From the IMG/VR virus record IMGVR_UViG_3300043637_000004, positions 1 through 58,262 of that record: 58,262 bases of DNA, one strand, 5' to 3'. Positions 1 through 58,262 of this stretch are shown here, one piece after another. The translations under genes were made by a program, and so were the position numbers. The notes beneath the pieces are model-generated. The model made no database searches and was not told where the DNA came from. It saw nothing but the letters and a program-made list of their open reading frames with translations. The stretch comes from a virus. Positions within the stretch are counted from its first letter, which is position 1. Every line of letters begins with the position of its first letter.

Positions 1-160
1 CAGGTCGCTGCCGCTGGCCGCGCCGAACAGCCGGGCCAGGTCGCTGCCGCTGGACGCGCCGATCAGCCGGGCCAGGTCGCTGCCGCTGGCCGCGCCGAAC
101 AGCCGGGCCAGGGCGCTGCCGCTGGCCGCGCCGAACAGCCGGGCCAGGGCGCTGCCGCTG
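1..160 (-). repeat. 36-bp tandem repeat array, left portion
   Basis: Head-to-tail 36-bp units (12 codons) lie inside the repeat-protein gene: a truncated unit at base 1, three full units, and a degenerate last unit that diverges near 155. Units are nearly identical in DNA as well as protein, which points to recent copying. The same array occupies 58064-58262. Confidence 0.9.
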
Positions 161-276
161 TGTCCAGCCAGCGCCATAGACAGTTCCGTGTCGGTCAGTG
201 CTTCCAGGTTCTCCAACGCCTTTGCGTAGATCGCCCGTGAGGCGTGCAGTTGGTCAATCAATTTGATGGTGGTCAT
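1..276 (-). CDS. 12-residue tandem-repeat protein, N-terminal part (continues at window end)
   Basis: The ATG is the complement of 274-276. About 40 ordinary residues (MTTIKLIDQLHASRAIYAK...) lead into 12-residue repeats of the form LFGAASGSDLAR, with variants D/A at position 9 and LIGASS for LFGAAS. The frame is open to base 1 and continues from 58262 to 57763 if the 119-bp end overlap is merged, giving 218 codons. Without merging the joined length is not a multiple of three. It lies 29 bases after ERF and directly before the YqaJ gene in the leftward operon. Function is unknown. The regular LF/LI...LAR pattern suggests a short helical or solenoid repeat (inference). Confidence 0.75.
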   Translation of the reverse strand, partial: MTTIKLIDQLHASRAIYAKALENLEALTDTELSMALAGHSGSALARLFGAASGSALARLFGAASGSDLARLIGASSGSDLARLFGAASGSDL

Positions 277-304
277 TCGGTGCCTCTTGGTGGTTGGTGA
301 TAGT

Positions 305-1183
305 TCAGAACGGCGCCTTGTAGGCCCGCAGCTTCTCGCGCTGCGCATCAGTGAATCTCTTGCCCTTGGTCTCGATGAAGGCCATCAAGCGGTCAGGGTC
401 GGTCGGCTTCTCGGCGTCGGTGATCTTGTCGGCCCAGCCGATCTCGCGCTCCGCGAACTCATCGTCGGTGTAGTAGGGCTTCTCCGCTGGCGGTGGCGGC
501 ACAGGTCTATCGCGCTGGCTTGGCGGTGGACGCGGCGCCGGCGGCGGACCACCATCGTCTTCAGCATCGTCGTCCTGCTCAGACAGACCCGTGGCGGCCT
601 TGAGCGTGTACCGCTCCAGGTAGCTCACGGTGCTGGCCCGAGCGTGCATTGCGTTCTTGGCGCCCCCAATGTCAGGTGGGCCGCCGAAACCAACCACCTC
701 GTGGTGACCCTGCACGTGTCGCAGCTTGCATTCCACGCGGATCCACTCTTTCGAGTCTTCGACGATCGCCCATGAGAAGCTCATGCCGTGCCTGGACATG
801 GCCTCCGAGACGCCCAGCACCCAGGCGTGCCCATCTGCGTACTTGCGGCCCTTGAGCGGCCCGTCGTTGACGGTTCGGTTCCGGATCACCTGGACGCCCT
901 CGGACTTGAAGGCGGCGAAGGCCGCGTTGTAGGCGTTCTCTGCTTCGCGCTTCTGCCAGCGCTCGTAGACGTCGATCAGGCCGTTGATCTTGGTCAGGTC
1001 CATGTCGGGGCGCACCGCGGCAGCCTCGATCAGGCGCATCAGCGATGCCGTGCCGCTGGCGGGCTGCGCTTGCTGGATGACGGAGTGCTGTTGCCCGATG
1101 TGTTCCAGCGGCTGCCGCGCGGTCTCCTGCAGCGGGTCGGACACGATGGTGCCGTCCGCGTCGATCGTTGTGGTGGTGTTCAT
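305..1183 (-). CDS. erf: ERF-family single-strand annealing protein
   Basis: The 292-residue protein has an ERF domain at about residues 45-200, with the family features FAAFKSEG, a GRKYADGHAWVL stretch and a YLERYTLKAATGLS block before an acidic DDDAEDD stretch. The tail is rich in proline and charge, as in other ERF proteins. ERF proteins form rings on single-stranded DNA and anneal complementary strands, and in P22 they allow genome circularisation by homologous recombination. Its operon partner is the YqaJ-type exonuclease at 57763-56006, making an exonuclease/annealase pair like lambda Red. The start overlaps the stop of the small upstream gene (ATGA). Confidence 0.9.
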   Translation of the reverse strand: MNTTTTIDADGTIVSDPLQETARQPLEHIGQQHSVIQQAQPASGTASLMRLIEAAAVRPDMDLTKINGLIDVYERWQKREAENAYNAAFAAFKSEGVQVIRNRTVNDGPLKGRKYADGHAWVLGVSEAMSRHGMSFSWAIVEDSKEWIRVECKLRHVQGHHEVVGFGGPPDIGGAKNAMHARASTVSYLERYTLKAATGLSEQDDDAEDDGGPPPAPRPPPSQRDRPVPPPPAEKPYYTDDEFAEREIGWADKITDAEKPTDPDRLMAFIETKGKRFTDAQREKLRAYKAPF

Positions 1184-1287
1184 GGCTTCCCGATGTGAAA
1201 GTGGTGCCGCAAGGCCTGGGCCAGCGCGGCGAAGATGGTGTGCCCGCTGGCGCGCAGGCGAACGGGGGTCGGTTTGTTCCTGCTCAC
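1180..1287 (-). CDS. 35-residue basic peptide, unknown
   Basis: A GTG-started frame of 35 codons, rich in Arg and His (MSRNKPTPVRLRASG...). It overlaps the upstream stop by GTGA and its own stop overlaps the ERF start by ATGA. Perfect 4-base overlaps on both sides are the usual junction in this genome and are the main reason to believe it. No family recognised. Confidence 0.45.
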   Translation of the reverse strand: MSRNKPTPVRLRASGHTIFAALAQALRHHFHIGKP

Positions 1288-1628
1288 AGCCGGCCTTTCA
1301 GGATCTCCAACTGCTCATCCGCCCAGGCCGCCGGCCACTGCAGTTGCCGCTGTTTTTCGGCCGTCGAGGCCCATGCCGCCCTGGCGTGGTTGTTTTCGAC
1401 GTCAGTCATCGCCCGCAGCGGCGGAATTTCGGTTGGCATCACCGGACTGAACCAGGTTTGCGGCTCTGCCGGCGCATGGGCCATGAAGTAGGCCCGCAGC
1501 GACATGCCGGGCCGGCCATGGATGAACTCGCCATTTGGCAAGCCGGAAAGTCCAGCCTCTGGAAAGGCTGGGCCACCGTCATCAGGTTCGGGTGCGCGGC
1601 TCGGCGCGCTGGTCTGATGTTCAGTCAC
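1284..1628 (-). CDS. DGGPAFP/GMSLR-motif phage protein
   Basis: A 114-residue protein from a GTG start preceded by AAGGA. It carries DDGGPAFP followed by GRPGMSLRAYFMAHA, a pairing common in small phage proteins of unknown role; the protein at 13070-13348 has the same signature. It is the first gene of the leftward early operon. An ATG upstream (1775) would overlap the divergent promoter region, so the GTG is preferred. Confidence 0.6.
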   Translation of the reverse strand: MTEHQTSAPSRAPEPDDGGPAFPEAGLSGLPNGEFIHGRPGMSLRAYFMAHAPAEPQTWFSPVMPTEIPPLRAMTDVENNHARAAWASTAEKQRQLQWPAAWADEQLEILKGRL

Positions 1629-1679
1629 TTCGGTCCTTGTGGTCTCGTTTGCGCCGCACGAACTGCAGCACGAGCCCGG

Positions 1680-1708
1680 ACTATGCATGACAGATGCCGC
1701 ACGCGCAA
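1680..1708 (-). promoter_or_regulatory. Putative leftward early promoter
   Basis: On the minus strand, TTGCGC (complement of 1703-1708) is separated by 17 bases from CATAGT (complement of 1680-1685). It lies about 50 bases upstream of the first leftward gene and faces away from the rightward genes. The -35 matches that of another leftward candidate at 53513-53540. Confidence 0.45.
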
Positions 1709-1732
1709 GCGCCTGAATCACGAGTGTGGGTG

Positions 1733-1762
1733 TTGCGGCATCGGTCGCTCGTGTGCCATCAT
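1733..1762 (+). promoter_or_regulatory. Putative rightward early promoter (leaderless)
   Basis: TTGCGG (1733-1738), an 18-base spacer and CATCAT (1757-1762) place the transcription start at about 1769, the A of the ATG of the HTH gene. No Shine-Dalgarno is visible there, fitting a leaderless message. The -10 match is weak. Confidence 0.3.
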
Positions 1763-1768
1763 GTCGGC

Positions 1769-1954
1769 ATGACACAAGACGAGCTACGAGACGGGCTGCA
1801 AACGGCCGACCTTGCCATCGTGGCGGGCCGCAGCAAGGTGCATATCCGCACGCTGCAGCGAATCCGTGGGGGCCAGCACAAGGCGAGCCCGCTGACCATC
1901 AAGGCCGTGGCGCCCGTGCTGGCGCGCATGGCTGCGAAGAAGGCTGCGCGATGA
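1769..1954 (+). CDS. Small helix-turn-helix DNA-binding protein
   Basis: A 61-residue protein, MTQDELRDGLQTADLAIVAGRS..., with a helix-turn-helix-like pattern (DLAIVAGRSKVHIRTLQRIR) like Cro/YdaS-type regulators or transposon adaptor helices. It is the first gene of the rightward replication operon, directly opposite the leftward operon, where a Cro-like control protein is expected. The ATG at 1769 lacks a ribosome binding site and may be translated from a leaderless transcript. It overlaps the next gene by ATGA. Confidence 0.6.
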   Translation: MTQDELRDGLQTADLAIVAGRSKVHIRTLQRIRGGQHKASPLTIKAVAPVLARMAAKKAAR

Positions 1955-2319
1955 GCGACAACGTGACGGTGTTTCCAGGCGCCGATGGACTGCCAGAGAA
2001 CCCGCTGCAGTTCGCGCCTCGGCACCCTGGGTTCTGCAGCCACCCAACCATCATCCTTGATGAGCACGACCGCACGGTAAGGTGCTCAGACCCGAAGTGC
2101 GGGGCGGTCCTGGATGCCTTCGATTTCCTGCGCAGCAATGCGCAAACCATCGATAGCGCCTGGCGCAGGCATCGAGAGGTGCTGCGCCAGGCCGGCGAGG
2201 TAAACGACCGCGTGCATACCCTGAAGAAGGAGGAGGCGAGGCTTCGCGCGCAGGTGAAGCGCCTCCAGGACAAGACGGGCTCGGTGCTGGTGGTTCGTCC
2301 AGAGAAAGGCACGCTGTGA
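1951..2319 (+). CDS. Zinc-ribbon plus coiled-coil protein, unknown
   Basis: A 122-residue protein. The middle has CSHPTIILDEHDRTVRCSDP followed by KC, a possible Cys/His zinc site. Residues about 80-110 are heptad-like (VHTLKKEEARLRAQVKRLQD), suggesting a coiled coil. Starts at ATGA overlap with the HTH gene and ends at a GTGA overlap with the next. Possibly a DNA- or RNA-binding accessory protein (inference). Confidence 0.55.
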   Translation: MSDNVTVFPGADGLPENPLQFAPRHPGFCSHPTIILDEHDRTVRCSDPKCGAVLDAFDFLRSNAQTIDSAWRRHREVLRQAGEVNDRVHTLKKEEARLRAQVKRLQDKTGSVLVVRPEKGTL

Positions 2320-2549
2320 GCAGCCACCGTGGCGCCCTGCGGGCCGAAGAGCGGAAGCTGTGGCCAGACGAGGCCGAGTTCGTGGTGCTGTGGCTGGAAG
2401 TCGGCTACTCGCTGGAGCGCGTTGCCACGGTCATGGACATGACGTTGCCGCACGCCCGCCACTTCCTACCCGGCAAACCCAGGAAGCCGCAGGCCAGGAA
2501 GCGGCTTGAACAGCGCAGCGCGTTTGCCCGGCCCGGGGCCCCCACATGA
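2316..2549 (+). CDS. 77-residue hypothetical protein, possible HTH
   Basis: GTG start overlapping the previous stop by GTGA. The segment WPDEAEFVVLWLEVGYSLER, then VATVMDMTLPHARH, reads like a short helix-turn-helix (sigma-region or GcrA-like spacing), followed by a basic tail. Unrecognised family. Confidence 0.5.
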   Translation: MSSHRGALRAEERKLWPDEAEFVVLWLEVGYSLERVATVMDMTLPHARHFLPGKPRKPQARKRLEQRSAFARPGAPT

Positions 2550-2746
2550 GCGCCGCCGAGCCGAAGCGCGTGCAGCTCACGTGCGAAAGGATGAGTGAGC
2601 CGAAGGCACCCGGCTGCCTGACCTGGGCATCCTGGCACAGCGTGCCGGCCTCCGTGCAGTGGTTCCATGCGCTGCTGGAGGCGCGGGAAGCGAAGCTGTT
2701 CGGCGAGCCGTGCCCGATCGGCAACATGCAGGACAAGCCGGAATGA
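2546..2746 (+). CDS. 66-residue hypothetical protein
   Basis: ATGA overlaps at both ends. Contains three cysteines and a central WASWHSVPASVQWFHALLEA stretch. No family recognised. Confidence 0.5.
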   Translation: MSAAEPKRVQLTCERMSEPKAPGCLTWASWHSVPASVQWFHALLEAREAKLFGEPCPIGNMQDKPE

Positions 2747-3240
2747 CGGCCCGCGTGCTGGACCCGTGCTGCGGCAGCCGGATGATGTGGTTCGACCGCG
2801 AGCACCCGGATGCGGTGTTCGGCGACGCCAGGCGCGAGACGCTGGTGGTCAAGGATGGCTCCCATGGCCGAGTGGACGGCACGCGCACGCTGCGGGTGGA
2901 CCCTGACGTGCAGTTCGATTTCCGCGCGATGCCGTTCCCTGACGGCGCGTTCAAGCTGGTGGCGTTCGATCCGCCCCATCTGGTGCGCGCCGGCCCGCGG
3001 AGTTGGATGGCGGCCAAGTATGGAAAGCTCGAGGCCGACTGGCGGGACGACCTGCGCGCTGGATTCGCCGAGTGCTTCCGCGTGCTGGGTGACGAAGGCG
3101 TGCTGGTGTTCAAGTGGAACGAAACCCAGGTGAAGGTTCGCGAGGTGCTGGCGCTGACGCCGGTGCAGCCGCTCTTCGGCAACACCAGCGGCAAGAAGGC
3201 CGGCACCCACTGGTACGTCTTCATGAAGCCGCGTTCATGA
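2743..3240 (+). CDS. SAM-dependent DNA methyltransferase-like protein
   Basis: A 165-residue protein with VLDPCCGSRMMWFD near the N-terminus (motif I-like, SAM binding) and LVAFDPPHLV near residues 78-87 (motif IV of amino-methyltransferases, DPPH for DPPY). The C-terminal half (ECFRVLGDEGVLVFKWNE) fits the later strands of a Rossmann-like methyltransferase. Phage proteins of this short type are common; substrate is not predictable. Neighbouring genes overlap by 4 bases on both sides. Confidence 0.7.
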   Translation: MTARVLDPCCGSRMMWFDREHPDAVFGDARRETLVVKDGSHGRVDGTRTLRVDPDVQFDFRAMPFPDGAFKLVAFDPPHLVRAGPRSWMAAKYGKLEADWRDDLRAGFAECFRVLGDEGVLVFKWNETQVKVREVLALTPVQPLFGNTSGKKAGTHWYVFMKPRS

Positions 3241-3554
3241 GCGCCACCGGCGGCTTCGTCGTGGTCGGCCGCCCGCCCGGGACGATCACCTACTCGCGGC
3301 GGATGCGCGCCGACGCAGCCGGCAAGAACTGCGTCTGGGTGCAGGACGGGGCCGGCCAGCCGGTGCTGCAGGCGAAGCTCCAGCAGGTCACCAGGCGCCG
3401 CGCCCGAGTTTCTGCCCACCAGGTGCCCTACCACTCGCGCGCAGCCGCAGACGAGGTTCTGCGCCGCGTGGCGGGCCTGGGCTGGACCGACTTGGAGATC
3501 CGCCAGGACGGCCGGCCGGTGGCCACCACGCGAACGGGGGTTCAAGGTGCTTGA
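3237..3554 (+). CDS. 105-residue hypothetical protein
   Basis: ATGA overlap with the methyltransferase. Basic protein with an internal KLQQVTRRRARVSAHQVPYH segment. No known family. Its stop codon overlaps the -35 of the putative promoter at 3551. Confidence 0.55.
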   Translation: MSATGGFVVVGRPPGTITYSRRMRADAAGKNCVWVQDGAGQPVLQAKLQQVTRRRARVSAHQVPYHSRAAADEVLRRVAGLGWTDLEIRQDGRPVATTRTGVQGA

Positions 3555-3579
3555 CGGCGGCGCGCGGTTGCGGCAAAGT
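3551..3579 (+). promoter_or_regulatory. Putative internal promoter
   Basis: TTGACG (3551-3556), 17-base spacer, CAAAGT (3574-3579), just before a 460-base stretch without a convincing gene that contains a strongly folded RNA. The predicted start is near 3586. The short dyad CACTG-N6-CAGTG (about 3587-3602) lies at the predicted start and could be an operator. Confidence 0.35.
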
Positions 3580-3585
3580 CCGACA

Positions 3586-3695
3586 ATCACTGCTGCAACA
3601 GTGGAGATCAGCATTCGAGCCTCCTCGCATGCGTTCCCAGGGCACACGCCCTGCCGGTGTTGCAGCACCTGGAACGCAGCCGAGGGGGCTTTTGC
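3586..3695 (+). ncRNA. Candidate structured small RNA (three-way junction)
   Basis: Bases 3618-3637 pair with 3671-3690 in a stem of about 19 bp with one bulge on each side. The enclosed sequence forms a hairpin CAGGGC-ACAC-GCCCTG (3638-3653) and a second one, CCGGTG...CACCTGG. A TTTT run (3690-3693) follows the closing stem, as in intrinsic termination. The stretch is not covered by a plausible gene. It may be a small RNA, or a terminator/attenuator with an elaborate stem. No Rfam family recognised by eye. Confidence 0.45.
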
Positions 3696-4018
3696 GTTTC
3701 TGGGCCTCCGGTCGGGCAGTGGTGACGAGCCATGCCCTTGCCATCGGGGCACCGGACAAAGACCGCGCTGCGATCGATACCAGCATCCAAGAACCAGGGC
3801 GCCGCAGGGGGCCCGTCTGGCGGCTATCCCACGGCTTCCAGCGAACGACTCATCAAAGGCTGATGAGGGGTGGTAGGGACGTACCAGCGGAGCTAAGTCG
3901 GCCGCTTAAATCGTCAGAGTCCGATGGTGGTTCTGGGGTATCAGGGAATGGCAGGGGAAGCGGGCAGGAAGCCGGGGATCAGTCAACCCCTGCTTTGGCA
4001 GTCATATGGAGAATTGAT
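3696..4018 (+). other. Gene-free leader with successive hairpins
   Basis: About 320 bases without a credible gene. Three hairpins follow one another: CTCATCA/TGATGAG (3849-3867), TGGTA/TACCA (3871-3886) and AGCGG/CCGCT (3886-3906). A GGGG/CCCC hairpin (about 3975-3993) lies just before the ribosome binding site of the next gene. It may be a structured 5' leader controlling the 4019 gene. Confidence 0.35.
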
Positions 4019-4270
4019 ATGAGTGACAAACAGAAGATGTGGGCAGTGCAAGTCAATGGGCCTGATGACGTGCATGCATGCGCAGACCGAGAAGTTGCCG
4101 ATGCCTTGGCGCTGGTGCTGAATCGCCAAATTCAACGGCATGGCCCAATGCCTGGATCCCCGGCGGTGGTCGCTGAGGTGATCGAGTGGCCGTACGGTTA
4201 CGAGGCGTGGAAGGCGTCAAGCGAACTGCTTCGACTGGAAGTCACCCTCATTGAGGCTACACGCCCGTGA
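4019..4270 (+). CDS. 83-residue hypothetical protein
   Basis: ATG at 4019 with GGAGA 7 bases upstream. Sequence MSDKQKMWAVQVNGPDDVHA... has the mixed alpha/beta feel of a small cytoplasmic protein (VREVADALALVLNRQIQRHG-like helix). Likely a real gene because of its strong ribosome binding site and structured leader. Family unknown. Confidence 0.6.
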   Translation: MSDKQKMWAVQVNGPDDVHACADREVADALALVLNRQIQRHGPMPGSPAVVAEVIEWPYGYEAWKASSELLRLEVTLIEATRP

Positions 4271-4464
4271 CTGTTCGGTGGCATTGCCAGCATCAGAGGC
4301 GATGACAGAACTACGCTAACTGTGGCGATAAAACCGTGTGTTTACCACGGCCCCGGGTCCCGAGCGTTCGGGGGTGGGTGAGGCAGTGACAGCCGGAGAG
4401 ACGGCAACAACCCGCCAACCCGCAGGGCGTCTTCTGCGGACCGAATGAACTGTAGCCCAGCACC

Positions 4465-4740
4465 ATGAGCGACTACGTGAAGGTCCCCACAACCCAAGAG
4501 GTGTGGGCGGCGGTTATGGCCAAGCACCGAGATCAGTTGGTGGTGTTCGAGTCGTTCTCGAACCCGGACGGTCATGCGTTTGGTGGCGGCGGCGCGCACG
4601 GCGAGATGATGACCGTCTACGGCTTCGTCAGCAGTGAGACCCCGCTGATCGGCGCGCGCACCACCTGGGACATAGAGAAAGACGCACTGGGCCAGCCGCA
4701 GCGCCGGAACGAAACCCACGCCTACTGGCTCTGCGCATGA
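4465..4740 (+). CDS. 91-residue hypothetical protein
   Basis: Starts after a 194-base gap that contains two small hairpins (CCGTG/CACGG and CCCGA/TCGGG). Central glycine-rich HAFGGGGAHGEMM between two beta-rich segments. ATGA overlap with the next frame. No family recognised. Confidence 0.55.
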   Translation: MSDYVKVPTTQEVWAAVMAKHRDQLVVFESFSNPDGHAFGGGGAHGEMMTVYGFVSSETPLIGARTTWDIEKDALGQPQRRNETHAYWLCA

Positions 4741-4961
4741 AAGTCAAAGGCCACGACGCGCTGGATGCGCAGTGCCCGCGGCGCTGGTGCTGGTCGCCCG
4801 GGAACTACCAGCACCGCGGAGCCTGCGGGGGCGGTGGCAGCCGCAACACGGGGGCGGTGTCATCGTGCTGCCTGGAGCGGGCGCACAGGGGTTGTCCGCA
4901 GCCGCTGCCTGAGCCAGGGGCGCCGAACCCGCACCCATACCCGGAAGGACCGAAGCAATGA
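4737..4961 (+). CDS. 74-residue Cys/Gly/Pro-rich hypothetical protein
   Basis: Overlaps both neighbours by ATGA, which is its main support. Contains CPRRWCWSPGNY and a run of further cysteines, possibly metal binding. Composition is odd, so a non-coding spacer is the alternative. Confidence 0.4.
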   Translation: MKVKGHDALDAQCPRRWCWSPGNYQHRGACGGGGSRNTGAVSSCCLERAHRGCPQPLPEPGAPNPHPYPEGPKQ

Positions 4962-5455
4962 GCGAGAACACAAAGATCGAGTGGGCTGACCATACGCAGA
5001 AGCGCGGGGTAAACCCACTTACAGGCCGCCCAGGACCTGCGCCAAAGCCGCCGCGTGACGGCGACAAGAAGCAGGCCCGCCAGCGTATCAATGTCGATGT
5101 GAGAACCGGCCGGCGTCCTCATCCAAACACTCTTCCATGCGTTGACTGTGGGCACGTCAACAGCGATGGAGATAGGCGCCACGAGTACGACCACTACCTA
5201 GGATATGCCGCTGAACACCATGGAGATGTGCAAGTTGTCTGCACCACCTGCCATGCGAAGAGAGACAGTGCGCGGGCGGCTCAGACGCACTGCCTGCGCG
5301 GACATGCGTTCACACCGGAGAACACCCGCACCGCAAAAAATGCGACCAGGCACTGCAAGGAATGCATGCGGTTGCGCGAACAAGAAAGGCCGCCGCGCGG
5401 CACCGACTACTGGGCGCGTGTCAATGCCAAACGAAGGGGATCCGCACGTGGCTGA
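4958..5455 (+). CDS. HNH endonuclease-like protein with Gp68-like N-terminus
   Basis: 165 residues. The HNH-type core reads CVDCGHVNSDGDRRHEYDHY, then VQVVCTTCHAKRD, so two CxxC pairs bracket the EYDHY histidine; a second CxxC pair (HCKEC) follows. The first 13 residues, MSENTKIEWADHT, look like the start of a Gp37/Gp68 protein, the family encoded by the next gene (its start reads AEKTTIEWCDST). This suggests the nuclease reading frame landed in, or recombined with, a second Gp68-type gene. Likely a homing-type HNH protein. Confidence 0.75.
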   Translation: MSENTKIEWADHTQKRGVNPLTGRPGPAPKPPRDGDKKQARQRINVDVRTGRRPHPNTLPCVDCGHVNSDGDRRHEYDHYLGYAAEHHGDVQVVCTTCHAKRDSARAAQTHCLRGHAFTPENTRTAKNATRHCKECMRLREQERPPRGTDYWARVNAKRRGSARG

Positions 5456-6581
5456 AAAAACGACCATAGAGTGGTGCGACAGTACGTTCAACCCGTTTAT
5501 CGGATGCACGAAGGTCAGCCCCGGGTGCGAAAACTGCTACGCGGAAAAGCTGATGGACCACCGCATGCACAAGGTGGTTTGGGGGGCGGGCCAACAGCGC
5601 GTCCGAACCAGCGCCGCAAACTGGCGCAAGCCGCTGCAGTGGGAGCGTCACGCCGCGGCGTTCCAGGCCGAGCACGGCCGCCGGCAGCGCGTGTTCTGCG
5701 CCTCGCTGGCCGACGTGTTCGACAACCAGGTTCCAATCGCGTGGCTCGCCGATTTCCTGGACCTGTGCCGGCTGACACAGAACCTCGACAAGTTGCTGCT
5801 GACGAAGCGCATCGGCAATGTGAAGCCGCGCCTGGCAGCGGCGCTGGAGTACGCGAGCGGGGTCATGCTGAATCCGCGGCTGGCCTACTGGATCGTCAAC
5901 TGGCTCGACGGTGACCACCCGCCGGCCGACTGCTGGCTCGGAGCCACCGTGGTGAACCAGGAAGAGGCGGACCGCGACATCCCGAAGCTGCTGGCCACGC
6001 CGGCGCGCGTGCGCTTCCTGTCGATCGAGCCGATGCTTGGGCCGGTGGATCTGACCCGCCTGCCGCACGACGGCGACGGAGCTGGTGATGCGCTGGCTGG
6101 AGAGGCGTGGATCGAACATTGGCTTGATGACGCGGGCACGCGACGGGAACGGCGGCGCGCGGGCTCCTTCGGTCGCATCGACTGGGTCATCGCCGGCGGC
6201 GAGAGCGGCCCAGGCGCGCGGCCGATGCATCCTGACTGGTCCCGCTCGCTGCGTGACCAGTGCGCGGCGGCCGGCGTGCCGTTCCTGTTCAAGCAGTGGG
6301 GCGAGTGGCTCCCCGGCCAGAGCGAAACGCATCCATACATCATGGAGATGAATGGAGCGCCGCGATCGATAGCCCATCACCAAGACGGCCGGTGGGGTGA
6401 GACGGACACGAAGATCACGGATCGCAACTACGTCACATGGGATCCGAACGGGACCATGCACGCAGGACCGGTGAACGGCTGGCGCGCCGCCGCCTGGGCC
6501 GAGCGCGTGGGCAAGAAGGCTTCCGGCCGACTGCTGGATGGTGTGGAGCACAACGGCTTCTATGACGGGGTCGGCCGGTGA
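5448..6581 (+). CDS. Phage Gp37/Gp68 (DUF5131) family protein
   Basis: 377 residues from a GTG start with AGGGGA 8 bases upstream; an ATG at 5424 is an alternative. The hallmark STFNPFIGCTKVSPGCENCY carries the CxxxxxxxCxxC cysteine signature of the family, and the later blocks RVFCASLADVFDN and VRFLSIEPMLGP are also typical. The cysteine pattern recalls radical-SAM enzymes, but no activity is established. The start overlaps the HNH gene by 8 bases and the end overlaps the next gene by GTGA. Confidence 0.88.
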   Translation: MAEKTTIEWCDSTFNPFIGCTKVSPGCENCYAEKLMDHRMHKVVWGAGQQRVRTSAANWRKPLQWERHAAAFQAEHGRRQRVFCASLADVFDNQVPIAWLADFLDLCRLTQNLDKLLLTKRIGNVKPRLAAALEYASGVMLNPRLAYWIVNWLDGDHPPADCWLGATVVNQEEADRDIPKLLATPARVRFLSIEPMLGPVDLTRLPHDGDGAGDALAGEAWIEHWLDDAGTRRERRRAGSFGRIDWVIAGGESGPGARPMHPDWSRSLRDQCAAAGVPFLFKQWGEWLPGQSETHPYIMEMNGAPRSIAHHQDGRWGETDTKITDRNYVTWDPNGTMHAGPVNGWRAAAWAERVGKKASGRLLDGVEHNGFYDGVGR

Positions 6582-7066
6582 GCGCAGAGAAGGCCATGGC
6601 CGTGTTCGGCGAGATGACGGCAGCAGGGTGCAGCTTCCAGGATGCGCTGCTGGCGGTGTACGAGCTGGGTGCGGCAGATGCGCGCGGCGTTGACCCGGCG
6701 CCGCGGAAGAAGGACAAGGCAATCCCGACGTGCCCGTACGTGAAGATCGTCGAGGCGTACCACCAGCACCTGCCGGGCCTGCCGAAGGTGCGCATCGAGG
6801 AAGGCACGAAGCTGTGGGCCCAGCGCAAGGCCGCGATGATGGCCTTGTGGAAGTGGGTCATGACGTCGATGCGTGGTGACGTGCGCCGGGCCGAGACAGC
6901 GGAGCAGGGCGTGGCCTGGTTCGGAGACTACTTCGCCCAGGCCGCAGCCAACGACTTCATCATGGGCCGCACGCCGAAGAGCAGGGACCATGCGAACTGG
7001 CGGGCCGACCTGGACTTCCTGCTGACTGCCAAGGGCTTCAAGCAGGTATTCGAGAGAACCGAATGA
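6578..7066 (+). CDS. Putative helicase loader / replication accessory protein
   Basis: 162 residues, GTG start. The C-terminal part (FAQAAANDFIMGRTPKSRDH, NWRADLDFLLTAKGFKQVFE) matches the tail of many phage replication-initiation proteins, in which this module precedes or interacts with the helicase. It sits immediately before the DnaB-like helicase, which it overlaps by ATGA. An N-terminal winged helix is not obvious, so the exact role is inferred from the module and position. Confidence 0.65.
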   Translation: MSAEKAMAVFGEMTAAGCSFQDALLAVYELGAADARGVDPAPRKKDKAIPTCPYVKIVEAYHQHLPGLPKVRIEEGTKLWAQRKAAMMALWKWVMTSMRGDVRRAETAEQGVAWFGDYFAQAAANDFIMGRTPKSRDHANWRADLDFLLTAKGFKQVFERTE

Positions 7067-8475
7067 ACAGACCTGAACCACCCGACGACATCGCACGTCT
7101 GCGGGTACCTCCTCACAGCACGGAGAGCGAGCAATCAGTGCTGGGCGCTTTGCTGCTGGACAACGGTGCGTTTGACCGCGTTGGCGACCTGCTGGCGGAC
7201 ACGGACTTCTACCGCTTCGAGCATCGGCTGATCTACGCGGCCACGGCCAGCCTGATCGCGTCGAGCCGGCCGGCCGACGTGGTGACGGTGCACGACTACC
7301 TGGCCACCAAAGGCAAGGCCGACGAGGTGGGGGGGGTCCAGTACCTGAACTCGCTTGCCCAGAGCGTGCCGAGCGCAGCCAACGCCCGCCGCTACGCCGA
7401 GATCGTGCGCGGGAAGTCGGTGCTGCGTCAGATCATCGTCGCGGCTGATGACGCGGCATGCCGGGCCTTCGAGGCGAGCGGAGACGACGCAGCGGCGCTG
7501 CTGGAAGAGGCCCAGGGCCGGCTGCTTTCGATCGGCGAGGCCGGCGCGCGCACCCGGGGCGGGCCGCAGGGCATGGACACGCTGGTGGTGGGCCTGCTGG
7601 ACCGGGTGCAGGCGCTGGCGGACCAGGGCGGCCGGGACGTTACGGGGACGGCTACCGGGTTCAGTGACTTCGACACCAAGACGTGCGGCCTGGAAGATGG
7701 CGACTTGGTTGTGGTCGGCGGGCGACCATCACAAGGCAAAACGGCATTCGCCATGGGCATCGCCGAACACGTGGGGCTGCGGCTGGGCCTGCCGGTGCTG
7801 GTCTTCTCGATGGAAATGGGGGCGAACCAGCTTGCGCTACGGATGGTGGGGGCGCTCGGTCGGATCAAGAACATCCGCCTGCGTACCGGCCGCATGGACG
7901 AGTGGGACTGGAACAGCCTCACGGCCGCGGTGGACAAGCTGCGCATGGCGTGCATCCACGTGGACGAGACGCCCGCGCTGACGCATGCGGAGGTGCGGGC
8001 GCGGGCCCGGCGGCACGCCCGGCAAGTTGGCAAGATCGGGCTGGTGGTCATCGACTACTTGCAGTTGATGAGCGGCGCCAGCGGCGGCACCGAGAACCGC
8101 ACAACGGACCTGAGCGAGGTGTCGCGTTCGCTGAAGGGGTTGGCAAAGGAACTGCAGTGCCCCGTGGTGGCCTTGTCGCAACTGAACCGCAGCGTCGAGC
8201 AGCGCACCGACAAACGTCCGGTCATGAGTGACCTTCGGGAATGTGGCGCCATAGAGCAGGACGCTGACATCATTGCCATGCTCTACAGAGACGAGTATTA
8301 CAACCCGCTCACCCACGAGCCAGGCGTAGCAGAGGTCATCGTGTGCAAGAACCGCAACGGCCCCACGGGGACGGTGAAGCTGGCGTGGCTGGCGCCGATG
8401 ACGAAGTTCGACAACCTGGCGGCCGACTACGTGTCGCAGAAAGAGGCGCCGCGCGCGCCGAAGAAGGCATTGTGA
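7063..8475 (+). CDS. dnaB: Replicative DNA helicase, DnaB-like
   Basis: 470 residues, close to the bacterial DnaB length. The N-terminal domain starts PPHSTESEQSVLGALLLDN, typical of DnaB. Walker A GRPSQGKT is at about residues 218-226 and Walker B GLVVIDYLQL at about 325-334, followed by the SRSLKGLAKELQCPVVALSQLNR block and the SDLRECGAIEQDAD motif of RecA-fold DnaB. The hexamer unwinds DNA at the phage fork. Overlaps both neighbours. Confidence 0.95.
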   Translation: MNRPEPPDDIARLRVPPHSTESEQSVLGALLLDNGAFDRVGDLLADTDFYRFEHRLIYAATASLIASSRPADVVTVHDYLATKGKADEVGGVQYLNSLAQSVPSAANARRYAEIVRGKSVLRQIIVAADDAACRAFEASGDDAAALLEEAQGRLLSIGEAGARTRGGPQGMDTLVVGLLDRVQALADQGGRDVTGTATGFSDFDTKTCGLEDGDLVVVGGRPSQGKTAFAMGIAEHVGLRLGLPVLVFSMEMGANQLALRMVGALGRIKNIRLRTGRMDEWDWNSLTAAVDKLRMACIHVDETPALTHAEVRARARRHARQVGKIGLVVIDYLQLMSGASGGTENRTTDLSEVSRSLKGLAKELQCPVVALSQLNRSVEQRTDKRPVMSDLRECGAIEQDADIIAMLYRDEYYNPLTHEPGVAEVIVCKNRNGPTGTVKLAWLAPMTKFDNLAADYVSQKEAPRAPKKAL

Positions 8476-9251
8476 TGAGCGAGAAGAAACGAAGCTACTT
8501 CCGCATCCGCCGCATAGCTGCTGCGGAGCTGGTGCGGCTGCACGCGGCCGGCACCCTGGTTCACCCGGATGCAGTGGCTTGGGCCACGAGCACGCTTGAT
8601 GCCGTGGATGACGTGGGCGGCCGGGTGCCGGTGGTTGAGCGCCAGAAGATCCTGGACCTACTGGCGAAGTACCCCACCACGGGCCTGACGATCACGGCCA
8701 TCGCCGGGCACTTCGGCGAACCGGAGCGCCGCGTGATGGCGGCGCTCTACACGATGCGCAAGCAGGGCCAAGTCGAGTCGGTGAAGCACCTCGGCCGGGC
8801 CTACTACTTCCCGAGCAAGGCCGCGGCGAACGCCCAGCGGGAGCGGTTCTTGCGGGAGCGGCAGGACCACGAGAACAAAAAGGCGCGTGAGTACACGGCG
8901 GCGCATACCGCGGCGCGACAAGAGAAGGCTGCGGCGGCCGGCAAGCCGGTGCGCAAGGCCAGCGTGGTGCCTGTGAAGGTCCAGCCGGCACCGCCTGCGC
9001 CGCCGGCCGTGGCCGCGATCCCGGCCGCGGCAGCCAAGGCCCCGCCGCGGGCCATGCGCGCGGCGCCGAGCATCGCCACCCAGGCCAAGCGGCCGGTGGA
9101 GATCATCACCCCGGCCGGCGCTAAGATCACCAAGCACCCGACCCCGCTGGTGCTCATCGATCGCTTCGGCGCTGCCGATCCGGCGCAGCGCCTGCCGGGC
9201 GGGTTCCACGAAGAGTGGCTGGCGCTTCGCGCCGGCGGGAGCAACGCATGA
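8475..9251 (+). CDS. Winged-helix-like DNA-binding protein
   Basis: 258 residues. Residues about 55-110 (QKILDLLAKYPTTGLTITAI, AGHFGEPERRVMAALYTMRK, then YYFP) read as a winged helix. A charged helix and a long Ala/Pro-rich linker follow, with a conserved-looking C-terminus ending PGGFHEEWLALR. It lies directly behind the helicase (TGATG junction), so a replication or regulatory role is likely. Confidence 0.6.
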   Translation: MSEKKRSYFRIRRIAAAELVRLHAAGTLVHPDAVAWATSTLDAVDDVGGRVPVVERQKILDLLAKYPTTGLTITAIAGHFGEPERRVMAALYTMRKQGQVESVKHLGRAYYFPSKAAANAQRERFLRERQDHENKKAREYTAAHTAARQEKAAAAGKPVRKASVVPVKVQPAPPAPPAVAAIPAAAAKAPPRAMRAAPSIATQAKRPVEIITPAGAKITKHPTPLVLIDRFGAADPAQRLPGGFHEEWLALRAGGSNA

Positions 9252-9418
9252 AAAAGATCCGTGTCACGTACACCGTGGTGGCGGACATTGAGCCCTACGG
9301 ACTTGATGACGACGACGCCGAGTTTCAGCGGGCGGTTGAATGTGTCCAGGAAGACATTGGGCGGTACGCCGCGGTCGTGGCGGCTGAATGGGTGGAACAA
9401 CCGGCTGGCGAAGCATGA
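9248..9418 (+). CDS. 56-residue acidic hypothetical protein
   Basis: ATGA overlap with both neighbours. The beginning MKKIRVTYTVVADIEPYGLD looks like a beta strand pair followed by acidic residues and a helix. Overlaps the RusA gene start by four bases. Confidence 0.55.
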   Translation: MKKIRVTYTVVADIEPYGLDDDDAEFQRAVECVQEDIGRYAAVVAAEWVEQPAGEA

Positions 9419-9891
9419 TCAAGTTCACTGTGCTCGGCCAGCCGCAAGGCAAGGGCCGCCACCGTTCCGCGGCGCTGATGCGTGGCGGCAAGCCCGTGAT
9501 CGGGGCCGGTGGCCGCCCGATCATCATCAATCACGCGCCCGAGAAGAGCGTGGCCTACGAGGGCCTGGTGGCGCACGCTGCTGGCATCGCCATGGCCGGC
9601 CGGCCGCTCATCACTGGCCCGGTGCGGGTGGCGGTTTACATCGACTGCCAGATCCCAGCGAGTTGGTCTGGGAAGAAGCAGCGCGATGCTCTGGCGGGCG
9701 TGGTGATGCCAACCGGCAAGCCGGACTCCGATAACGTCATCAAAGCGATCTACGACGGCTGCAATGGCGTGGTGTGGAAGGACGATGCCCAGGTGGTGGA
9801 CGGAGCACAGCGGAAACGCTACTCGCAGACGCCTGGGGTGCGCGTGTTCATCACGCTGGTCGGGACGGACGAGAGGGCGGGTCCGCGGTGA
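9415..9891 (+). CDS. rusA: RusA-like Holliday junction resolvase
   Basis: 158 residues from the ATG at 9415. The family core KPDSDNVIKAIYDGCNGVVW followed by KDDAQVVD carries the conserved aspartates that bind metal in RusA. RusA cleaves Holliday junctions as a dimer, and in phages resolves recombination and replication intermediates before packaging. It follows the helicase cluster and is consistent with the ERF/exonuclease recombination route. Confidence 0.92.
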   Translation: MIKFTVLGQPQGKGRHRSAALMRGGKPVIGAGGRPIIINHAPEKSVAYEGLVAHAAGIAMAGRPLITGPVRVAVYIDCQIPASWSGKKQRDALAGVVMPTGKPDSDNVIKAIYDGCNGVVWKDDAQVVDGAQRKRYSQTPGVRVFITLVGTDERAGPR

Positions 9892-10040
9892 CCATCATCG
9901 CCAAGCCTGCCGGCCGCGGGCGGTGGAACTCGATCACGATGACCGTCACCGGTAGCCGCGCACAGCCGTTCTCGGTGGTGGTGGGAGACACCTTCAAGCT
10001 GGGCGGCATCACCTGGCGCGTGTGCGCCGTCAACGCCTGA
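9888..10040 (+). CDS. 50-residue hypothetical protein
   Basis: GTG start overlapping the RusA stop by GTGA. Short beta-rich protein ending FKLGGITWRVCAVNA. Too short for the usual length cut-off; supported by the overlap and frame. Confidence 0.45.
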   Translation: MTIIAKPAGRGRWNSITMTVTGSRAQPFSVVVGDTFKLGGITWRVCAVNA

Positions 10041-10049
10041 AAGGCTGAA

Positions 10050-11576
10050 ATGCTGAGCAACCAAATGATCCTGGGCCTAGCGCGCGAGCTGCTGGTGGAC
10101 CTGTTCGCAGGCGGGGGCGGGGCCAGCACGGGCATCGAGCAAGCCATTGGCCGGCACGTCGATATCGCTGTCAACCACGACCCCGAGGCTGTGAGCCTGC
10201 ACCAGGCCAACCACCCACAGACCCAGCACCACGTCAGCGATGTGTTCGAGGTTGTGCCGGTCGCCGTCACAGAGGGGCGCCCGGTCGGCCTGCTGTGGGC
10301 ATCGCCCGACTGCACCTTCCACAGCAAGGCCCGCGGCGGCAAGCCGCACCGCGACCGCAACAAGGCCCGTCGGCGCCGCGGGCTGGCCTGGGTGGTCTGC
10401 CGCTGGGCCCGCGACGTGCGGCCGCGCGTGATCGCCCTTGAAAACGTCGAAGAGTTCCAGCACTGGGGCCCGCTCACCGACGATGGCCAGCCGTGCCCGG
10501 AGCGCAAGGGCCTGACATTCCGCCGCTGGGTGGCCCAACTGCGCAACCTGGGGTATGTGGTGGAGTGGCGCGAGCTGCGCGCCTGCGACTACGGCGCACC
10601 GACGATCCGCAAGCGGCTGTTCGTGATCGCCCGCTGTGACGGTCAGCCGATCGTGTGGCCGCAGCCGACGCACGGCAAGGGCCTGCGGCCGCACCGCACT
10701 GCTGCCGAATGCATCGATTGGTCGCTACCGTGCCCGAGCATCTTCGATCGCAAGAAGCCGCTGGCCGAGGCCACGCTGCGCCGCATTGCCCACGGCATCA
10801 AGCGCTACGTGCTGGACGCGGCGCAGCCGTTCATTGTGCCGGTGACGCACCAGGGCGACGAGCGGGTGCACAGCATCAATGAGCCGCTGCGCGCCATCAC
10901 CACCGCCAAGCGGGGCGAGTTCGCTCTGTGCGCGCCGACGCTCGTGGAAACCGGCTACGGCGAGCGGCCCGGCCAGGCGCCGCGCGCACCCGGCCTGGAC
11001 AAGCCGCTCGGAACGGTAGTCGCTGGCGGCGGCAAGCACGCTCTGGTGGCGGCCTTCCTGGCCAAGCACTACGCCGGGGTGGTCGGCAGCGACCTGCGCG
11101 ACCCGACCAGCACGGTCACCACGGTCGATCACCACAGCGTAGTGACAAGCCATCTTGCCAAGCTGCGCGGCACCAGCAGCAGCGCCAGCACGTCCGAGCC
11201 TCTGCACACCGTCAGTGCCGGAGGCCAGCACCACGCAGAGGTTCGCGCGTTCCTGATCGCGTACTACGGCAGCGACCAAGACACGCCCCTCGGCGAGCCC
11301 ATGCACACCGTCACCACCAAGATGCGCTTCGGGCTGGTGACCGTCGCCGGCCAGCAGTACAAGATCGCCGACATCGGCATGCGCATGCTCCATCCGCGGG
11401 AGCTTTACCGGGCCCAGGGCTTCCCTGATTCGTACGTGATCGACCGCGGCGCCGATGGCCGGCCGCTGACCAAGGAGGCCCAGGTGCGCATGTGCGGCAA
11501 CAGCGTGTGCCCGCCGGCGGCTGCGGCCATCGTGCGGGCGAACTATTCGGACGTGGCGATGCGGGCTGCGGCATGA
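10050..11576 (+). CDS. dcm: DNA (cytosine-5) methyltransferase
   Basis: 508 residues. Motif I LVDLFAGGGGASTGIE at about 15-30; motif IV ASPDC at about 83-87 with the catalytic cysteine (SPDC in place of the usual PPC); motif VI ALENVEEF near 128-135; motif VIII-like TIRKRLFVIARCDG; motifs IX/X near the end (LYRAQGFPDSYV, MCGNSVCPPAAAAIV). A long region with repeated TVVAGG/TVTTVDH/TVSAGG segments separates VIII and IX, as in a group of phage enzymes. It probably protects phage DNA from host restriction. Confidence 0.92.
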   Translation: MLSNQMILGLARELLVDLFAGGGGASTGIEQAIGRHVDIAVNHDPEAVSLHQANHPQTQHHVSDVFEVVPVAVTEGRPVGLLWASPDCTFHSKARGGKPHRDRNKARRRRGLAWVVCRWARDVRPRVIALENVEEFQHWGPLTDDGQPCPERKGLTFRRWVAQLRNLGYVVEWRELRACDYGAPTIRKRLFVIARCDGQPIVWPQPTHGKGLRPHRTAAECIDWSLPCPSIFDRKKPLAEATLRRIAHGIKRYVLDAAQPFIVPVTHQGDERVHSINEPLRAITTAKRGEFALCAPTLVETGYGERPGQAPRAPGLDKPLGTVVAGGGKHALVAAFLAKHYAGVVGSDLRDPTSTVTTVDHHSVVTSHLAKLRGTSSSASTSEPLHTVSAGGQHHAEVRAFLIAYYGSDQDTPLGEPMHTVTTKMRFGLVTVAGQQYKIADIGMRMLHPRELYRAQGFPDSYVIDRGADGRPLTKEAQVRMCGNSVCPPAAAAIVRANYSDVAMRAAA

Positions 11577-11935
11577 GCGATATGTTCGGCGCGCCCCCGC
11601 CAGCGGATTCCCCGCCGAAGCCGGCCAGGCGCAATCCTGCGGGTGCAGCGAAAACCCGCAGGCCGGCCGCGGAGCCGCAGGCCATTCAGGTGGTGCAGTC
11701 CGAGCAGCCGCCGGCCCCACCGGAACAGCCCGAGCCCAGCCCGCCACGGCTTTACGGCCCGGTGATGCTGATCGACGGCAGGGTGGTGGACAGCGGATCC
11801 AGCGAGTGGCGCTACGAGTCGTTGGCGCGCGCGATATTGGGCCTGAGCGGCCAGCAGCAGCAAGAGTTTCTGGATGGCCAGGCCGACGCTGTCGAGCTTC
11901 GGCTACTGATGCGGGCCATCCGGCGGGCAGAATGA
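11573..11935 (+). CDS. Pro-rich hypothetical protein
   Basis: 120 residues. The first 60 are Pro/Ala/Arg-rich and probably disordered; the rest (YGPVMLIDGRVVDSGSSEWR...LSGQQQQEFLDGQADAVE) is a small folded segment. ATGA overlap with the methyltransferase. Confidence 0.55.
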   Translation: MSDMFGAPPPADSPPKPARRNPAGAAKTRRPAAEPQAIQVVQSEQPPAPPEQPEPSPPRLYGPVMLIDGRVVDSGSSEWRYESLARAILGLSGQQQQEFLDGQADAVELRLLMRAIRRAE

Positions 11936-11990
11936 CAACGGCCCGCCGTCCGCCGCCAAGGCCGGCAATCAACCCCCAAGGAGATCCGCG

Positions 11991-12077
11991 ATGAAGCCCA
12001 AGAAGATGCCAGCGAAGAAGATGCCCGCCCAGCCGGCCAAGAAGCAGCCCAGCCGGCCGATGCCGGCGCCCTACTGA
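11991..12077 (+). CDS. 28-residue Lys/Pro-rich peptide
   Basis: ATG at 11991 with an ideal AAGGAGATCCGCG leader. The peptide is almost only Lys, Pro, Met, Ala and Gln (MKPKKMPAKKMPAQPAKK...). It is the last gene of the rightward replication operon, just before a strong terminator. Similar short Lys/Pro peptides occur in other phages. It may bind nucleic acid (inference). Confidence 0.6.
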   Translation: MKPKKMPAKKMPAQPAKKQPSRPMPAPY

Positions 12078-12095
12078 GGCAGCGGCAGCGAAAGT

Positions 12096-12130
12096 GACGA
12101 CGCCACAATGATCGGTGGCGTCGTCGTTTC
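12096..12130 (+). terminator. Intrinsic terminator ending the replication operon
   Basis: An 11-bp perfect stem (12096-12106 with 12115-12125) and 8-base loop are followed by GTTTC. It stands 19 bases after the last rightward gene. Confidence 0.8.
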
Positions 12131-12143
12131 TGGCTCCGGCGCT

Positions 12144-12252
12144 TATGATGCTCTGGCAGGCCGGTTGGTTGGACCCTCTGGCATGCAGTTGTCTCCACGG
12201 TGGTTCGCGATAGCCACCCTTGCGCCGGGCATGATGTGCCCGGCGCTTTCTT
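12144..12252 (+). ncRNA. Candidate small RNA between two terminators
   Basis: TATGAT at 12144-12149 could be a -10 box, though its -35 is poor. A transcript from about 12156 would run about 95 bases to the terminator at 12222-12252. The interval holds no gene and contains the dyad CCACGGTGG. Low confidence; it may only be a back-up terminator. Confidence 0.25.
12222..12252 (+). terminator. Second rightward intrinsic terminator
   Basis: A 10-bp perfect stem GCGCCGGGCA/TGCCCGGCGC (12222-12231, 12237-12246) with loop TGATG and TTTCTT tail. On the minus strand it is followed by AAGGG, so it works rightward only. Confidence 0.8.
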
Positions 12253-12256
12253 CCGA

Positions 12257-12775
12257 TCAGCCGCCGGCCCCGAGCCACCCCTGTTCACCCGGCATCGCCG
12301 ACTCGTAGCCCACGTCAAACGCCTGCACGCCCTCATCGAGGTTCACGGCCTGATCCTGGGTGGCGCGGTGCAGGAACTGGCCAGCCGCCGCCCCGGCTTG
12401 TAGCGCCGTCTCCGCGCCCACCACCGTCAGCATGACCGGCACGCGCCACGCCTCATCTTCGGCCGGCACCTGGCCAGCGTAGCCGCCGGGCGCATCGTCG
12501 TAGTAGGGCGTGATGTTGGGGCCGGCTGGGCGGCGCAGCTCAAGCGTGCCGGCGGCCAGCAGTTCGACCAGTACGGCGCCCTCCTGGTGCGACAAGGGGT
12601 CAACGAAGCCTTGGTCGCTGACCACCGCGTTCAGCTCGGCGGCCAATGTCGCGCAGAAGTCGGTGTACGGCAACGGCTGGTGGCGCCGGGCCTCGGCCTG
12701 CACCTCCAGATAGCACTGCACGGCCGCGAGCAGAAAGGCGCGCTGGGCATCGTTCAGGGGATCGACTTGGAACAT
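12257..12775 (-). CDS. 172-residue hypothetical protein
   Basis: Last gene of the leftward accessory block. Predicted alpha-rich first half (FLLAAVQCYLEVQAEARRHQ) and Gly/Ala-rich second half, PYYDDAPGGYAGQVPAEDEA. Overall acidic. No family recognised. Confidence 0.6.
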   Translation of the reverse strand: MFQVDPLNDAQRAFLLAAVQCYLEVQAEARRHQPLPYTDFCATLAAELNAVVSDQGFVDPLSHQEGAVLVELLAAGTLELRRPAGPNITPYYDDAPGGYAGQVPAEDEAWRVPVMLTVVGAETALQAGAAAGQFLHRATQDQAVNLDEGVQAFDVGYESAMPGEQGWLGAGG

Positions 12776-12830
12776 GGTGTATCTCCGGTGTTGAACTGGC
12801 AGCGATGCGGCTGCCGCGCGGGGAACTCGG

Positions 12831-13073
12831 TCAGGACAGCATTTGCACGGCGCGGTCCAGGGCCTCTTCGGCGGTGCGGGTCAAGATGGCGTCGCCGCTG
12901 GTGATGGCGATCTCGCCCAGGGCGGCGGCCATCGTTGACGCCGCCGCCCGCACCCGCGCCAGCTCGATAGTCAAATCCATCGTGAGGTTGGGGCTGGCGC
13001 TGCGGTCGATGGGCGCCGGATGAAGCAGGCGCGCCATGCGGGGATCGGCTGCGGGTGGGCGGTTGGTGCTCAT
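12831..13073 (-). CDS. 80-residue hypothetical protein
   Basis: ATGA overlap with the upstream gene (13070). C-terminal half is a long amphipathic helix rich in Ala (ELARVRAAASTMAAALGEIA). Unknown role. Confidence 0.5.
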   Translation of the reverse strand: MSTNRPPAADPRMARLLHPAPIDRSASPNLTMDLTIELARVRAAASTMAAALGEIAITSGDAILTRTAEEALDRAVQMLS

Positions 13074-13348
13074 GGTTCGCCACGAGCTTTCAGCATTGCA
13101 TCAGCGATGCGATACCAATGACGGGCGAGGCGCCAAAGTTGCTCATCCGACGTATCGAGCGGAAGCCCGTCAATGTCATCGTCTTGCATTGCGCTCAGCT
13201 CGCCCTGCATTGCCAGCCCGGCAAGGTGGTCCCGCAGCGACATGCCGCTCATGAGTCGCTTGACCTCATCGACAGTCTTGGAGGCGAACGTCTGTTGGTC
13301 AGGGTTTGATACCGGGAAGGCCGGGCCGCCATCATTTATGCTGCTCAT
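13070..13348 (-). CDS. DGGPAFP/GMSLRD-motif phage protein
   Basis: 92 residues, MSSINDGGPAFPV at the start and GMSLRDHLAGLAM in the middle, then QLWRLARHWYRIADAMLKAR. The DGGPAFP + GMSLRD combination is widespread in phage genomes; function is not known. A second member is at 1284-1628. ATGA overlaps on both sides. Confidence 0.65.
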   Translation of the reverse strand: MSSINDGGPAFPVSNPDQQTFASKTVDEVKRLMSGMSLRDHLAGLAMQGELSAMQDDDIDGLPLDTSDEQLWRLARHWYRIADAMLKARGEP

Positions 13349-13671
13349 GGCGCGCCCCCGGTGGCCCTGGCAATGGCCGCGTCGATGATCGACTTCAGGC
13401 CCATGGGCGCGCGCATGCCGGGGATGTTACCCCATGCGCTGGCCACGGCCCGCAACGCCTGCAGCATGTCAGGCGCCGCATTGGTAAGGTGGTCGTTGGC
13501 CGCGTCCTGCAGATCCTGGATCGCGGCCTTGTCGGCGGCAATGTTGGCTGCCAGGGCCGCTATAAGCGCCTGGTTGTCATCGCGCCGCACGTAGCCGCCA
13601 TCATCGCGCTCTACCATGCTGCCGGGATAGGCCGTGTCGAACGCCCGCAGGCGGATGGCTAGCGCGCTCAT
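13345..13671 (-). CDS. 108-residue hypothetical protein
   Basis: The ATG at 13671 overlaps the upstream stop by ATGA. Middle portion ALIAALAANIAADKAAIQDL is a strong coiled-coil or helical bundle candidate. Longer in-frame extensions are not needed. Confidence 0.5.
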   Translation of the reverse strand: MSALAIRLRAFDTAYPGSMVERDDGGYVRRDDNQALIAALAANIAADKAAIQDLQDAANDHLTNAAPDMLQALRAVASAWGNIPGMRAPMGLKSIIDAAIARATGGAP

Positions 13672-13937
13672 GGCTTTGCATGCCACTCTTGGCGGCCATC
13701 GGCGCCGATGACTACGATCCAGCCGCCGCCCAGCGTCAGGCCCAGCCGCGCCGCGGTGTCGCGGGCCACTTGGGCGAGCATGCCGCTCGGGCACGCGGCA
13801 TGCTCTTTGCCGCTCAGCAGGATGCCGCCGGCGGGCCTATTGTCGGCGCGCCAGTAGGCCGCGCGGTGCTTCTCTGGCTGGAACGGCATGGGTGGCCATG
13901 CCTCGGTGTCGGATGATGCGGCGCGATGGATGATCAC
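13668..13937 (-). CDS. 89-residue hypothetical protein
   Basis: GTG start at 13937 with AAAGGAGAG just upstream, the best ribosome binding site in this block, so the longer ATG version is rejected. Contains HRAAYWRADNRPAGGILLSG and ends GGWIVVIGADGRQEWHAKP. Confidence 0.55.
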   Translation of the reverse strand: MIIHRAASSDTEAWPPMPFQPEKHRAAYWRADNRPAGGILLSGKEHAACPSGMLAQVARDTAARLGLTLGGGWIVVIGADGRQEWHAKP

Positions 13938-13977
13938 GGGACTCTCCTTTGATGGGCCGGTTTTCCCGGCGAGTGGG

Positions 13978-14097
13978 TCAAATGACGGTACGCTGTGCCA
14001 GCGCGCACCTGATGTGCGCCGCCGCGTCCATGCTGGCATCCCGGGCCTCAATGCCGGGCCGCCAGCGGGTGGCGTAGGGGTAGAGGATGGCTTGCAT
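13978..14097 (-). CDS. 39-residue hypothetical peptide
   Basis: MQAILYPYATRWRPGIEARD..., ATG at 14097. It fills the gap between two genes, in the same direction. The leader (ACCACCAGAGACC) resembles that of the repeat gene at 276. Moderate support. Confidence 0.4.
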   Translation of the reverse strand: MQAILYPYATRWRPGIEARDASMDAAAHIRCALAQRTVI

Positions 14098-14243
14098 GGC
14101 GGTCTCTGGTGGTTGGTTGATGCACAGACAGTTGCAGGAGGCGTGTCACCCGGTTCTGAGCCCGTGGCGGCGCTTTCACGGGGCCGGCATGACGCGGGCT
14201 GTCACACGGGATCGACGCGGCGCGTCACTGGCGCCGCAAAACG

Positions 14244-14495
14244 TCACGGCCAAACCTGCAGCACAGCCCGCTCCCCCGATACACCGGCCCGGCCGATGTG
14301 CATGATCCTGGAGCCGGTGGTCTGGGTCGCAGGCCAATACTCCAGTCGCCCCGGCGGCATCGGCTGCGCCGGATCCCGTGCTGTCAGTCGCGCCACGGCG
14401 GCAAACGCCCGCGCGCTGTCGGCGGCCCGCATCGCCTCTGCAAGGGCGGCATGGTGGCGCCGGTCAAGCGCCAGGCAGTGGTCCAATGCAGTCAT
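14244..14495 (-). CDS. 83-residue hypothetical protein
   Basis: Start ATG at 14495 overlaps the upstream stop (14492) by ATGA. Helical first half with His/Ala (LDRRHHAALAEAMRAADSAR), then RPGRLEYWPATQ-like beta strands. Unknown function. Confidence 0.5.
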   Translation of the reverse strand: MTALDHCLALDRRHHAALAEAMRAADSARAFAAVARLTARDPAQPMPPGRLEYWPATQTTGSRIMHIGRAGVSGERAVLQVWP

Positions 14496-14725
14496 TGCCG
14501 CTCCGTGGTGGTGTGGGCCTGGGGGCCGGCCTGCAAGATCTGCCGCGCCCGTTGATTGGCCAGCGTGGCCGAGAGCGCGCCATGCGCCCGGTGGCACGCG
14601 ACGGTGGCGCAAAACCGGGTGTGCACTGGTGCCGGAGCCAACTCCGGGCGGGCGTGATGCTTGGCCAGCGCCAGCAGGTAGGCAGCACGCGCCTCCAGCC
14701 GGTCGGTGTCGTGGGTGTGCGTCAT
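14492..14725 (-). CDS. 77-residue His/Ala-rich hypothetical protein
   Basis: Starts MTHTHDTDRLEARAAYLLAL and contains CATVACHRAHG. Overlaps both neighbours by ATGA. Rich in His and Ala. No family recognised. Confidence 0.5.
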   Translation of the reverse strand: MTHTHDTDRLEARAAYLLALAKHHARPELAPAPVHTRFCATVACHRAHGALSATLANQRARQILQAGPQAHTTTERQ

Positions 14726-14985
14726 GTGGATCCCCTCGCGCCGGGCGAGCCCAGCAGCGCATCAAACACCTCGCCGGTGTAGCCGTCGCTGCACCGGTAC
14801 ATCAGTCGGCCGATGGCGCGCGGCGTGTCGCTGCCGGGCACGGCCTCGTAGCGCACCGCCAGCACCACCACCCCGCCGCTGACGCCATGCGCAGGGTGTG
14901 AGACGGCCGCGAGCGGCTCCCAGCACCCGGTGGGCCCGGTGACCCCGTCCAGCCGGTTGACGATCCTTCGGTAGTGCGTGTGCAC
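14722..14985 (-). CDS. 87-residue hypothetical protein
   Basis: Starts MHTHYRRIVNRLDGVTG; beta-rich core GGVVVLAVRYEAVPG and MYRCSDGYTGEVFDALLG. Encoded between the small 14492 gene and the alanine-rich repeat gene. No family recognised. Confidence 0.5.
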   Translation of the reverse strand: MHTHYRRIVNRLDGVTGPTGCWEPLAAVSHPAHGVSGGVVVLAVRYEAVPGSDTPRAIGRLMYRCSDGYTGEVFDALLGSPGARGST

Positions 14986-14988
14986 GCG

Positions 14989-15738
<750 letters not shown>

Positions 15739-15762
15739 GTGTTCCTCTGTCGTTGGGGGTGG

Positions 15763-16044
15763 TCAGGCGTCGCGGCTGTGGGCCGCTGCGGCGGACTCTT
15801 CGAAGGTGTCAGCGAGCGAGTTGTTGCGGAAGTCGGTAGCTAGCAAGCCGCTTTGCACGGCCATCGCCTCGGCTTGCTGACACTGCTCCCACGCGGAGCG
15901 CAACGGGTGCGATTTGTCCGCATTGGCGCCGGCTTTGCCCATGTCGAACAGCGCTCTGACGCAGGCACTGTAGAGATGGGCTAGCGCCTCGTTCTTGGCT
16001 TGCTCTTGCGTTTGCGTTTGTGGGGCGGTGTGGTAGTCAGGCAT
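15763..16044 (-). CDS. 93-residue hypothetical protein
   Basis: Gln/Thr-rich N-terminus (MPDYHTAPQTQTQEQAKNEA) and a helical body LAHLYSACVRALFDMGKAGA, then SAWEQCQQAEAMAVQSGLLA. Typical size and style of phage early proteins; no family recognised. Confidence 0.55.
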   Translation of the reverse strand: MPDYHTAPQTQTQEQAKNEALAHLYSACVRALFDMGKAGANADKSHPLRSAWEQCQQAEAMAVQSGLLATDFRNNSLADTFEESAAAAHSRDA

Positions 16045-16120
16045 GAGTGGCTACAGTCAGTTTAATAGGCGGGGACTTACGCGCGCCTCCCAGCGGCGCC
16101 GCCCCGGTGCGACAGCGAAA

Positions 16121-16327
16121 TCAGTTGCCTTGGAATACGACGTAGGTAATGGACGGCTCGTCGGGCCTGGCGTTTTGGACCCAGCCATCGGGCCGAGCAA
16201 TGCAAAGTTGCGGCGTGTCGATCTGGCCCAACTCAAGCAAACATTGCTCGCTGTACAGGCGATATGCGACCGGCGCATCCTGTGGGAGCGTCCGCAAATA
16301 CTCTATAAGTTGGGCTACAGTTATCAT
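16121..16327 (-). CDS. LPQDAPV-type conserved phage protein
   Basis: 68 residues: MITVAQLIEYLRTLPQDAPV followed by AYRLYSEQCLLELGQI. This TVxQLIExLxxLPQDAPV pattern is common in small phage proteins of unknown role. The ATG at 16327 has GGAG upstream; the longer upstream frame is not credible. Confidence 0.7.
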   Translation of the reverse strand: MITVAQLIEYLRTLPQDAPVAYRLYSEQCLLELGQIDTPQLCIARPDGWVQNARPDEPSITYVVFQGN

Positions 16328-16353
16328 GATGGTGCTCCAGTGAGAAATAGAAA

Positions 16354-16635
16354 TCAGGTCAGGGCGCGCAGCCGCTTGATGATGCGGCGCAGTTTGCGTG
16401 CATCTGCCGCGTACACGGCTCGGTACTCGCGCATGTGGCACCACAGCCGCTCGCCGGTCTGCGGGTGCCGGTGGCGGATCGCGGTGCGGACGGCCAGCAG
16501 GCGCCGCTCGTACCCGGACAGACTCAGATCCGCACCGTTGGCAATGCACGTCTCAAAGCGGGCATCACTCATCTCGTGCAGGCCAGCGGCTACGTTTTCC
16601 ATGTCGATGTTCCAGAGCGAAATTACCGCCGACAT
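16354..16635 (-). CDS. 93-residue basic hypothetical protein
   Basis: Start taken at the ATG at 16635, which overlaps the upstream gene by 13 bases; MENVAAGL (further in) is the alternative. Arg-rich end (ARKLRRIIKRLRALT) and middle ERLWCHMREYRAVYAADARK suggest nucleic-acid contact (inference). Confidence 0.5.
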   Translation of the reverse strand: MSAVISLWNIDMENVAAGLHEMSDARFETCIANGADLSLSGYERRLLAVRTAIRHRHPQTGERLWCHMREYRAVYAADARKLRRIIKRLRALT

Positions 16636-16790
16636 CCGCTGTCGCAGTAGGTCCGGCCGCCGATGGTGACGCACTGCATGCCATCTCCGCGGGTGCTGTA
16701 GACCACGGCGTCGTGGGCGTCATCGGCCGCGTAGATGCCGCACGCGCAGGCCGCCATCGTCAAGGCCAGCGCGATCAAGATGGTTCGCAT
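16623..16790 (-). CDS. Small secreted protein or lipoprotein
   Basis: 55 residues. MRTILIALALTMAACACGIY is a signal sequence with MAAC as a possible lipobox. The mature part has several Cys (MQCVTIGGRTYCDSGCRR). Exported by the host; function unknown. Surface or periplasmic exclusion is a possible role (inference). Confidence 0.55.
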   Translation of the reverse strand: MRTILIALALTMAACACGIYAADDAHDAVVYSTRGDGMQCVTIGGRTYCDSGCRR

Positions 16791-16871
16791 GCAGATCTCC
16801 AATGTCTGCCCGGTGGCCGCCGGGCGCGGTGTGCGACTGCACTGGCATCCCACCCAGGGATGCCGCTGGAG

Positions 16872-17126
16872 TCAGTAGCCGACGTGCGCCGCCGGCAGCG
16901 TGTGAGCATGCGCCGGGTGATCCATGCTCCAGCGCCCTGGAGCCGTTCCGAGCGACTCCACATGAGCGATGCACGCGCAGTAGGTCGCATGCGCCACCGT
17001 GTCGCCCACAACCCGGACCACGTAGCACCCGCGCTGGCCCTGCCCCAGGGCCTCGGCGTGCGGGCTCGACGGGTAGGCGTAGCTGATCACGTGCTCACCA
17101 TCATTGGGCGCGGTGCAATCTTCCAT
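16872..17126 (-). CDS. 84-residue Cys/His-containing hypothetical protein
   Basis: Start is the second ATG: GAGGAG touches the first ATG directly but is 6 bases from the second (MEDCTAPNDGEHVISYAYPS). Beta-rich centre CYVVRVVGDTVAHATYCACI. Family unknown. Confidence 0.5.
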   Translation of the reverse strand: MEDCTAPNDGEHVISYAYPSSPHAEALGQGQRGCYVVRVVGDTVAHATYCACIAHVESLGTAPGRWSMDHPAHAHTLPAAHVGY

Positions 17127-17156
17127 GCTCATCTCCTCAGCCCCGAGGGGCGGTTG

Positions 17157-17309
17157 TCAGTCAAGCCACGAAAACGGGATCCATGCGCGTTCGCCGGTGT
17201 CCAGCCAAACGCACAGCAGCGCCTGACCATCCGACTCGCCGCCGAGTGAGTACCTGCGCCCATTGACCACCTCGCGCAGTAAGTAGCAGCCTGGCCGGGC
17301 GAAAATCAC
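17157..17309 (-). CDS. 50-residue hypothetical protein
   Basis: GTG start overlapping the upstream stop by GTGA. Reads MIFARPGCYLLREVVNGRRY and ends DTGERAWIPFSWLD, a compact beta-rich peptide. Below common length cut-offs; position and overlap support it. Confidence 0.5.
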   Translation of the reverse strand: MIFARPGCYLLREVVNGRRYSLGGESDGQALLCVWLDTGERAWIPFSWLD

Positions 17310-17653
17310 AGCGCCGCTTCATCGCGGGTCTCGGCCGGGTTCTCACGGATGTCGCATACGGCCATCCAGACCCAGCGCCGGAGGTTTTTCGCATCGTCCG
17401 CCAGCTCGGCATCATCCCAAGCGCCGGAGCCCCGCAACTCATCCCGCACATGGCCCAGGTCCAGCGCAGCCAGTTGCACCGCCACAGCCGGCACGGCCAC
17501 CAGCTCCGCAACCGCATCCTTGGCATCCTCGCCCGGCCGGCTGGCGCGCAGTGCTTGGGCGAGCGTCATCTGCAGGTGCAGCCTGCCGCAGCCGCTGGTG
17601 TAGGTGTGGGTCGTGTTGTCCGGCAGGGCGACTGTGCGTGTGCGGTTTGGCAT
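17306..17653 (-). CDS. 115-residue hypothetical protein
   Basis: ATG at 17653. Contains VALPDNTTHTYTSGCGRLHL, then a helical region, LRRWVWMAVCDIRENPAETRDEAAL. Such DUF-type proteins occur in phage accessory blocks. GTGA overlap with the next gene. Confidence 0.55.
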   Translation of the reverse strand: MPNRTRTVALPDNTTHTYTSGCGRLHLQMTLAQALRASRPGEDAKDAVAELVAVPAVAVQLAALDLGHVRDELRGSGAWDDAELADDAKNLRRWVWMAVCDIRENPAETRDEAAL

Positions 17654-17708
17654 GATGGGGGCTCCGTGGTGGGTGGTCAGGGGCAGGCTCTGGGCCTGCC
17701 GGGGTGGG

Positions 17709-17855
17709 TCAGATCGGCTTGTGGAAGTAGCGGTAGCCGCCGTAGGCGTTATCCATCCGGTCCACGGCACGCAGAGCGGCGCGCAGGCTCTTGTAAACCG
17801 TGCGGTTTGCTGGCTTGCCGGTCTGGCGGTCCCAAACGACGTAGTTGCGCGGCAT
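17709..17855 (-). CDS. 48-residue basic hypothetical protein
   Basis: ATG at 17855 with AGGAG upstream. MPRNYVVWDRQTGKPANRTV, then SLRAALRAVDRMDNAYGGYR. Small, basic, likely one helix between two strands. Confidence 0.5.
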   Translation of the reverse strand: MPRNYVVWDRQTGKPANRTVYKSLRAALRAVDRMDNAYGGYRYFHKPI

Positions 17856-17910
17856 GGTGTGGCTCCTGGTCAGGTTGGTCAAATCAGCGCCCCGTAGGGC
17901 GCGTGGTAGG

Positions 17911-18198
17911 TCAGGCGGAGCGGTAGTAGCCTGCCAGCGGCATCGCCACGACGGCCTCGATCTGCTCAATGTCCTGTCCGTCTTCGCAGACGTAGCCATC
18001 CGGGGCGATGTGAACCGCGAAACCGCCAGCAGAACTATGGATGTCGCTGCGGACGATCTCACGGTACGACTCGCCGTCATTGCAGACGGTGCCGCCAGTC
18101 TCGGCCACAGCCATGACGCAGGCCTGCGCCGCGGACTCGGCATTGCAGGCGTGCCACACGAAACCGCTGTTCAGATCGATCAGTGCAAATCTGGTCAT
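17911..18198 (-). CDS. 95-residue hypothetical protein
   Basis: ATG at 18198 with GAGGG upstream. MTRFALIDLNSGFVWHACNA, then ESAAQACVMAVAETGG..., acidic. Likely first or second gene of the leftward accessory block. Confidence 0.55.
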   Translation of the reverse strand: MTRFALIDLNSGFVWHACNAESAAQACVMAVAETGGTVCNDGESYREIVRSDIHSSAGGFAVHIAPDGYVCEDGQDIEQIEAVVAMPLAGYYRSA

Positions 18199-18206
18199 GT
18201 CGCCCT

Positions 18207-18515
18207 CTATCTTGGCTCGCAGCCCGCCCAGTGCCGGCTGCATGCCACCAATGATTGCATCGTCCGTGCCAGCCCAGCTTGGGCCGCCGCAAGCGCATTC
18301 ACGCCAAATCCGCACGCCCAGCCCACCACAACCCGACGAAAACCGTCACCGGTACCGCCAAAACACGTCATAGGCCGACCAAACGCGTCGCCTGTCCATG
18401 CGCGCGCCATACGCCAGCGCCACCTCCCAGGCCGGCCCACGCGCATCAGCGATGCGGGGTGTTGCAGCCACACCGCTGGGTCAAATGGCCCAGACGGTTC
18501 GGGGGTTGGGACCAA
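18207..18515 (-). CDS. Possible hypothetical protein (TTG start)
   Basis: A 102-residue frame with TTG start preceded by GGAGGGG. Sequence has WLQHPASLMRVGRPGRWRW and VVVGWACGFGVNALAAAQAG. It ends 8 bases before the 17911-18198 gene. Coding status is uncertain; the unusual start and lack of family argue for caution. Confidence 0.35.
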   Translation of the reverse strand: MVPTPEPSGPFDPAVWLQHPASLMRVGRPGRWRWRMARAWTGDAFGRPMTCFGGTGDGFRRVVVGWACGFGVNALAAAQAGLARTMQSLVACSRHWAGCEPR

Positions 18516-18696
18516 AGAGCCCCTCCAATCCCTCCAAGCATCCGCAACAGCAACCCCAGCGCATCACGCCCTCGCCAGCAACCAATCGACCAGCCAGACC
18601 ACGCACTCCGCAAAGATCAGCCAGCCGATACCAGGATCATCAACTCAACAGCCAAAGTATCGGCAAATGCGACAAAGTTGGCGCTTTCGCCTCTGT
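18516..18696. other. Divergent intergenic region
   Basis: No convincing gene. It separates the leftward accessory block from the rightward late operon and should hold both promoters. Only the rightward one (18697-18724) is clear. Confidence 0.4.
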
Positions 18697-18724
18697 TTGA
18701 CGCCTGCGCGCGCGAGGGTAGAGT
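18697..18724 (+). promoter_or_regulatory. Putative promoter of the late operon (leaderless first gene)
   Basis: TTGACG (18697-18702), 16-base spacer, TAGAGT (18719-18724). Six bases later comes the ATG at 18731, so the transcript would start at or next to the start codon. No Shine-Dalgarno is present. Confidence 0.55.
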
Positions 18725-18730
18725 AGTGGC

Positions 18731-19600
18731 ATGGGCATCTACATCACGATCGACTGCACGCTGTGCGGTCAGCAGCACCGGCTGGGGCACTGCGTGCACG
18801 AGCGGAGGGAGAGGCAGAGGGAGGCGTGGCATGCGCGGGCTGCTGCGGCTGGTCACGCTGGCGTGACGCAATGTCACGCTGGCGTGACACAATGCGATAT
18901 GCCAATGACCACACCGCCTGCCGTGGCCCTGGGCCGCTGCCCAGCCTGTAGAGAGTTGCCGACGCGCTGCCACTGTCGACGAGGGTCGACGCTGGTGGGC
19001 TCTGTGGCCGTAGCGCCAATCCAGCCCATCCAGGCCGACCCGCCCGCCAAACTTCCGTTCAGCCAGGCGATGGTGACCGGTGCGGCGCTGGCCGGTGATC
19101 AGGCTGTGGATGCTGCCGCGGTTGGGCCGCTGCCGGCTGATGTTGTGGCGCTGGCGCTTGAGCATGCAGGCCGGGCTGGGCTGGCGCCGGCCGAGTGGCT
19201 GGGCAGGGCTGCCAGGGCGTATGCGCGGGTGCCGGCTAGCGCGGCGGAGCGCAAGAGAGCCAGCCGAGCGAGGTCGCGCAGGGGATCGGCCACGCCTGGC
19301 GTTTGCTGCGTGTGTGGTGCTGACGCATGGTCGCCGAGAGCGTGGTTATGCATCGGGTGTGGTGATCGTGGCGGCGAGTCGGCAAGGCGCGCGGTGGCGG
19401 CAGAGGTCGCGGCGGGCAAGCTGACCTCCGCTGACACGCTGCAGTGCGCTGACTGCGGCGGCAATGCGTCCATCTATGACCACAGGGACTACGGTAGTCC
19501 ATTGGGTGTTCAGGCGGTCTGCGGCCGGTGCAATGTGCTCAGAGGGCCGGCTGATCTGCCGGTGCCGACCAAGGCTGTCACATCCGAGGCGCCGGAGTGA
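18731..19600 (+). CDS. HNH/zinc-finger-like protein, 289 residues
   Basis: The C-terminal part has CCVCGADAWSPRAWLCIGCG and then CADCGGNASIYDHRDYGSPL, VQAVCGRCNVLRGPA. The CxxC...YDHRDY...VCxxCNxxRGPA pattern is HNH-like and common in phage proteins. The N-terminus has CTLCGQQHRLGHC and two copies of HAGVTQC, encoded by a duplicated palindrome. The middle is Ala-rich. First gene of the late operon; HNH proteins near terminase genes can aid DNA packaging. An alternative start is the ATG at 18899, downstream of the palindromes. Confidence 0.6.
   Translation: MGIYITIDCTLCGQQHRLGHCVHERRERQREAWHARAAAAGHAGVTQCHAGVTQCDMPMTTPPAVALGRCPACRELPTRCHCRRGSTLVGSVAVAPIQPIQADPPAKLPFSQAMVTGAALAGDQAVDAAAVGPLPADVVALALEHAGRAGLAPAEWLGRAARAYARVPASAAERKRASRARSRRGSATPGVCCVCGADAWSPRAWLCIGCGDRGGESARRAVAAEVAAGKLTSADTLQCADCGGNASIYDHRDYGSPLGVQAVCGRCNVLRGPADLPVPTKAVTSEAPE
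18852..18888. promoter_or_regulatory. Doubled palindromic operator candidate
   Basis: The 16-base near-palindrome GTCACGCTGGCGTGAC occurs at 18852-18867 and again at 18873-18888, exactly 21 bp apart, about two helical turns. The 21-base units differ at one position. A GATATG box follows at 18895. It looks like a cooperative repressor site, although it lies within a reading frame. Confidence 0.4.
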
Positions 19601-19722
19601 CGCACTTGGTCGGCCGCTCATCCTGGATGTGCCGCGGAGCGTCGGCTAGGGAGGATGATGGCGATTGCGCTGGGGTGGCACGGGGCGTGCAACAGTCCAG
19701 GCATACCAACCTGGAGCCCACC

Positions 19723-19872
19723 ATGCCGAACCGCTGCCTGATCTCTGCTGCTGCCGCCTGGGTGCGGTGCCTGCGCAATGACCCTGGCCGCCGGCACATG
19801 GCGCGCGATGCTGCCTTCGAGGCCCGCCGCTCGATTGGCGCGATCCTGCTGCGCCGGTCGGTGGCGTCATGA
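19723..19872 (+). CDS. 49-residue basic hypothetical protein
   Basis: MPNRCLISAAAAWVRCLRND..., ATG with GGAG 6 bases upstream. The frame is open to 19597 but the ribosome binding site supports the short form. Arg-rich. ATGA overlap with the next gene. Confidence 0.5.
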   Translation: MPNRCLISAAAAWVRCLRNDPGRRHMARDAAFEARRSIGAILLRRSVAS

Positions 19873-20039
19873 GCCGGCCCGCCCCAATCCACCACACCAG
19901 CATCGCCAGCGCCCTGGCGTACTACCGGTGGCGCCGGTGCGGATTCGCCCGCTGGGCTGCCCACGAGCTGGCCGAGCAATCGGCGCGTGGCAGGCCGGTG
20001 GCCAGGATCATCGCCCACGGCCTGCGCACTGGAGCCTAG
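19869..20039 (+). CDS. 56-residue basic hypothetical protein
   Basis: ATGA overlap with the upstream gene. MSRPAPIHHTSIASALAYYR then ARWAAHELAEQSARGRPVAR. Small helical, basic. No family. Confidence 0.5.
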   Translation: MSRPAPIHHTSIASALAYYRWRRCGFARWAAHELAEQSARGRPVARIIAHGLRTGA

Positions 20040-20041
20040 GC

Positions 20042-20122
20042 ATGACCCGCACCCTCGTGCTCATCGCCTGCGCCGTGGCCGCATGGCTCGCCGCAGTCGC
20101 CTGCTGGCTGGGGTCGCTGTGA
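20042..20122 (+). CDS. 26-residue membrane peptide
   Basis: MTRTLVLIACAVAAWLAAVA followed by CWLGSL: one transmembrane helix with a positive N-terminus. The next gene overlaps by GTGA. A second peptide of the same style is at 21988-22086. Confidence 0.5.
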   Translation: MTRTLVLIACAVAAWLAAVACWLGSL

Positions 20123-20271
20123 TCCGCGCCATTGCAGCCCACGCAGCCTGCCTCGCGGCCCTGCACCTGCTCCGCCTGGCCGGTCAGCTCGCCCATGCCC
20201 ACCTGCTGCTGACCAACGCCGCCGGCGCCCTGCTCGCCCGCTCCATCCGCCTCACCCTCCCGCCCAAGTAG
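20119..20271 (+). CDS. 50-residue hydrophobic hypothetical peptide
   Basis: GTG start overlapping the upstream stop. MIRAIAAHAACLAALHLLRL, then AHAHLLLTNAAGALLARSIR; amphipathic or membrane-associated helices. Unknown. Confidence 0.45.
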   Translation: MIRAIAAHAACLAALHLLRLAGQLAHAHLLLTNAAGALLARSIRLTLPPK

Positions 20272-20418
20272 CCGGCACGACAGGCTGCGTCACCCCGCCG
20301 ACGCATCCCGTCGCCAGCCTGCCGCGTTCCGTCACTCCGCGGGCCCTGCAAGCGCCTCCATCGGCTGGCACGATCCTCGCAACTGTCCATGCACTCACCA
20401 CCCACAAGGACCAGCACC

Positions 20419-20586
20419 ATGACCACCGCCCAACTCGTTGCAGCCCTCGGCGCCCGCAAGGGCAGCATCCAAGCCGCCTGGCTCGCCTCCCGGACCCAGC
20501 CCGGCACCGAGGTGTACGCCACCTTCCTGGCAGCCTACGGAGAGGCGTGCAAGAGGTACTGGCGGGCAGCGATCCTGCTGGGCTGA
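20419..20586 (+). CDS. 55-residue hypothetical protein
   Basis: ATG at 20419 with AAGGA upstream. Sequence MTTAQLVAALGARKGSIQAA, then EVYATFLAAYGEACKRYWRA, two helices. Shape recalls small DNA-binding adaptors, but no family recognised. Confidence 0.5.
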   Translation: MTTAQLVAALGARKGSIQAAWLASRTQPGTEVYATFLAAYGEACKRYWRAAILLG

Positions 20587-21032
20587 GCGACGGGGCCGAG
20601 AGCCCCGCTTCGCCTCGCGGCCGGCCCACCCCCCCCGCCCCCCTTCGAGCTGTCGGCGCCCCCCCAACCCCGGCCCCCGGTCGAATCGAAACCAGTACCC
20701 ACTGCTGCGGCTGTAGGGACCCCCACCTCCATTTGTGCGCGGAGAGAATTCCCCCAAATCAGGTTTTCGTGGGAGGTGCGGCTGGAATATGGCTGAGCGG
20801 GTATTCATGAGGTGGTTTGGGGCGGTTTCGGCGGGTTGTATGGGTGGAGGTAGGGTGGCATGATGCGGGCTGGCTGAAGGGATGTATTTGGACTGCATGG
20901 CACATGTGGCCTGCCGGGTTAGCTGGGTTTCTCCAATCCTGAAGGTGGCGCCCGGGTGACGGGATCAATGGACGGGGCAAGCTGGGGGTCCCCCGACGAA
21001 TGTGCTGAACCTCTGATGAACTGGAGTGCGGC
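20587..21032 (+). other. 446-bp gene-free region with C-tracts
   Basis: Begins with a CGGGGC/GCCCCG hairpin (20591-20607), then long C runs on the plus strand (20620-20690) and a G-rich half (20780-20900). No credible gene on either strand. It lies ahead of the terminase-proximal genes, so a packaging, replication or regulatory role is possible (inference). Confidence 0.4.
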
Positions 21033-21239
21033 GTGGATCGTGGTGAGTGGCTGTGGAGGTGCGCGGCGAGGTTCCGGCAGATCGTGGACGTTGACGCTGA
21101 GGAGGCGGATGCGCTGGCGGTGCAGAACGCGGTTGAAGAGGCTGCGGTGCGTGGTGGTGACCCGGCTGGTTGGCGGGACCCGGAGGCGGTGGCGAACGAG
21201 GATGTGAGGGTGTGGGCGGGGAGGGTGAAGGAGGTGTGA
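21033..21239 (+). CDS. 68-residue acidic hypothetical protein
   Basis: GTG start. MDRGEWLWRCAARFRQIVDV, DAEEADALAVQNAVEEAAVR. Strongly alpha-helical and acidic. First of a run of small genes before terminase. Confidence 0.5.
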   Translation: MDRGEWLWRCAARFRQIVDVDAEEADALAVQNAVEEAAVRGGDPAGWRDPEAVANEDVRVWAGRVKEV

Positions 21240-21240
21240 T

Positions 21241-21438
21241 GTGGAAGCGAACGAAGTGCGGGTGGACGTGATGTACCGGGGTGTGCCGGGCCGGGCAGAG
21301 CGCGAGCTGGTGGCTGTGATCGAGCGCTGCGTGGTTGAGCACGCTCGGCGCACGGGCCGGGCTCCGGCGTTGGTGCTGGCGGTGGGGGCGAAGTCGGCGC
21401 CGGATGAAGTTCGGTCGGCCATGGAGGCGATCGCATGA
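21241..21438 (+). CDS. 65-residue hypothetical protein
   Basis: GTG at 21241 with GGAGG upstream. Beta-alpha layout: RVDVMYRGVPGRAERELVAV, IERCVVEHARR. ATGA overlap with the next gene. Confidence 0.5.
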   Translation: MEANEVRVDVMYRGVPGRAERELVAVIERCVVEHARRTGRAPALVLAVGAKSAPDEVRSAMEAIA

Positions 21439-21641
21439 CGGCAGCACTGGTGGTTGAGCGCCACGCCCTGGTTGCTGGCGCGGCGCGGCTGGACGCGTTC
21501 ATTGCAGGCGACGGTTTCAACCGGCTGGGCCGCCAGAACAAGATCTCGCTGCTGCGGCAGCATGCGGCATTGATCTGGAACATCGATGTGCTGGACAGGC
21601 GAATTGCCGGCTGCTGCCAAACCGAAGGAGCGATTGAATGA
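21435..21641 (+). CDS. 68-residue Dmd/dNTPase-inhibitor-like helical protein, unknown
   Basis: MTAALVVERHALVAGAARLD, AFIAGDGFNRLGRQNKISLL, RQHAALIWNIDVLDRRIAGC. The pattern (LDAFIAGDxFxxLxxxxxxLLRxQ...M/W...VLxxRI) is common in small phage proteins that sit among early or pre-packaging genes. No function is established and the label only describes the style. Confidence 0.5.
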   Translation: MTAALVVERHALVAGAARLDAFIAGDGFNRLGRQNKISLLRQHAALIWNIDVLDRRIAGCCQTEGAIE

Positions 21642-21982
21642 GCTTGCCGATGATCCGTGCCGACTGGGCGCAGCACATGGTGTACGGGGCCTGGGTTGGC
21701 GCTGCTGGTGCGGCCGGGGTGCTGGTGATTGCTCAGGTAGCAGGCCGGCCAGAGATGGGCCTCATGGCGCCGGTTGGTGGCCTGTGGGCGGCGCTGGTTG
21801 CCGGGCTGGCTAAGGAGTTGGCCGACTGGTTGGCAAACCGCCGGGTCATGTCCGACGTGCTGCTGTGGCAACTGGACAGGCCGGCCACGACACCGCACGA
21901 GGTGTCGGCTGCCGACGTGGTGGCCACCGTGGCCGGGGCGCTGCCGGTGGCGGTGCCGCTGTTCCTGTCGATGTGGAGGTGA
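21638..21982 (+). CDS. Phage membrane protein with KELxDW motif
   Basis: 114 residues with about three transmembrane helices: first around GAWVGAAGAAGVLVI, second GLWAALVAGL followed by AKELADWLANR, third ATVAGALPVAVPLFL. The order helix-G...AKEL(x)DW...DVVATVAGAL fits a family of small phage membrane proteins. Here it is upstream of terminase, not in the lysis cassette, so a holin role is unlikely. Confidence 0.65.
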   Translation: MSLPMIRADWAQHMVYGAWVGAAGAAGVLVIAQVAGRPEMGLMAPVGGLWAALVAGLAKELADWLANRRVMSDVLLWQLDRPATTPHEVSAADVVATVAGALPVAVPLFLSMWR

Positions 21983-21987
21983 TGGTG

Positions 21988-22086
21988 ATGGGTGACGACG
22001 AGGACGTGACGGTGCTGCGGCTGATCCTGTGGGCGGCTGTGGCGTGGCTGGTGGTCGTAGTGTGCTGGGTGTGGTCGCTGACGTGA
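21988..22086 (+). CDS. 32-residue membrane peptide
   Basis: GGAGG at 21975-21979 is 8 bases before the ATG at 21988, favouring it over 21982. One helix: RLILWAAVAWLVVVVCWVW. Closely follows another membrane protein. Confidence 0.5.
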   Translation: MGDDEDVTVLRLILWAAVAWLVVVVCWVWSLT

Positions 22087-22108
22087 TGCGGCGAGCGAAG
22101 GGGTATGA

Positions 22109-22333
22109 GTGGCTGATGCAGGGTTGCGGATTGCGGTGCGGCGAGAGGGCGCGGTGTTCAACGCCTACTTGGCTGAAGCTGGCACGATGGAGGGATCGAT
22201 GCTGGTGGCGAGCATCAACGCCGCCGTGTGCGAGCAGGATCCGGTGATGTTCGACCGGTTCAAGCGGCTATGCGAGTCGGCGGTGAAGTCGATGATGCGC
22301 GGGATGGGCGCGGTTGTGGCGGGGGGCGCGTGA
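22109..22333 (+). CDS. 74-residue conserved phage protein
   Basis: GTG start with AAGGGG upstream. MADAGLRIAVRREGAVFNAY, LAEAGTMEGSMLVASINAAV, RFKRLCESAVKSMMR. The RIAVRREGxVxNAYxAxxxTMxG pattern is seen in many phages ahead of terminase. Function unknown. GTGA overlap with the next gene. Confidence 0.6.
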   Translation: MADAGLRIAVRREGAVFNAYLAEAGTMEGSMLVASINAAVCEQDPVMFDRFKRLCESAVKSMMRGMGAVVAGGA

Positions 22334-22512
22334 CGATGGATGCGGTGCTGATCTGGATGCCGCTGACGCGGCTGTGGTTGTGCGTGGGCCCGGACGGCCG
22401 GCAGGGCCTGGGCGTGACGAAGGAGCAGGCAGCCGCCGAGTGGCGGGCGGCCGGTGCGGTGGCGGCGCTGCTTGATAGGTTGCGCGGCGCAGCGGTGAAG
22501 CTGGGGGGCTGA
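22330..22512 (+). CDS. 60-residue hypothetical protein
   Basis: GTG start by GTGA overlap (ATG at 22336 is an alternative). Beta-rich start then TKEQAAAEWRAAGAVAALLD helix. Immediately precedes small terminase. Confidence 0.5.
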   Translation: MTMDAVLIWMPLTRLWLCVGPDGRQGLGVTKEQAAAEWRAAGAVAALLDRLRGAAVKLGG

Positions 22513-22515
22513 GCC

Positions 22516-23061
22516 ATGGCCAGGAAACCGCCAGACAAAACCAAGGTGGTGCCGGCCGCCGCCGTGGCCGATGAGGTGGTGGAGATCGACTTCTCGCGGC
22601 TGTTTGAGCGCATTGCCGCTGGCGGCACGCTGGCGGTGGAGGCCGAGAAGTTGAAGTTGCCGATCTACAAGCTCACCGGCTGCATCATGCGCGACGCCGA
22701 ACTGTCCAGGCAGTACCAGGTGGCTGAGGTGATGCGGGCGATGGTGTGGGCGGACGAGATTGTGTCCATCGCCGACGAGTCGTGCGTGGTGGACGTGACG
22801 GACCGATCCGGGCATGTGATCGCCAAGGGCGTTGACAACGCCAAGGTGAACGACAAGCGGCTGAGGATCGACACCCGCAAGTGGATGGTGCAGAAGCTGC
22901 TGCCGCGGTTCAAGGACGATGCCGCGGACCTGGTGGCGGACGCGCTGACGGAGTTGCTGAACCGGGTGAACCAGTCGGGCCGGGCCCTGCAGATCACGAG
23001 CCGGGATTCTGAGACGCCCGAGCCGAAGCGGGTCGCGGCCACGATCACGCCCAGGCAATGA
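22516..23061 (+). CDS. terS: Terminase small subunit
   Basis: 181 residues. An N-terminal HTH-like segment (FERIAAGGTLAVEAEKLKLP) is followed by a helical core, AELSRQYQVAEVMRAMVWAD, and the block VNDKRLRIDTRKWMVQKLLP, shared with many phage small terminases. It recognises the packaging site and works with the large subunit, whose ATG overlaps its stop (ATGA). Position directly before the large terminase confirms the call. Confidence 0.85.
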   Translation: MARKPPDKTKVVPAAAVADEVVEIDFSRLFERIAAGGTLAVEAEKLKLPIYKLTGCIMRDAELSRQYQVAEVMRAMVWADEIVSIADESCVVDVTDRSGHVIAKGVDNAKVNDKRLRIDTRKWMVQKLLPRFKDDAADLVADALTELLNRVNQSGRALQITSRDSETPEPKRVAATITPRQ

Positions 23062-24689
23062 ACTACGAACCGGTACCGCTGGACTTCAGGCCCTCCAACG
23101 AGAAGGAGTTTGAGCTGGCGCTGCTGGACCCGATGTGGCGGCTGTGCAGCGGCCAGTTGTACAAGATCATGCTGAAGGAGCGGGACGACGACGAGGGCGG
23201 CATGGTGGTGCCATTCCGACCGAACTCGATGCAGTCGAAGTTCCTGGATGCAATCTGGTATCGCAACATCGTCTGCAAGGCCCGCCAGCAAGGCTACACC
23301 ACCCTCATCAGCATGATGTGGCTGGACCACGCGCTGTTCGTGGCCGACCAGCGCTGCGGCATGGTGGCGCAGACCGAGAAGCACGCAATGGGCTTCTTCC
23401 GGGACAAGGTGGTGTTCGCCTACAACAACCTGCCGCCGGAGCTGAAGGCCCGCATGCCCGTGGCGAAGCAGACCGTTGACGAGCTGTTCTTCGCCCACAA
23501 CAACAGCAGCATCCAGGTGGCCACGTCGCTGCGATCCGGCTTCATCCACCGCCTGCACGTGAGCGAGTACGGGAAGATCTGCCAGGCCTTCCCGGAGAAG
23601 GCCGCCGAGATCGTGAATGGGTCGTTGCCGTCTGTTCCGAATGACGGCATCGTCGTGATCGAGAGCTCGGCCGAGGGCCGGGAGGGCGACTTCTACATCA
23701 AGGTCCAGCAGGCGCTTGCGATTCAGGAGCGTGGCGTCGCGCTCACACCAAAGCACTACCGGCTTCATTTCTGCGCGTGGTGGGAGAACCCTGACTACGC
23801 GCTTGAAGAGGGCTATGTCGATATCACGCAGAAGGACGTGGAGTATTTCCAGGCTGTCGAGGCCGAATGCGAGATGTCGCTGAACGAGGCGCAGAGGCGC
23901 TGGTACATCGCCACTCGCGACGGCGACTTTTCAGGCCAGGAAGAGAGTATGTGGCGGCAATACCCGTCCACCATCGCCGAGCCGTTCCAGGTTTCCACAG
24001 GCGGCAAGTGGTATGCCAAGCAGCTTTCCATTCTGCGCAAGAAGGGGCGGATCGCGGCCGTGCCGCCGGTCGATGGCCTTCCCGTGCACACGTGCTGGGA
24101 TATTGGCGGCGGCGACGGCACGGCGGTGTGGATGTTCCAGTACGTCGGCACGGAATACCACTTCATCGGGTTTGAAGAGGGGTGGGATGAGCCCTACAAC
24201 TTCTACATCGTGAAGTTGCAGCAGTATGGGTACGTGTGGGGTGACCACCTGCTGCCGCACGATGCCGGGCAGAAGCGCCAGACCGGGCACCGCATGCTCG
24301 CGGCCATCGACAGCCTGCGGGCGCTGGCGCTGGGCGGACGCTGGCGGCTGGTGCCCAAGGTGACCGACCTGACGGTGGGCATCAACGAGACGCGATCGAT
24401 CCTGGGCCAGTGCCGGTTCGACGTGAACGCGTGCAAGGACGGCCTGCGCCACCTGGAGCTGTACAGCAAGATCTGGAACGAGCGTGCCAGCGACTGGAGC
24501 AACGCCCCCAACAAGACGAACGGGCACAGCGAGGCCGCGGACGCGATCCGCCAGTTCGCCCAGTTCCGGGCCCGTGAGCGGCTGCTGGGTCGTGATGGGG
24601 GCGACACCACGGCGCCACCGGCCCCGGCCGGAGTGGTGAACAACGTCTTCAGGGACGTTTCAACGGGTGGCGGCTGGATGTCGAACTGA
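23058..24689 (+). CDS. terL: Terminase large subunit
   Basis: 543 residues, near P22 gp2 (499). Deviant Walker A CKARQQGYTT at residues 73-82, Walker B-like RLHVSEYGK around 165-173, coupling motif VVIESSAEG at about 199-207. The nuclease half begins with CWDIGGGDGTAVW (first acidic residue) and ends near NKTNGHSEAADAIRQFA. This ATPase/nuclease motor pumps DNA into procapsids and cuts it; the P22-like neighbours suggest headful packaging. Confidence 0.95.
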   Translation: MNYEPVPLDFRPSNEKEFELALLDPMWRLCSGQLYKIMLKERDDDEGGMVVPFRPNSMQSKFLDAIWYRNIVCKARQQGYTTLISMMWLDHALFVADQRCGMVAQTEKHAMGFFRDKVVFAYNNLPPELKARMPVAKQTVDELFFAHNNSSIQVATSLRSGFIHRLHVSEYGKICQAFPEKAAEIVNGSLPSVPNDGIVVIESSAEGREGDFYIKVQQALAIQERGVALTPKHYRLHFCAWWENPDYALEEGYVDITQKDVEYFQAVEAECEMSLNEAQRRWYIATRDGDFSGQEESMWRQYPSTIAEPFQVSTGGKWYAKQLSILRKKGRIAAVPPVDGLPVHTCWDIGGGDGTAVWMFQYVGTEYHFIGFEEGWDEPYNFYIVKLQQYGYVWGDHLLPHDAGQKRQTGHRMLAAIDSLRALALGGRWRLVPKVTDLTVGINETRSILGQCRFDVNACKDGLRHLELYSKIWNERASDWSNAPNKTNGHSEAADAIRQFAQFRARERLLGRDGGDTTAPPAPAGVVNNVFRDVSTGGGWMSN

Positions 24690-24710
24690 CCTCGAAAGGA
24701 GGTGCGAGGC

Positions 24711-24730
24711 TACACTGTGAGCGCGCACTT
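24711..24730 (+). promoter_or_regulatory. Late-gene promoter-like element A
   Basis: TACACT (24711-24716) is followed directly by GTGAGCGCGCACTT (24717-24730), 28 bases before the ATG at 24745. Element B at 30761-30780 has the same layout and spacing. No good -35 is visible here. Confidence 0.4.
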
Positions 24731-24744
24731 ACTTTGGGGGTTAT

Positions 24745-25119
24745 ATGGCGGCACCGGGACGGCAATACTTCGAGGGGGTCATTTCGGTCCAGAACGCCAC
24801 ACCCGGCGGACCTGCGACCGAAGGCAGCGCCGTGGAGATGGACACCACGGACGCGAGGACGCTGACGATGCAGGTGGTCGGCACCTACGGCGTCAGCGCG
24901 CTGTCGATCCAGGTCACGAACAACGGCAGGAACTGGGTCACGCTGGCGGGTACGGGGACGGTGACGCGGCAGACCACTGGCGTTGCCACGGCGACGGTGA
25001 CGGCGGCTGAGCAGGATTGCTACGCTATCGTCTGCCCCGGCTTCAGCCGCATGCGGGTGACGGCGCTGGGCGCGATCACGGGCAGGGCCCAGATCACGCT
25101 GCGGACGGTGGCGGGCTGA
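24745..25119 (+). CDS. Small structural protein (head-associated), unknown
   Basis: 124 residues between terminase and portal, beta-rich with Thr/Val repeats: TLTMQVVGTYGVSALSIQVT, NNGRNWVTLAGTG, ITGRAQITLRTVAG. A beta-sandwich (Ig-like or decoration-like) fold is plausible. A GGGGG tract serves as ribosome binding site. Family not recognised. Confidence 0.5.
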   Translation: MAAPGRQYFEGVISVQNATPGGPATEGSAVEMDTTDARTLTMQVVGTYGVSALSIQVTNNGRNWVTLAGTGTVTRQTTGVATATVTAAEQDCYAIVCPGFSRMRVTALGAITGRAQITLRTVAG

Positions 25120-25120
25120 G

Positions 25121-27604
25121 ATGGCCGATACCGTTTCAGAAGCGAAGGAGTTGTGGCAAGAGGCCGACGACTTCTACCGCGAAGAGCACCAGCGCATGCT
25201 GGAGGACTTGGAGTTCAGCAACCCCGCCGATCCCAAGCAGTGGACGGAGGCGGACAAGAAGGCGCGGGAGGAAAACAAGAGGCCGTGCCTGACGCTGGAC
25301 CAGACGAACCAGGTCATCGACCAGGTGGCCAACGACGCCCGGCAGAACCGGCGCGGAGTGGACATCACGCCCACGGACACGCAAGGCAGCAAGCGCACGG
25401 CCGAGGTGATGGAGGGGATGGTCAGGCAGGTGGAGTACGAGAACCGCGCCTACATCGCCTACAACACAGCCCTGGACTTCGCCGCGCGCATGGGCAAGGG
25501 CTACTTCCGCATCGGCACCAGGATGCTGAACCCGGCCATGAACTGGCAGAAGATCACGGTTTCGGCCATCGTGTCGCCGCTGTCCGTGCGCTTCGACACC
25601 GGCAGCGTGGAGCTGGACGGCATGGACGGCAAGTGGTGCTTCAACGCCTACGACATGCACCGGCGCCAGTTCAAGAAGAAGTACGGCGACAAGACCGCCC
25701 ACACGTCGTGGACGGACACCGTGGGCCGCGACAACTTCATCACGCTCTGCGAGTACTTCTACGTGGACGAGGTGGCCGAGAAGTACCTTCACGTGGTGCA
25801 GAGCGATGGCGTCGAACGCCAGATCCTGGCCGCAGACTGGGAAGCCGAGGCAGGTTCAGCGCAACAGCGCGGGCTGGGGCTGCAACCTGGCCGCGACTTC
25901 GAGGTGATGCAGGCGCAGACCCGGTATTGCCTCTACAGCGGCTCCGAGAAACTGGAGGAGGACCGGGACTTTCCTTCGCAGTACATCCCCATCGTGCCGG
26001 TGTACGGGCACGTGCTGTGGATCAAGAACAAGCGCTACGTCTGCGGGCTCTCGCGGCGGATGCGCGAGTCGCAGCGGCTGCGAAACTTCGAGCGCAGCGC
26101 CTGGGTGGAGGTGGCTGGTCAGCAGCCCAAGGTGCCGTGGATCGTACCTGTCGAGGGCATCGCCGGGCACGAGGACAAGTGGAAGAACGCGAACCGTAGC
26201 AGTGACTCTGCTCTGGTCTACAACGCCTTCACGGCCGACGGACAAGCAATCCCGCCACCACAGCGATCTGCCCCGCCAAACGGTGCCCAGGTGTTCGCGG
26301 CCGGCGTGAACATGGCCACCGACGACTTGCAGGCGAGCGTGGGCTACTACCGCTCGAACTACGGCGCCCCCAGCAACGCCGTCAGCGGAAAGGCCAAGCT
26401 GGCAGACCAGCGCGAGGGCGACACAGCCACCTTCCACTACCAGGACAACCTGTCCATCGCCATCGAGCACGGCGGCCGGATCATGGTGGACATGATCCCG
26501 CGGGTGATGGACAGTAAGCGCGAGGTGACGGTGCGCTCGATCGCGGGCGCTGCCGAAGACGTGGTGGTTGACCCGGATGCCGGCGAGGCGTTCCAGCAGG
26601 GCGCCAACGGCAGCAAGGTCGTGAACTTCAACAAGGGCGGCTACGCCGTGCACGTGAAGACCGGTCCCGCGTACCACACGCTGCGGCAGGAGGCGAGCAC
26701 GGCCATGACAGAGCTGCTTTCGCGCAACCCGGCTCTGATGCAGATCCTGGGCCCGTGGTGGCTGCGGATGCAGGACTGGCCAGGCGCCGACCACGCGGCC
26801 GAGCTTCTGATGGCGGTGGCGCCGAAACCGATCCAGGACCTGGAGAACAAGAACACCAAGATCCCGGCCGAGGTGCGGCCTATCATCGCCGGCATGGAGC
26901 AGCAGATCGAGGCGGCGGCGCAGCAGATCCAGGAAATGGGCCAGGCGCTGCAGCAGGCGCAGATGCAGTTGCAGGACAAGCAGGCCGACGCCCAGGCGAA
27001 GATGATGGATGCCGACACAAAGGCCGGCGAGGCGCAGGTGAACGCCCAGGTGAAGGTGGCCGAGCTGGCCCTGCGCGAGCGCGATATGGGCCTGCGCGAG
27101 CGAGAAATGGTGCTGCGCGAGCTTCAGGCAGCCCAGCAGGCCGACCAGGCGGCCCAGTCCGGCAACGACACTGACAACGGCCTGGAGGTGGCGCTGAAGG
27201 CCAGCATCGACGATCAGAAGCTGGAGATCGATCGCTACAACGCCGAGACGAAGCGCATGCAGGTCGAGCAGGACGGAGAGATCGCTGCGAGGAAGGCCGA
27301 TCAGGAGGCTGCGGCCCTGGCGCTGGCCGCGGACAAGGACGAGCAAGACCGGGTGACCCAGGGCGCGGGCCCTGCCGGTGAGGCCCAGTCCAGCGCCCAG
27401 CCCGCGGCGGCACTCGACTCCGGCATGGCCGCGGCCCTGCTGGTGGCGCTGCAAACGCTACAGCAGACGGTGGATTCGCTCACGGCGTCTAAAAACAAGG
27501 TGGCGCGCATGACGAAGGTCGGTGATGGGACCTGGCAGATGGAGAGCGTGGAGACGCCGGCTGAACAGCCTGGCGCTGATGAACTCGAAGGAGATGAGGC
27601 TTGA
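25121..27604 (+). CDS. P22-like portal protein
   Basis: 827 residues; P22 gp1 has 725. The N-terminus has EAKELWQEADDFYREEHQRM, then KRPCLTLDQTNQVIDQVAND ARQNRRG, the usual portal beginning. The core PSNAVSGKAKLADQREGDTA and HYQDNLSIAIEHGGRIMVDM match P22-type portals. Residues about 575-800 form a long Gln/Ala/Arg-rich coiled coil, expected for an extended helical barrel. Twelve copies form the DNA entry channel at one capsid vertex. The stop overlaps the next gene by TTGA. Confidence 0.92.
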   Translation: MADTVSEAKELWQEADDFYREEHQRMLEDLEFSNPADPKQWTEADKKAREENKRPCLTLDQTNQVIDQVANDARQNRRGVDITPTDTQGSKRTAEVMEGMVRQVEYENRAYIAYNTALDFAARMGKGYFRIGTRMLNPAMNWQKITVSAIVSPLSVRFDTGSVELDGMDGKWCFNAYDMHRRQFKKKYGDKTAHTSWTDTVGRDNFITLCEYFYVDEVAEKYLHVVQSDGVERQILAADWEAEAGSAQQRGLGLQPGRDFEVMQAQTRYCLYSGSEKLEEDRDFPSQYIPIVPVYGHVLWIKNKRYVCGLSRRMRESQRLRNFERSAWVEVAGQQPKVPWIVPVEGIAGHEDKWKNANRSSDSALVYNAFTADGQAIPPPQRSAPPNGAQVFAAGVNMATDDLQASVGYYRSNYGAPSNAVSGKAKLADQREGDTATFHYQDNLSIAIEHGGRIMVDMIPRVMDSKREVTVRSIAGAAEDVVVDPDAGEAFQQGANGSKVVNFNKGGYAVHVKTGPAYHTLRQEASTAMTELLSRNPALMQILGPWWLRMQDWPGADHAAELLMAVAPKPIQDLENKNTKIPAEVRPIIAGMEQQIEAAAQQIQEMGQALQQAQMQLQDKQADAQAKMMDADTKAGEAQVNAQVKVAELALRERDMGLREREMVLRELQAAQQADQAAQSGNDTDNGLEVALKASIDDQKLEIDRYNAETKRMQVEQDGEIAARKADQEAAALALAADKDEQDRVTQGAGPAGEAQSSAQPAAALDSGMAAALLVALQTLQQTVDSLTASKNKVARMTKVGDGTWQMESVETPAEQPGADELEGDEA

Positions 27605-30246
27605 CCCAACTTTTCGCGAACAACGCCCAGAGCACGGTGGCGTCCCTGGTTGGCGCGGCCGATAACACGGTGCAGGTTGCCAGCGGCGATGGTTCGCTGT
27701 TCCCGACGCCAGCCGGCGGCGACTACTTCCGCGTCACGCTCACCCAGGCCGGCGACGAAAGCTCGTGGGAGATCCTGACGTGCACCGCCCGCAGCGGCGA
27801 CGTGCTCACCGTCACACGGGCGCAGGAGGGCACCGCCACGGCGACCTGGGCAGTTGGCAGCAAGGTCGAGTTGCGCCTCACGGCTGGCGTGCTGTGGCCG
27901 CTGGAGTCGAGCGTCTCCGGCAACCTGCCGGTGGCGAACCTGGATGGCGGGACCAATGCCGACGCGACCACGGTATGGCATGGCGACGGAGCCTGGCGCG
28001 TGCCTGCATCAGTATCAGGCACCGTCACCTCGGTGGATATCACGCCGCCCAGCGAGGGCATCACGGCCAGCGGCGGACCAATCACGTCGTCAGGGTCCAT
28101 CGTGTTGGAACTTGCGAACGACCTGGCTGCTGTGGAAGACCTGTTTGGCGCAGGGATTGCCGTGCGGGTGGACGAGGATGTGTGGGAACTGCGTGAGATT
28201 GAAGGGGCGCCTACTCGGATAGATGTCGTGGACGGCGACGGCTCGGGCGGGAATCCAACGATTGACATCTCGGCCTCGTACAACGGGCAGTCCACCATCA
28301 CTACGCTCGGGACAGTAGTGATCGGAGGTTGGCAGGCTACCCCGGTTGACGTGCCATACGGCGGCACGGGGCTCGTCAGCGTCGGATCGGCTGGGTCCTT
28401 GCTGTATTCCACGTCGCCGTCTACCTTGGGCATCGTCCCTCCGAGCGCTGATGGGTTCGTGTTGACGCTCGTTTCTGGCGCGCCGGACTGGCAGCCATCA
28501 ACGCTCACCGGCGGCACCGTCACCAGCGTGGGCATCACCCCACCAGCCGCAGGTATCACGGTCTCTGGTGGGCCGGTCACAACGTCCGGTGCAATCACGC
28601 TGGCCCTAGCCAATGACCTGGCCGGTCTGGAGGGATTGAGCAGCTCCGGCCTGGCCTCGCGGACTGGGGTCGATACATGGGCAGTCCGGGCCGTCGTTGG
28701 GGTGAACAACCGCACAACGATCACGGACGGCAATGGCGTGGCGGGTGACCCGACAGTAGACATCGCAGTAACCTACGTCGGGCAGACCAGCATCACCACG
28801 CTCGGAACAGTTGGCACCGGGGTCTGGCAGGGTACGACCGTTGCGGCCAACTTCGGCGGTACCGGGTTCATTTCCTACGCGGTGGGTGACATCCTATTCG
28901 CCAGCACCACCAGCGTGTTGTCGAAGTTGGCTGACGTGGCAACCGGCAATGCGCTCATCTCCGGCGGGGTCGGCGTAGCTCCGGCCTGGGGAAAGATCGG
29001 TCTGGCCACCCACGTCTCTGGCTCCCTGCCGGCCGGAAACGGCGGCACCGGGTACTCCAGTTTCACGGATGGCGACCTTCTGGTAGGACTCAACGGGGCG
29101 GTGATAGCCAAACTGGCTATCGGCAGCACGAACCAAGTTCTGACTGTCGTTGGCGGCCTGCCGGCATGGGGTGGGGCACCAAGCAGCGCCCTGACGTCCA
29201 CCAACATCGGTTATGGCAACGGGTCGAACGTGCTCACCGGCACATCCACCTTCACTTGGACGAACTCGACGCTTACGATGCAGATGGGCGCAGGCACCGG
29301 GGTGTCCACCATCCAAACTGCCGCGGCGTCCAGCGGCTCCAATGCGGCGTCCTTGACGATCCAGACAGGTGCCGCGAACTCCGGCGTTGTAGGGGCTGGG
29401 TTGCTGACGCTTCAGGGCGGTGCTGGGGCCGGCACATCGGCAGCCGGCAGCGTCGCCATCACAGCCGGCAACAACCCGAGCTCCGGGGCCGGTGGCTCGG
29501 TGTCAATCACAGCAGGAACAAGCTCAAGTGGCACAGCCGGCAACTTCACCGTGGTTGTCAACGGCACCACGCGGCTGACCATCGCGAACACTGGCGCCGC
29601 CACGTTCCAGTCGTCGCTGGCGGGCACCTCCGGCGTGTTCTCGTCCACGCTGGAAAGCACGTCGCTGCTGGTCACGGGATCGACGGCGCCAGCCAACGGC
29701 ATGTACCTCCAGGCCGCTGGCGTGGTCGGACTGGCGGCCAACTCCACGGCGGCCTACAAGTACGGGTCGAACGCCTTCCTGTCCCAGACGGACAACTCGC
29801 GTGACCTCGGCGAGGCATCCACCGGGCGCTGGCGCAATCTCTACATCGTCAACAGCCCGACCGTTGGCTCTGACCTGCGCGGCAAAACCGATGTGGTTGA
29901 TTGCGATCTGGGGCTGAACTTCGTGCTGGCCCTTCGGCCGATCGCCTACCGGCAACTGGTGGGCAAGGTCGAGGTGAGCAAGGACGGATTGAACACGGAA
30001 ACACCGGTGCCTGGTGATCGCGTGCACCGCGGCTTCGGCGCGCAGCAGGTACGCGAGGTGCTTGGCCAGTTCGGGCTGGACGGACGAACCTTCGCCGGCT
30101 GGTGCCTGGCCGACCCGGCCGACCCAGAGTCACGCCAGGCACTTCGCCACGAGCAGTTCATCGCGCCGATGGTGAAGGCGATCCAGGAACAGGCTGCCCA
30201 GATCGCGGAACTGCGCGCCCAGGTGACGAAGCTGCTGGGCGGCTGA
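27601..30246 (+). CDS. Tail fibre/spike with S74 chaperone domain
   Basis: 881 residues from TTG, overlapping the portal stop by TTGA. The N-terminal part (about 1-100) is a likely attachment domain. Two copies of a beta-rich unit follow (GTVTSVDITPPSEGITASGG and GTVTSVGITPPAAGITVSGG, each with ITTLGTV and GGTG), then Gly/Ser/Ala-rich repeats. The C-terminus from about residue 757, SDLRGKTDVVDCDLGLNFVL, ALRPIAYRQL, HRGFGAQQVREVL, is a peptidase S74 intramolecular chaperone, which trims itself with a Ser-Lys dyad. Host recognition is the likely role. Its place between portal and scaffold is unusual for P22-type order. Confidence 0.88.
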   Translation: MTQLFANNAQSTVASLVGAADNTVQVASGDGSLFPTPAGGDYFRVTLTQAGDESSWEILTCTARSGDVLTVTRAQEGTATATWAVGSKVELRLTAGVLWPLESSVSGNLPVANLDGGTNADATTVWHGDGAWRVPASVSGTVTSVDITPPSEGITASGGPITSSGSIVLELANDLAAVEDLFGAGIAVRVDEDVWELREIEGAPTRIDVVDGDGSGGNPTIDISASYNGQSTITTLGTVVIGGWQATPVDVPYGGTGLVSVGSAGSLLYSTSPSTLGIVPPSADGFVLTLVSGAPDWQPSTLTGGTVTSVGITPPAAGITVSGGPVTTSGAITLALANDLAGLEGLSSSGLASRTGVDTWAVRAVVGVNNRTTITDGNGVAGDPTVDIAVTYVGQTSITTLGTVGTGVWQGTTVAANFGGTGFISYAVGDILFASTTSVLSKLADVATGNALISGGVGVAPAWGKIGLATHVSGSLPAGNGGTGYSSFTDGDLLVGLNGAVIAKLAIGSTNQVLTVVGGLPAWGGAPSSALTSTNIGYGNGSNVLTGTSTFTWTNSTLTMQMGAGTGVSTIQTAAASSGSNAASLTIQTGAANSGVVGAGLLTLQGGAGAGTSAAGSVAITAGNNPSSGAGGSVSITAGTSSSGTAGNFTVVVNGTTRLTIANTGAATFQSSLAGTSGVFSSTLESTSLLVTGSTAPANGMYLQAAGVVGLAANSTAAYKYGSNAFLSQTDNSRDLGEASTGRWRNLYIVNSPTVGSDLRGKTDVVDCDLGLNFVLALRPIAYRQLVGKVEVSKDGLNTETPVPGDRVHRGFGAQQVREVLGQFGLDGRTFAGWCLADPADPESRQALRHEQFIAPMVKAIQEQAAQIAELRAQVTKLLGG

Positions 30247-30259
30247 GCGGAGCGGCGCC

Positions 30260-30727
30260 GTGCGCTTCAACTCCGCGCCCATCAACGGCGCCGCCTTCAA
30301 CGACGAAGTCGCGACTACAGAACCGCCAGTCCCGCCACCACCGCCTGAGCCGGCTACCGGTGGTGGCGGGACATGGGGCGCCGGACCGAGCCACCGCTTC
30401 GTTGTCCACTACGGCAAGGAATACCCAGAGGATGCGCGCACGCCGGTGGCGCAGGCCGTTGCCGAGGTGGCTGGCGAAGTCGCCGAGCCAGCTCCGCCGC
30501 CGGCCACCATCCGGCGATCCATGCCGCGCCGCCGTTCCTTCTTCACGCCGGACCCGCCTGGTGCAGCCGAGATCCTGCTGGCTGAACTGCTGGTGTTCCA
30601 GCAGGCTGACATGCTGCTGGCCGCCAAGATCCAGGCCGACCTGCTTGGCATCCGGTCCCTGCGCGAAGCCGCTCTGATCCAGGAAGAGGAAGAGGCGCTG
30701 GAGCTATTCATGCTCTTGGAGTCCTGA
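30260..30727 (+). CDS. 155-residue structural-region hypothetical protein
   Basis: GTG start: MRFNSAPINGAAFNDE, a beginning shared with small phage structural proteins, then a Pro/Gly linker and a C-terminal helix pair (EILLAELLVFQQADMLLAAK; EEEEALELFMLLES). Unknown; perhaps a fibre-associated or scaffold-related protein. Confidence 0.55.
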   Translation: MRFNSAPINGAAFNDEVATTEPPVPPPPPEPATGGGGTWGAGPSHRFVVHYGKEYPEDARTPVAQAVAEVAGEVAEPAPPPATIRRSMPRRRSFFTPDPPGAAEILLAELLVFQQADMLLAAKIQADLLGIRSLREAALIQEEEEALELFMLLES

Positions 30728-30736
30728 CAGGTAGGT

Positions 30737-30780
30737 TTGACAAGTTAGTGCATACTCCGGCACATTGTGAGTACGCACTT
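30737..30780 (+). promoter_or_regulatory. Late-gene promoter-like element B
   Basis: Perfect TTGACA (30737-30742), 18-base spacer, CACATT (30761-30766), then GTGAGTACGCACTT (30767-30780). The 14-base part matches element A at 12 of 14 positions and is again 28 bases before an ATG (30795). It would serve scaffold and coat genes. Confidence 0.6.
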
Positions 30781-30794
30781 CGCGGCGTTGCGCG

Positions 30795-31691
30795 ATGTCA
30801 TACCTGACGGAAGTCATGCCACAACCTCAAGGCTCTGGCGAGCCTCAATCGCCTGAAGACACCACGCAAAAACCGGCGGACGTGGAGCCGAAGACGCCCG
30901 AGGACAGTACGTCCGAGGGGCAGCAGAAGGACAAGGGTACCGGAGAAGGCGCCGAGGACGAAGGCAAGGGCAAGCCCCAGCTTTCTGACAGCGACCGGGC
31001 GATCCGAAGCCTGCAACGCCGCGTCAGCCGACTGACGCAAGAGAAGGCGGTGCTGGCGGCGCGGATGAGCCTGGTGCAGCCGCGCCGAGCCGAAGAATCC
31101 CCCCAAGCTGACCCCGATGAAGACGATGACGAGGGCACGGATGATGGCTGGACTGATCCGGGCAAGCGCAAGCCCCCGGCGCGGCCGGCGACTCCGAAGC
31201 TGACGGAACAGGAAGTGAACCGGCGGGCAGCAGCGCTTGCGGCCGTGCACCTGGAAGCGGGTGAGCACGTGAAGTCCGCCAACGCAGCCGTGCACGCAGG
31301 ACGCAAGGCGTTCAAGGAGTTCGACACCATGTTGCGGACCGTGGCCGATGAGGTCGGCGGGTTCTACGAAGACGACGCCCAAGGCGGCCGGCCACTGCCG
31401 ATTGCCCGGGCGATCTTCGAGGAAACCGACGAGCCTCACAAGGTCATCCGCTACTTGGCTGAGAACCCCGAAGTAGCTGCCGAGCTGGGTGATCTTCCCG
31501 CGCGCCGTCAGATCCGCAGGCTGGCACAGATCGAAGCCGAGATGGGCCAAGCCACGAAACCGAAACCGAGCAATGCCCCGAAGCCGGTTGACGCCCCCAA
31601 GGGTTCCCCGACCGGCTCAGACGAGCCGGATCCGAAGAACGCAGAGGCGTGGATCGCATGGCGAAACGGAAAGCTAGCCAAGCGGGCATAG
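30795..31691 (+). CDS. Scaffolding protein
   Basis: 298 residues, the size of P22 gp8 (303). Acidic and charged N-terminus with low complexity, central predicted helices (SDRAIRSLQRRVSRLTQEKA), and a C-terminal segment, FEETDEPHKVIRYLAENPEV, AAELGDLPARRQIRRLAQIE, typical of scaffold proteins in this family. It directs coat assembly and leaves before maturation. Location between portal/fibre and coat supports the call. Confidence 0.82.
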   Translation: MSYLTEVMPQPQGSGEPQSPEDTTQKPADVEPKTPEDSTSEGQQKDKGTGEGAEDEGKGKPQLSDSDRAIRSLQRRVSRLTQEKAVLAARMSLVQPRRAEESPQADPDEDDDEGTDDGWTDPGKRKPPARPATPKLTEQEVNRRAAALAAVHLEAGEHVKSANAAVHAGRKAFKEFDTMLRTVADEVGGFYEDDAQGGRPLPIARAIFEETDEPHKVIRYLAENPEVAAELGDLPARRQIRRLAQIEAEMGQATKPKPSNAPKPVDAPKGSPTGSDEPDPKNAEAWIAWRNGKLAKRA

Positions 31692-31712
31692 CCCACACCG
31701 AGGTGAAAGAAA

Positions 31713-32945
31713 ATGGCTGACGTACTCCTGACCCCCACGATGATCCTCAACGAGACGATGAGGATGGTAAAAAACAAGTCGGCATTCCTACCGTACATCA
31801 ACAAGCAGTTCAACGACGAGTTCGCCAAGAAGGGCATGAAGGCGGGTTCCTCGGTGTACCCGCGCCGGCCCGTGCAGTTCACGGTGCGAAGCGGCGCCAC
31901 GGCCTCGCTGCAGGACGTGGTGGAAACGAGCGAGGCGATCACCGTCGAGCCCGAGTTCGGCATCGACTGGGACTTCACCGACTTCGACCTGACGCTGAGC
32001 ATCGACAAGTTCAGCGAGCGCTACCTGGCAACGGCCGGCGAGCAACTGGCGACCGAACTGGACATGCGCATCGCCAGCCGCTTCTACAAGCGCATCTACA
32101 ACCACACCGGCACGCCGGGCCAGCGGCCCAGTTCCTCGCTGGCTGTCGGCCAGGCGAACGCGCTGCTGACCAACATGGGGGCTCCGTTGTCGGACCGCAT
32201 CCTGGCGCTGGAGCCGCTGGCGATGGCGAACATGGTCGATGCCCTGAAGGGCGCGTTCAACGACCAGAAGTCGGTGGCCGAGCAGTTCCGCACCGGCCTC
32301 GTGAAGACGCACCTGGGCTGCGACTACCAGTCGTCTCCCAACGTGCCGACCCACCTGGTGGGCGTGTACGGCGGCACGCCGCTGAGCAACGGTGCCACGC
32401 AGGGTTCCACGGGCGCCAACAACGCCTTCGTGGCCACCACGGCGGTGGTGACCGACGGATGGACGGCGACCACCACAGTGCTGACAGAAGGCGACATCAT
32501 CACCTTCGCTGGCGTGAACGCGGTGAACCCGCGCAACAAGCAGGACCTGGGATACCTGAAGCAGTTCGTGGTGACAGCGGCGACGGTGACCGATGGCTCG
32601 GGTAACTCCACCATCACCGTGAGCCCGGGCGTGATTGCCGGCGGCGCCTACCAGAACGTGACGCAGCGCATCGCCGACAACTCGGCGATCACGGTGGTGA
32701 CCGGCACGACGGCGACGGTGTACCCGCAGAACGTGCTGTTCCACCCTGAAGCCTTCACCATGGTGACGGTGGAACTGCCGCTGCCGAACGGCCAGGACAT
32801 GGCCGAGCGCATCACGGTGGACGGCGTGCACATGCGGTTCCTGCGCGGCTTCGACATCACGAACAACAAGCGGATCTGCCGCTTCGACATCATGGCCGGG
32901 TTCGGGTCGTTGAACCGTGATTGGGCGATTCGACTGACCAGTTGA
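31713..32945 (+). CDS. Major capsid protein, P22 coat-like
   Basis: 410 residues; P22 gp5 has 430. The N-terminus MADVLLTPTMILNETMRMVK and the blocks FAKKGMKAGSSVYPRRPVQF, FGIDWDFTDFDLTLSIDKFS and ELDMRIASRFYKRIYN follow the P22 coat family (HK97 fold with an I-domain). A strong terminator follows, as expected for a highly expressed capsid gene. Confidence 0.92.
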   Translation: MADVLLTPTMILNETMRMVKNKSAFLPYINKQFNDEFAKKGMKAGSSVYPRRPVQFTVRSGATASLQDVVETSEAITVEPEFGIDWDFTDFDLTLSIDKFSERYLATAGEQLATELDMRIASRFYKRIYNHTGTPGQRPSSSLAVGQANALLTNMGAPLSDRILALEPLAMANMVDALKGAFNDQKSVAEQFRTGLVKTHLGCDYQSSPNVPTHLVGVYGGTPLSNGATQGSTGANNAFVATTAVVTDGWTATTTVLTEGDIITFAGVNAVNPRNKQDLGYLKQFVVTAATVTDGSGNSTITVSPGVIAGGAYQNVTQRIADNSAITVVTGTTATVYPQNVLFHPEAFTMVTVELPLPNGQDMAERITVDGVHMRFLRGFDITNNKRICRFDIMAGFGSLNRDWAIRLTS

Positions 32946-32974
32946 CCCGGGTTGTTGGCGAGTTCTCCCCTTGT

Positions 32975-32995
32975 GGCCGGCACTGCCGGCCTTTT
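32975..32995 (+). terminator. Intrinsic terminator after the coat gene
   Basis: GGCCGGC-ACT-GCCGGCC stem (32975-32981, 32985-32991) followed by TTTT. It may lower expression of downstream tail genes relative to coat. Confidence 0.8.
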
Positions 32996-33017
32996 CTCTA
33001 CCTGAAGGGAACGCGAA

Positions 33018-33344
33018 ATGAGCGTGAGCAGCATCGATGGCAACGTCAGGGGCATGTTCCTGATGATGGCCACCATCAACCCGGCGTCCGTGGCGGCAGC
33101 CACCACGGCAGATCAGACCTTCACGGTGCGCGGCCTTCGGGCGAGCGACGTGCTGATCATGGTGCAGAAGCCAACCCTGAGCGCCGGCCTTGGCATTGCG
33201 AACTGGCGTATCTCGGCGGCCAACACGATCGCCATCACGTTCGTGAACGCCACGGCAGGCGCCGTCGATCCGGGCAGCGAGGTGTACAAGCTGCTGGTGG
33301 CGCGGCCCGACACGCCTTCTCTATATATCGCCATCGACGGCTGA
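33018..33344 (+). CDS. 108-residue structural-region protein
   Basis: Good ribosome binding site (GAAGGGA). MSVSSIDGNVRGMFLMMATI..., beta-rich with Ala/Thr (ATTADQTFTVRGLRASDVLI). Next to coat; a minor head or decoration protein is likely (inference). TGATG junction with the next gene. Confidence 0.55.
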   Translation: MSVSSIDGNVRGMFLMMATINPASVAAATTADQTFTVRGLRASDVLIMVQKPTLSAGLGIANWRISAANTIAITFVNATAGAVDPGSEVYKLLVARPDTPSLYIAIDG

Positions 33345-33580
33345 TGCGTGCCGGCGGCTACCCCTGCTGGCTGTACGACGCGGCCGGCGGGCACCTGTTC
33401 AAGTCGGAGGAACAGCACCTTTCCCACGAGGGGGTGCTGTACGAGAGCCCGGCGGACGTACCGCCGCCGGCACCACCCGAGGCGCCGGTGATCCCGTCGT
33501 TCGGGGCTGAGGAAGCCGCGGCGGCGGTTGCTGCCGTGGCTCCCGAGCCGGCCCAGCCCGGCCGGAAGAAGAAGGGGTAA
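33344..33580 (+). CDS. 78-residue hypothetical protein
   Basis: N-terminal half MRAGGYPCWLYDAAGGHLFK resembles small proteins found after coat in phages (short beta motif). C-terminal half is Pro/Ala-rich and ends in KKKG. Function unknown. Confidence 0.5.
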   Translation: MRAGGYPCWLYDAAGGHLFKSEEQHLSHEGVLYESPADVPPPAPPEAPVIPSFGAEEAAAAVAAVAPEPAQPGRKKKG

Positions 33581-33583
33581 GGC

Positions 33584-34300
33584 ATGGCGATCACCGCCCG
33601 CGGGACCATCACCGGCGCGCTGAAGATCCTGGGGGTGCTCGATCCCCTGGAGACGATGAAGCCTGAACAGGCCGACCAGGGCATGGAGTCGCTGGCCGAC
33701 CTGGTGGACCTGCTGGCGGTGGACTCGCTGGTGATCTACGCCACGCAGAACCTGACGGCGGCGTTCGCGGGGGCATCGGCCACGGTGGGCCCGGCAGGGA
33801 CGTTCGCCACCACCACCGCGCGCCCGCTGCGGATCAACCACGGCTTCTACCGCAAGAGCGGAATCGACTACCTGGTCACGCCGCTGCAGACGCGGGCGCA
33901 GTACGACAGCATCAGCCAGAAGAGCATCTCCACGGAGTACCCGGAGTATCTCTGGTATGACCCCCAAGTGCCGCTGGGCACCGTGTACGTGTGGCCGGTG
34001 CCGGCGGGCGTGAACAGCTACTTCCTGAACGTGGACGTGCTGTTGACCGAGTTCGCGACGCTGGACACGAGCTACAACGTGCCGCAGGGCTACCGGACCA
34101 TGCTCAAGTACGAGCTGGCGCGGCTGCTGGCGCCGATCTTCCAAGTGGCCATGCCGGCCGACGCCGAGCGCGTGCGCGTGAACGCGATGAACCTGATCAA
34201 GCGCACGAACACGCAAGTGCCGAAGATGCGGACGGACACCATCCAGACGGAAGGGCGGACGTACAACATCCTGAGCAACCAGTTCGACGGCGGCACCTGA
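33584..34300 (+). CDS. gp4-like head-to-tail adaptor (tail accessory factor)
   Basis: 238 residues, longer than P22 gp4 (166). ARGTITGALKILGVLDPLET, then QADQGMESLADLVDLLAVDS, followed by SISQKSISTEYPEYLWYDPQ, PLGTVYVWPVPA and YRTMLKYELARLLAPIF fit the gp4-like family. Gp4 binds under the portal ring and creates the site for gp10. The order gp4 then gp10 is preserved. Confidence 0.82.
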   Translation: MAITARGTITGALKILGVLDPLETMKPEQADQGMESLADLVDLLAVDSLVIYATQNLTAAFAGASATVGPAGTFATTTARPLRINHGFYRKSGIDYLVTPLQTRAQYDSISQKSISTEYPEYLWYDPQVPLGTVYVWPVPAGVNSYFLNVDVLLTEFATLDTSYNVPQGYRTMLKYELARLLAPIFQVAMPADAERVRVNAMNLIKRTNTQVPKMRTDTIQTEGRTYNILSNQFDGGT

Positions 34301-34312
34301 CCGGGGGCGGAC

Positions 34313-35224
34313 GTGGAGATCCCATTCGTCGGGCCGACCTATAACCTGGAGACGCGGGAAGCCGCGGTCCAGCGCACCATCAACATGGAGCCGCTGCCGC
34401 AGGAGCCTGGCAACGAGCGCACCGCCTGGGTGTTCCAGGACGTGCCGGGGCTGGTACTGGCGACTGACTTCCCGGCCGTGGCCACCGAGACCGTGCTGTT
34501 CCTGTTCCACATGATAGGTGACGAGCCGACATCGGAAGGGGCGGCGGAGTTCGTTGGGCCTGGGCAAGCGTTCGATCAAACAGGAGCAAACTGGGACGCA
34601 ACTAATGTCGGCTCTGAGATATTCTCGTCGTTTCCTTACCCGAAGTTTGGGGTGGCGGGGCTACTGGACGCGTCGGGGGTGATGTGGGTCCGGGATGATT
34701 CACCAACAAATCCGGAAGTTCCTGGAGAGTTTTCTACGGTCGGGAAGACCACGCTGCAGATATCGACTTGGATTTTCGTTCAAGCGAACAGCACCGTTCC
34801 GCCGGTTCTGTTGGAAATTTCTGTCGGTAAATTCGCTTACCCGTTCGGATCCAGTACCCTCATCCTACGCGTTACCGGTGATGGTGATGTATTTCAGGCA
34901 CAAGTGGCGTGGCAGCCGTCTGATTTTGGTGAACAATCGTCTAATCCAGCGTCGGTACCTACGTATGGGTGGGTCAATCTGGTGTTGTCATACTACAAAA
35001 TTGGCGAATTTGCTAACGTGGAGCTATACATAGACGGTGTGTTTTCAGGGGGGCTTTCCGAAGTCGATCTATCCGGTGTACTTGAAGATATGAACCCAAT
35101 AAACGACATGTTTATACAAATGGCGGGCCCCGGAGTGTATATAGATGAAGCTCGATCGACTCTTGGTGGAACCGCTATCTTTTCTGACTTCACCCCGCCG
35201 GTTGCACCATGGCCAAACCCTTGA
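34313..35224 (+). CDS. gp10-like N-terminal fragment fused to a LamG-like domain
   Basis: GTG start, 303 residues. Residues 1-56 (MEIPFVGPTYNLETREAAVQ... VPGLVLATDFPAV) match the start of P22 gp10, the packaged-DNA stabilisation protein. The rest is lower in GC and reads as a concanavalin/LamG-like sandwich: LFHMIGDEPTSEGAAEFVGP, KFGVAGLLDASG, VELYIDGVFSGG, GPGVYIDEARS. The remainder of gp10 is encoded by 35733-36941. Either an insertion split the gene and the two parts assemble, or the N-terminal part gained a carbohydrate-binding role. Confidence 0.75.
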   Translation: MEIPFVGPTYNLETREAAVQRTINMEPLPQEPGNERTAWVFQDVPGLVLATDFPAVATETVLFLFHMIGDEPTSEGAAEFVGPGQAFDQTGANWDATNVGSEIFSSFPYPKFGVAGLLDASGVMWVRDDSPTNPEVPGEFSTVGKTTLQISTWIFVQANSTVPPVLLEISVGKFAYPFGSSTLILRVTGDGDVFQAQVAWQPSDFGEQSSNPASVPTYGWVNLVLSYYKIGEFANVELYIDGVFSGGLSEVDLSGVLEDMNPINDMFIQMAGPGVYIDEARSTLGGTAIFSDFTPPVAPWPNP

Positions 35225-35733
35225 TCGACTTCGTGGCCCTGGGCGATCAGGTGCTGCCCTCGGTGCCCACGCTGAGGTGCGTGCCGCTGGCAGAGCCGAA
35301 CTGCAGTGCGCTCTACCTGCGCCGGCTGGAGGCTGCGGACACCAGCCGGTGCGAATGGCTGTGCTTCGTGGACGGGGGTGACGACGTGCTCGACTTCGGT
35401 TTCGTGCCGGCCATGCACGCGCTGGCCCTGCGCGCTGCCAGTGCAGGGTACACCATCGGCTGGGCCACGGAGACTGTGCACGGCAAGCTGGACCCCCGCG
35501 GACACCCACACCATGGTGTGGTCTGCAACGTCGCGGCCCTGCGCGCCATCGACTGGCCGGATGGCTGCTACCACTGGGAGTCCATCGCATACGGCATGCT
35601 CAAGCGTGGTGGTCACGTCTTCGACCCGGTGCCGCGGTACGACTGGCGCCCGGGGCCGGGTGGTGCCCGGCTGTGGCCGAGCACACGCACCGGTATTGGC
35701 AACAGCAACCGCTGGTTGCGGGAGAATCTCTGA
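35209..35733 (+). CDS. Putative small glycosyltransferase-like protein
   Basis: 174 residues, start overlapping the previous gene by 16 bases. CEWLCFVDGGDDVLDFGFVP contains a DGGDD acidic cluster like the DxD metal site of GT-A enzymes; HGVVCNVAALRAIDWPDGCY and a YHWESIAYGMLKRGGHVF stretch resemble small phage GT-like proteins. It lies within the interruption of the gp10-like gene. It may modify a tail or fibre part or host sugar (inference). Confidence 0.45.
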   Translation: MAKPLIDFVALGDQVLPSVPTLRCVPLAEPNCSALYLRRLEAADTSRCEWLCFVDGGDDVLDFGFVPAMHALALRAASAGYTIGWATETVHGKLDPRGHPHHGVVCNVAALRAIDWPDGCYHWESIAYGMLKRGGHVFDPVPRYDWRPGPGGARLWPSTRTGIGNSNRWLRENL

Positions 35734-36941
35734 TGGCGCAGATCCGCGGCCTGACGACGTTCAGGGGCTTCCTGCACGCGGTGCGTGACAACATCGTGTA
35801 CCGCATCGACAGTGCCGGCGGCTTGACCAACCTTGGCACGATCAACAGCACCGGCGGCCCGGTTGACTTCGCGCAGACGGCGCAGCAGTTGGGCATCACC
35901 GACGGCGCGCAGTTGTTTGTGTACGACGGCACAACGCTGGAGCAGTCTCTGGACTACGTTCCGGGAGCGCGCATCGCCGTGATGGACCAGCGGCTGTTCT
36001 TCGACCAGCGGGACACCCAGGTGTTCGGGTTCGCCAACCTGAACAACATGCTGGCGATCGACGCCGACGACATTTTCAGCGCCGAGAAGCTGCCTGACAA
36101 CCTCAAGGCCGTGGTGGAGGTGTACGGGGAACTGCTGATGCTGGGGCAGTTCAGCGGCGAGGTGTGGAGTGGCGTTGGCGGGCTGGAGGTGGTGGCTCGC
36201 AACGAGAGCGCGCTGATCGAGTTCGGGACGGATGCGCCGTACTCATTGCAGAAGGTCGGCGGCTCGTGCATGTGGCTGGGCCGGAACGAGCGCGGGCAAA
36301 TGGCGGTTGTGCAAATGAAGGGCTACCAGTCGGTGCCTGTGAGCACGCGATCGATCGAAGAACGGTTCGAGGGCCTGGATGTAGACCGGGCGCGGGCGTA
36401 TGTGCGCCTGCGCGGCAAGCGCGAGTGCTACTACCTGAACTGCCCGGGCGTGGACACCACGCTGGTGTATGACACGGCCTTCAAGCAGTGGCACGAGGAA
36501 GCGGAGATCGTGAACGGCCAGTACAGGCCGGCGCGCGCCACGTGCGCCGCCTTCGCCTACGGCCGGCACTACGTGGGCGCCGACGACGGCAACCTGTACG
36601 AGGTACGCGAGGACGCTCACGACTTTGCCGGGGACGTGAAGTGCCGGGACCGGATATCGCCGGTGGTGGCCAACCCAGAGTTCAGTCTGATGCGGTTCCC
36701 GCACTTCGAGGTGCTGTGCCAGAAGGCTACGACGGCCACAGTGATGATGCGGTACAGCGACGACAACGGCCACACCTGGGGCAACTGGCGCTACGAGACG
36801 GCTGGGGATGCCGGCCAGTACCGGCGGCGGGTGCGGTTTGAGCGGCTAGGCCAGGCCGCTGACCGGGTGTACCAGGTGCGGGTGACAGACAACGCGCCGT
36901 TCAACCCGGTGACGGTTGATGTGGGGGTGCGGCGGCGATGA
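35733..36941 (+). CDS. gp10-like tail factor, main (propeller) part
   Basis: 402 residues from ATG with GGGAGA upstream. The start MAQIRGLTTFRGFLHAVRDN aligns with the point in P22 gp10 just after VPGLV...; later blocks GTDAPYSLQKVGGSCMWLGR, VVQMKGYQSVPVSTRSIEER and RATCAAFAYGRHYVGADDGN are family-typical, as is the ending VMMRYSDDNGHTWGNWRYE. It lacks the first ~55 residues of the family, which are encoded at 34313. Gp10 closes the portal-gp4 channel. Confidence 0.82.
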   Translation: MAQIRGLTTFRGFLHAVRDNIVYRIDSAGGLTNLGTINSTGGPVDFAQTAQQLGITDGAQLFVYDGTTLEQSLDYVPGARIAVMDQRLFFDQRDTQVFGFANLNNMLAIDADDIFSAEKLPDNLKAVVEVYGELLMLGQFSGEVWSGVGGLEVVARNESALIEFGTDAPYSLQKVGGSCMWLGRNERGQMAVVQMKGYQSVPVSTRSIEERFEGLDVDRARAYVRLRGKRECYYLNCPGVDTTLVYDTAFKQWHEEAEIVNGQYRPARATCAAFAYGRHYVGADDGNLYEVREDAHDFAGDVKCRDRISPVVANPEFSLMRFPHFEVLCQKATTATVMMRYSDDNGHTWGNWRYETAGDAGQYRRRVRFERLGQAADRVYQVRVTDNAPFNPVTVDVGVRRR

Positions 36942-37315
36942 GGGTCACCCCCCAGCAGCAGCGCATCCCGCTGGTGGACCTGGCCACGGGGCTGATCCGT
37001 CGCGAGTGGCTGGGCGTGCTGGCGGCCGGCGAAGAGAGTGCCACCACCGCAGACCTGACGGCGCTTGTGACGGCGGTTGCTGGGCTGACGGCGCGCGTGC
37101 TGGACCTGGAGACTCGGGCCACGGTGGCCGAGGCTCGGCTGACGGCGCTGGAAGCAGCCCAGGTGCTCCCGCTGGTGTTTCAGCAGCCCGCCGATGCCGT
37201 TGGCCAGACGCTCGTTGTGCAGCCCGCGGCAGCCGTGTATGCCATGTCACCGGTGGTGCAGCCGGCCGCCTCCGTGCCGAGCCTGACCATGGTGGTGCAA
37301 CCATGCTGCCCGTGA
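36938..37315 (+). CDS. 125-residue short coiled-coil protein
   Basis: ATGA overlap. MRVTPQQQRIPLVDLATGLI, REWLGVLAAG, then TADLTALVTAVAGLTARVLD heptads and a Val/Gln/Pro-rich end. Proteins with this beginning follow gp10 in many podoviruses. The coiled coil suggests a trimeric tail component, though too short for a gp26 needle. Confidence 0.55.
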   Translation: MRVTPQQQRIPLVDLATGLIRREWLGVLAAGEESATTADLTALVTAVAGLTARVLDLETRATVAEARLTALEAAQVLPLVFQQPADAVGQTLVVQPAAAVYAMSPVVQPAASVPSLTMVVQPCCP

Positions 37316-37722
37316 TCCTGCAACCGCCTCCACCCGGCGTGCGCGCTGGCGCGGCCAACCAGCGCCTGTTCGTGGGCCGCGGACTGAACCTGCAGAGCAC
37401 CACCGACCAGCCGCTGAACAAGGTTTTCGACGGCACCAGGTTCATCGTCAGCCAGATCCTGGCGTGCGGTCGCGGTGGCGGCGCTTCGGTCGCATGCCTT
37501 GGCGGTATCTACACCGGGCCCGGGAAGACCGGAAGCGTGCTGGTGGCGTCCGGCCAGTCTTGGCTTGGCGTGAGCGCTGCCGGGAAGCTGGTTCAGCCCA
37601 CGCCGGCCGCCCTGCTGAGCCCCGACGAGCAGAGCGCCGGCCTGCTGTACTTTTCACTGACCACTGGCAGTATTGCCGCGGCCACCGCCGACCTGTTCGT
37701 GTTCGGCGTCATCACCGACTGA
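37303..37722 (+). CDS. 139-residue tail-region hypothetical protein
   Basis: Overlaps the previous gene by 13 bases. MLPVILQPPPPGVRAGAANQ, beta-rich Gly/Ala body, ends TADLFVFGVITD. Likely a small virion protein. Confidence 0.5.
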   Translation: MLPVILQPPPPGVRAGAANQRLFVGRGLNLQSTTDQPLNKVFDGTRFIVSQILACGRGGGASVACLGGIYTGPGKTGSVLVASGQSWLGVSAAGKLVQPTPAALLSPDEQSAGLLYFSLTTGSIAAATADLFVFGVITD

Positions 37723-37731
37723 GGAAAGACC

Positions 37732-38082
37732 ATGCAAAACAAGCCCGCACAACTAGTTGGCAACACCCAGGTGGCCGCCACGGACACCACCTACTACACC
37801 GTGCCCATCAACACCCGGACGACGATTACGGCGGCGCTGGTGAACAACACCACGGCCACAGCGAGAACGCTGACGGTGAACATCATTCCGAGCGGCGGAA
37901 GCGTCTCGGCGAGCAATAGGGTCGTGAGCGCGTTGGTGATCCCGGAAGCCGGAACCGCCCCGACACAGATCACGGCACTGATCGGCCAAACACTCTTACC
38001 TGGTGCTGTCATTTCAATGATCGCCGAAGCCGCCACGGCGCTGACTCCGCTCATCAGCGGCTACGAGACGATCATCAGCTAG
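37732..38082 (+). CDS. 116-residue tail-region beta protein
   Basis: MQNKPAQLVGNTQVAATDTT, YYTVPINTRTTITAALVNNT, repeats of Thr/Ala/Val strands. Such proteins (about 115 residues) are found near phage tail genes. No function assigned. Confidence 0.5.
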   Translation: MQNKPAQLVGNTQVAATDTTYYTVPINTRTTITAALVNNTTATARTLTVNIIPSGGSVSASNRVVSALVIPEAGTAPTQITALIGQTLLPGAVISMIAEAATALTPLISGYETIIS

Positions 38083-38116
38083 GCCGGGCATAGAATCTAA
38101 GTTAGCGAGCGCAAAC

Positions 38117-38662
38117 ATGGAAAGCACGGCAGTCATCACATTCCCGGAGGGCCCGGACTTCGACATGACGGCGCAGCCGCGGGGTCCGTACCGGCTGACG
38201 CTGGCGGAACGTGACGCGCGGCCGGCGCCGGCGCATCAACTGGAATTGCGCGGGAAGATTGACATGCTGGGGCTTCTGTTTAAGTCGCCGGCAGTGGATG
38301 CCGCCGGCTTCCATCGGCTTGACCCGGCAGACCCTGAGATGCTGTCGCACATGTTCACGCCCGGCATCTACCTGCGTAAGTTCAAGATGAAGGCCGGCTC
38401 GGTGGTGGTAGGGAAACTGCATGCTCAGGAGCACCTGTGCATCATCTCGGCCGGTCGGGCTCTGGTGACCACCGAAGCCGGGACGCAGGAGATTGCGGCG
38501 CCATGCGAGTTCGTTTCACCGGCCGGCTCCAAGCGGGCGCTGGTGATCCTGGAAGACATGGTATGGATCACCATCCACCGCAGCGATAAAACCGACCCAG
38601 AAGAACTACTGGACGAACTGACAATTCAAGAGCCGCACCTTGATCAGGGAGCTTTGCAATGA
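38117..38662 (+). CDS. Cupin-fold phage protein
   Basis: 181 residues. The C-terminal half MFTPGIYLRKFKMKAGSVVV, GKLHAQEHLCIISAGRALVT reads as a cupin (GxxHxxEH...G motif with HAQEH), and the N-terminal half is a low-complexity leader. Similar proteins lie before ejection genes in several podoviruses. Metal or ligand is unknown. Confidence 0.65.
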   Translation: MESTAVITFPEGPDFDMTAQPRGPYRLTLAERDARPAPAHQLELRGKIDMLGLLFKSPAVDAAGFHRLDPADPEMLSHMFTPGIYLRKFKMKAGSVVVGKLHAQEHLCIISAGRALVTTEAGTQEIAAPCEFVSPAGSKRALVILEDMVWITIHRSDKTDPEELLDELTIQEPHLDQGALQ

Positions 38663-40455
38663 GCATGATGTGGGTAGGAATTGGCAGTGCTGGCGCGAGT
38701 TTGGCATCCGGGATTATCGGGAGCCGTTCTTCGCGCCGCAACCAGGACGCGCAGAATCAGGCGAACCAGGCGGAACTGGCTGAGCAGCGCCGGCAGTTCG
38801 ACCTGAACTATGCGCGGCAGGAGCCGTACCACCAAGCCGGCGTTGGCGCCACGCAGGAACTGCAGGGCATGCGGTTCCGCGCGCCAACGGCTGCGGATGT
38901 GACGAATGACGCTGGGTACTCGTTTGGGCTGAACGAGGGCCGGGAGGCGCTGGAGAACAGCGCGGCGGCGCGCGGGGGCCTGTTCAGCGGGAACACGGCG
39001 AAGAGCCTGCTGAAGTACGGCACCGACTACGGCACGACGAAGTTCAACGACGCCTTCGAGCGGCAGCGCAGCGCCTTCAACACGAACAGCGGCAACCTGT
39101 TCAACCTGGCCAACATTGGCACGGGGGCTGCGGCGCAGTTGCAGGGAGCCGGCGCCAACTACGCGAACAACGTTGGCAACATCGCCCAGCGCGGAGCCGA
39201 TGCGGCTGGCGGGGCATCGATCGCCCGCGGGAACATCTGGAGCGATGCCATCAACCAAGGCGTGAGCATCGGCAACCGGCTCAACTGGGGTCGGGGCGGC
39301 GGCAACGTTCCGACCTATGCACCGAGCCAGTACGGTGACCTGGGCGAGCAGAACTTCGCCGACGGCGGCCCCGTGCTGGTGGAGGTGGCGCCGGGCCGCT
39401 ACGAGCCCAAGGTTGGCACGCGGTCGAAGCGCCCGGGCGCTGGTGGTGGCGGTGCCATGGGCAACGAGAACCTGGTGCTGGCCTTGGCCGCGGAGGGCGG
39501 GGCCAGCGCGCCAAAGGCTGCCCCGCGCTACCGCACCATGCGCGACATGCAGGTGGAGAAGGCGCTGAAGGACGCCGGAGCTTACGCTGACGGTGGACCA
39601 GTTTTGCAGCAGGTTGATCCTGTGCGTGGTGAGCAGTTGAAGGCGTTCCTTGACATGGCCGTCAGAAATGGCGGGCTTGACCAACTTGAAGGCGAAATCG
39701 CGAAACGGAAAGCATTCATTGAGCGGAATCGGACCTTGCCGGTTGGAGGAAAACCGTACGGCCTTCCATCCCAGCGCGGAGGTGGACCCAATGCCACATC
39801 CACGATGTTCGGTGGCGCCAAAGATGAGTCGGCCGCATACGACGCCGTGATGAACCTTCAAGAATCAGAGCTTGAGGATCTGCTTGAACGTCGCCGCCGC
39901 ATGATGAAACCGGACCTGAGCCAGTATGGTGAAAATGCGTCCCCAGCCTACGCCGACGGCGGCCCGGTGATGGTGCCGGACGGCGGCGGCAGGATGGTGC
40001 CGCAGATCGGAATGCGCACGCCGCGGCCCGGGACAGGCACCGGAGGCGGCATGAGCCGGGAGGAGATCCTGCAGGCCCTGACGGCGGTGCAGGCCGCTTC
40101 CGCTCCAGCCTCGGCCCCGGCTGGTCTGGCCGACCTCAAGGAGAACCCGGTGACCAACCCGCAGGGCGTGACGGAGCAGCGGCTGAAGGATGCTGGCGCC
40201 TACCAAGATGGCGGGCCGGTGGGCGGGAAGAAGAAGGCCAAGTGCTACGCCGGTGGTGGCGGCGTGCGCAAGGACGCCAGAGGGGGCGGCAAGGTGGCCG
40301 GGCCAGGCGGTCCGCGCGAGGACAAGGTGCCGGCGTGGCTGAGCAATGGCGAACACGTGTTCGATGCCGCGGCGGTGGACGGGGCCGGCGGCGGCGACAA
40401 CCTGCGCGGTCAGCAGGTGCTCAACCAGGTTCGCGCGGCACTGCGGGGAGGCTGA
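38659..40455 (+). CDS. Ejection (DNA transfer) protein 1
   Basis: 598 residues. N-terminus MSMMWVGIGSAGASLASGII is a membrane-like helix, then QNQANQAELAEQRRQFDLNY, typical of podoviral gp7-like proteins. The C-terminal half repeats AYADGGPVL/ADGGPVM/YQDGGPVGG and ends KVPAWLSNGEHVFDAAAVDG, a pattern shared by phage internal virion proteins. It occupies the P22 gp7/gp20/gp16 position. Residues about 315-435 look less GC-rich and inserted between two ADGGPV repeats. Confidence 0.7.
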   Translation: MSMMWVGIGSAGASLASGIIGSRSSRRNQDAQNQANQAELAEQRRQFDLNYARQEPYHQAGVGATQELQGMRFRAPTAADVTNDAGYSFGLNEGREALENSAAARGGLFSGNTAKSLLKYGTDYGTTKFNDAFERQRSAFNTNSGNLFNLANIGTGAAAQLQGAGANYANNVGNIAQRGADAAGGASIARGNIWSDAINQGVSIGNRLNWGRGGGNVPTYAPSQYGDLGEQNFADGGPVLVEVAPGRYEPKVGTRSKRPGAGGGGAMGNENLVLALAAEGGASAPKAAPRYRTMRDMQVEKALKDAGAYADGGPVLQQVDPVRGEQLKAFLDMAVRNGGLDQLEGEIAKRKAFIERNRTLPVGGKPYGLPSQRGGGPNATSTMFGGAKDESAAYDAVMNLQESELEDLLERRRRMMKPDLSQYGENASPAYADGGPVMVPDGGGRMVPQIGMRTPRPGTGTGGGMSREEILQALTAVQAASAPASAPAGLADLKENPVTNPQGVTEQRLKDAGAYQDGGPVGGKKKAKCYAGGGGVRKDARGGGKVAGPGGPREDKVPAWLSNGEHVFDAAAVDGAGGGDNLRGQQVLNQVRAALRGG

Positions 40456-40457
40456 TC

Positions 40458-41960
40458 ATGGCCGGCTACGACCTCTACAGCCAGATCGGCAAGGGCGTGC
40501 GCTCGGTGGGCGACTACGACCGGGACTTTGAGCGGCTCCAAGCTGACAAGCTGGGCAACCAAGCCAACCAGGCGGCGCTGCTGCTGAACCAGCAGAAGGC
40601 CGACGAGTACACCCGCGGCGTGGCCGAACAAAACGCGCTGCGGCAGGCTCTGGCGGGGGCGACCACGACCGAGGACCGCATCGAGCGCGCCAGGCGCACC
40701 GGGACCGGTGCCGGCTTCGCTCTGGCGGCCGGAGAAGAGAAGGGCCTGCTGGAGCGCCAGAAGACGGGCGCTGAGGTGGGGGCCAAGAAGGCCGCCGCCG
40801 ACAAGGATACCTACGAGACGGGACGCAAGCGCTACGAGCACCGGATCGCCGGGCTCTCGCAGTTCCAGGACGCCGAGGGCGCGAAGCAGTGGCTGGCCGA
40901 CAGCGTGCACAAGGGCGACTTGGGCATGGACGAGGCCACCAGGATGATCCAGAAGATCCCCGGGGACCCGGCGGCTTTTGGCCAATGGAAGAACGACACC
41001 ATCTTCTCGTTGAACGACGCGGCCAAGCAGGCCGGCTACATCCGGCCGGATGCGAATGCCACGCTGAGCGCTCAGACCAGTACCGCCAACAACACGGCGA
41101 CGAATGCGCGCATGGCGACCGAGGGGGAAGCCAACCGCGCTGTGACCATCCGCGGCCAGGACAAGATCGACGCCAGGGAGATGCGGAAAATCACCCAATC
41201 CACGGCCGAAGCGGCCGACGCATCTGCCCCTGTGCTTGGCGTGCCGGTGCCGAAGGTGTTCCCGTGGGCGAACCAGAGCCGCGACATCGACAAGAACAAG
41301 GTCAAGGCCGCAGAGGTAAGGGCTGGCGGAAAGCTTGTGGACAAGGATATCGAGCATGCCTCCAAAGAGGCCGGCGCGGCTGCAGACGCGAAGCGATTCC
41401 TGGAACTGAACAGCCGGGTGAATACTGGCGGCATTTCGGACAAGATCCCTGGCGGACAGTTGGTTCAATCAATGGGATCAGACTACGCCGAGATGCAAGC
41501 CATCACAGCAAAACTTGCGCCAATGATGCGTGCGACCGGCAGTGGATCCACTTCGGACTACGACATCAAGCAGTTCGAGCGCGCCACAGTGGGGGTGGAC
41601 AAGCCGAACGCGGCGAACAAGAACATCGCGGCCGGGATCATGGCGCGTGCCCAGCAGGCGCAGGACTACGCCGACTTCCGCACCACCTACCTGGAGCAGA
41701 ACGGCACGCTGGTTGGCAGCGACCGGCATTGGAAGCAGTACGTCGCGAAGAACCCCATCTTCGACCCGAAGGCGAAGGCCGGTAGTTTCACGCTGAACAC
41801 CGCCAGGCAGCCGTGGAAGGACTACTTCGCGACGACGGCCGACGCCCCGGCCGCGTCGGCGCCTCGCCCACCCAGCCCGATTGGCCAGTCGTCGCGGGTT
41901 GGCGGCCAGGCTCCGGCAGCCGCCGCGCCAGCCGCTGGCCCAACCGTGAGCAACTGGTAA
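40458..41960 (+). CDS. Ejection (DNA transfer) protein 2
   Basis: 500 residues. Gln/Ala-rich helical N-terminus, MAGYDLYSQIGKGVRSVGDY, then long helices and an Ala/Pro-rich end. It lies between two other internal-virion proteins, as gp20 does in P22. No enzymatic motif seen. It probably exits the head with the DNA and helps bridge the envelope. Confidence 0.6.
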   Translation: MAGYDLYSQIGKGVRSVGDYDRDFERLQADKLGNQANQAALLLNQQKADEYTRGVAEQNALRQALAGATTTEDRIERARRTGTGAGFALAAGEEKGLLERQKTGAEVGAKKAAADKDTYETGRKRYEHRIAGLSQFQDAEGAKQWLADSVHKGDLGMDEATRMIQKIPGDPAAFGQWKNDTIFSLNDAAKQAGYIRPDANATLSAQTSTANNTATNARMATEGEANRAVTIRGQDKIDAREMRKITQSTAEAADASAPVLGVPVPKVFPWANQSRDIDKNKVKAAEVRAGGKLVDKDIEHASKEAGAAADAKRFLELNSRVNTGGISDKIPGGQLVQSMGSDYAEMQAITAKLAPMMRATGSGSTSDYDIKQFERATVGVDKPNAANKNIAAGIMARAQQAQDYADFRTTYLEQNGTLVGSDRHWKQYVAKNPIFDPKAKAGSFTLNTARQPWKDYFATTADAPAASAPRPPSPIGQSSRVGGQAPAAAAPAAGPTVSNW

Positions 41961-43966
41961 TGGCCCGCGACATCACCGTTTCGTTCGACGACGGCACGCA
42001 GCACGTTTACCGTGGGGCGCCTGACGACGCAACTCCGGACGCTGTGCGCCAGCGCGCGGAGAAGGAGTTCGGTAAGTCCGTGAAGGCCATGGACGGCGGA
42101 CGCGGAACGGCGCCGGCCCAGGGTTCGGCCGCGCCGACACGCGAAGATCGCATGGCTGCGATGAAGGCGTCGAACCCGGGCGAGTACGACCCCGCATCGC
42201 CGGAGTGGCAAGCCAAGTACGGTGCCACCTCCGGCATGTCGAATCTGGATCTGGGGCTGGCCGGCGCTGGCAAAGCTGTGGCCGATACCGGTCGAGGCGT
42301 GGGCCAACTTATCGGCCGCGGGCTGGATCTGGTCACCACGCCGAAGCGCTCCGTGAGCGACCTGGTGACGGGCGGCGCCGGATCCACGCTGTCGCAGCGC
42401 CTGGGGCTGCCGCAGTATGAGGATGTGGCCGATGCCCGCCAGCGCGACGCCGCGCTGATGGACACCGGCGCCGGCCACGCCGGGAACATCGGCGGCAACG
42501 TGCTGATGACGCTGGTACCTGGCGGGGCGCTGAAGGGCGCCGCCACCGGGCTTGGCGCCTTGCAGGGGGCGCGCGCTGGCAACACGGCGGCGCAGATCCT
42601 GCGCGCATCGGCTCCGGCCGGCAGCATTCTGAACCGGGCTGGGCAGGCAATGATCGCGCCCACCACGCTCGGTGGCGCGGCCACGCTTGGCGCCGCCACT
42701 GGCGCGCTGCAGCCGGTGACCAGCGAGGGTGAGGCCGGAGTGAATGTGGCGCTCGGCGGCCTGGCTGGGTGGGGCGGGCAAGCTGTCGGCAACGCCTTGG
42801 CCCGGGCGGTGCGGCCGAACACGGTGGCCACGAAAGAGGAGTTGCTCCGGCGCGGCATGAACCCTGACGATGCTGCCCGCACCGCCAAGCGCGCCGACCA
42901 TCTCCAACAGTTGATGGCCGAGGGCGTCACGCCCACCCCGGGGCAGGCCCTGGGCGGCATGGCCCAGCGAGTGGAAGAGGCGCTGAACTGGCTGCCGGGC
43001 GTGCGCGAGGGCCAGCGGCGCGCCGTGGGCGACCTGAACACGGCGGCCTTCAACCGCGCGCTGGAGCCGATCGGCCAGAAGATGCCGAAGGGCGTGCAGG
43101 GCCGGGAGGCGGTCGAGCACGTCGAGAACGCCCTCGGAGACCGGTACGACCGCCTGATGCCGCGCCTGACCACGAACATGGACGGGCAGTTCATCACCGA
43201 GATCAACCAGCTTCGGAACTCGCTGGCCCGCGGCGCGATCAAGCAGGAGATCCCGGATCACTTCGAGCGGATTCTGAACGATCAGGTGCTGGTGAAGTTC
43301 CAGGGTCCGAATGCCACCGTGACCGGGCGCACGTTGAAGGAGATCGAGAGCGACCTCGGAAACCTGTGGCGCGAGTACCGGTCATCGGCCAGCCCAGACG
43401 AGCGCAAGCTGGGTGATGCCATCAGGGAGACCCAGGCGATCCTGCGCGACAACGTGGCCCGCAGCAACCCCGCTGCCGCGAAGGAGTTGAAGGCCATCAA
43501 CACCGGCTGGGCCAACTTCGAGCGGGCTGCCAGCGCCAGCGGCTACCTGGGCGCCGAGGGCGGTGTGTTCGGTGCCGGCCAACTGGCTGGCGCCGTGAAG
43601 GCCGGGGACCGCAGCGCCAGGAAGAAAGACAACCGCGCCGGCCGGGCGCTGATGCAAGACCTGTCGGACGCTGGCCAGGCCGTGCTGGGCCAGAAGGTGC
43701 CCGACTCCGGCACGCCGTTCCGGTCCCTGGCCACGCTGGCGGCCACCGGTGCGGCAGGGGGAGCGGGCGGGCTGCCGGCCGCAGCGGCGGTGCTGGCCGC
43801 CCCCATCGCCTACTCGCGCCCGGGTCAAAACGCCCTGGCCGCCCTGCTGGCCCGCCGCGGCGACTGGTCTGAGCCGGTCGGCAGCGCCCTGCGCCGGTTC
43901 GCCCCCGCTGCCGGCATCGCCGGATCTGCCGCAGCCAACGCGCGTGAGCGCCCAACCAACGACTGA
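41960..43966 (+). CDS. Ejection (internal virion) protein 3
   Basis: 668 residues. Start MARDITVSFDDGTQHVYRGA, PDDATPDAVRQRAEKEFGK is a common opening of internal virion proteins. Residues about 175-300 are Gly/Ala-rich and hydrophobic (GGNVLMTLVPGGALKGAATG), suited to membrane insertion. Corresponds in place to P22 gp16. No peptidoglycan hydrolase motif is evident. Confidence 0.65.
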   Translation: MARDITVSFDDGTQHVYRGAPDDATPDAVRQRAEKEFGKSVKAMDGGRGTAPAQGSAAPTREDRMAAMKASNPGEYDPASPEWQAKYGATSGMSNLDLGLAGAGKAVADTGRGVGQLIGRGLDLVTTPKRSVSDLVTGGAGSTLSQRLGLPQYEDVADARQRDAALMDTGAGHAGNIGGNVLMTLVPGGALKGAATGLGALQGARAGNTAAQILRASAPAGSILNRAGQAMIAPTTLGGAATLGAATGALQPVTSEGEAGVNVALGGLAGWGGQAVGNALARAVRPNTVATKEELLRRGMNPDDAARTAKRADHLQQLMAEGVTPTPGQALGGMAQRVEEALNWLPGVREGQRRAVGDLNTAAFNRALEPIGQKMPKGVQGREAVEHVENALGDRYDRLMPRLTTNMDGQFITEINQLRNSLARGAIKQEIPDHFERILNDQVLVKFQGPNATVTGRTLKEIESDLGNLWREYRSSASPDERKLGDAIRETQAILRDNVARSNPAAAKELKAINTGWANFERAASASGYLGAEGGVFGAGQLAGAVKAGDRSARKKDNRAGRALMQDLSDAGQAVLGQKVPDSGTPFRSLATLAATGAAGGAGGLPAAAAVLAAPIAYSRPGQNALAALLARRGDWSEPVGSALRRFAPAAGIAGSAAANARERPTND

Positions 43967-43972
43967 GGCATC

Positions 43973-44851
43973 ATGGCAACGAACCCAGCCTACTTCATGC
44001 AGCAGCAGTTCACGGACGCCGGGGCGGTGGCCGCGAACTACCTGCTGGACACGTTCCTGTCGGGCACAACGACGCCCGCCACGACATGGCAGGACGCGGC
44101 CGAGGGGGCCACGAACGCGAGCCCCATCGTGCTGGACGCGGGCGGTCGCTGCACCATCTTCCTGAACCCGGCGGTGCTGTACACCTTTCGCCTGCGCACG
44201 CCGGGTGGCACGACGGTGTGGACGCGCGACAGCATCGCCGGGCAGCCGGTGACGGACGCAACGCAGTTCCTGCCGCTGGACGGCTCAGATGACATGACGG
44301 GCTTGTTCGCGCTGAGTGGTAACGCCACGGCGGCGCTGCACCCGGTACCGCTGCAGCAGGCCCAAACACTGATCTCCGCGGCGTCGGCGTCTCTCACGAC
44401 GGCCCTGAGTGGTCAGATCATGGTGGGTGCGGTGATGATGTGGATGCTTCCGACTGCGCCAAACGATGACTGGCTGTTGCTCAACGGCGTGGCGGCGAGC
44501 AGATCCGCGTACCCGGCGTTGTTCGCGTTGTGGGGGACAACTTTCGGGGCAGGTGATGGTTCAACGACGTTCGGTATTCCGGGCTTCAGCGGCTATGTGC
44601 CAAGGGGTCTTGATCTCACGGGTCTCATTGACCCGGACGGCGGAACACGCGTGCTGGGGAGCATCCAGCAGGATCTTGTGAAGGCCCACACCCACAGCTA
44701 TGTGGCCACGGCCAACGGCCGCTCCGGTGGCGCAGAGGGCGGCGCCAGAGACAGCGCCGGCCATGGCGAGAACTACACCACCGGCGCCAACGTTGGCGCC
44801 GAGAACCGCATGAAGAACATCGCCGTCAACTTCATCGTCAAGGCCGCTTGA
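43973..44851 (+). CDS. Tail protein with phage collar domain
   Basis: 292 residues. The N-terminal head (MQQQFTDAGAVAANYLLDTF, LSGTTTPATTWQDAAEGATN) resembles the T7-type tail-fibre start. The second half VGAVMMWMLPTAPNDDWLLL, NGVAASRSAYPALFALWGTT, FGIPGFSGYVPRGLD is a phage tail collar domain. Likely a receptor-binding tail tip or short fibre. Confidence 0.8.
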   Translation: MATNPAYFMQQQFTDAGAVAANYLLDTFLSGTTTPATTWQDAAEGATNASPIVLDAGGRCTIFLNPAVLYTFRLRTPGGTTVWTRDSIAGQPVTDATQFLPLDGSDDMTGLFALSGNATAALHPVPLQQAQTLISAASASLTTALSGQIMVGAVMMWMLPTAPNDDWLLLNGVAASRSAYPALFALWGTTFGAGDGSTTFGIPGFSGYVPRGLDLTGLIDPDGGTRVLGSIQQDLVKAHTHSYVATANGRSGGAEGGARDSAGHGENYTTGANVGAENRMKNIAVNFIVKAA

Positions 44852-44876
44852 AGGACGCTACTCCAAGGATAAGCAC

Positions 44877-45038
44877 ATGTTCACCACAATCACCGTCACC
44901 GCCGGCCTCTACGCTGGGGCCCTGCACCTGCTGAAGCTGGCGCGGTCGCGCATGCAGCCTTCGATGCCGCGCGAATTGATCGACGGCGTGCTCAAGGTGA
45001 TGGGTGGTGGCGGATCGGGACCGATCAAGCCGTCATGA
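44877..45038 (+). CDS. 53-residue membrane-associated peptide
   Basis: ATG at 44877, AAGGA upstream. MFTTITVTAGLYAGALHLLK, one hydrophobic helix followed by a basic stretch. ATGA overlap with the next membrane protein. First gene of the lysis region. Confidence 0.5.
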   Translation: MFTTITVTAGLYAGALHLLKLARSRMQPSMPRELIDGVLKVMGGGGSGPIKPS

Positions 45039-45415
45039 AGTGGCTCATCGTCACCATGGGAATCGTCATGCTGGCGCTGACCTACGGCGAGCACTTGTTC
45101 CCAGCCGATTCCGTGCGCCCGCTGGCCCACTACGTGGCCGATGGGCTGCACATCGCCTGGCTCAACGCGCTGGTGCTGGTGGCCGCACTGATCGGCATGC
45201 ACCGAAGCCTGTGGCGGCTGGCGCTGGTTGGCATCACAGCGTGGGGCGCCACCGAGGGGATCATGACGGCGGCGTGCGGCATGCTCGACGCGCCGCGTGT
45301 CGTCACTGGGCAGTGGCAGGGCCTGTGCGGGGCCCGGGCCGGGCTACCATTGGCTGCCATCGGTCTATCCGCCTTCGGCGTGTTCGTGTCCACCTTATGG
45401 GGGCGCAGTGAGTGA
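45035..45415 (+). CDS. 126-residue membrane protein (holin-like candidate)
   Basis: Three to four hydrophobic helices: KWLIVTMGIVMLALTYG, AWLNALVLVAALIGM, ALVGITAWGATEGI, GLPLAAIGLSAFGVFVST. Coupled to genes before the endolysin, so a holin is reasonable, but two other candidates follow. Confidence 0.55.
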   Translation: MKWLIVTMGIVMLALTYGEHLFPADSVRPLAHYVADGLHIAWLNALVLVAALIGMHRSLWRLALVGITAWGATEGIMTAACGMLDAPRVVTGQWQGLCGARAGLPLAAIGLSAFGVFVSTLWGRSE

Positions 45416-45740
45416 TTTCAAACCCGAGGCACTGCTGGCAAACCCGCTGGTATCTGGACTGCTCGGCAGCATCATCGGGCTGCGGGCGATGAGTGGCACG
45501 AGCTGGTGGTTGCGGGCCTGCAACCTGTTTGGCGGCTGGGCGTGCGCGATCTTATTCGGCCCAGCGCTGGCCGGCTGGCTGGGCATGCTCGACACGCCGC
45601 ACGCGTTCGCTGGGGTGGTTGGTGCCACCGGGGCTTTTGGCCTGGTGGCCGTGGACGGCATGATCCGGTACATCCAGGAAACGCCGATCCTGGACGTGTT
45701 GACGAGGTTGCTGAACGTGTTCAGGGGAGGCGGGAAATGA
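45408..45740 (+). CDS. 110-residue membrane protein (holin candidate)
   Basis: GTG start overlapping the previous gene by 8 bases. Hydrophobic segments around NLFGGWACAILFGPALAGWL and AGVVGATGAFGLVAVD with charged C-terminus, a holin-like layout seen in phages of Proteobacteria. ATGA overlap with the next. Confidence 0.6.
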   Translation: MSDFKPEALLANPLVSGLLGSIIGLRAMSGTSWWLRACNLFGGWACAILFGPALAGWLGMLDTPHAFAGVVGATGAFGLVAVDGMIRYIQETPILDVLTRLLNVFRGGGK

Positions 45741-46012
45741 CACCGCAGATGGTCGGGTGGGTGCTGCTTGTCCTGGCGCTGATTCCGGCGCTGTCACAGA
45801 AGGTACAGACCGGCGTCACAAGCGCGCTGGGGCTGTGGCTGTTGGCATTGGCCGGGATCGCGCTGATTGCAGGCACCGGCGAGGGCGTGCGGGAATGGCT
45901 GCTCTGTGTCGGCTTGGTGCTGGCCGTGGCCGGCGAGGTGATGCACTGGCGCCGCACCGTCTCGCCGCGTCGTGCGAGATCGCAAAGGACTATCGATGCT
46001 GCGCGAGATTGA
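45737..46012 (+). CDS. 91-residue membrane protein, lysis region
   Basis: Three helices: VGWVLLVLALIPAL, LGLWLLALAGIALIAG, WLLCVGLVLAVAGEVM, and a basic tail. Directly precedes and overlaps the endolysin. It could be a holin or antiholin partner. Confidence 0.55.
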   Translation: MTPQMVGWVLLVLALIPALSQKVQTGVTSALGLWLLALAGIALIAGTGEGVREWLLCVGLVLAVAGEVMHWRRTVSPRRARSQRTIDAARD

Positions 46013-46478
46013 CCAGAATGCCATCGCCCCGGCGATGCTCTTGCTGCCCATGGCGATGGACTCGCCGCGGGCCCACATCCAGTTGCTGGCCATGGGGCTC
46101 CAAGAGTCCGCGCTGCGCTACCGGGTGCAGCACATGAACGGGCCTGCGCACGGGCTCTGGATGTTTGAGAGAGGCGGTGGCGTGCGGGGCGTGCTGGAAC
46201 ACCCAAGCACCTGCGCCATCGCGTTGAACGCCTGCGAGGCCCACCATGTGACCGCTGACGCTCAGAGCGTGTGGGAGGTGCTTCCAACGGATGATGTGCT
46301 GGCGGCTGCATTTGCGCGGCTGTTCTTGTGGACCGATGCCCACAATCTGCCGAACGACGCCCAGGGCGGGTGGCTGACCTACCTCAGAACCTGGCGCCCG
46401 GGCCGCCCCCGGCCCGACACCTGGCCGGCGTTCTACGCGCAGGCAGAAGACTGGGTGCTCCGCGGCGTGGACTCGTGA
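45996..46478 (+). CDS. Endolysin, lysozyme-like
   Basis: 160 residues. LLAMGLQESALRYRVQHMNG, PAHGLWMFERGGGVRGVLEH is typical of a phage muralytic enzyme with the catalytic Glu in GLQES (E37); the GLWMFE and GGV blocks line the fold. No signal peptide, so it needs a holin. It lies between holin candidates and spanins. Confidence 0.75.
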   Translation: MLREIDQNAIAPAMLLLPMAMDSPRAHIQLLAMGLQESALRYRVQHMNGPAHGLWMFERGGGVRGVLEHPSTCAIALNACEAHHVTADAQSVWEVLPTDDVLAAAFARLFLWTDAHNLPNDAQGGWLTYLRTWRPGRPRPDTWPAFYAQAEDWVLRGVDS

Positions 46479-46519
46479 GCGAGAATCGGTGCTCCACAAC
46501 CACTACGGAGCAACCGCTC

Positions 46520-46909
46520 ATGCACAACATCCAGTCCCCGCGCGCCGATGACGACGCCATCGAACAAGAGATCAAGGCCAAGGGCCTGACGGCGCCGCGA
46601 GTCACGCCGGCCGACATCGAAGCGAACATCTCCAGCGAGCACTACTTCACGGCCGAGGATGGCGCAGTCGGTGGCGGCATGATGCACGAGTCGGCGGCCC
46701 GGTCTGCGGCGCCTAGATCGCTCTCGTTGCTCACCTTCTGTGTGCTGGTGCTGCGCAACGGCTTCACGGTGACCGGAGAGTCTGCCTGCGCCAGCCCGGA
46801 GAACTTCGATGCCGACCTGGGCCGCAAGATCGCGCGGGCCAATGCGGTGAACAAGGTGTGGCCGCTGATGGGCTACGCGCTGAAGCAGAAGCTGGCGGAT
46901 GCCGCATGA
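46520..46909 (+). CDS. Phage Gp49-like protein
   Basis: 129 residues. ITPADIEANISSEHYFTAED-like opening, then LLTFCVLVLRNGFTVTGESA, CASPENFDADLGRKIARANA, VNKVWPLMGYALKQKL, the Gp49 family signature. Widespread in phages; function unknown. ATGA overlap with the next. Confidence 0.85.
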   Translation: MHNIQSPRADDDAIEQEIKAKGLTAPRVTPADIEANISSEHYFTAEDGAVGGGMMHESAARSAAPRSLSLLTFCVLVLRNGFTVTGESACASPENFDADLGRKIARANAVNKVWPLMGYALKQKLADAA

Positions 46910-47223
46910 CCATCATCACCCCCACCATCGGCCGCCGCGTGTGGTACTGGCCCAGCGAAGCCGAGTACCAAGCCAGCGCCAGCAACCGTACCATGGTTGA
47001 GCCGGCCATGCTGCTCAATGACCGCGACCAGCCGTGCGATGCCGGCATCTGCTACGTGCACACGGATGGCACGATCAACCTCACGGTGGCCGACCACACG
47101 GGCGCCATGCATGCTCGCCGCAGCGTGCCGCTTCTCCAGGATGATGCGGCGAGAGACCCAAACGGCTTGATCGGCTGTGCTGCCTGGATGCCGTACCAGA
47201 AGACGCAAGCCTCGAAGGCGTGA
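46906..47223 (+). CDS. 105-residue conserved phage hypothetical protein
   Basis: MTIITPTIGRRVWYWPSEAE, LLNDRDQPCDAGICYVHTDG, INLTVADHTG: a beta-rich protein that commonly follows Gp49 in phage genomes. Function unknown. Confidence 0.7.
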   Translation: MTIITPTIGRRVWYWPSEAEYQASASNRTMVEPAMLLNDRDQPCDAGICYVHTDGTINLTVADHTGAMHARRSVPLLQDDAARDPNGLIGCAAWMPYQKTQASKA

Positions 47224-47224
47224 C

Positions 47225-47614
47225 GTGACACCCACCCAGATCGCTGCCGGCGTCACCATCGTCGGCGCCTTCCTGGGTGGGGCCTGGCTGGGCCGCGCCG
47301 CCGTCAAGTCCGACTGGGACGCGGAGCGCGCGCAGCAGGCCCGCGAGGTGGTGGCGCAGATGGAGAGGAGCATGGAGCGCCGGGCTGCCGCTGACCATGC
47401 GCTTGCCGGCGTGCAAACTGCGGTTCAGGCCGCGCTACGGAGAACCAATGCACCAGCCCAGCCGATCAAGTGCCCGCCGAGCGGCAACGCTCTCGATGCT
47501 CTCGTGCCTGGCCTGGGCGACCGGCTGCGGGCCATCGATGCCGCTGGTGGTGCGGGACCCGCCGCCGGTGTGGCGGCCGTGCCCGGATCAGGCGCCGCCA
47601 GTTCCAGCCGGTGA
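47225..47614 (+). CDS. Rz: Inner-membrane spanin, Rz-like
   Basis: GTG start, 129 residues. N-terminal signal anchor (PTQIAAGVTIVGAFLGGAWL), then a charged periplasmic coiled-coil region (DAERAQQAREVVAQMERSME). A different frame inside it encodes the outer-membrane partner, as in lambda Rz/Rz1. Together they fuse inner and outer membranes at the end of lysis. Confidence 0.75.
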   Translation: MTPTQIAAGVTIVGAFLGGAWLGRAAVKSDWDAERAQQAREVVAQMERSMERRAAADHALAGVQTAVQAALRRTNAPAQPIKCPPSGNALDALVPGLGDRLRAIDAAGGAGPAAGVAAVPGSGAASSSR

Positions 47615-47717
47615 GGTGACTGCCGGCCAGGCCGTGGAGCTGCTGGTGGGCACGCGGGCGGCGCTGGTGGTCTGTGATGCCCAGGGCCGGGCCGTGATCC
47701 AGGCGTGGCCTAGGTGA
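47448..47717 (+). CDS. Rz1: Outer-membrane spanin lipoprotein, Rz1-like (starts inside Rz)
   Basis: 89 residues in the +1 frame, start 47448 with GGAGA upstream. MHQPSRSSARRAATLSMLSC, LAWATGCGPS is a lipoprotein signal with ATGC or LSC as lipobox; the mature part is Pro-rich (PPPVWRPCPDQAPPVPAG), as in Rz1. It overlaps Rz by 167 bases and ends directly next to the tRNA-Gly CCA end. Confidence 0.75.
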   Translation: MHQPSRSSARRAATLSMLSCLAWATGCGPSMPLVVRDPPPVWRPCPDQAPPVPAGEVTAGQAVELLVGTRAALVVCDAQGRAVIQAWPR

Positions 47718-47791
47718 TGGAGCGGGCCGCCGGAATCGAACCGGCGTGATCTGCTTGGAAGGCAGAAGCCTTGCCACTCGGCCAGGCCCTC
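47718..47791 (-). tRNA. tRNA-Gly (anticodon TCC)
   Basis: 74 bases on the minus strand, with encoded CCA. All arms fold: acceptor with an A2-G71 mismatch, D stem GCC/GGC, anticodon stem TCTGC/GCAGA with loop CTTCCAA, variable TCAC, T stem GCCGG/CCGGC with loop TTCGATT. U73 fits glycine identity; the usual C2-G71 pair is lost. It sits at the convergence of the late and leftward operons. Confidence 0.9.
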
Positions 47792-47965
47792 TTGTTGTTG
47801 CCGGCGCTCCCCCGGCTGTCGTCTTACCTCACGGGGCCTCATGCACCAGGACGCTCGGTGCGACTACTGCCGTGACAGGGGCGGCGACACGATGTCAATA
47901 CCCGCCCATCCATATGCCAGTTGTGGATCACTAGACTGGCCGCATCGATGGAGAGACTTGTGTTC

Positions 47966-48041
47966 TGGATGCGGGGGCCGGACTCGAACCGGCGACCATC
48001 GCGTTATGAGCGCGACTCTCTACCAACTGAGCTACCCCGCG
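47966..48041 (-). tRNA. tRNA-Met (anticodon CAT), initiator-like acceptor
   Basis: 76 bases, minus strand, encoded CCA. T8-A9 fixes the first base as C, giving acceptor CGCGGGG/CCCCGCA with a C1-A72 mismatch, as in bacterial initiator tRNA. The anticodon loop CTCATAA also matches the initiator. The anticodon stem TCGCG/CGCGA lacks the initiator G-G-G/C-C-C run, and the D stem GCTC/GAGA is elongator-like with a G10-A25 mismatch. Discriminator is T. Met is the most likely charge; a lysidine-type Ile tRNA is less likely. Confidence 0.88.
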
Positions 48042-48047
48042 GCGTGA

Positions 48048-48410
48048 TTATGGCGCGGGCGCCGGGTGGGCGGCCCTGAACGCTTCGTGCTCGGCGGTCT
48101 CGCGGTCGAACATGGCTTGCGCGCCGCCTTCGGCGTAGGCCGCATCCAGGTCCGGTAGGTGTCCTGGGCCGGCCAGCGTGTTGCAGATCCATTCCATGCA
48201 TGCACCCAAGCCCTCCAGGTTGCCATCGACGTAGGCGGCCCGAAGCGCCAGGATGTGGGCGTTCAGCGCATCGCCGAGAACGACGGCCCGGCGCTCGCTG
48301 CTGGCGGCCCCGACCGCGATGCCGGCGGCAAACAACTCCATATCCTCCAATGTGGGCACCACGCCCGGGAACCTTCGATTCCACGCGGCGGCGGCTTGTT
48401 CACTGTTCAT
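48048..48410 (-). CDS. 120-residue hypothetical protein
   Basis: ATG at 48410 (MNSEQAAAAWNRRFPGVVPT). Helical body VLGDALNAHILALRAAYVDG, LGACMEWICNTLAGPG. It overlaps the upstream gene by 11 bases. Last protein gene of the leftward operon before the tRNAs. Confidence 0.55.
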   Translation of the reverse strand: MNSEQAAAAWNRRFPGVVPTLEDMELFAAGIAVGAASSERRAVVLGDALNAHILALRAAYVDGNLEGLGACMEWICNTLAGPGHLPDLDAAYAEGGAQAMFDRETAEHEAFRAAHPAPAP

Positions 48411-48570
48411 CGTCGTTCTCCAGTTCGTCGGGTTGCCGTGCATCCGGGTGGATGAGCGGGCTGTTGATGGCCCGCCGCTTGGCATACGCGATGCGCGCCT
48501 CCAGCGACTGGTGGCCAAGCTCGCGCAGGGCGTCTGCGCGGTCGAAGTCGAAATGCTCGGCCTGGTTCAT
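48400..48570 (-). CDS. 56-residue hypothetical protein
   Basis: MNQAEHFDFDRADALRELGH, then IAYAKRRAINSPLIHPDARQ. ATGA overlap with the upstream gene. Acidic tail. No family. Confidence 0.5.
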   Translation of the reverse strand: MNQAEHFDFDRADALRELGHQSLEARIAYAKRRAINSPLIHPDARQPDELENDDEQ

Positions 48571-48692
48571 GGCTTTCCCACAATGACCAGCGCCAGCACG
48601 ACGCACACGCCAGAGACAACGGCCCGGCGCAGGCACTGGGTGATGATCCAGCACCAGCCGTAGCCGGCCATACAGTTGTGCGCGCGCTTCAT
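48567..48692 (-). CDS. 41-residue membrane peptide
   Basis: MKRAHNCMAGYGWCWIITQC then VVSGVCVVLALVIVGKP, one transmembrane helix. ATGA overlaps at both ends. Confidence 0.5.
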   Translation of the reverse strand: MKRAHNCMAGYGWCWIITQCLRRAVVSGVCVVLALVIVGKP

Positions 48693-49369
48693 GTCCGCAC
48701 CCCGTAGACGGCTTCGCACACGGCCTGGCACTTGTCGAGGCTGAAGTTGTTGTCGTCGTCGCGGATGCCGCTCTCCATGTCGATCCAGTAGGAGATGTCG
48801 CGCGAGCCGGCGATGTCTGCCACGTGCTGGGCGACGTTGTCCGGGCCGAGCCCGCCGGCGAACCCAAGGCGGCGGCCGAGCGGTGCCACGGCGGGCCACG
48901 ATGCCGGCACGAGGCCCTTGCCGCAGCTCTTGTCGTACAGCCACTCCACCGTCTGCGTGTCGGTCCGAATTTTCGGCCACGCGGTGGCGCACTGCATGAT
49001 GGGGGTGAGGTTGCGGCACTGGCCCCAGGCGGCGATCTTCGCGGCCTCGTGCACCGGCGCGCCGTTGATCTGGCCGCGGCCGACCTGGTAAAGGAGCATC
49101 TCGTCCAGGTCGGCAGGCAGGGCGTGGCCATCGATCACGCGCAGGGTGTAGTCGCCGCAGAGGTGCGCAGCCAGCCGCGGCCAGGGCCCGTGCTTGATGA
49201 GCTTGCGCACGAACGTCATCGGCGGATAGCGTGGGTCAACGCCCTGGCGCTTCGGGCTGAAGAGGATGCCCCATTCGATGGGGTAGAGCCTCGACAGCGC
49301 CTGCATTCGGTCCAGGTCGGTCCACTCGTCGGCGCCGGTGAAAGTGATGAAGGTCGGTAGTGTGGTCAC
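48689..49369 (-). CDS. TrpF-like TIM-barrel phage protein
   Basis: 226 residues from GTG with GGAG upstream. LPTFITFTGADEWTDLDRMQ opens the barrel; GFAGGLGPDNVAQHVADIAG is like the phosphate-binding turn of phosphoribosylanthranilate isomerase, and WIDMESGIRDDDNNFSLDKC matches its SG(V/I)xD end. The usual KxCG start of TrpF is absent, so the enzyme activity may differ. Similar proteins occur in phages; substrate unknown. GTGA overlap with the upstream peptide. Confidence 0.7.
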   Translation of the reverse strand: MTTLPTFITFTGADEWTDLDRMQALSRLYPIEWGILFSPKRQGVDPRYPPMTFVRKLIKHGPWPRLAAHLCGDYTLRVIDGHALPADLDEMLLYQVGRGQINGAPVHEAAKIAAWGQCRNLTPIMQCATAWPKIRTDTQTVEWLYDKSCGKGLVPASWPAVAPLGRRLGFAGGLGPDNVAQHVADIAGSRDISYWIDMESGIRDDDNNFSLDKCQAVCEAVYGVRT

Positions 49370-49467
49370 GGTTTTCTCCAAGGTCTGCGCAGCACGTCGG
49401 CCAGCGCGTAAAACAAGCCGGCCAGCACGAAGCCGACCACGGTGGCGATGATGGAACGGCGCTTCAT
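49366..49467 (-). CDS. 33-residue membrane peptide
   Basis: MKRRSIIATVVGFVLAGLFY followed by ALADVLRRPWRKP: one transmembrane helix with basic ends. GTGA and ATGA overlaps on its two sides support it. Confidence 0.5.
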   Translation of the reverse strand: MKRRSIIATVVGFVLAGLFYALADVLRRPWRKP

Positions 49468-49922
49468 TGGTCACATCCTTTGCCGATCTGGCCGCGGTCA
49501 TCATGAGCCGTGAAGCGCTCAAAATGTACCCAACCGCCCACGCAATGGAACCCCCATTCACGGTAGGCTGGTCCGGTGATGAACAGCGTCCAGCACGGGC
49601 CCGCATGCAGCTCAATGCGATGCGCGAACTTGCCGCTTGGACGCACGCGCCACGCGCCCTGCCGAAGCAGGCGACGGCGGTGCACACCGCCCGCTGCAAT
49701 GGTGTGCTCGGTGTACTCGCCGCGGAGCAGCAGCGAGAAGTTTGCCCACGGATGGTCATGCATCGCCCGGTCATCGTCGCTGCGCAGGAAGTGGTGCAGG
49801 TAGACGTTGAAAAGCTTGTTGCGCGGCAGGATGTGCCATCGAAGCATGTAGGGGTCATCGTGGCCGCCGATCACCAGATCCGGCTGGCGTTGCGTTATGC
49901 GGTGGATGAACCGATGGATCAC
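49464..49922 (-). CDS. Cupin-like phage protein
   Basis: 152 residues from GTG at 49922, chosen because GGGGAGG precedes it and it makes the usual GTGA overlap. DDDRAMHDHPWANFSLLLRG, EYTEHTI gives a HDH...E cupin metal pattern; FAHRIELHAGPCWTLFITGP supplies the second half. Such cupins occur in many phages; role unknown. Confidence 0.7.
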   Translation of the reverse strand: MIHRFIHRITQRQPDLVIGGHDDPYMLRWHILPRNKLFNVYLHHFLRSDDDRAMHDHPWANFSLLLRGEYTEHTIAAGGVHRRRLLRQGAWRVRPSGKFAHRIELHAGPCWTLFITGPAYREWGFHCVGGWVHFERFTAHDDRGQIGKGCDQ

Positions 49923-50176
49923 GGCCGCCTCCCCGCTGTGCACATGGCCGCCACGAACACTTGGTCGTGTGCCAGCGGCCGGCCCCAGAGGATGAGCGCC
50001 TGCACGCGGTCGGCGCTTACGCCGTGGTCGCGCGGCGGAGGCGGGACCCAGCGGCAGCCGATCTCAAGGCCGGTGCTGGTGCGGTAGACCAGCTTCCCGC
50101 CGGGCCTGTCTCCCATGCGAGCGAAGCCGGTCCTGGCGCGCAGCACGCGCGGAGACACCATGCTGACGGCGCCCAT
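49919..50176 (-). CDS. 85-residue hypothetical protein
   Basis: MGAVSMVSPRVLRARTGFAR then LEIGCRWVPPPPRDHGVSAD, then VQALILWGRPLAHDQVFVAA. Overlaps the upstream gene by ATGA. Family unknown. Confidence 0.5.
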   Translation of the reverse strand: MGAVSMVSPRVLRARTGFARMGDRPGGKLVYRTSTGLEIGCRWVPPPPRDHGVSADRVQALILWGRPLAHDQVFVAAMCTAGRRP

Positions 50177-50439
50177 CAGTCAAGCCCAGCTTCAGCGGGC
50201 GCGGCACGCACCAAGCGCGCAGCTTCTTCAAAAGCATGCGCGAGTTGCTCTCGACGTTCCACGGACTTCGGCAGCCAGAATGTGACCGCGCTTCGGTCGT
50301 CATCGTGCGGCGGGTGATGCAGCATCGGTGACGAGTGCAGCATGAACTGAACCGCGCTGTAGGTGAGTCCGGTGTTGCTCATTTTGTTGAGCATGCAGAC
50401 TTCTTCAGTCAGCTCTTGGCTGTAGACGTTGATTCGCAT
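50173..50439 (-). CDS. 87-residue hypothetical protein
   Basis: MRINVYSQELTEEVCMLNKM, then TGLTYSAVQFMLHSSPMLHH; includes VTFWLPKSVERREQLAHAFE, EAARLVRAA. The MRINVYxQELT opening is a small phage protein style seen in several genomes. Function unknown. Confidence 0.6.
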
Positions 50440-50440
50440 T

Positions 50441-50686
50441 TCAGATGCTTCCCTTGTTGCGCGGGTCAGGGTGCTGTCCGTCTTCCGGCGGCGGCGCGAC
50501 TGCCTGCACGCACGTCACGCCAAGGATCACATCGCCCGGCTTGGTGCTGTTGACCGTGGCAGCGGCTGCCTTGCACTCTGAGGCCGTGAAGCCGCGCTTC
50601 CAGGCGCTGCGGGGCTCCTGGTACGTGCTGCCGTCTGGTGCTGTGACCGTGGTCAGCACGATGACGATGAGGATGGTGTCGATCAT
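50441..50686 (-). CDS. Small exported protein
   Basis: 81 residues. MIDTILIVIVLTTVTAPDGS is a short signal or anchor, followed by a soluble part with CKAAAATVNSTKPGDVILGV, TCVQAV and a Pro-rich end. ATGA overlap with the upstream gene. Confidence 0.5.
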   Translation of the reverse strand: MIDTILIVIVLTTVTAPDGSTYQEPRSAWKRGFTASECKAAAATVNSTKPGDVILGVTCVQAVAPPPEDGQHPDPRNKGSI

Positions 50687-50874
50687 GTCTTTGGCTCCGT
50701 GGTGGTGTAGGTGATGCTGGTGTGCCGGCTGAGCATGAATGTCTTATCGCACCTCTCGCACTGCCAGTCGTCATCAAACTCAAGGCTGTTCGGGCGCCAC
50801 TCCCATGCGTCCTTGTGCACATGGCCGCAGTGCGGGCAGACCGGCCACACGGTATGCGTGGTGTCGATGGTCAT
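50683..50874 (-). CDS. Zinc-ribbon protein, 63 residues
   Basis: CPHCGHVHKDAWEW and WQCERCDKTF supply two CxxC pairs, a zinc-ribbon. DNA or protein binding is likely; family not resolved. ATGA overlap with the large upstream gene. Confidence 0.6.
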   Translation of the reverse strand: MTIDTTHTVWPVCPHCGHVHKDAWEWRPNSLEFDDDWQCERCDKTFMLSRHTSITYTTTEPKT

Positions 50875-52832
50875 GGGAGTCGCAGCAGCTTGCGCGCGCT
50901 GGCCTCGACTGCGGCGCGCGCATCGACTTCGTTCTCACCAGACACCAGCGCACCGCGTCCCATGGCGCGCTGGTTCCAGGCCACGGCCTCGGCCAGCTTG
51001 TCCACCAGCCGCATGTGCTCCGCCAGCTCGGCGGCGGTGTCTCTCTGGGACGGCACGGACGCGGCAACTACAGAAGCGCGAAAGGCTCGCAACGCTGCAT
51101 AGAAGCCGTCGTTGTCGTAACTGCCGTTCGGGTGCGACTTCATGGCGGCAATCCATAGATGCAGCGTGTCGTCGCTCGCCGGCTCAGGCACCGCATGCAT
51201 GAACGTCTCCGCTGCCGGCGCGAGGTTGGCTGCGTCGATGGTCGGACCGGGCTCGGTGTCTATCGGTTGTCTGGCGCCGCAAATGTCGCATTGCTCCCCT
51301 GTATGCAGATGACACTCGCCGCACGGCGCCGCGGGGTTGGCTGCGTCGAACACAGGCTTTGGCCACGGTTCCGACCACTCCAATCCGCCCGGACGCACCT
51401 CCGTGCGGGTGAACGAGTCGATGCGCCGCACCTCTACCGGTGCGCCGCACGTCACGCAGGCGGCAACGCCAGCAGCTTCTGAGGCGGCGGCCGGAGAGCA
51501 CAACCCCATCGCCGCAGCATCGCAGTTCGTTGGGTCGCCGCAGCACGGCTGTGGGCGCCGATCCGGCGCATCCAAGTCCAGGATGTCGGGCTGCGCCAGC
51601 GTGACGGTGATACCGGCGCCGCCCATGTCAGCCAGCTTGCCGGCCTGCCATGGGCGCGGGCTGGGCAGGCTCGGTGCGGTGGTCAGCCCGTTCTGGGCGT
51701 CGTGCAGCGCCGCCACCAGGACCTTGGCTGACTCCTCAAGCTCCGCGATGCGCGCCTTTGCCGCGTCAGCCACGTCCTCGGCGTGCCGGGCCTGGGTTTT
51801 CGCTTCGTCGAGACGTTCGCACATGTTCTGCATTGCATAGTGCGCGAGGTCGGCCACGTGCGAATACCCGTCGGCCTTGAACCCGTGATTCGACAGCACC
51901 AGGAACACCCGGTCGATGGCCTCGCCGTACGCTTCCTTCTTCTGATGAATGAACTCCACGCTGTTGCCTCTGTACTGCATGCGCTCAGCAAGCGCTTTGT
52001 GCTGCTCAGTCAGCGCCGCAGCTTCAGCGCCCCACTCGGTGCGCATGCTGGCGATGCGGTTGAGCTCCTCCACCAGGTCGGCCTCCAGGCCGGCGACGCG
52101 TTCCTCAAGTTTCGCGCAGTTGGCCTGCTGTCTGCCAATGATGCCAAGCGCACCGATGGCAGTCATCGTCGGCCAGAAATCACCATCCTTGTCGTTTGCG
52201 ATGGCCCGCAGCTCGTCCAGAACTTTCTCCTCATAGTCACTGCCAGCCACCACTGGCATTGCCGCATCGCCAGCGGTCTGCGGCGCGCCGTACAGCGGAG
52301 TCCATGCGCCACTGCGCTTTCGCACATCGTCCATCTGCGCGTGCATCAGCGGGCCTTCGTACCCGCCGTCGCTGCGCCAGCGAACCCATGCGATGGGGTC
52401 GGCGCCAGCGGGCTGCACCGACGCAATTGCCGCCTCCCAGCACTCCGGTAGCAGCGCATCCCGCATTGCCTCCACGTCGCTGACGCGGTACATGCGTTGC
52501 TGCAACTCCGGCACGTTGTTGGCTCGCCAAGCTGCGAGCGATGCGGCGGGATGCGCGACACGCGGCGGAGCGCCAGGCACTTCCTGCATCGCCCGCCACA
52601 CGGAGTCTGCCGTGGCCGCGCGCGCGGCCTTTCCTTCTTCGCCACCAAACCCGCATTCATGCAGCGCCTGGGCGCCGGCCTCCATCTGCGCGATGCTCGG
52701 GTCGTCTTCGGTAGCCGCGCTGATCTGGGTCTCGTAGTGCCGGTGGGCTTCAGCGAGGGTGTCGCGCACGCTGGCAGGCGTGTAGGCCCAGTAATCAAGG
52801 ATTGGCTCGTACGGCTGCAGTTTGGTGCTCAT
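50871..52832 (-). CDS. Large early protein with coiled coil and Cys pairs
   Basis: 653 residues from the ATG at 52832 (ATGA overlap). Helical first 250 residues, a coiled coil around 250-330 (NCAKLEERVAGLEADLVEEL; RIASMRTEWGAEAAALTEQH), another around 355-400. Cys pairs CCGDPTNC, CVTCGAPVEV, CGECHLHTGEQCDICGARQP suggest zinc sites. The C-terminus LAEHMRLVDKLAEAVAWNQR is like the tail of Ea-type early proteins of phages. Likely regulatory or host-takeover; unknown. Confidence 0.55.
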   Translation of the reverse strand: MSTKLQPYEPILDYWAYTPASVRDTLAEAHRHYETQISAATEDDPSIAQMEAGAQALHECGFGGEEGKAARAATADSVWRAMQEVPGAPPRVAHPAASLAAWRANNVPELQQRMYRVSDVEAMRDALLPECWEAAIASVQPAGADPIAWVRWRSDGGYEGPLMHAQMDDVRKRSGAWTPLYGAPQTAGDAAMPVVAGSDYEEKVLDELRAIANDKDGDFWPTMTAIGALGIIGRQQANCAKLEERVAGLEADLVEELNRIASMRTEWGAEAAALTEQHKALAERMQYRGNSVEFIHQKKEAYGEAIDRVFLVLSNHGFKADGYSHVADLAHYAMQNMCERLDEAKTQARHAEDVADAAKARIAELEESAKVLVAALHDAQNGLTTAPSLPSPRPWQAGKLADMGGAGITVTLAQPDILDLDAPDRRPQPCCGDPTNCDAAAMGLCSPAAASEAAGVAACVTCGAPVEVRRIDSFTRTEVRPGGLEWSEPWPKPVFDAANPAAPCGECHLHTGEQCDICGARQPIDTEPGPTIDAANLAPAAETFMHAVPEPASDDTLHLWIAAMKSHPNGSYDNDGFYAALRAFRASVVAASVPSQRDTAAELAEHMRLVDKLAEAVAWNQRAMGRGALVSGENEVDARAAVEASARKLLRLP

Positions 52833-53488
52833 GCCGAACCTCCTGCGACAGGGCGCCAAGCAACGATGTCGTTTGAGAGACCTTCTCGCAACGATTCGAC
52901 GCCGAGTTGCCACCAGCACCGCCCCACCAACGAACGCAAGTCTGTGAGGGTCGTGCATGGATTCCCATCACGCTGCCGGGTCTCGAACGCAATACCGGTC
53001 GGGACCGGGCAAAAGCTGTCGGAGCGAGGCTCGTGCGGGATCCATCCATACCCGTCGCAGTCGAGCCAGTGATCGGCCGCAGCCTGCCTCGCTGACCACG
53101 GACGCACGTCGCCCACGTTGTAGTGACCGGCGTACGCTTTGATGCACACCGCGTACGGCTCCGGCTTCGTGCCCACCATCGCAGCCCCACTCGCAGCGCT
53201 GCCAGAATCCGCCAGCGCGCGCGGCTGGGCCTGCATGGGAGACTTCGATGCCGGATCCAGGCTCTTGAGCCACTCGGCCAGGTCTTCGTTGTAGCTAGGT
53301 GGCAGCGGCAGATCCGCGGGCATGTGCACGCCGAGTTCGAATGCTCGCGTGGTAAGGCATTCGGCTGGATCGTCCAGCGGGCGCTGCGCCAGGTACGGCC
53401 GATCCAAGCGGTCGCCCGCGATCAGGTCTGAGGTTGCCCGGCACAGCGCGCGGTCCTGGGCGTCGAAAGAGTTCATCGGGACTCGCAT
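52829..53488 (-). CDS. 219-residue hypothetical protein
   Basis: ATG at 53488 with GGAGAACC upstream and a promoter candidate behind it. Starts MRVPMNSFDAQDRALCRATS and contains HWLDCDGYGWIPHEPRSDSF; a phage-type mixed protein. No family recognised. Confidence 0.5.
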   Translation of the reverse strand: MRVPMNSFDAQDRALCRATSDLIAGDRLDRPYLAQRPLDDPAECLTTRAFELGVHMPADLPLPPSYNEDLAEWLKSLDPASKSPMQAQPRALADSGSAASGAAMVGTKPEPYAVCIKAYAGHYNVGDVRPWSARQAAADHWLDCDGYGWIPHEPRSDSFCPVPTGIAFETRQRDGNPCTTLTDLRSLVGRCWWQLGVESLREGLSNDIVAWRPVAGGSA

Positions 53489-53512
53489 GAGGTTCTCCTG
53501 TTCGGTGGTTTG

Positions 53513-53540
53513 AATGTAGCCGTGCCGCGCCGGAGCGCAA
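53513..53540 (-). promoter_or_regulatory. Putative internal leftward promoter
   Basis: On the minus strand TTGCGC (53535-53540), 16-base spacer, TACATT (53513-53518), 25 bases upstream of the 53488 start. The -35 repeats that of the first leftward promoter. Confidence 0.45.
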
Positions 53541-53555
53541 CACCTGGGTGGGTGG

Positions 53556-53873
53556 TCAGCAGTCCTCGGGCGGTATGCCTGCGGCCGGGATGGACGGACG
53601 GTCTGTCGGGTCAGGCTCTGCGGCCCCGCGGGCGGTGTTCTGCTTCGCCTGCCTGGCCAGGATCATTGCGTCTGCCACCTCGTAGGAATTCAATGCGAGC
53701 CGGTACACCGGGTTTTGGCGGGCCTTGTGGGCCGCGGCATAGAGCGCATCGGCAGCTTGACCAGGAACCATGTCCGTGGTGCATTGGGCCTGCATGGCCG
53801 CCGTGGCGAAATAGTCGCGTAGGGTCAGTTCCTCACACGAGGCGCATGGCGGGTTGTTGCTGTCAGTGTTCAA
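53556..53873 (-). CDS. 105-residue LTLRDYFA-type phage protein
   Basis: TTG start at 53873 overlapping the upstream stop by TTGA, the same unusual junction as at 27601. CEELTLRDYFATAAMQAQCT, YEVADAMILARQA is common in small phage proteins that carry a (M/L)TLRDxFA helix. Function unknown. Confidence 0.6.
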   Translation of the reverse strand: MNTDSNNPPCASCEELTLRDYFATAAMQAQCTTDMVPGQAADALYAAAHKARQNPVYRLALNSYEVADAMILARQAKQNTARGAAEPDPTDRPSIPAAGIPPEDC

Positions 53874-54094
53874 AGGGGTTTCTCCTTCATTGGGTTGATG
53901 CCGGCCAGCCGCTTCTGCAGCTCCACGGCCACGGCCTCGTAGGCCGCTGCGACGTAGTTGGAAGCCTGGCGGGCCATGGCGTGCTTCTCCGCGTACTTGC
54001 GGGCGTTGCCGGCGAGGGCGCGCATGCGCACGGCCTCGGCTGCGATCATCTCGCGCGCCCACGGTGCGGCGCTGGTGGGCTCAAGTTGGATCAT
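53870..54094 (-). CDS. 74-residue helical hypothetical protein
   Basis: MIQLEPTSAAPWAREMIAAE, AVRMRALAGNARKYAEKHAM. Alpha-helical, basic. Stop overlaps the next start by TTGA. Confidence 0.5.
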   Translation of the reverse strand: MIQLEPTSAAPWAREMIAAEAVRMRALAGNARKYAEKHAMARQASNYVAAAYEAVAVELQKRLAGINPMKEKPL

Positions 54095-54109
54095 GGGCGC
54101 GCTGACCGG

Positions 54110-54397
54110 TCAGCTTTCCAGGGGATCGTGCTCGGTGGGCGCGTCCTTGTACATCGTCACGAACTTTCCGTCCGGCCACTGCTTCTTGATGTTGGCGTAG
54201 AAGTAGGAGCCCTGCGACTCGGCGTTCTTGAAGGCTTCGAACTGCTCAGGCGTGAAGCCGGGGTAGTGGTAGGTCTTCTGGGCGTGGTTGCTGTTGAACT
54301 CCAGCGCCAGAGTCTGCGTGCCGGCGTCGTAGGCGTAGCCGTGGAGCTGGCTGCTGTCGGGGGTGAGGGTCAGCGGTAGGATGGTCGATTGGGGCAT
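54110..54397 (-). CDS. KTSC domain protein
   Basis: 95 residues. DSSQLHGYAYDAGTQTLALE, FNSNHAQKTYHYPGFTPEQF, NAESQGSYFYANIKKQWPDG follow the KTSC family, a small domain found in phages and bacteria, sometimes fused to lysyl-tRNA synthetase or nucleases. Its role is not known. Confidence 0.75.
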   Translation of the reverse strand: MPQSTILPLTLTPDSSQLHGYAYDAGTQTLALEFNSNHAQKTYHYPGFTPEQFEAFKNAESQGSYFYANIKKQWPDGKFVTMYKDAPTEHDPLES

Positions 54398-54497
54398 GGT
54401 TGGCTCCGGCGTGGTGGCTAGGTAGGTGTTGGGGCGGCCGGGTGGCTCTGTGCTTGTCCGGTCGTTCCTTGCGGTTCGCCGCGCCCCGTGGTTCAGA

Positions 54498-54881
54498 TCA
54501 GCGCAGCGCGTGCACGACGGCGCGGAAGATGAAGTCCTTCGCCTGCTGCTCGCGGGGCAGTTCGGCGAACTGGACCATGCAGGGATGCTGCTTCAGGTCT
54601 GGAGCCTTGACTGGTCCATAGGTCCAGCCGTCTTCGAGCTTCTGCTTCATCCAGCTGATGTGCGATGCCTCCGGCCCGAAGTCGCCGGAAAGGTGCAGGT
54701 CCACGCCCATGCGCGCGCTCTCGCGCTGCCATTGCGGCGCGTCTTCCCATGCCGGCTGGCTGTCGTCTCCCAGCGCCTGGCAGTAGGCGCGGTTCACCTC
54801 GTGGCACACGCGGGCGATGCGGTCCATATTCTCGCGCGGGTCTGCTTGGGCCGTGGGCCCGTTGTAGTCTTGGTCTGGCAT
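54498..54881 (-). CDS. RyR-domain protein
   Basis: 127 residues. ARVCHEVNRAYCQALGDDSQ, PAWEDAPQWQRESARMGVDL, SHISWMKQKLEDGWTYGPVK, FAELPREQQAKDFIF is the RyR domain pattern seen in bacteria and phages. In other systems it may bind nucleotide-derived ligands; here the function is unknown. Confidence 0.8.
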   Translation of the reverse strand: MPDQDYNGPTAQADPRENMDRIARVCHEVNRAYCQALGDDSQPAWEDAPQWQRESARMGVDLHLSGDFGPEASHISWMKQKLEDGWTYGPVKAPDLKQHPCMVQFAELPREQQAKDFIFRAVVHALR

Positions 54882-54932
54882 TCGGTTCTCCGTGGTGTTG
54901 CTGTGCCACCGCTCGTGGGCGGGTGGCGTGCC

Positions 54933-55361
54933 CTATTGATCTACGGATTGAGCATCACGGCCCAGCGATGTAGGCGACCATTGCACCCCCTTGCCATCAC
55001 CGAACGCATGAAGAAAATCTATCAATTCGGTCATCTCTGCAATGGTCATCTTGCTGGTTCGCTGGCCCAGCACGACGAACCCGCCGTCAATGCCAGGCAC
55101 CACGCGCTGCCGCTTCAGCGCCGCAGTCGCCATGTCCTTCCATGCTTCTTCGTCGAGCGACTGGCCGTGCCAATCAACCTGCTTGGCAACGTCGGCAAGG
55201 CACGACCACATGAGGCTGTTCTGAGCCGTGCTGCGCGTGTCTGACACAAGACTGACGCGTAGGCGCTTCCCATCAAGCAATTCACCCTTGGCGTGCTGCC
55301 ACAGTTCCAGCCACTTCGCATGGCCCTGCTTTGCGTTCGCGAGCGTGGCGCTGATTCTCAT
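54933..55361 (-). CDS. ninB: NinB-like recombination protein
   Basis: 142 residues; lambda NinB has 146. RISATLANAKQGHAKWLELW, DTRSTAQNSLMWSCLADVAK, QVDWHGQSLDEEAWKDMATA, QRTSKMTIAEMTELIDFLHA follow the NinB (Orf) fold, which binds single-stranded DNA and helps SSB displacement by RecFOR. ATGA overlap with the upstream HNH gene; part of the recombination module. Confidence 0.88.
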   Translation of the reverse strand: MRISATLANAKQGHAKWLELWQHAKGELLDGKRLRVSLVSDTRSTAQNSLMWSCLADVAKQVDWHGQSLDEEAWKDMATAALKRQRVVPGIDGGFVVLGQRTSKMTIAEMTELIDFLHAFGDGKGVQWSPTSLGRDAQSVDQ

Positions 55362-55804
55362 GGCGCCACCTCCGCACCTAGCACGCTGGCCCGCACCAGC
55401 GCCAGCAGGTCCATCTCTGCTCCGTACAGCTTCTCGAACCGGGCTTTCCACGGATGCCGGCTGACCAGGCCGAGCGGCTGGCCGCCCTGGTGGTGCCCTG
55501 GATCGCACAGCGGCAGCGTGAACAGATGCCCGATGCGCCTGCCGCCGCGCAGGATGTGGTGCACCGCCGTCGGCCGCGGCTGCTGCCCGTCCAGCCGGCA
55601 GGCGATGCAGCCCAGCGACACGATGCTGGCCATCCACGCGGATTCTTCCGTGGTCGGAGTGCTCCGGCCGGTCCTGGACACCGGATCCTTCGGCGCGGCC
55701 ACCACGGCGCCGGTGGAGCGCGCCATCACGCCGCGCCCAGTGCCTTTCTTCGGCGCGGAGCGCACGCGCTGCAGCGTGGGGCGGGAGAAGCCGGTACGCT
55801 TCAC
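55358..55804 (-). CDS. HNH nuclease-like recombination protein (Ref-like)
   Basis: 148 residues from GTG at 55804 (GTGA overlap). SIVSLGCIACRLDGQQPRPT, AVHHILRGGRRIGHLFTLPL, CDPGHHQGG forms a Cys/His HNH-type site as in the P1 Ref-like and related phage proteins. Ref is a RecA-dependent nuclease; here the role is inferred from the motif and neighbours. Confidence 0.65.
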   Translation of the reverse strand: MKRTGFSRPTLQRVRSAPKKGTGRGVMARSTGAVVAAPKDPVSRTGRSTPTTEESAWMASIVSLGCIACRLDGQQPRPTAVHHILRGGRRIGHLFTLPLCDPGHHQGGQPLGLVSRHPWKARFEKLYGAEMDLLALVRASVLGAEVAP

Positions 55805-56019
55805 GACTTCGGCTCCAGGCACGCCATCTTCAGCTTCACGATGTCGCTGTCCCCGTTTGGCGGTGCCGAGAAGATGACGCGCCCCCGTTGCTTCTCTGCG
55901 GCGGCCCACCGCAGCATCGTCAGGGCTTCTTCGACCACCTGCTTGTTGGTCTTCAGGCCCAACGACTCGCGCAGGCGCTGCATGGTGTCGCCTGGAATGA
56001 CCAGATCAATGCGTTCCAT
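55801..56019 (-). CDS. Ribbon-helix-helix-like protein
   Basis: 72 residues. MERIDLVIPGDTMQRLRESL, GLKTNKQVVEEALTMLRWAA matches the strand-helix-helix pattern of small RHH regulators. Start at 56019, with GAGGGGG upstream. It lies between exonuclease and Ref-like gene; could regulate this operon. Confidence 0.65.
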   Translation of the reverse strand: MERIDLVIPGDTMQRLRESLGLKTNKQVVEEALTMLRWAAAEKQRGRVIFSAPPNGDSDIVKLKMACLEPKS

Positions 56020-57763
56020 CACGCCCCCTCATCTTCAGCACGTGCTCGGCCAGCGCTTCGAGGATCTTGTTCCGCTGGCTGGGGTAGAACAGCACCCCGC
56101 GGGCTCCGGCCGGTGGCGTGGGCTTGGCGATCCGCAGCGTCTCGGTGATGAACGCCTCGCTCATCGTGATGCCACTGCCGAGAGATGCGTTCAGGTCGCC
56201 CAGCTTCATCGTGGCTTCCTCCTTCGTGGCCGGCCACGGCGAGGCCGCTACGACGCGGCCCACATGGAAATGGCGGGCGGTGGTGACGGCGACAGGCACC
56301 TCAAGCTCCAGCGCGGGCTGTACAACCGGGGTTGCGGCCGGCGCCACGGCTTCGGCGGCCTGCTGGGCCAGCACTTCCGCGGCCTTGCGGGCATCCTCGC
56401 GGGCTTCCGAGGCCTTGCGCGCCGCCTCCGCGGCTTCGTCGGCCCGGCGGTTCTTCTCGGCCTCGGCGTCCTGGTGCGCCTTGATCCTCTGCTCGGCAAT
56501 GGCCTTGAAGTCGGCCACCGGCTTCGTGCCCAGGGCAGCGAAGTCGGCGAAGAGGAAGAACCAGTCGGTCCCGTCCACCTGAAGCGCCTTCCTGTTGTCG
56601 AACAACGTGGCGGCCACGTCGTTCAGCCGCAGCTTCTGGTTTGCCAGTTCCTGGGCGGCTGCGGCGCGTACGCTTTCCACGGTGCGCTTGCCCTTGATGG
56701 CCTCGCCGAACCCGCCCACGGCGCGCCCGATCCAGGCCGCGCCCAGGCGCTTGTTCAGGCCGGCCACGTGCTCGTCAAGTTGCTGCTGGTGCTCCTGCAC
56801 GAGCTCGACGCGGATAGACGCCTTGCGCTCGGTCACGAGCTTGTCCAGCGCCAGCCGCTTCGACCGCAGTTGCTCGGTGATGTGGTCCACCGTGCGGAAC
56901 AGCTCGTCGATGCTGGCCGTCTGCGCCAGCGCCTGATCCTTCACCAGCTTCAGCCGGTCCTCACCGTCCTGGCAGAACTTCACGGTCTGCGCGGCGTTGG
57001 CGAAGTCTTCGTCGGTCTTCAGGTCGGTCTTGATGCTGGCGATGAATCGCGTTGCCGCATCCTTGAACACGCCGATGTTGCTGCTGGTGACCTTGCCCTC
57101 CACGCGGATCATCAGCGCCGGCAGGGCCTCGATCACATCCACAACGGGGGCTGGCGGGGGCGGAGGCGCCGGCTGGTAGGTGGCCAAGTCGGCCTCAAAC
57201 TGCGCCCAGCCGGCCGCGATCTTGGCCGCCAGGTCCTTGTTCGGCTTGTACCAGCAGTGGCGCTCTTCCGACAGGTCGCTGTCGTCGGTCCACTCCGAGG
57301 CCATGAAAAGCACCTTGCTGCATCCGGACACCATGCACTGCTGCTCCATCTGCACTTGGTGGTGCAGCGGCAGGTCGGTTCCTTTGCAGCCCGGCTGCAT
57401 GATGGCGCGCAGTTCCTGGTTGAGGCGCTTGTGCTCGAATCCTACCGACTCGTCCATGGTCAGGCCGTCGTACGACGCCGACAGCCGGCCGGCGCTGCCG
57501 ACAACGGGGAAAAGTTCCTCCCCTAGGATTTCCTCGGCCAGCGGACGGGCCAGCGCCTCCCACTCGTGGCCCTTGTCCAGGATGCGCTCCTGCACGTAGT
57601 CGCTGAACTCGCGCGGCATGCCGGTGTGCACCTCGTGCATCAACTGCATCCGCGTCTTCGTCGGCGAGACGCCCAGCATGGCCGGGGCGTCACTTGCGTT
57701 CCAGTGCCGTGCCCTGTGGGAGGCCCACTCCGGCGACCCCTGGTCCAGTTGATGCGTGTCCAT
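56006..57763 (-). CDS. YqaJ-type viral recombinase exonuclease
   Basis: 585 residues. GSPEWASHRARHWNASDAPA, LGVSP, then SASYDGLT (D99), FEHKRL (E110, K112) and HHQVQMEQQCMVSG form the YqaJ/lambda-exonuclease site. The C-terminal half is a coiled-coil and Ala/Glu-rich region with an end block, much longer than the ~300-residue core. It digests one strand and hands over to ERF. The start overlaps the repeat-protein stop (TGATG). Confidence 0.92.
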   Translation of the reverse strand: MDTHQLDQGSPEWASHRARHWNASDAPAMLGVSPTKTRMQLMHEVHTGMPREFSDYVQERILDKGHEWEALARPLAEEILGEELFPVVGSAGRLSASYDGLTMDESVGFEHKRLNQELRAIMQPGCKGTDLPLHHQVQMEQQCMVSGCSKVLFMASEWTDDSDLSEERHCWYKPNKDLAAKIAAGWAQFEADLATYQPAPPPPPAPVVDVIEALPALMIRVEGKVTSSNIGVFKDAATRFIASIKTDLKTDEDFANAAQTVKFCQDGEDRLKLVKDQALAQTASIDELFRTVDHITEQLRSKRLALDKLVTERKASIRVELVQEHQQQLDEHVAGLNKRLGAAWIGRAVGGFGEAIKGKRTVESVRAAAAQELANQKLRLNDVAATLFDNRKALQVDGTDWFFLFADFAALGTKPVADFKAIAEQRIKAHQDAEAEKNRRADEAAEAARKASEAREDARKAAEVLAQQAAEAVAPAATPVVQPALELEVPVAVTTARHFHVGRVVAASPWPATKEEATMKLGDLNASLGSGITMSEAFITETLRIAKPTPPAGARGVLFYPSQRNKILEALAEHVLKMRGRDGTH

Positions 57764-58262
57764 CACACCACCCCAGCGCAACGCGCAATATCAACCGCAG
57801 CGTCTTCGTTCGATGCATTGAAATTCGGCGCTATCCGTCCCGTGCTGGCCTCGTAGATCAGCCGGCCCGCCTCCGCAGACCCAAGCATCGCTTCCAGCGC
57901 GTACCCCGCCTGACCCGCAAAATTGATCGCGTGCCCAGCCCGACAATGCGTCGTTTTGCAGGAGTGCCATTCGTTCATTTCGAGATAGCCAAACTGCGTC
58001 ACTTGGTGCATCTTAGAGTCCAAATCAGGCACGATCGGCACAACCATATCTTGCAAGGATTTAAGCCGGGCCAGGGCGCTGCCGCTGGCCGCGCCGAACA
58101 GCCGGGCCAGGTCGCTGCCGCTGGCCGCGCCGAACAGCCGGGCCAGGGCGCTGCCGCTGGCCGCGCCGAACAGCCGGGCCAGGTCGCTGCCGCTGGACGC
58201 GCCGATCAGCCGGGCCAGGTCGCTGCCGCTGGCCGCGCCGAACAGCCGGGCCAGGGCGCTGC
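57763..58262 (-). CDS. 12-residue tandem-repeat protein, C-terminal part (joins 1-276)
   Basis: Continues the frame of the gene that starts at 276. After six repeat units the protein changes to a Cys/His domain: MHQVTQFGYLEMNEWHSCKT, THCRAGHAINFAGQAGYALE, AGRLIYEASTGR, ending SNEDAAVDIARCAGVV. The HSCKTTHCRAGHA block recurs at the end of other repeat-containing phage and bacterial proteins as far as I recall; its function is not known. The stop overlaps the YqaJ start. Confidence 0.75.
   Translation of the reverse strand, partial: SALARLFGAASGSDLARLIGASSGSDLARLFGAASGSALARLFGAASGSDLARLFGAASGSALARLKSLQDMVVPIVPDLDSKMHQVTQFGYLEMNEWHSCKTTHCRAGHAINFAGQAGYALEAMLGSAEAGRLIYEASTGRIAPNFNASNEDAAVDIARCAGVV
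58064..58262 (-). repeat. 36-bp tandem repeat array, right portion
   Basis: Five and a half 36-bp units that continue the array at 1-160. The last 119 bases repeat the first 119 of the window with one mismatch (base 5 against 58148). Confidence 0.9.

Follow-up and report, generated by a model that had tools for sequence, protein, structure and literature searches.

The locus described here raises the question of how a P22-like phage makes its tail nozzle when the gene for this protein lies in two pieces with other genes between them. The nozzle retains packaged DNA and opens on infection, and few tail proteins of podophages are as conserved (PMC6702177). The window, that is the whole stretch of DNA analysed (58,262 bases; IMG/VR virus record IMGVR_UViG_3300043637_000004, metagenomic), exhibits P22-like morphogenesis genes for terminase, portal (25121), scaffold (30795), major head protein (31713) and ejection protein (38659). 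An 881-aa tailspike/tail-fibre-like gene (27601-30246) is found apart from the nozzle genes, in the interval between those for portal and scaffold. A plus-strand gene at 33584-34300, matching PHROG_12985 (unknown function, E-value = 1.6e-27), corresponds in location to a gene of phage DSL-LC05 that bears the annotation "tail adaptor"; its position, that of gp4, points to an adaptor role. Directly downstream of this putative adaptor gene, and on the same strand, are three tightly packed ORFs (34313-35224, 35209-35733 and 35733-36941).

The first and the third of these ORFs carry the two parts of one nozzle protein. The translation of 34313-34480 matches positions 4-56 of the PHROG_578 (head closure Hc3) profile (E-value = 0.005), and the ORF at 35673-36941 matches positions 59-469 (E-value = 6e-63). 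The full-length profile is covered only by the two products together, and these complementary matches bear out the first-pass annotation, which had proposed a gp10-type gene divided after about 55 residues, with its parts starting at 34313 and 35733. A family HMM built from relatives, the window included, recognizes the N-terminal piece (N-piece) with an E-value of about 1e-32; scanning both strands of the window with it returned one N-piece and one C-terminal part (C-part), and no second copy of either half. From these matches and from alignments, the N-terminal segment of about 53 residues is placed at 34313-34471, starting with GTG, and the C-terminal propeller part at 35733-36941, with its own ATG overlapping the preceding stop codon as TGATG. 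The P22 gp10/Hc3 nozzle is a single polypeptide, whereas the N and C parts in the window are separate ORFs with separate starts.

Profile scans with the C-part and the N-piece returned about 100 loci (labelled L002 and so on below), which were then mapped by HMM and read ORF by ORF. Among 84 distinct C-parts, 73 were counted as intact, being encoded within one ORF (most of these cases were assigned by script), and 11 are split. L027, whose C-part is truncated where the contig stops, is split as well; in L029 a fusion to the N-piece runs to the contig end. Distant matches covering C-part positions 157-396 only (L009-L014) are left out of this count. The window N-piece is 60-72% identical to the N-pieces of L002-L007, and its C-part 40-52% identical to theirs. 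The close relatives were checked for an arrangement in which the counterpart of 35733-36941 alone is the full-length protein and 34313 an unrelated gene, and none exhibited it: their N-segment is found either in the same ORF (L067, L028) or in a separate ORF just upstream. In all, 11 environmental phage contigs besides the window share the position of the cut in the nozzle gene, and they belong to two separate clades. What had been taken for a single insertion is instead a recurrent architecture with interchangeable cargo. On the C-part tree the split label occurs in the window clade (support 100, 7 rows) and in the clade of L030, L072 and L079 (support 98), with intact relatives between them. 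This calls for two or more changes of the label, on a quick tree with some long branches where two gains are indistinguishable from one gain and a re-fusion. An assembly chimera or a pseudogene might come to mind for a metagenomic virus record, but L002 has the same arrangement with the same cargo, ten more contigs have the same cut with other cargo, and all frames are open; we give this explanation a negligible probability.

The named phages that were opened as possible split examples are all intact, and two genome-collection scans returned no prophage relatives. Acetobacter phage phiAX1 (LC644973.1) was considered as a second named case and rejected: its 63-aa "phage stabilisation protein" (CDS 25392-25583) is unrelated to gp10, and its real gp10 is the intact PhiAX1_460, annotated as hypothetical. 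Other peculiarities were met among the relatives. The 745-aa nozzle ORF of L046 (4752-6989) has about 280 extra in-frame residues between profile positions 314 and 333, which are a second kind of insertion into the nozzle protein. In L048 (1811-2937) two overlapping ORFs divide the nozzle profile between them (positions 4-144 and 143-293), representing either a frameshift or another split point. L068 and L071 are two similar intact nozzle genes about 38 kb apart on one contig of 82,500 bases (IMGVR_UViG_3300019124_000103), which is either a double genome, two joined phages or a real duplication. The Manatee Spring phages MW202674.1, MW202483.1 and MW202691.1 have genes annotated as "endonuclease" beside or near an intact nozzle gene, a possible source of breaks near the nozzle site. 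Finally, a small protein encoded at 38117-38662 of the window matches the PHROG families "short tail fiber protein" (E-value = 3e-34) and "tail fiber adhesin", and L003, L004 and L007 have ORFs resembling it after the C-part.

The position of the cut can be read on an intact homologue, L067, which is about 40% identical to the window C-part and whose predicted fold has a mean pLDDT of 88.9 and a pTM of 0.90. A Foldseek comparison of this model with P22 gp10 gives a TM-score of 0.83 (E-value = 2.6e-26); its structural neighbours are Pan3, P22 gp10, Sf6 gp8 and Pam1 and, more loosely, the SU10 and T7 nozzles. The nozzle fold with its propeller is that of the intact homologue's model. In the model the N-segment forms strands at residues 21-23, 25-29, 39-43 and 46-52, residues 11-20 being less certain. 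The cut in the split class always falls between "PGL" and "(I)RG", that is at residues 53-56 of L067, in the turn that joins strand 46-52 to strand 57-63.

The C-part ATG lies at most 4 bases from the preceding stop codon in 12 of the 12 split records. An insert that always separates the two halves of one protein at one site would also be expected of an intron, an intein or a translational bypass, any of which would remove the insert and yield a full-length gp10. Against this, the inserts are mutually unrelated and 0.2-4.5 kb long, the N and C reading frames differ from one split member to another, every C-part has its own coupled ATG, and the insert exhibits neither a match to an RNA family (Rfam, E-values up to 1) nor flanking repeats. 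We regard removal of the insert as very unlikely.

Nearly all split contigs bear cargo in the gap, and the cargo types differ. The window and L002 share a LamG fusion followed by a 174-aa ORF, and L003 has another N-fusion together with a weakly GT2-like protein. The cargo of L004 and L006 belongs to PHROG tail-fibre families, with an Mtd-type fibre (Mtd_N) in L004, and the ORFs of L027 have the same look and order. There is one 262-aa fusion in L005, a LamG protein with a fibre-like ORF in L007, a LamG fusion in L072 and a DUF11 fusion in L029. The cargo proteins match PHROG tail-fibre families (E-values = 7e-64, 4e-49 and 3e-52), Mtd_N (1.5e-15) and Laminin_G_3 (2e-14 and 2e-6). L066 has no cargo; its N-piece stops at 1869 and the C-part ATG is at 1874. 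This range of cargo could be read as the use of a convenient expression site, where genes are placed in frame behind the gp10 start and the nozzle works without its N-segment, now a remnant or leader. The cargo in the window, L002, L003 and L005 does use the gp10 start region, and the fused N-pieces lie directly behind the adaptor gene. Such a reading does not sit well with the retention of conserved free N-pieces without large cargo (L006, L027, L066 and others), with the largely ordered beta-structure of the N-segment in the L067 model, or with the presence of at least one N-piece copy in every split record. We consider it unlikely.

The N-segment itself takes two forms, a short ORF of its own or the leading part of a fusion with a variable domain, and some records have both. 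The free N-pieces (53-81 aa) are retained with conserved residues, and in six records a single C-part is accompanied by a short N-piece as well as a fused one. The first N-copies of L004 and L007 are 80% identical to each other and 58% and 70% identical to their sister copies, so the duplication is not recent in these two contigs. The short N-pieces of L004, L007, L072 and L079 terminate in an acidic stretch, for example LLMEDGGALLQESTGFISLE or LVEDGGFLLWEDATITALE; these stretches are similar in unrelated contigs and possibly constitute a docking motif for cargo. The co-occurrence of a plain and a fused copy in six records would agree with a division of labour, in which the plain copy completes the nozzle and the fused copy is an attachment tag for a separate fibre, binding elsewhere, to the adaptor or a neighbouring subunit, and not in place of the nozzle N-segment. 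However, the sole N-piece is the fused one in the window, L002, L003 and L005 (the L005 and L003 records being perhaps incomplete), and we hold this division of labour to be rather improbable.

In the window the N-segment is followed in frame by a LamG-like (jelly-roll) domain (34472-35224, plus strand). The window protein itself has no Pfam match; its orthologue in L002, 45% identical, matches Laminin_G_3 (E-value = 2.7e-4), and the C-terminal FTPPxxPxP of the window protein recurs in the LamG proteins of L007 and L072. The domain is thus probably LamG-like, mainly on the strength of the L002 orthologue, in agreement with the initial description of an N-piece fused to a LamG-like sandwich. 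An AF2 model of the window fusion protein, computed with one homologue, had a pLDDT of 32 and was discarded as unusable. The same description held that about 1.2 kb between the two halves is low in GC. This is correct for the LamG-like part (0.49-0.56 over about 34500-35250), while the 174-aa ORF (35209-35733, plus strand) exhibits a GC content of about 0.70, higher than its surroundings.

This 174-aa protein, whose ORF overlaps both the end of the fusion ORF and the start of the C-part, had been labelled glycosyltransferase-like. The sole hint is a "FVDGGDDVL" motif: repeated searches returned no match in Pfam, PHROGs, PDB sequences or phage records at E-values up to 10. The protein encoded at this place in L003 is another one, weakly GT2-like (Pfam E-value = 0.004, PHROG E-value = 0.009), and the window protein has no detectable similarity to it. 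We therefore dropped the glycosyltransferase identity. Scanning with the 174-aa protein found one relative, 84% identical, in L002, where the arrangement is that of the window: N-piece with LamG fusion, 174-aa ORF, C-part and TGATG junction. Between the window and L002, identity at four-fold sites is 0.65 in the 174-aa gene, compared with 0.33-0.42 in the adaptor, LamG part and C-part (p = 3.7e-5 for the 174-aa gene versus the C-part), an excess of which the higher GC of the 174-aa gene may explain a little. High identity runs from the FTPP end of the fusion ORF to the first codons of the C-part. The 174-aa gene was thus replaced in place, by horizontal exchange, after its flanks had diverged.

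Taken together, these observations are probably best explained by a P22 gp10/Hc3-class tail nozzle made of two chains, whose N-segment, docking in trans, would hold an adhesin to the tail. Chain 1 would be the N-terminal stretch of about 50 residues, which in intact relatives provides the strands of the fold just before the entry to the propeller, and chain 2 the propeller body. Chain 1 would still dock on chain 2, the cut in the connecting turn making the N-segment a non-covalent plug. A domain fused behind this plug, LamG-like in the window, would be carried to the tail exterior, near the place of podophage fibre attachment. The fibres of T7 are lodged between its adaptor and its nozzle (PMC6702177), and by analogy with this position, and with SU10, the fused domain would emerge beside the fibre docking region. 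The gap would be a cargo site for the exchange of adhesin or fibre genes and, in some cases, of a second N-piece, with the stop/start coupling keeping plug, cargo and body co-translated. As short free copies exist, the N-segment itself would be needed; as one-copy genomes such as the window exist, the fused copy would serve as the nozzle N-segment as well, and up to six LamG domains per tail would therefore be expected in the window phage. We infer from this pattern docking in trans, presence of the products in the virion and an adhesin function. Given the separate tailspike, the window fusion need not be the receptor binder. The first-pass annotation had offered a two-chain gp10 and an N-piece turned binding protein as alternatives; both are probably true together.

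About a dozen related viruses with the same cut and different cargo suggest that the N-segment is a plug-in anchor for adhesins. It is conceivable, and we propose it only tentatively, that the nozzle N-segment is a general docking tag, that plain and cargo-bearing copies give mosaic subunits displaying different adhesins, and that the gap is a standing exchange site for host-range modules which arose at least twice. The natural and repeated cut at one point indicates where the nozzle chain can open while the gene is retained, allows assembly in trans to be tested directly, and suggests a route by which short-tailed phages mount and swap surface-binding modules.

The proteins of the window resemble the P22 gp10, Sf6 gp8, Pam1 and Pan3 nozzles in the PHROG_578 profile of both halves, in the fold of the intact homologue and in gene place, after the adaptor and before the ejection genes. 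They differ from the single chain of P22 gp10-type phages in forming two chains, with cargo genes between. The library searched contained no literature on a split gp10 or on a nozzle with LamG. The nearest published precedent that we found is that of KP36virus, where the T5-type distal tail protein (Dit; pb9 domains A and B) is split and one part anchors the receptor-binding protein (Latka 2019, PMC6872550). In both systems a tail hub protein is in two genes and one part is the N-terminal anchor of another protein: of a receptor-binding-type protein in KP36, and of LamG-like or variable domains, for which receptor binding is presumed, in the window type. Dit is non-homologous to the nozzle. 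KP36 is a siphophage, in which a whole Dit domain has moved to a fibre gene four genes away, whereas the podophage nozzle described here has an N-segment of about 50 residues, duplicated in some records, and several types of cargo located between its halves. The T7- and G7C-type anchors and adapters are similar in combining a constant N-terminal anchor with an exchangeable receptor-binding part, and in having fibres docked at the joint of adaptor and nozzle (PMC6872550, PMC6702177). In those phages the anchor is a domain of the fibre protein, whereas in the window type it is a structural segment of the nozzle itself.

Follow-up and report, generated by a model that had tools for sequence, protein, structure and literature searches.

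A phage-encoded tRNA(CAU) combining an initiator-type acceptor stem with an elongator-type D arm, and its possible role as a relaxed initiator tRNA

In bacterial initiator tRNAs, the main determinants of formylation sit in the acceptor stem, and the 29:41 and 30:40 pairs of the anticodon stem contact 16S G1338/A1339 (PMC4611024, PMC9976931, PMC7949028). Chimeric tRNAs bearing the initiator acceptor are formylated (PMC4611024). E. coli initiators with the 3GC mutation are charged and formylated, yet fail at initiation in wild-type cells (PMC10486304); deletion of host initiator genes, or a low level of formylation, makes them functional (PMC7949028). Low formylation also lets initiators with C1.A72 enter elongation, and E. 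coli is viable on a single formylation-weakened tRNA-Met (PMC7949028). Such engineered chimeras and 3GC mutants (PMC4611024, PMC7949028) share with the tRNA described here an initiator acceptor combined with non-initiator features, but they are laboratory constructs, whereas the present tRNA is encoded by a virus and inverts only the middle GC pair.

The gene for this tRNA is located in a virus record from IMG/VR (58,262 bases, 66% GC), the whole of which is referred to as the window. Its tRNA-Met and the surrounding features are as follows.

47966-48041, minus strand: tRNA(CAU) gene, initiator/elongator hybrid with CCA encoded (47966-47968); called by ARAGORN, matched by RF00005 (61.4 bits) and by two covariance models (R1/R2, 75.4/71.7 bits).
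48035-48041, minus strand: 5' strand of the acceptor stem, CGCGGGG, positions 1-7, C1 being 48041; same as in the E. coli initiator.
47970-47976, minus strand: 3' strand of the acceptor stem, CCCCGCA, positions 66-72, with A72 (47970) mismatched to C1, as read from the sequence and by Rfam; same as in the E. coli initiator.
47969, minus strand: discriminator U73, from comparison with bacterial initiators.
48016-48034, minus strand: U8-A9, elongator-type D arm with C11:G24 and a G10.A25 mismatch, and G26; assigned by sequence and D-arm identity.
47999-48015, minus strand: anticodon arm UCGCG-CUCAUAA-CGCGA with CAU at 48006-48008, G29:C41, inverted C30:G40 (48012/48002) and G31:C39, as read from the sequence.
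48048-48518, minus strand: ORF of 131-156 aa whose stop codon is 6 nt ahead of the tRNA 5' end; weak phrog_18739 match.
47718-47791, minus strand: tRNA-Gly(UCC) with CCA encoded, 174 nt downstream of the tRNA-Met; ARAGORN and Rfam.

ARAGORN reported the gene as tRNA-Met(cat), and the Rfam RF00005 match (E 6.7e-11) flagged 1:72 and 10:25 as non-standard pairs. Its sequence reads CGCGGGG TAGCTCAGTTGGTAGAGAG TCGCG-CTCATAA-CGCGA TGGTC GCCGG-TTCGAGT-CCGGC CCCCGCA U CCA. An earlier note on this DNA had proposed an initiator-type acceptor with a C1-A72 mismatch. This assignment holds: U8-A9 fix the register, C1 is preceded by another C, and no alternative 5' end improves the acceptor. Each of the 14 acceptor bases, and the CTCATAA loop as well, agrees letter for letter with E. 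coli initiator tRNA, as the note had stated, and its remarks that the GGG/CCC run of the anticodon stem had been lost and that the D arm resembled that of elongators were equally borne out. In addition to that description, we found that the tRNA has U73 instead of A73 and the G10.A25 mismatch.

Comparison with known classes revealed which features have been kept. Compared with the E. coli metZWV/metY-type initiator, the acceptor stem with C1.A72, the CUCAUAA loop, the CAU anticodon and most of the T arm are shared; these include the mismatch at 1:72 and the formylation pairs G2:C71 and C3:G70, together with G4:C69. On the other hand, the initiator run G29:C41, G30:C40, G31:C39 is interrupted by C:G at 30:40, C11:G24 takes the place of A11:U24 (purine 11:pyrimidine 24), and position 73 and the 10:25 pair also differ. 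Among distinct bacterial initiators, A11:U24, G30:C40 and G31:C39 were each present in 29/29, and the discriminator was A73 in 27/29 and C73 in 2/29. With elongator tRNA-Met(CAU) and tRNA-Ile2(CAU), the window tRNA shares the D arm UAGCUCAG..AGAG and pyrimidine 11:purine 24, but in these 1:72 is paired and the acceptor stems are different. A tRNA-Ile2 identity was ruled out by the acceptor stem, which has G4:C69 and G5:C68 and not the Ile2 acceptor; in E. coli tRNA-Ile2 these pairs are C4:G69 and C5:G68.

The two parts of the molecule also differ in their overall similarity. When compared with the CAU tRNAs of Pseudomonadota genomes, positions 27-76 reach 88% identity with initiators and no more than 74% with chromosomal elongators, whereas the D arm shows 85% identity with elongators and at most 65% with initiators. 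We built small covariance models of initiators (R1, 20 sequences) and CAU elongators (R2, 16 sequences), both from a single phylum (Pseudomonadota). Bacterial initiators scored 104-105 bits on R1 and 60-66 on R2, and elongators 62-63 and 98, respectively. The near-equal scores of the window tRNA, given above, indicate an intermediate and not a slightly worn member of either class. Other phage-borne hybrids, two of them from prophages in bacterial genomes, scored 69-92 on R1 and 62-88 on R2. The minimum free energy fold of the bare transcript has a distorted D arm (z -1.7) and is therefore not discriminating.

To describe the distribution of this combination, we used the exact pattern CGCGGGG-TAGCTCAG-N-CTCATAA-N-CCCCGCA, that is, the acceptor stem together with an elongator D arm and CAU. 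It was present in 78 IMG/VR contigs and in none of 84,980 bacterial and archaeal species genomes, so chance does not explain its occurrence; with position 12 left free, 398 Pseudomonadota genomes likewise gave no match. As a control, the canonical initiator with the same acceptor was detected in 27 of 60 genomes. When the C1 requirement was dropped and A72 kept, three matches appeared in the species genomes, all with G1·A72. Judged by eye from ORF translations, those of Bradyrhizobium cytisi and Jiella endophytica have phage head genes around them, and the third is at a contig end. In both prophages, the G1.A72 hybrid CAU tRNA (L211:1613-1689 and L212:6404-6478, respectively) belongs to a head-gene operon near the major capsid gene. 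Within the bacterial CAU tRNA set, a 1:72 mismatch and Y11:R24 occurred together only in the Bradyrhizobium prophage tRNA. No non-prophage bacterial elongator tRNA with C1-A72, a finding that would have spoken against the earlier note, was detected in the genomes searched. Its description of a hybrid with an initiator-type acceptor is thus in agreement with the anatomy, the covariance-model scores and this search.

Hybrids were also found in named isolates, namely Rhizobium phages B1VFA and RHph_X66, Xanthomonas phage RiverRider and Stenotrophomonas phage Philippe, where their sole label is tRNA-Met. All four share C1.A72 and the elongator-type D arm with the window tRNA, but they keep G30:C40 and A73, neither of which the window copy has. 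In many viral hybrids (L140, L141, L144, L160, L164, L177 and similar loci), the T loop begins with U54-G55-C56 (GGUGCGACUCC) and not U54-U55-C56. A literature search covering mostly open-access papers returned no paper describing the hybrid type. The window tRNA has all three of its features (1:72 mismatch, Y11:R24 and CAU), and judging from these sequences the hybrid is a recurrent phage-borne type and no peculiarity of the window phage.

Since the pattern that yielded the 78 contigs selects on the acceptor, a separate viral scan was based on a fixed elongator D arm and CAU, leaving the acceptor, T arm and discriminator free. This yielded 93 distinct usable tRNAs, 33 mismatched and 60 paired at 1:72. 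G2:C71 and C3:G70 were present in 29/33 mismatched versus 17/60 paired members (P-value = 2e-8), and in 17/19 versus 16/54 after clustering at 85% (P-value = 7e-6). Similarly, G29:C41 and G30:C40 occurred together in 27/33 versus 16/60 (P-value = 3e-7; 0.006 at 85% clustering). Both contrasts were weak after clustering at 80% identity (P-value = 0.012 and 0.035) and gone at 75%, where six mismatch clusters remain, so that shared ancestry is a real limit on these comparisons. G31:C39 was not enriched in the 33 mismatched tRNAs compared with the 60 paired ones. The mismatches themselves included C.A (18), A.A (7), G.A (3) and U.U (3); given this variety, it seems to be the absence of the pair that is retained. 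G30:C40 and A73 were each found in 31/33 mismatched members; at three places, C30:G40, U73 and G10.A25, the window copy deviates from its type. The simplest reading that fits this co-retention is that the hybrid type works in initiation, and the comparative pattern favors a role in translation initiation over the new mode of reading AUG that the earlier note had raised.

The genomic context of the type was examined in 28 virus records of 18-241 kb. About 13 of them have exactly one tRNA match, and in one further record a second match was found only below the Rfam cut-off. A general role in codon compensation was ruled out: AUG is a single codon and about half of these records carry the hybrid alone, and codon usage cannot explain why the only tRNA present should serve an amino acid with one codon. 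In the unbiased viral sample, a lone tRNA was observed for 19/33 mismatched versus 21/60 paired members, a borderline difference (P-value = 0.05). The hybrid is often part of a head operon: at loci picked by hand (L175, L182, L146, L169, L153, L187, L199), its nameable neighbors comprise genes for TerS, TerL, portal and major head protein. Prophages similar to phiLM21 in S. meliloti also have a single tRNA, called Met or fMet depending on the prophage (PMC12429752); compared by annotation alone, this split would fit tRNAs at a model boundary.

The window copy is not alone in a head operon; it is at an operon end, by lysis genes and beside tRNA-Gly(UCC), which itself abuts convergent lysis genes. 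It is probably co-transcribed with the ORF at 48048-48518, as the terminal part of a leftward operon. This small ORF also has a weak match to PADLOC DpdH, and the tRNA-Gly has an A2.G71 acceptor mismatch and U73. Farther along, 49464-49943 (minus strand) encodes a phage cysteine-dioxygenase family protein (phrog_4786, E 3e-55), with DNA similarity also in Gordonia and Mycobacterium phages and one Paraburkholderia phage, and 54498-54881 (minus strand), in the leftward operon, a RyR-domain protein (PF02026, above cut-off). An Erf-like annealing protein (305-1183), a RecA-dependent nuclease (55358-55804) and a RecE-like exonuclease (56006-57679) are all on the minus strand.

The head and replication genes of the window are of a Lessievirus-like phage type. 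TerL is ~52% identical to that of Burkholderia phage JC1, and Lessievirus phages of Burkholderia are its best relatives. Megablast against phages returned no close relative; TerL found nothing in the viral contigs searched and the portal protein only very weak matches, and prophage terminases in the 398 Pseudomonadota genomes reached at most 41% to the window TerL. At the end of its genome JC1 carries a serine recombinase, and its sole annotated tRNA is tRNA-Ser; the stretch of BcepIL02 examined has no annotated tRNA.

Based on these sequence comparisons, we suggest that the window tRNA is a phage-encoded initiator-type tRNA-Met with relaxed features, a reading to which we assign a probability of roughly 55%. 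Host MetRS would charge it, and host methionyl-tRNA formyltransferase (MTF) would be expected to formylate it because the determinants lie in the acceptor stem. Formylation would then direct it to IF2 and the P site and away from EF-Tu, and it could add to or replace the host initiator pool under heavy phage translation or when host initiator is damaged or in short supply. With C11:G24, U73 and C30:G40, it is predicted to be charged, formylated and licensed for the P site less well than the host tRNA, so that it would act mainly when the host initiator is limiting. Several observations count against the initiator reading: the three departures of this copy from its own type, its position at an operon end by lysis genes and tRNA-Gly, the inactivity of a full 3GC mutant in wild-type E. 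coli (PMC10486304), and the loss of significance of most comparative contrasts once sequences are clustered at 80% or lower. The window copy is an outlier and may be poor at initiating: with its inverted 30:40 pair and U73, it might represent a weak initiator, a tRNA of dual use or a relic at an early stage.

A stronger version is doubtful in our view. It holds that the hybrids form a subclass of initiator tRNA of the phages' own, absent from bacterial chromosomes outside prophages, which would selectively start phage proteins once host initiator is depleted, acting as an initiation switch. The putative subclass would keep the formylation signal and two P-site pairs and drop A11:U24 and often G31:C39.

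The same molecule might instead be kept as a replacement escaping host toxins or nucleases directed against initiator tRNA (VapC, AtaT-like acetyltransferases), the changed anticodon stem or D arm spoiling recognition. VapC is known to target initiator tRNA, and changes in the anticodon loop have been proposed as the means of escape for other phage tRNAs (PMC10264068). The altered positions do avoid the conserved acceptor and fall in the D arm and anticodon stem, but the CUCAUAA loop is unchanged from the host type and gives no support, and AtaT, which mainly reads acceptor G4-G6:C67-C69 (PMC7595197), would not be evaded since these pairs are unchanged. Moreover, phages tend not to encode tRNA-fMet where VapC is present (PMC10264068), and no tRNA-repair or defense-related gene was identified near the window tRNA. 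We consider this explanation unlikely.

A dual-purpose tRNA-Met, of which a formylated part initiates and the remainder binds EF-Tu and elongates, has a similarly low probability. In human mitochondria, a single tRNA-Met serves both initiation and elongation. The elongator-like D arm would fit such a role, and U73 and C11:G24 should slow formylation, a state in which C1.A72 initiators elongate (PMC7949028). However, the strongest formylation determinants are intact, and the type keeps the mismatch together with 2:71/3:70, as efficient formylation predicts.

It is improbable that the gene encodes an elongator tRNA-Met or represents a captured host initiator in decay, with the 1:72 mismatch reflecting functionless drift. 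The three further departures (C30:G40, U73, G10.A25), an Rfam score lower than those of most relatives and the likewise mismatched acceptor of the neighboring tRNA-Gly are consistent with decay. On the other hand, the anticodon stem is fully paired with the 30:40 swap compensated, and the encoded CCA, the T arm and a perfect acceptor at 2-7 argue against advanced decay; across the type, the mismatch also keeps reappearing alongside the determinants that accompany it.

It is highly improbable that the gene acts as an attachment-site tRNA, restoring or replacing a host initiator gene when the phage integrates (tRNA-dependent lysogeny included), and this reading was dropped: such systems exist (PMC10865867) and the 3' two thirds resemble host initiators, but no integrase or recombinase was found among the scanned ORFs (part of all ORFs in the window), a 653-aa ORF is unrelated to the serine recombinase of JC1, the D arm differs from the host-initiator type, and phiLM21 prophages carry a Met/fMet tRNA other than the one at their integration site (PMC12429752).

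Returning to the initiator-type reading, a handful of features regarded as near-universal define the initiator tRNAs of bacteria, and the phage set keeps some of them and drops others. These natural hybrids are an evolutionary experiment on which initiator features matter. The hybrid type is easily missed, because the named examples are labelled plain tRNA-Met. Initiation, and not codon supply, would be a concrete reason for a phage to have exactly one tRNA gene. The same mixture in dozens of phages, and in no searched bacterial chromosome outside prophages, suggests that phages keep an unorthodox start tRNA of their own, and a phage tRNA with such a relaxed stem may serve as a conditional initiator in infected cells.
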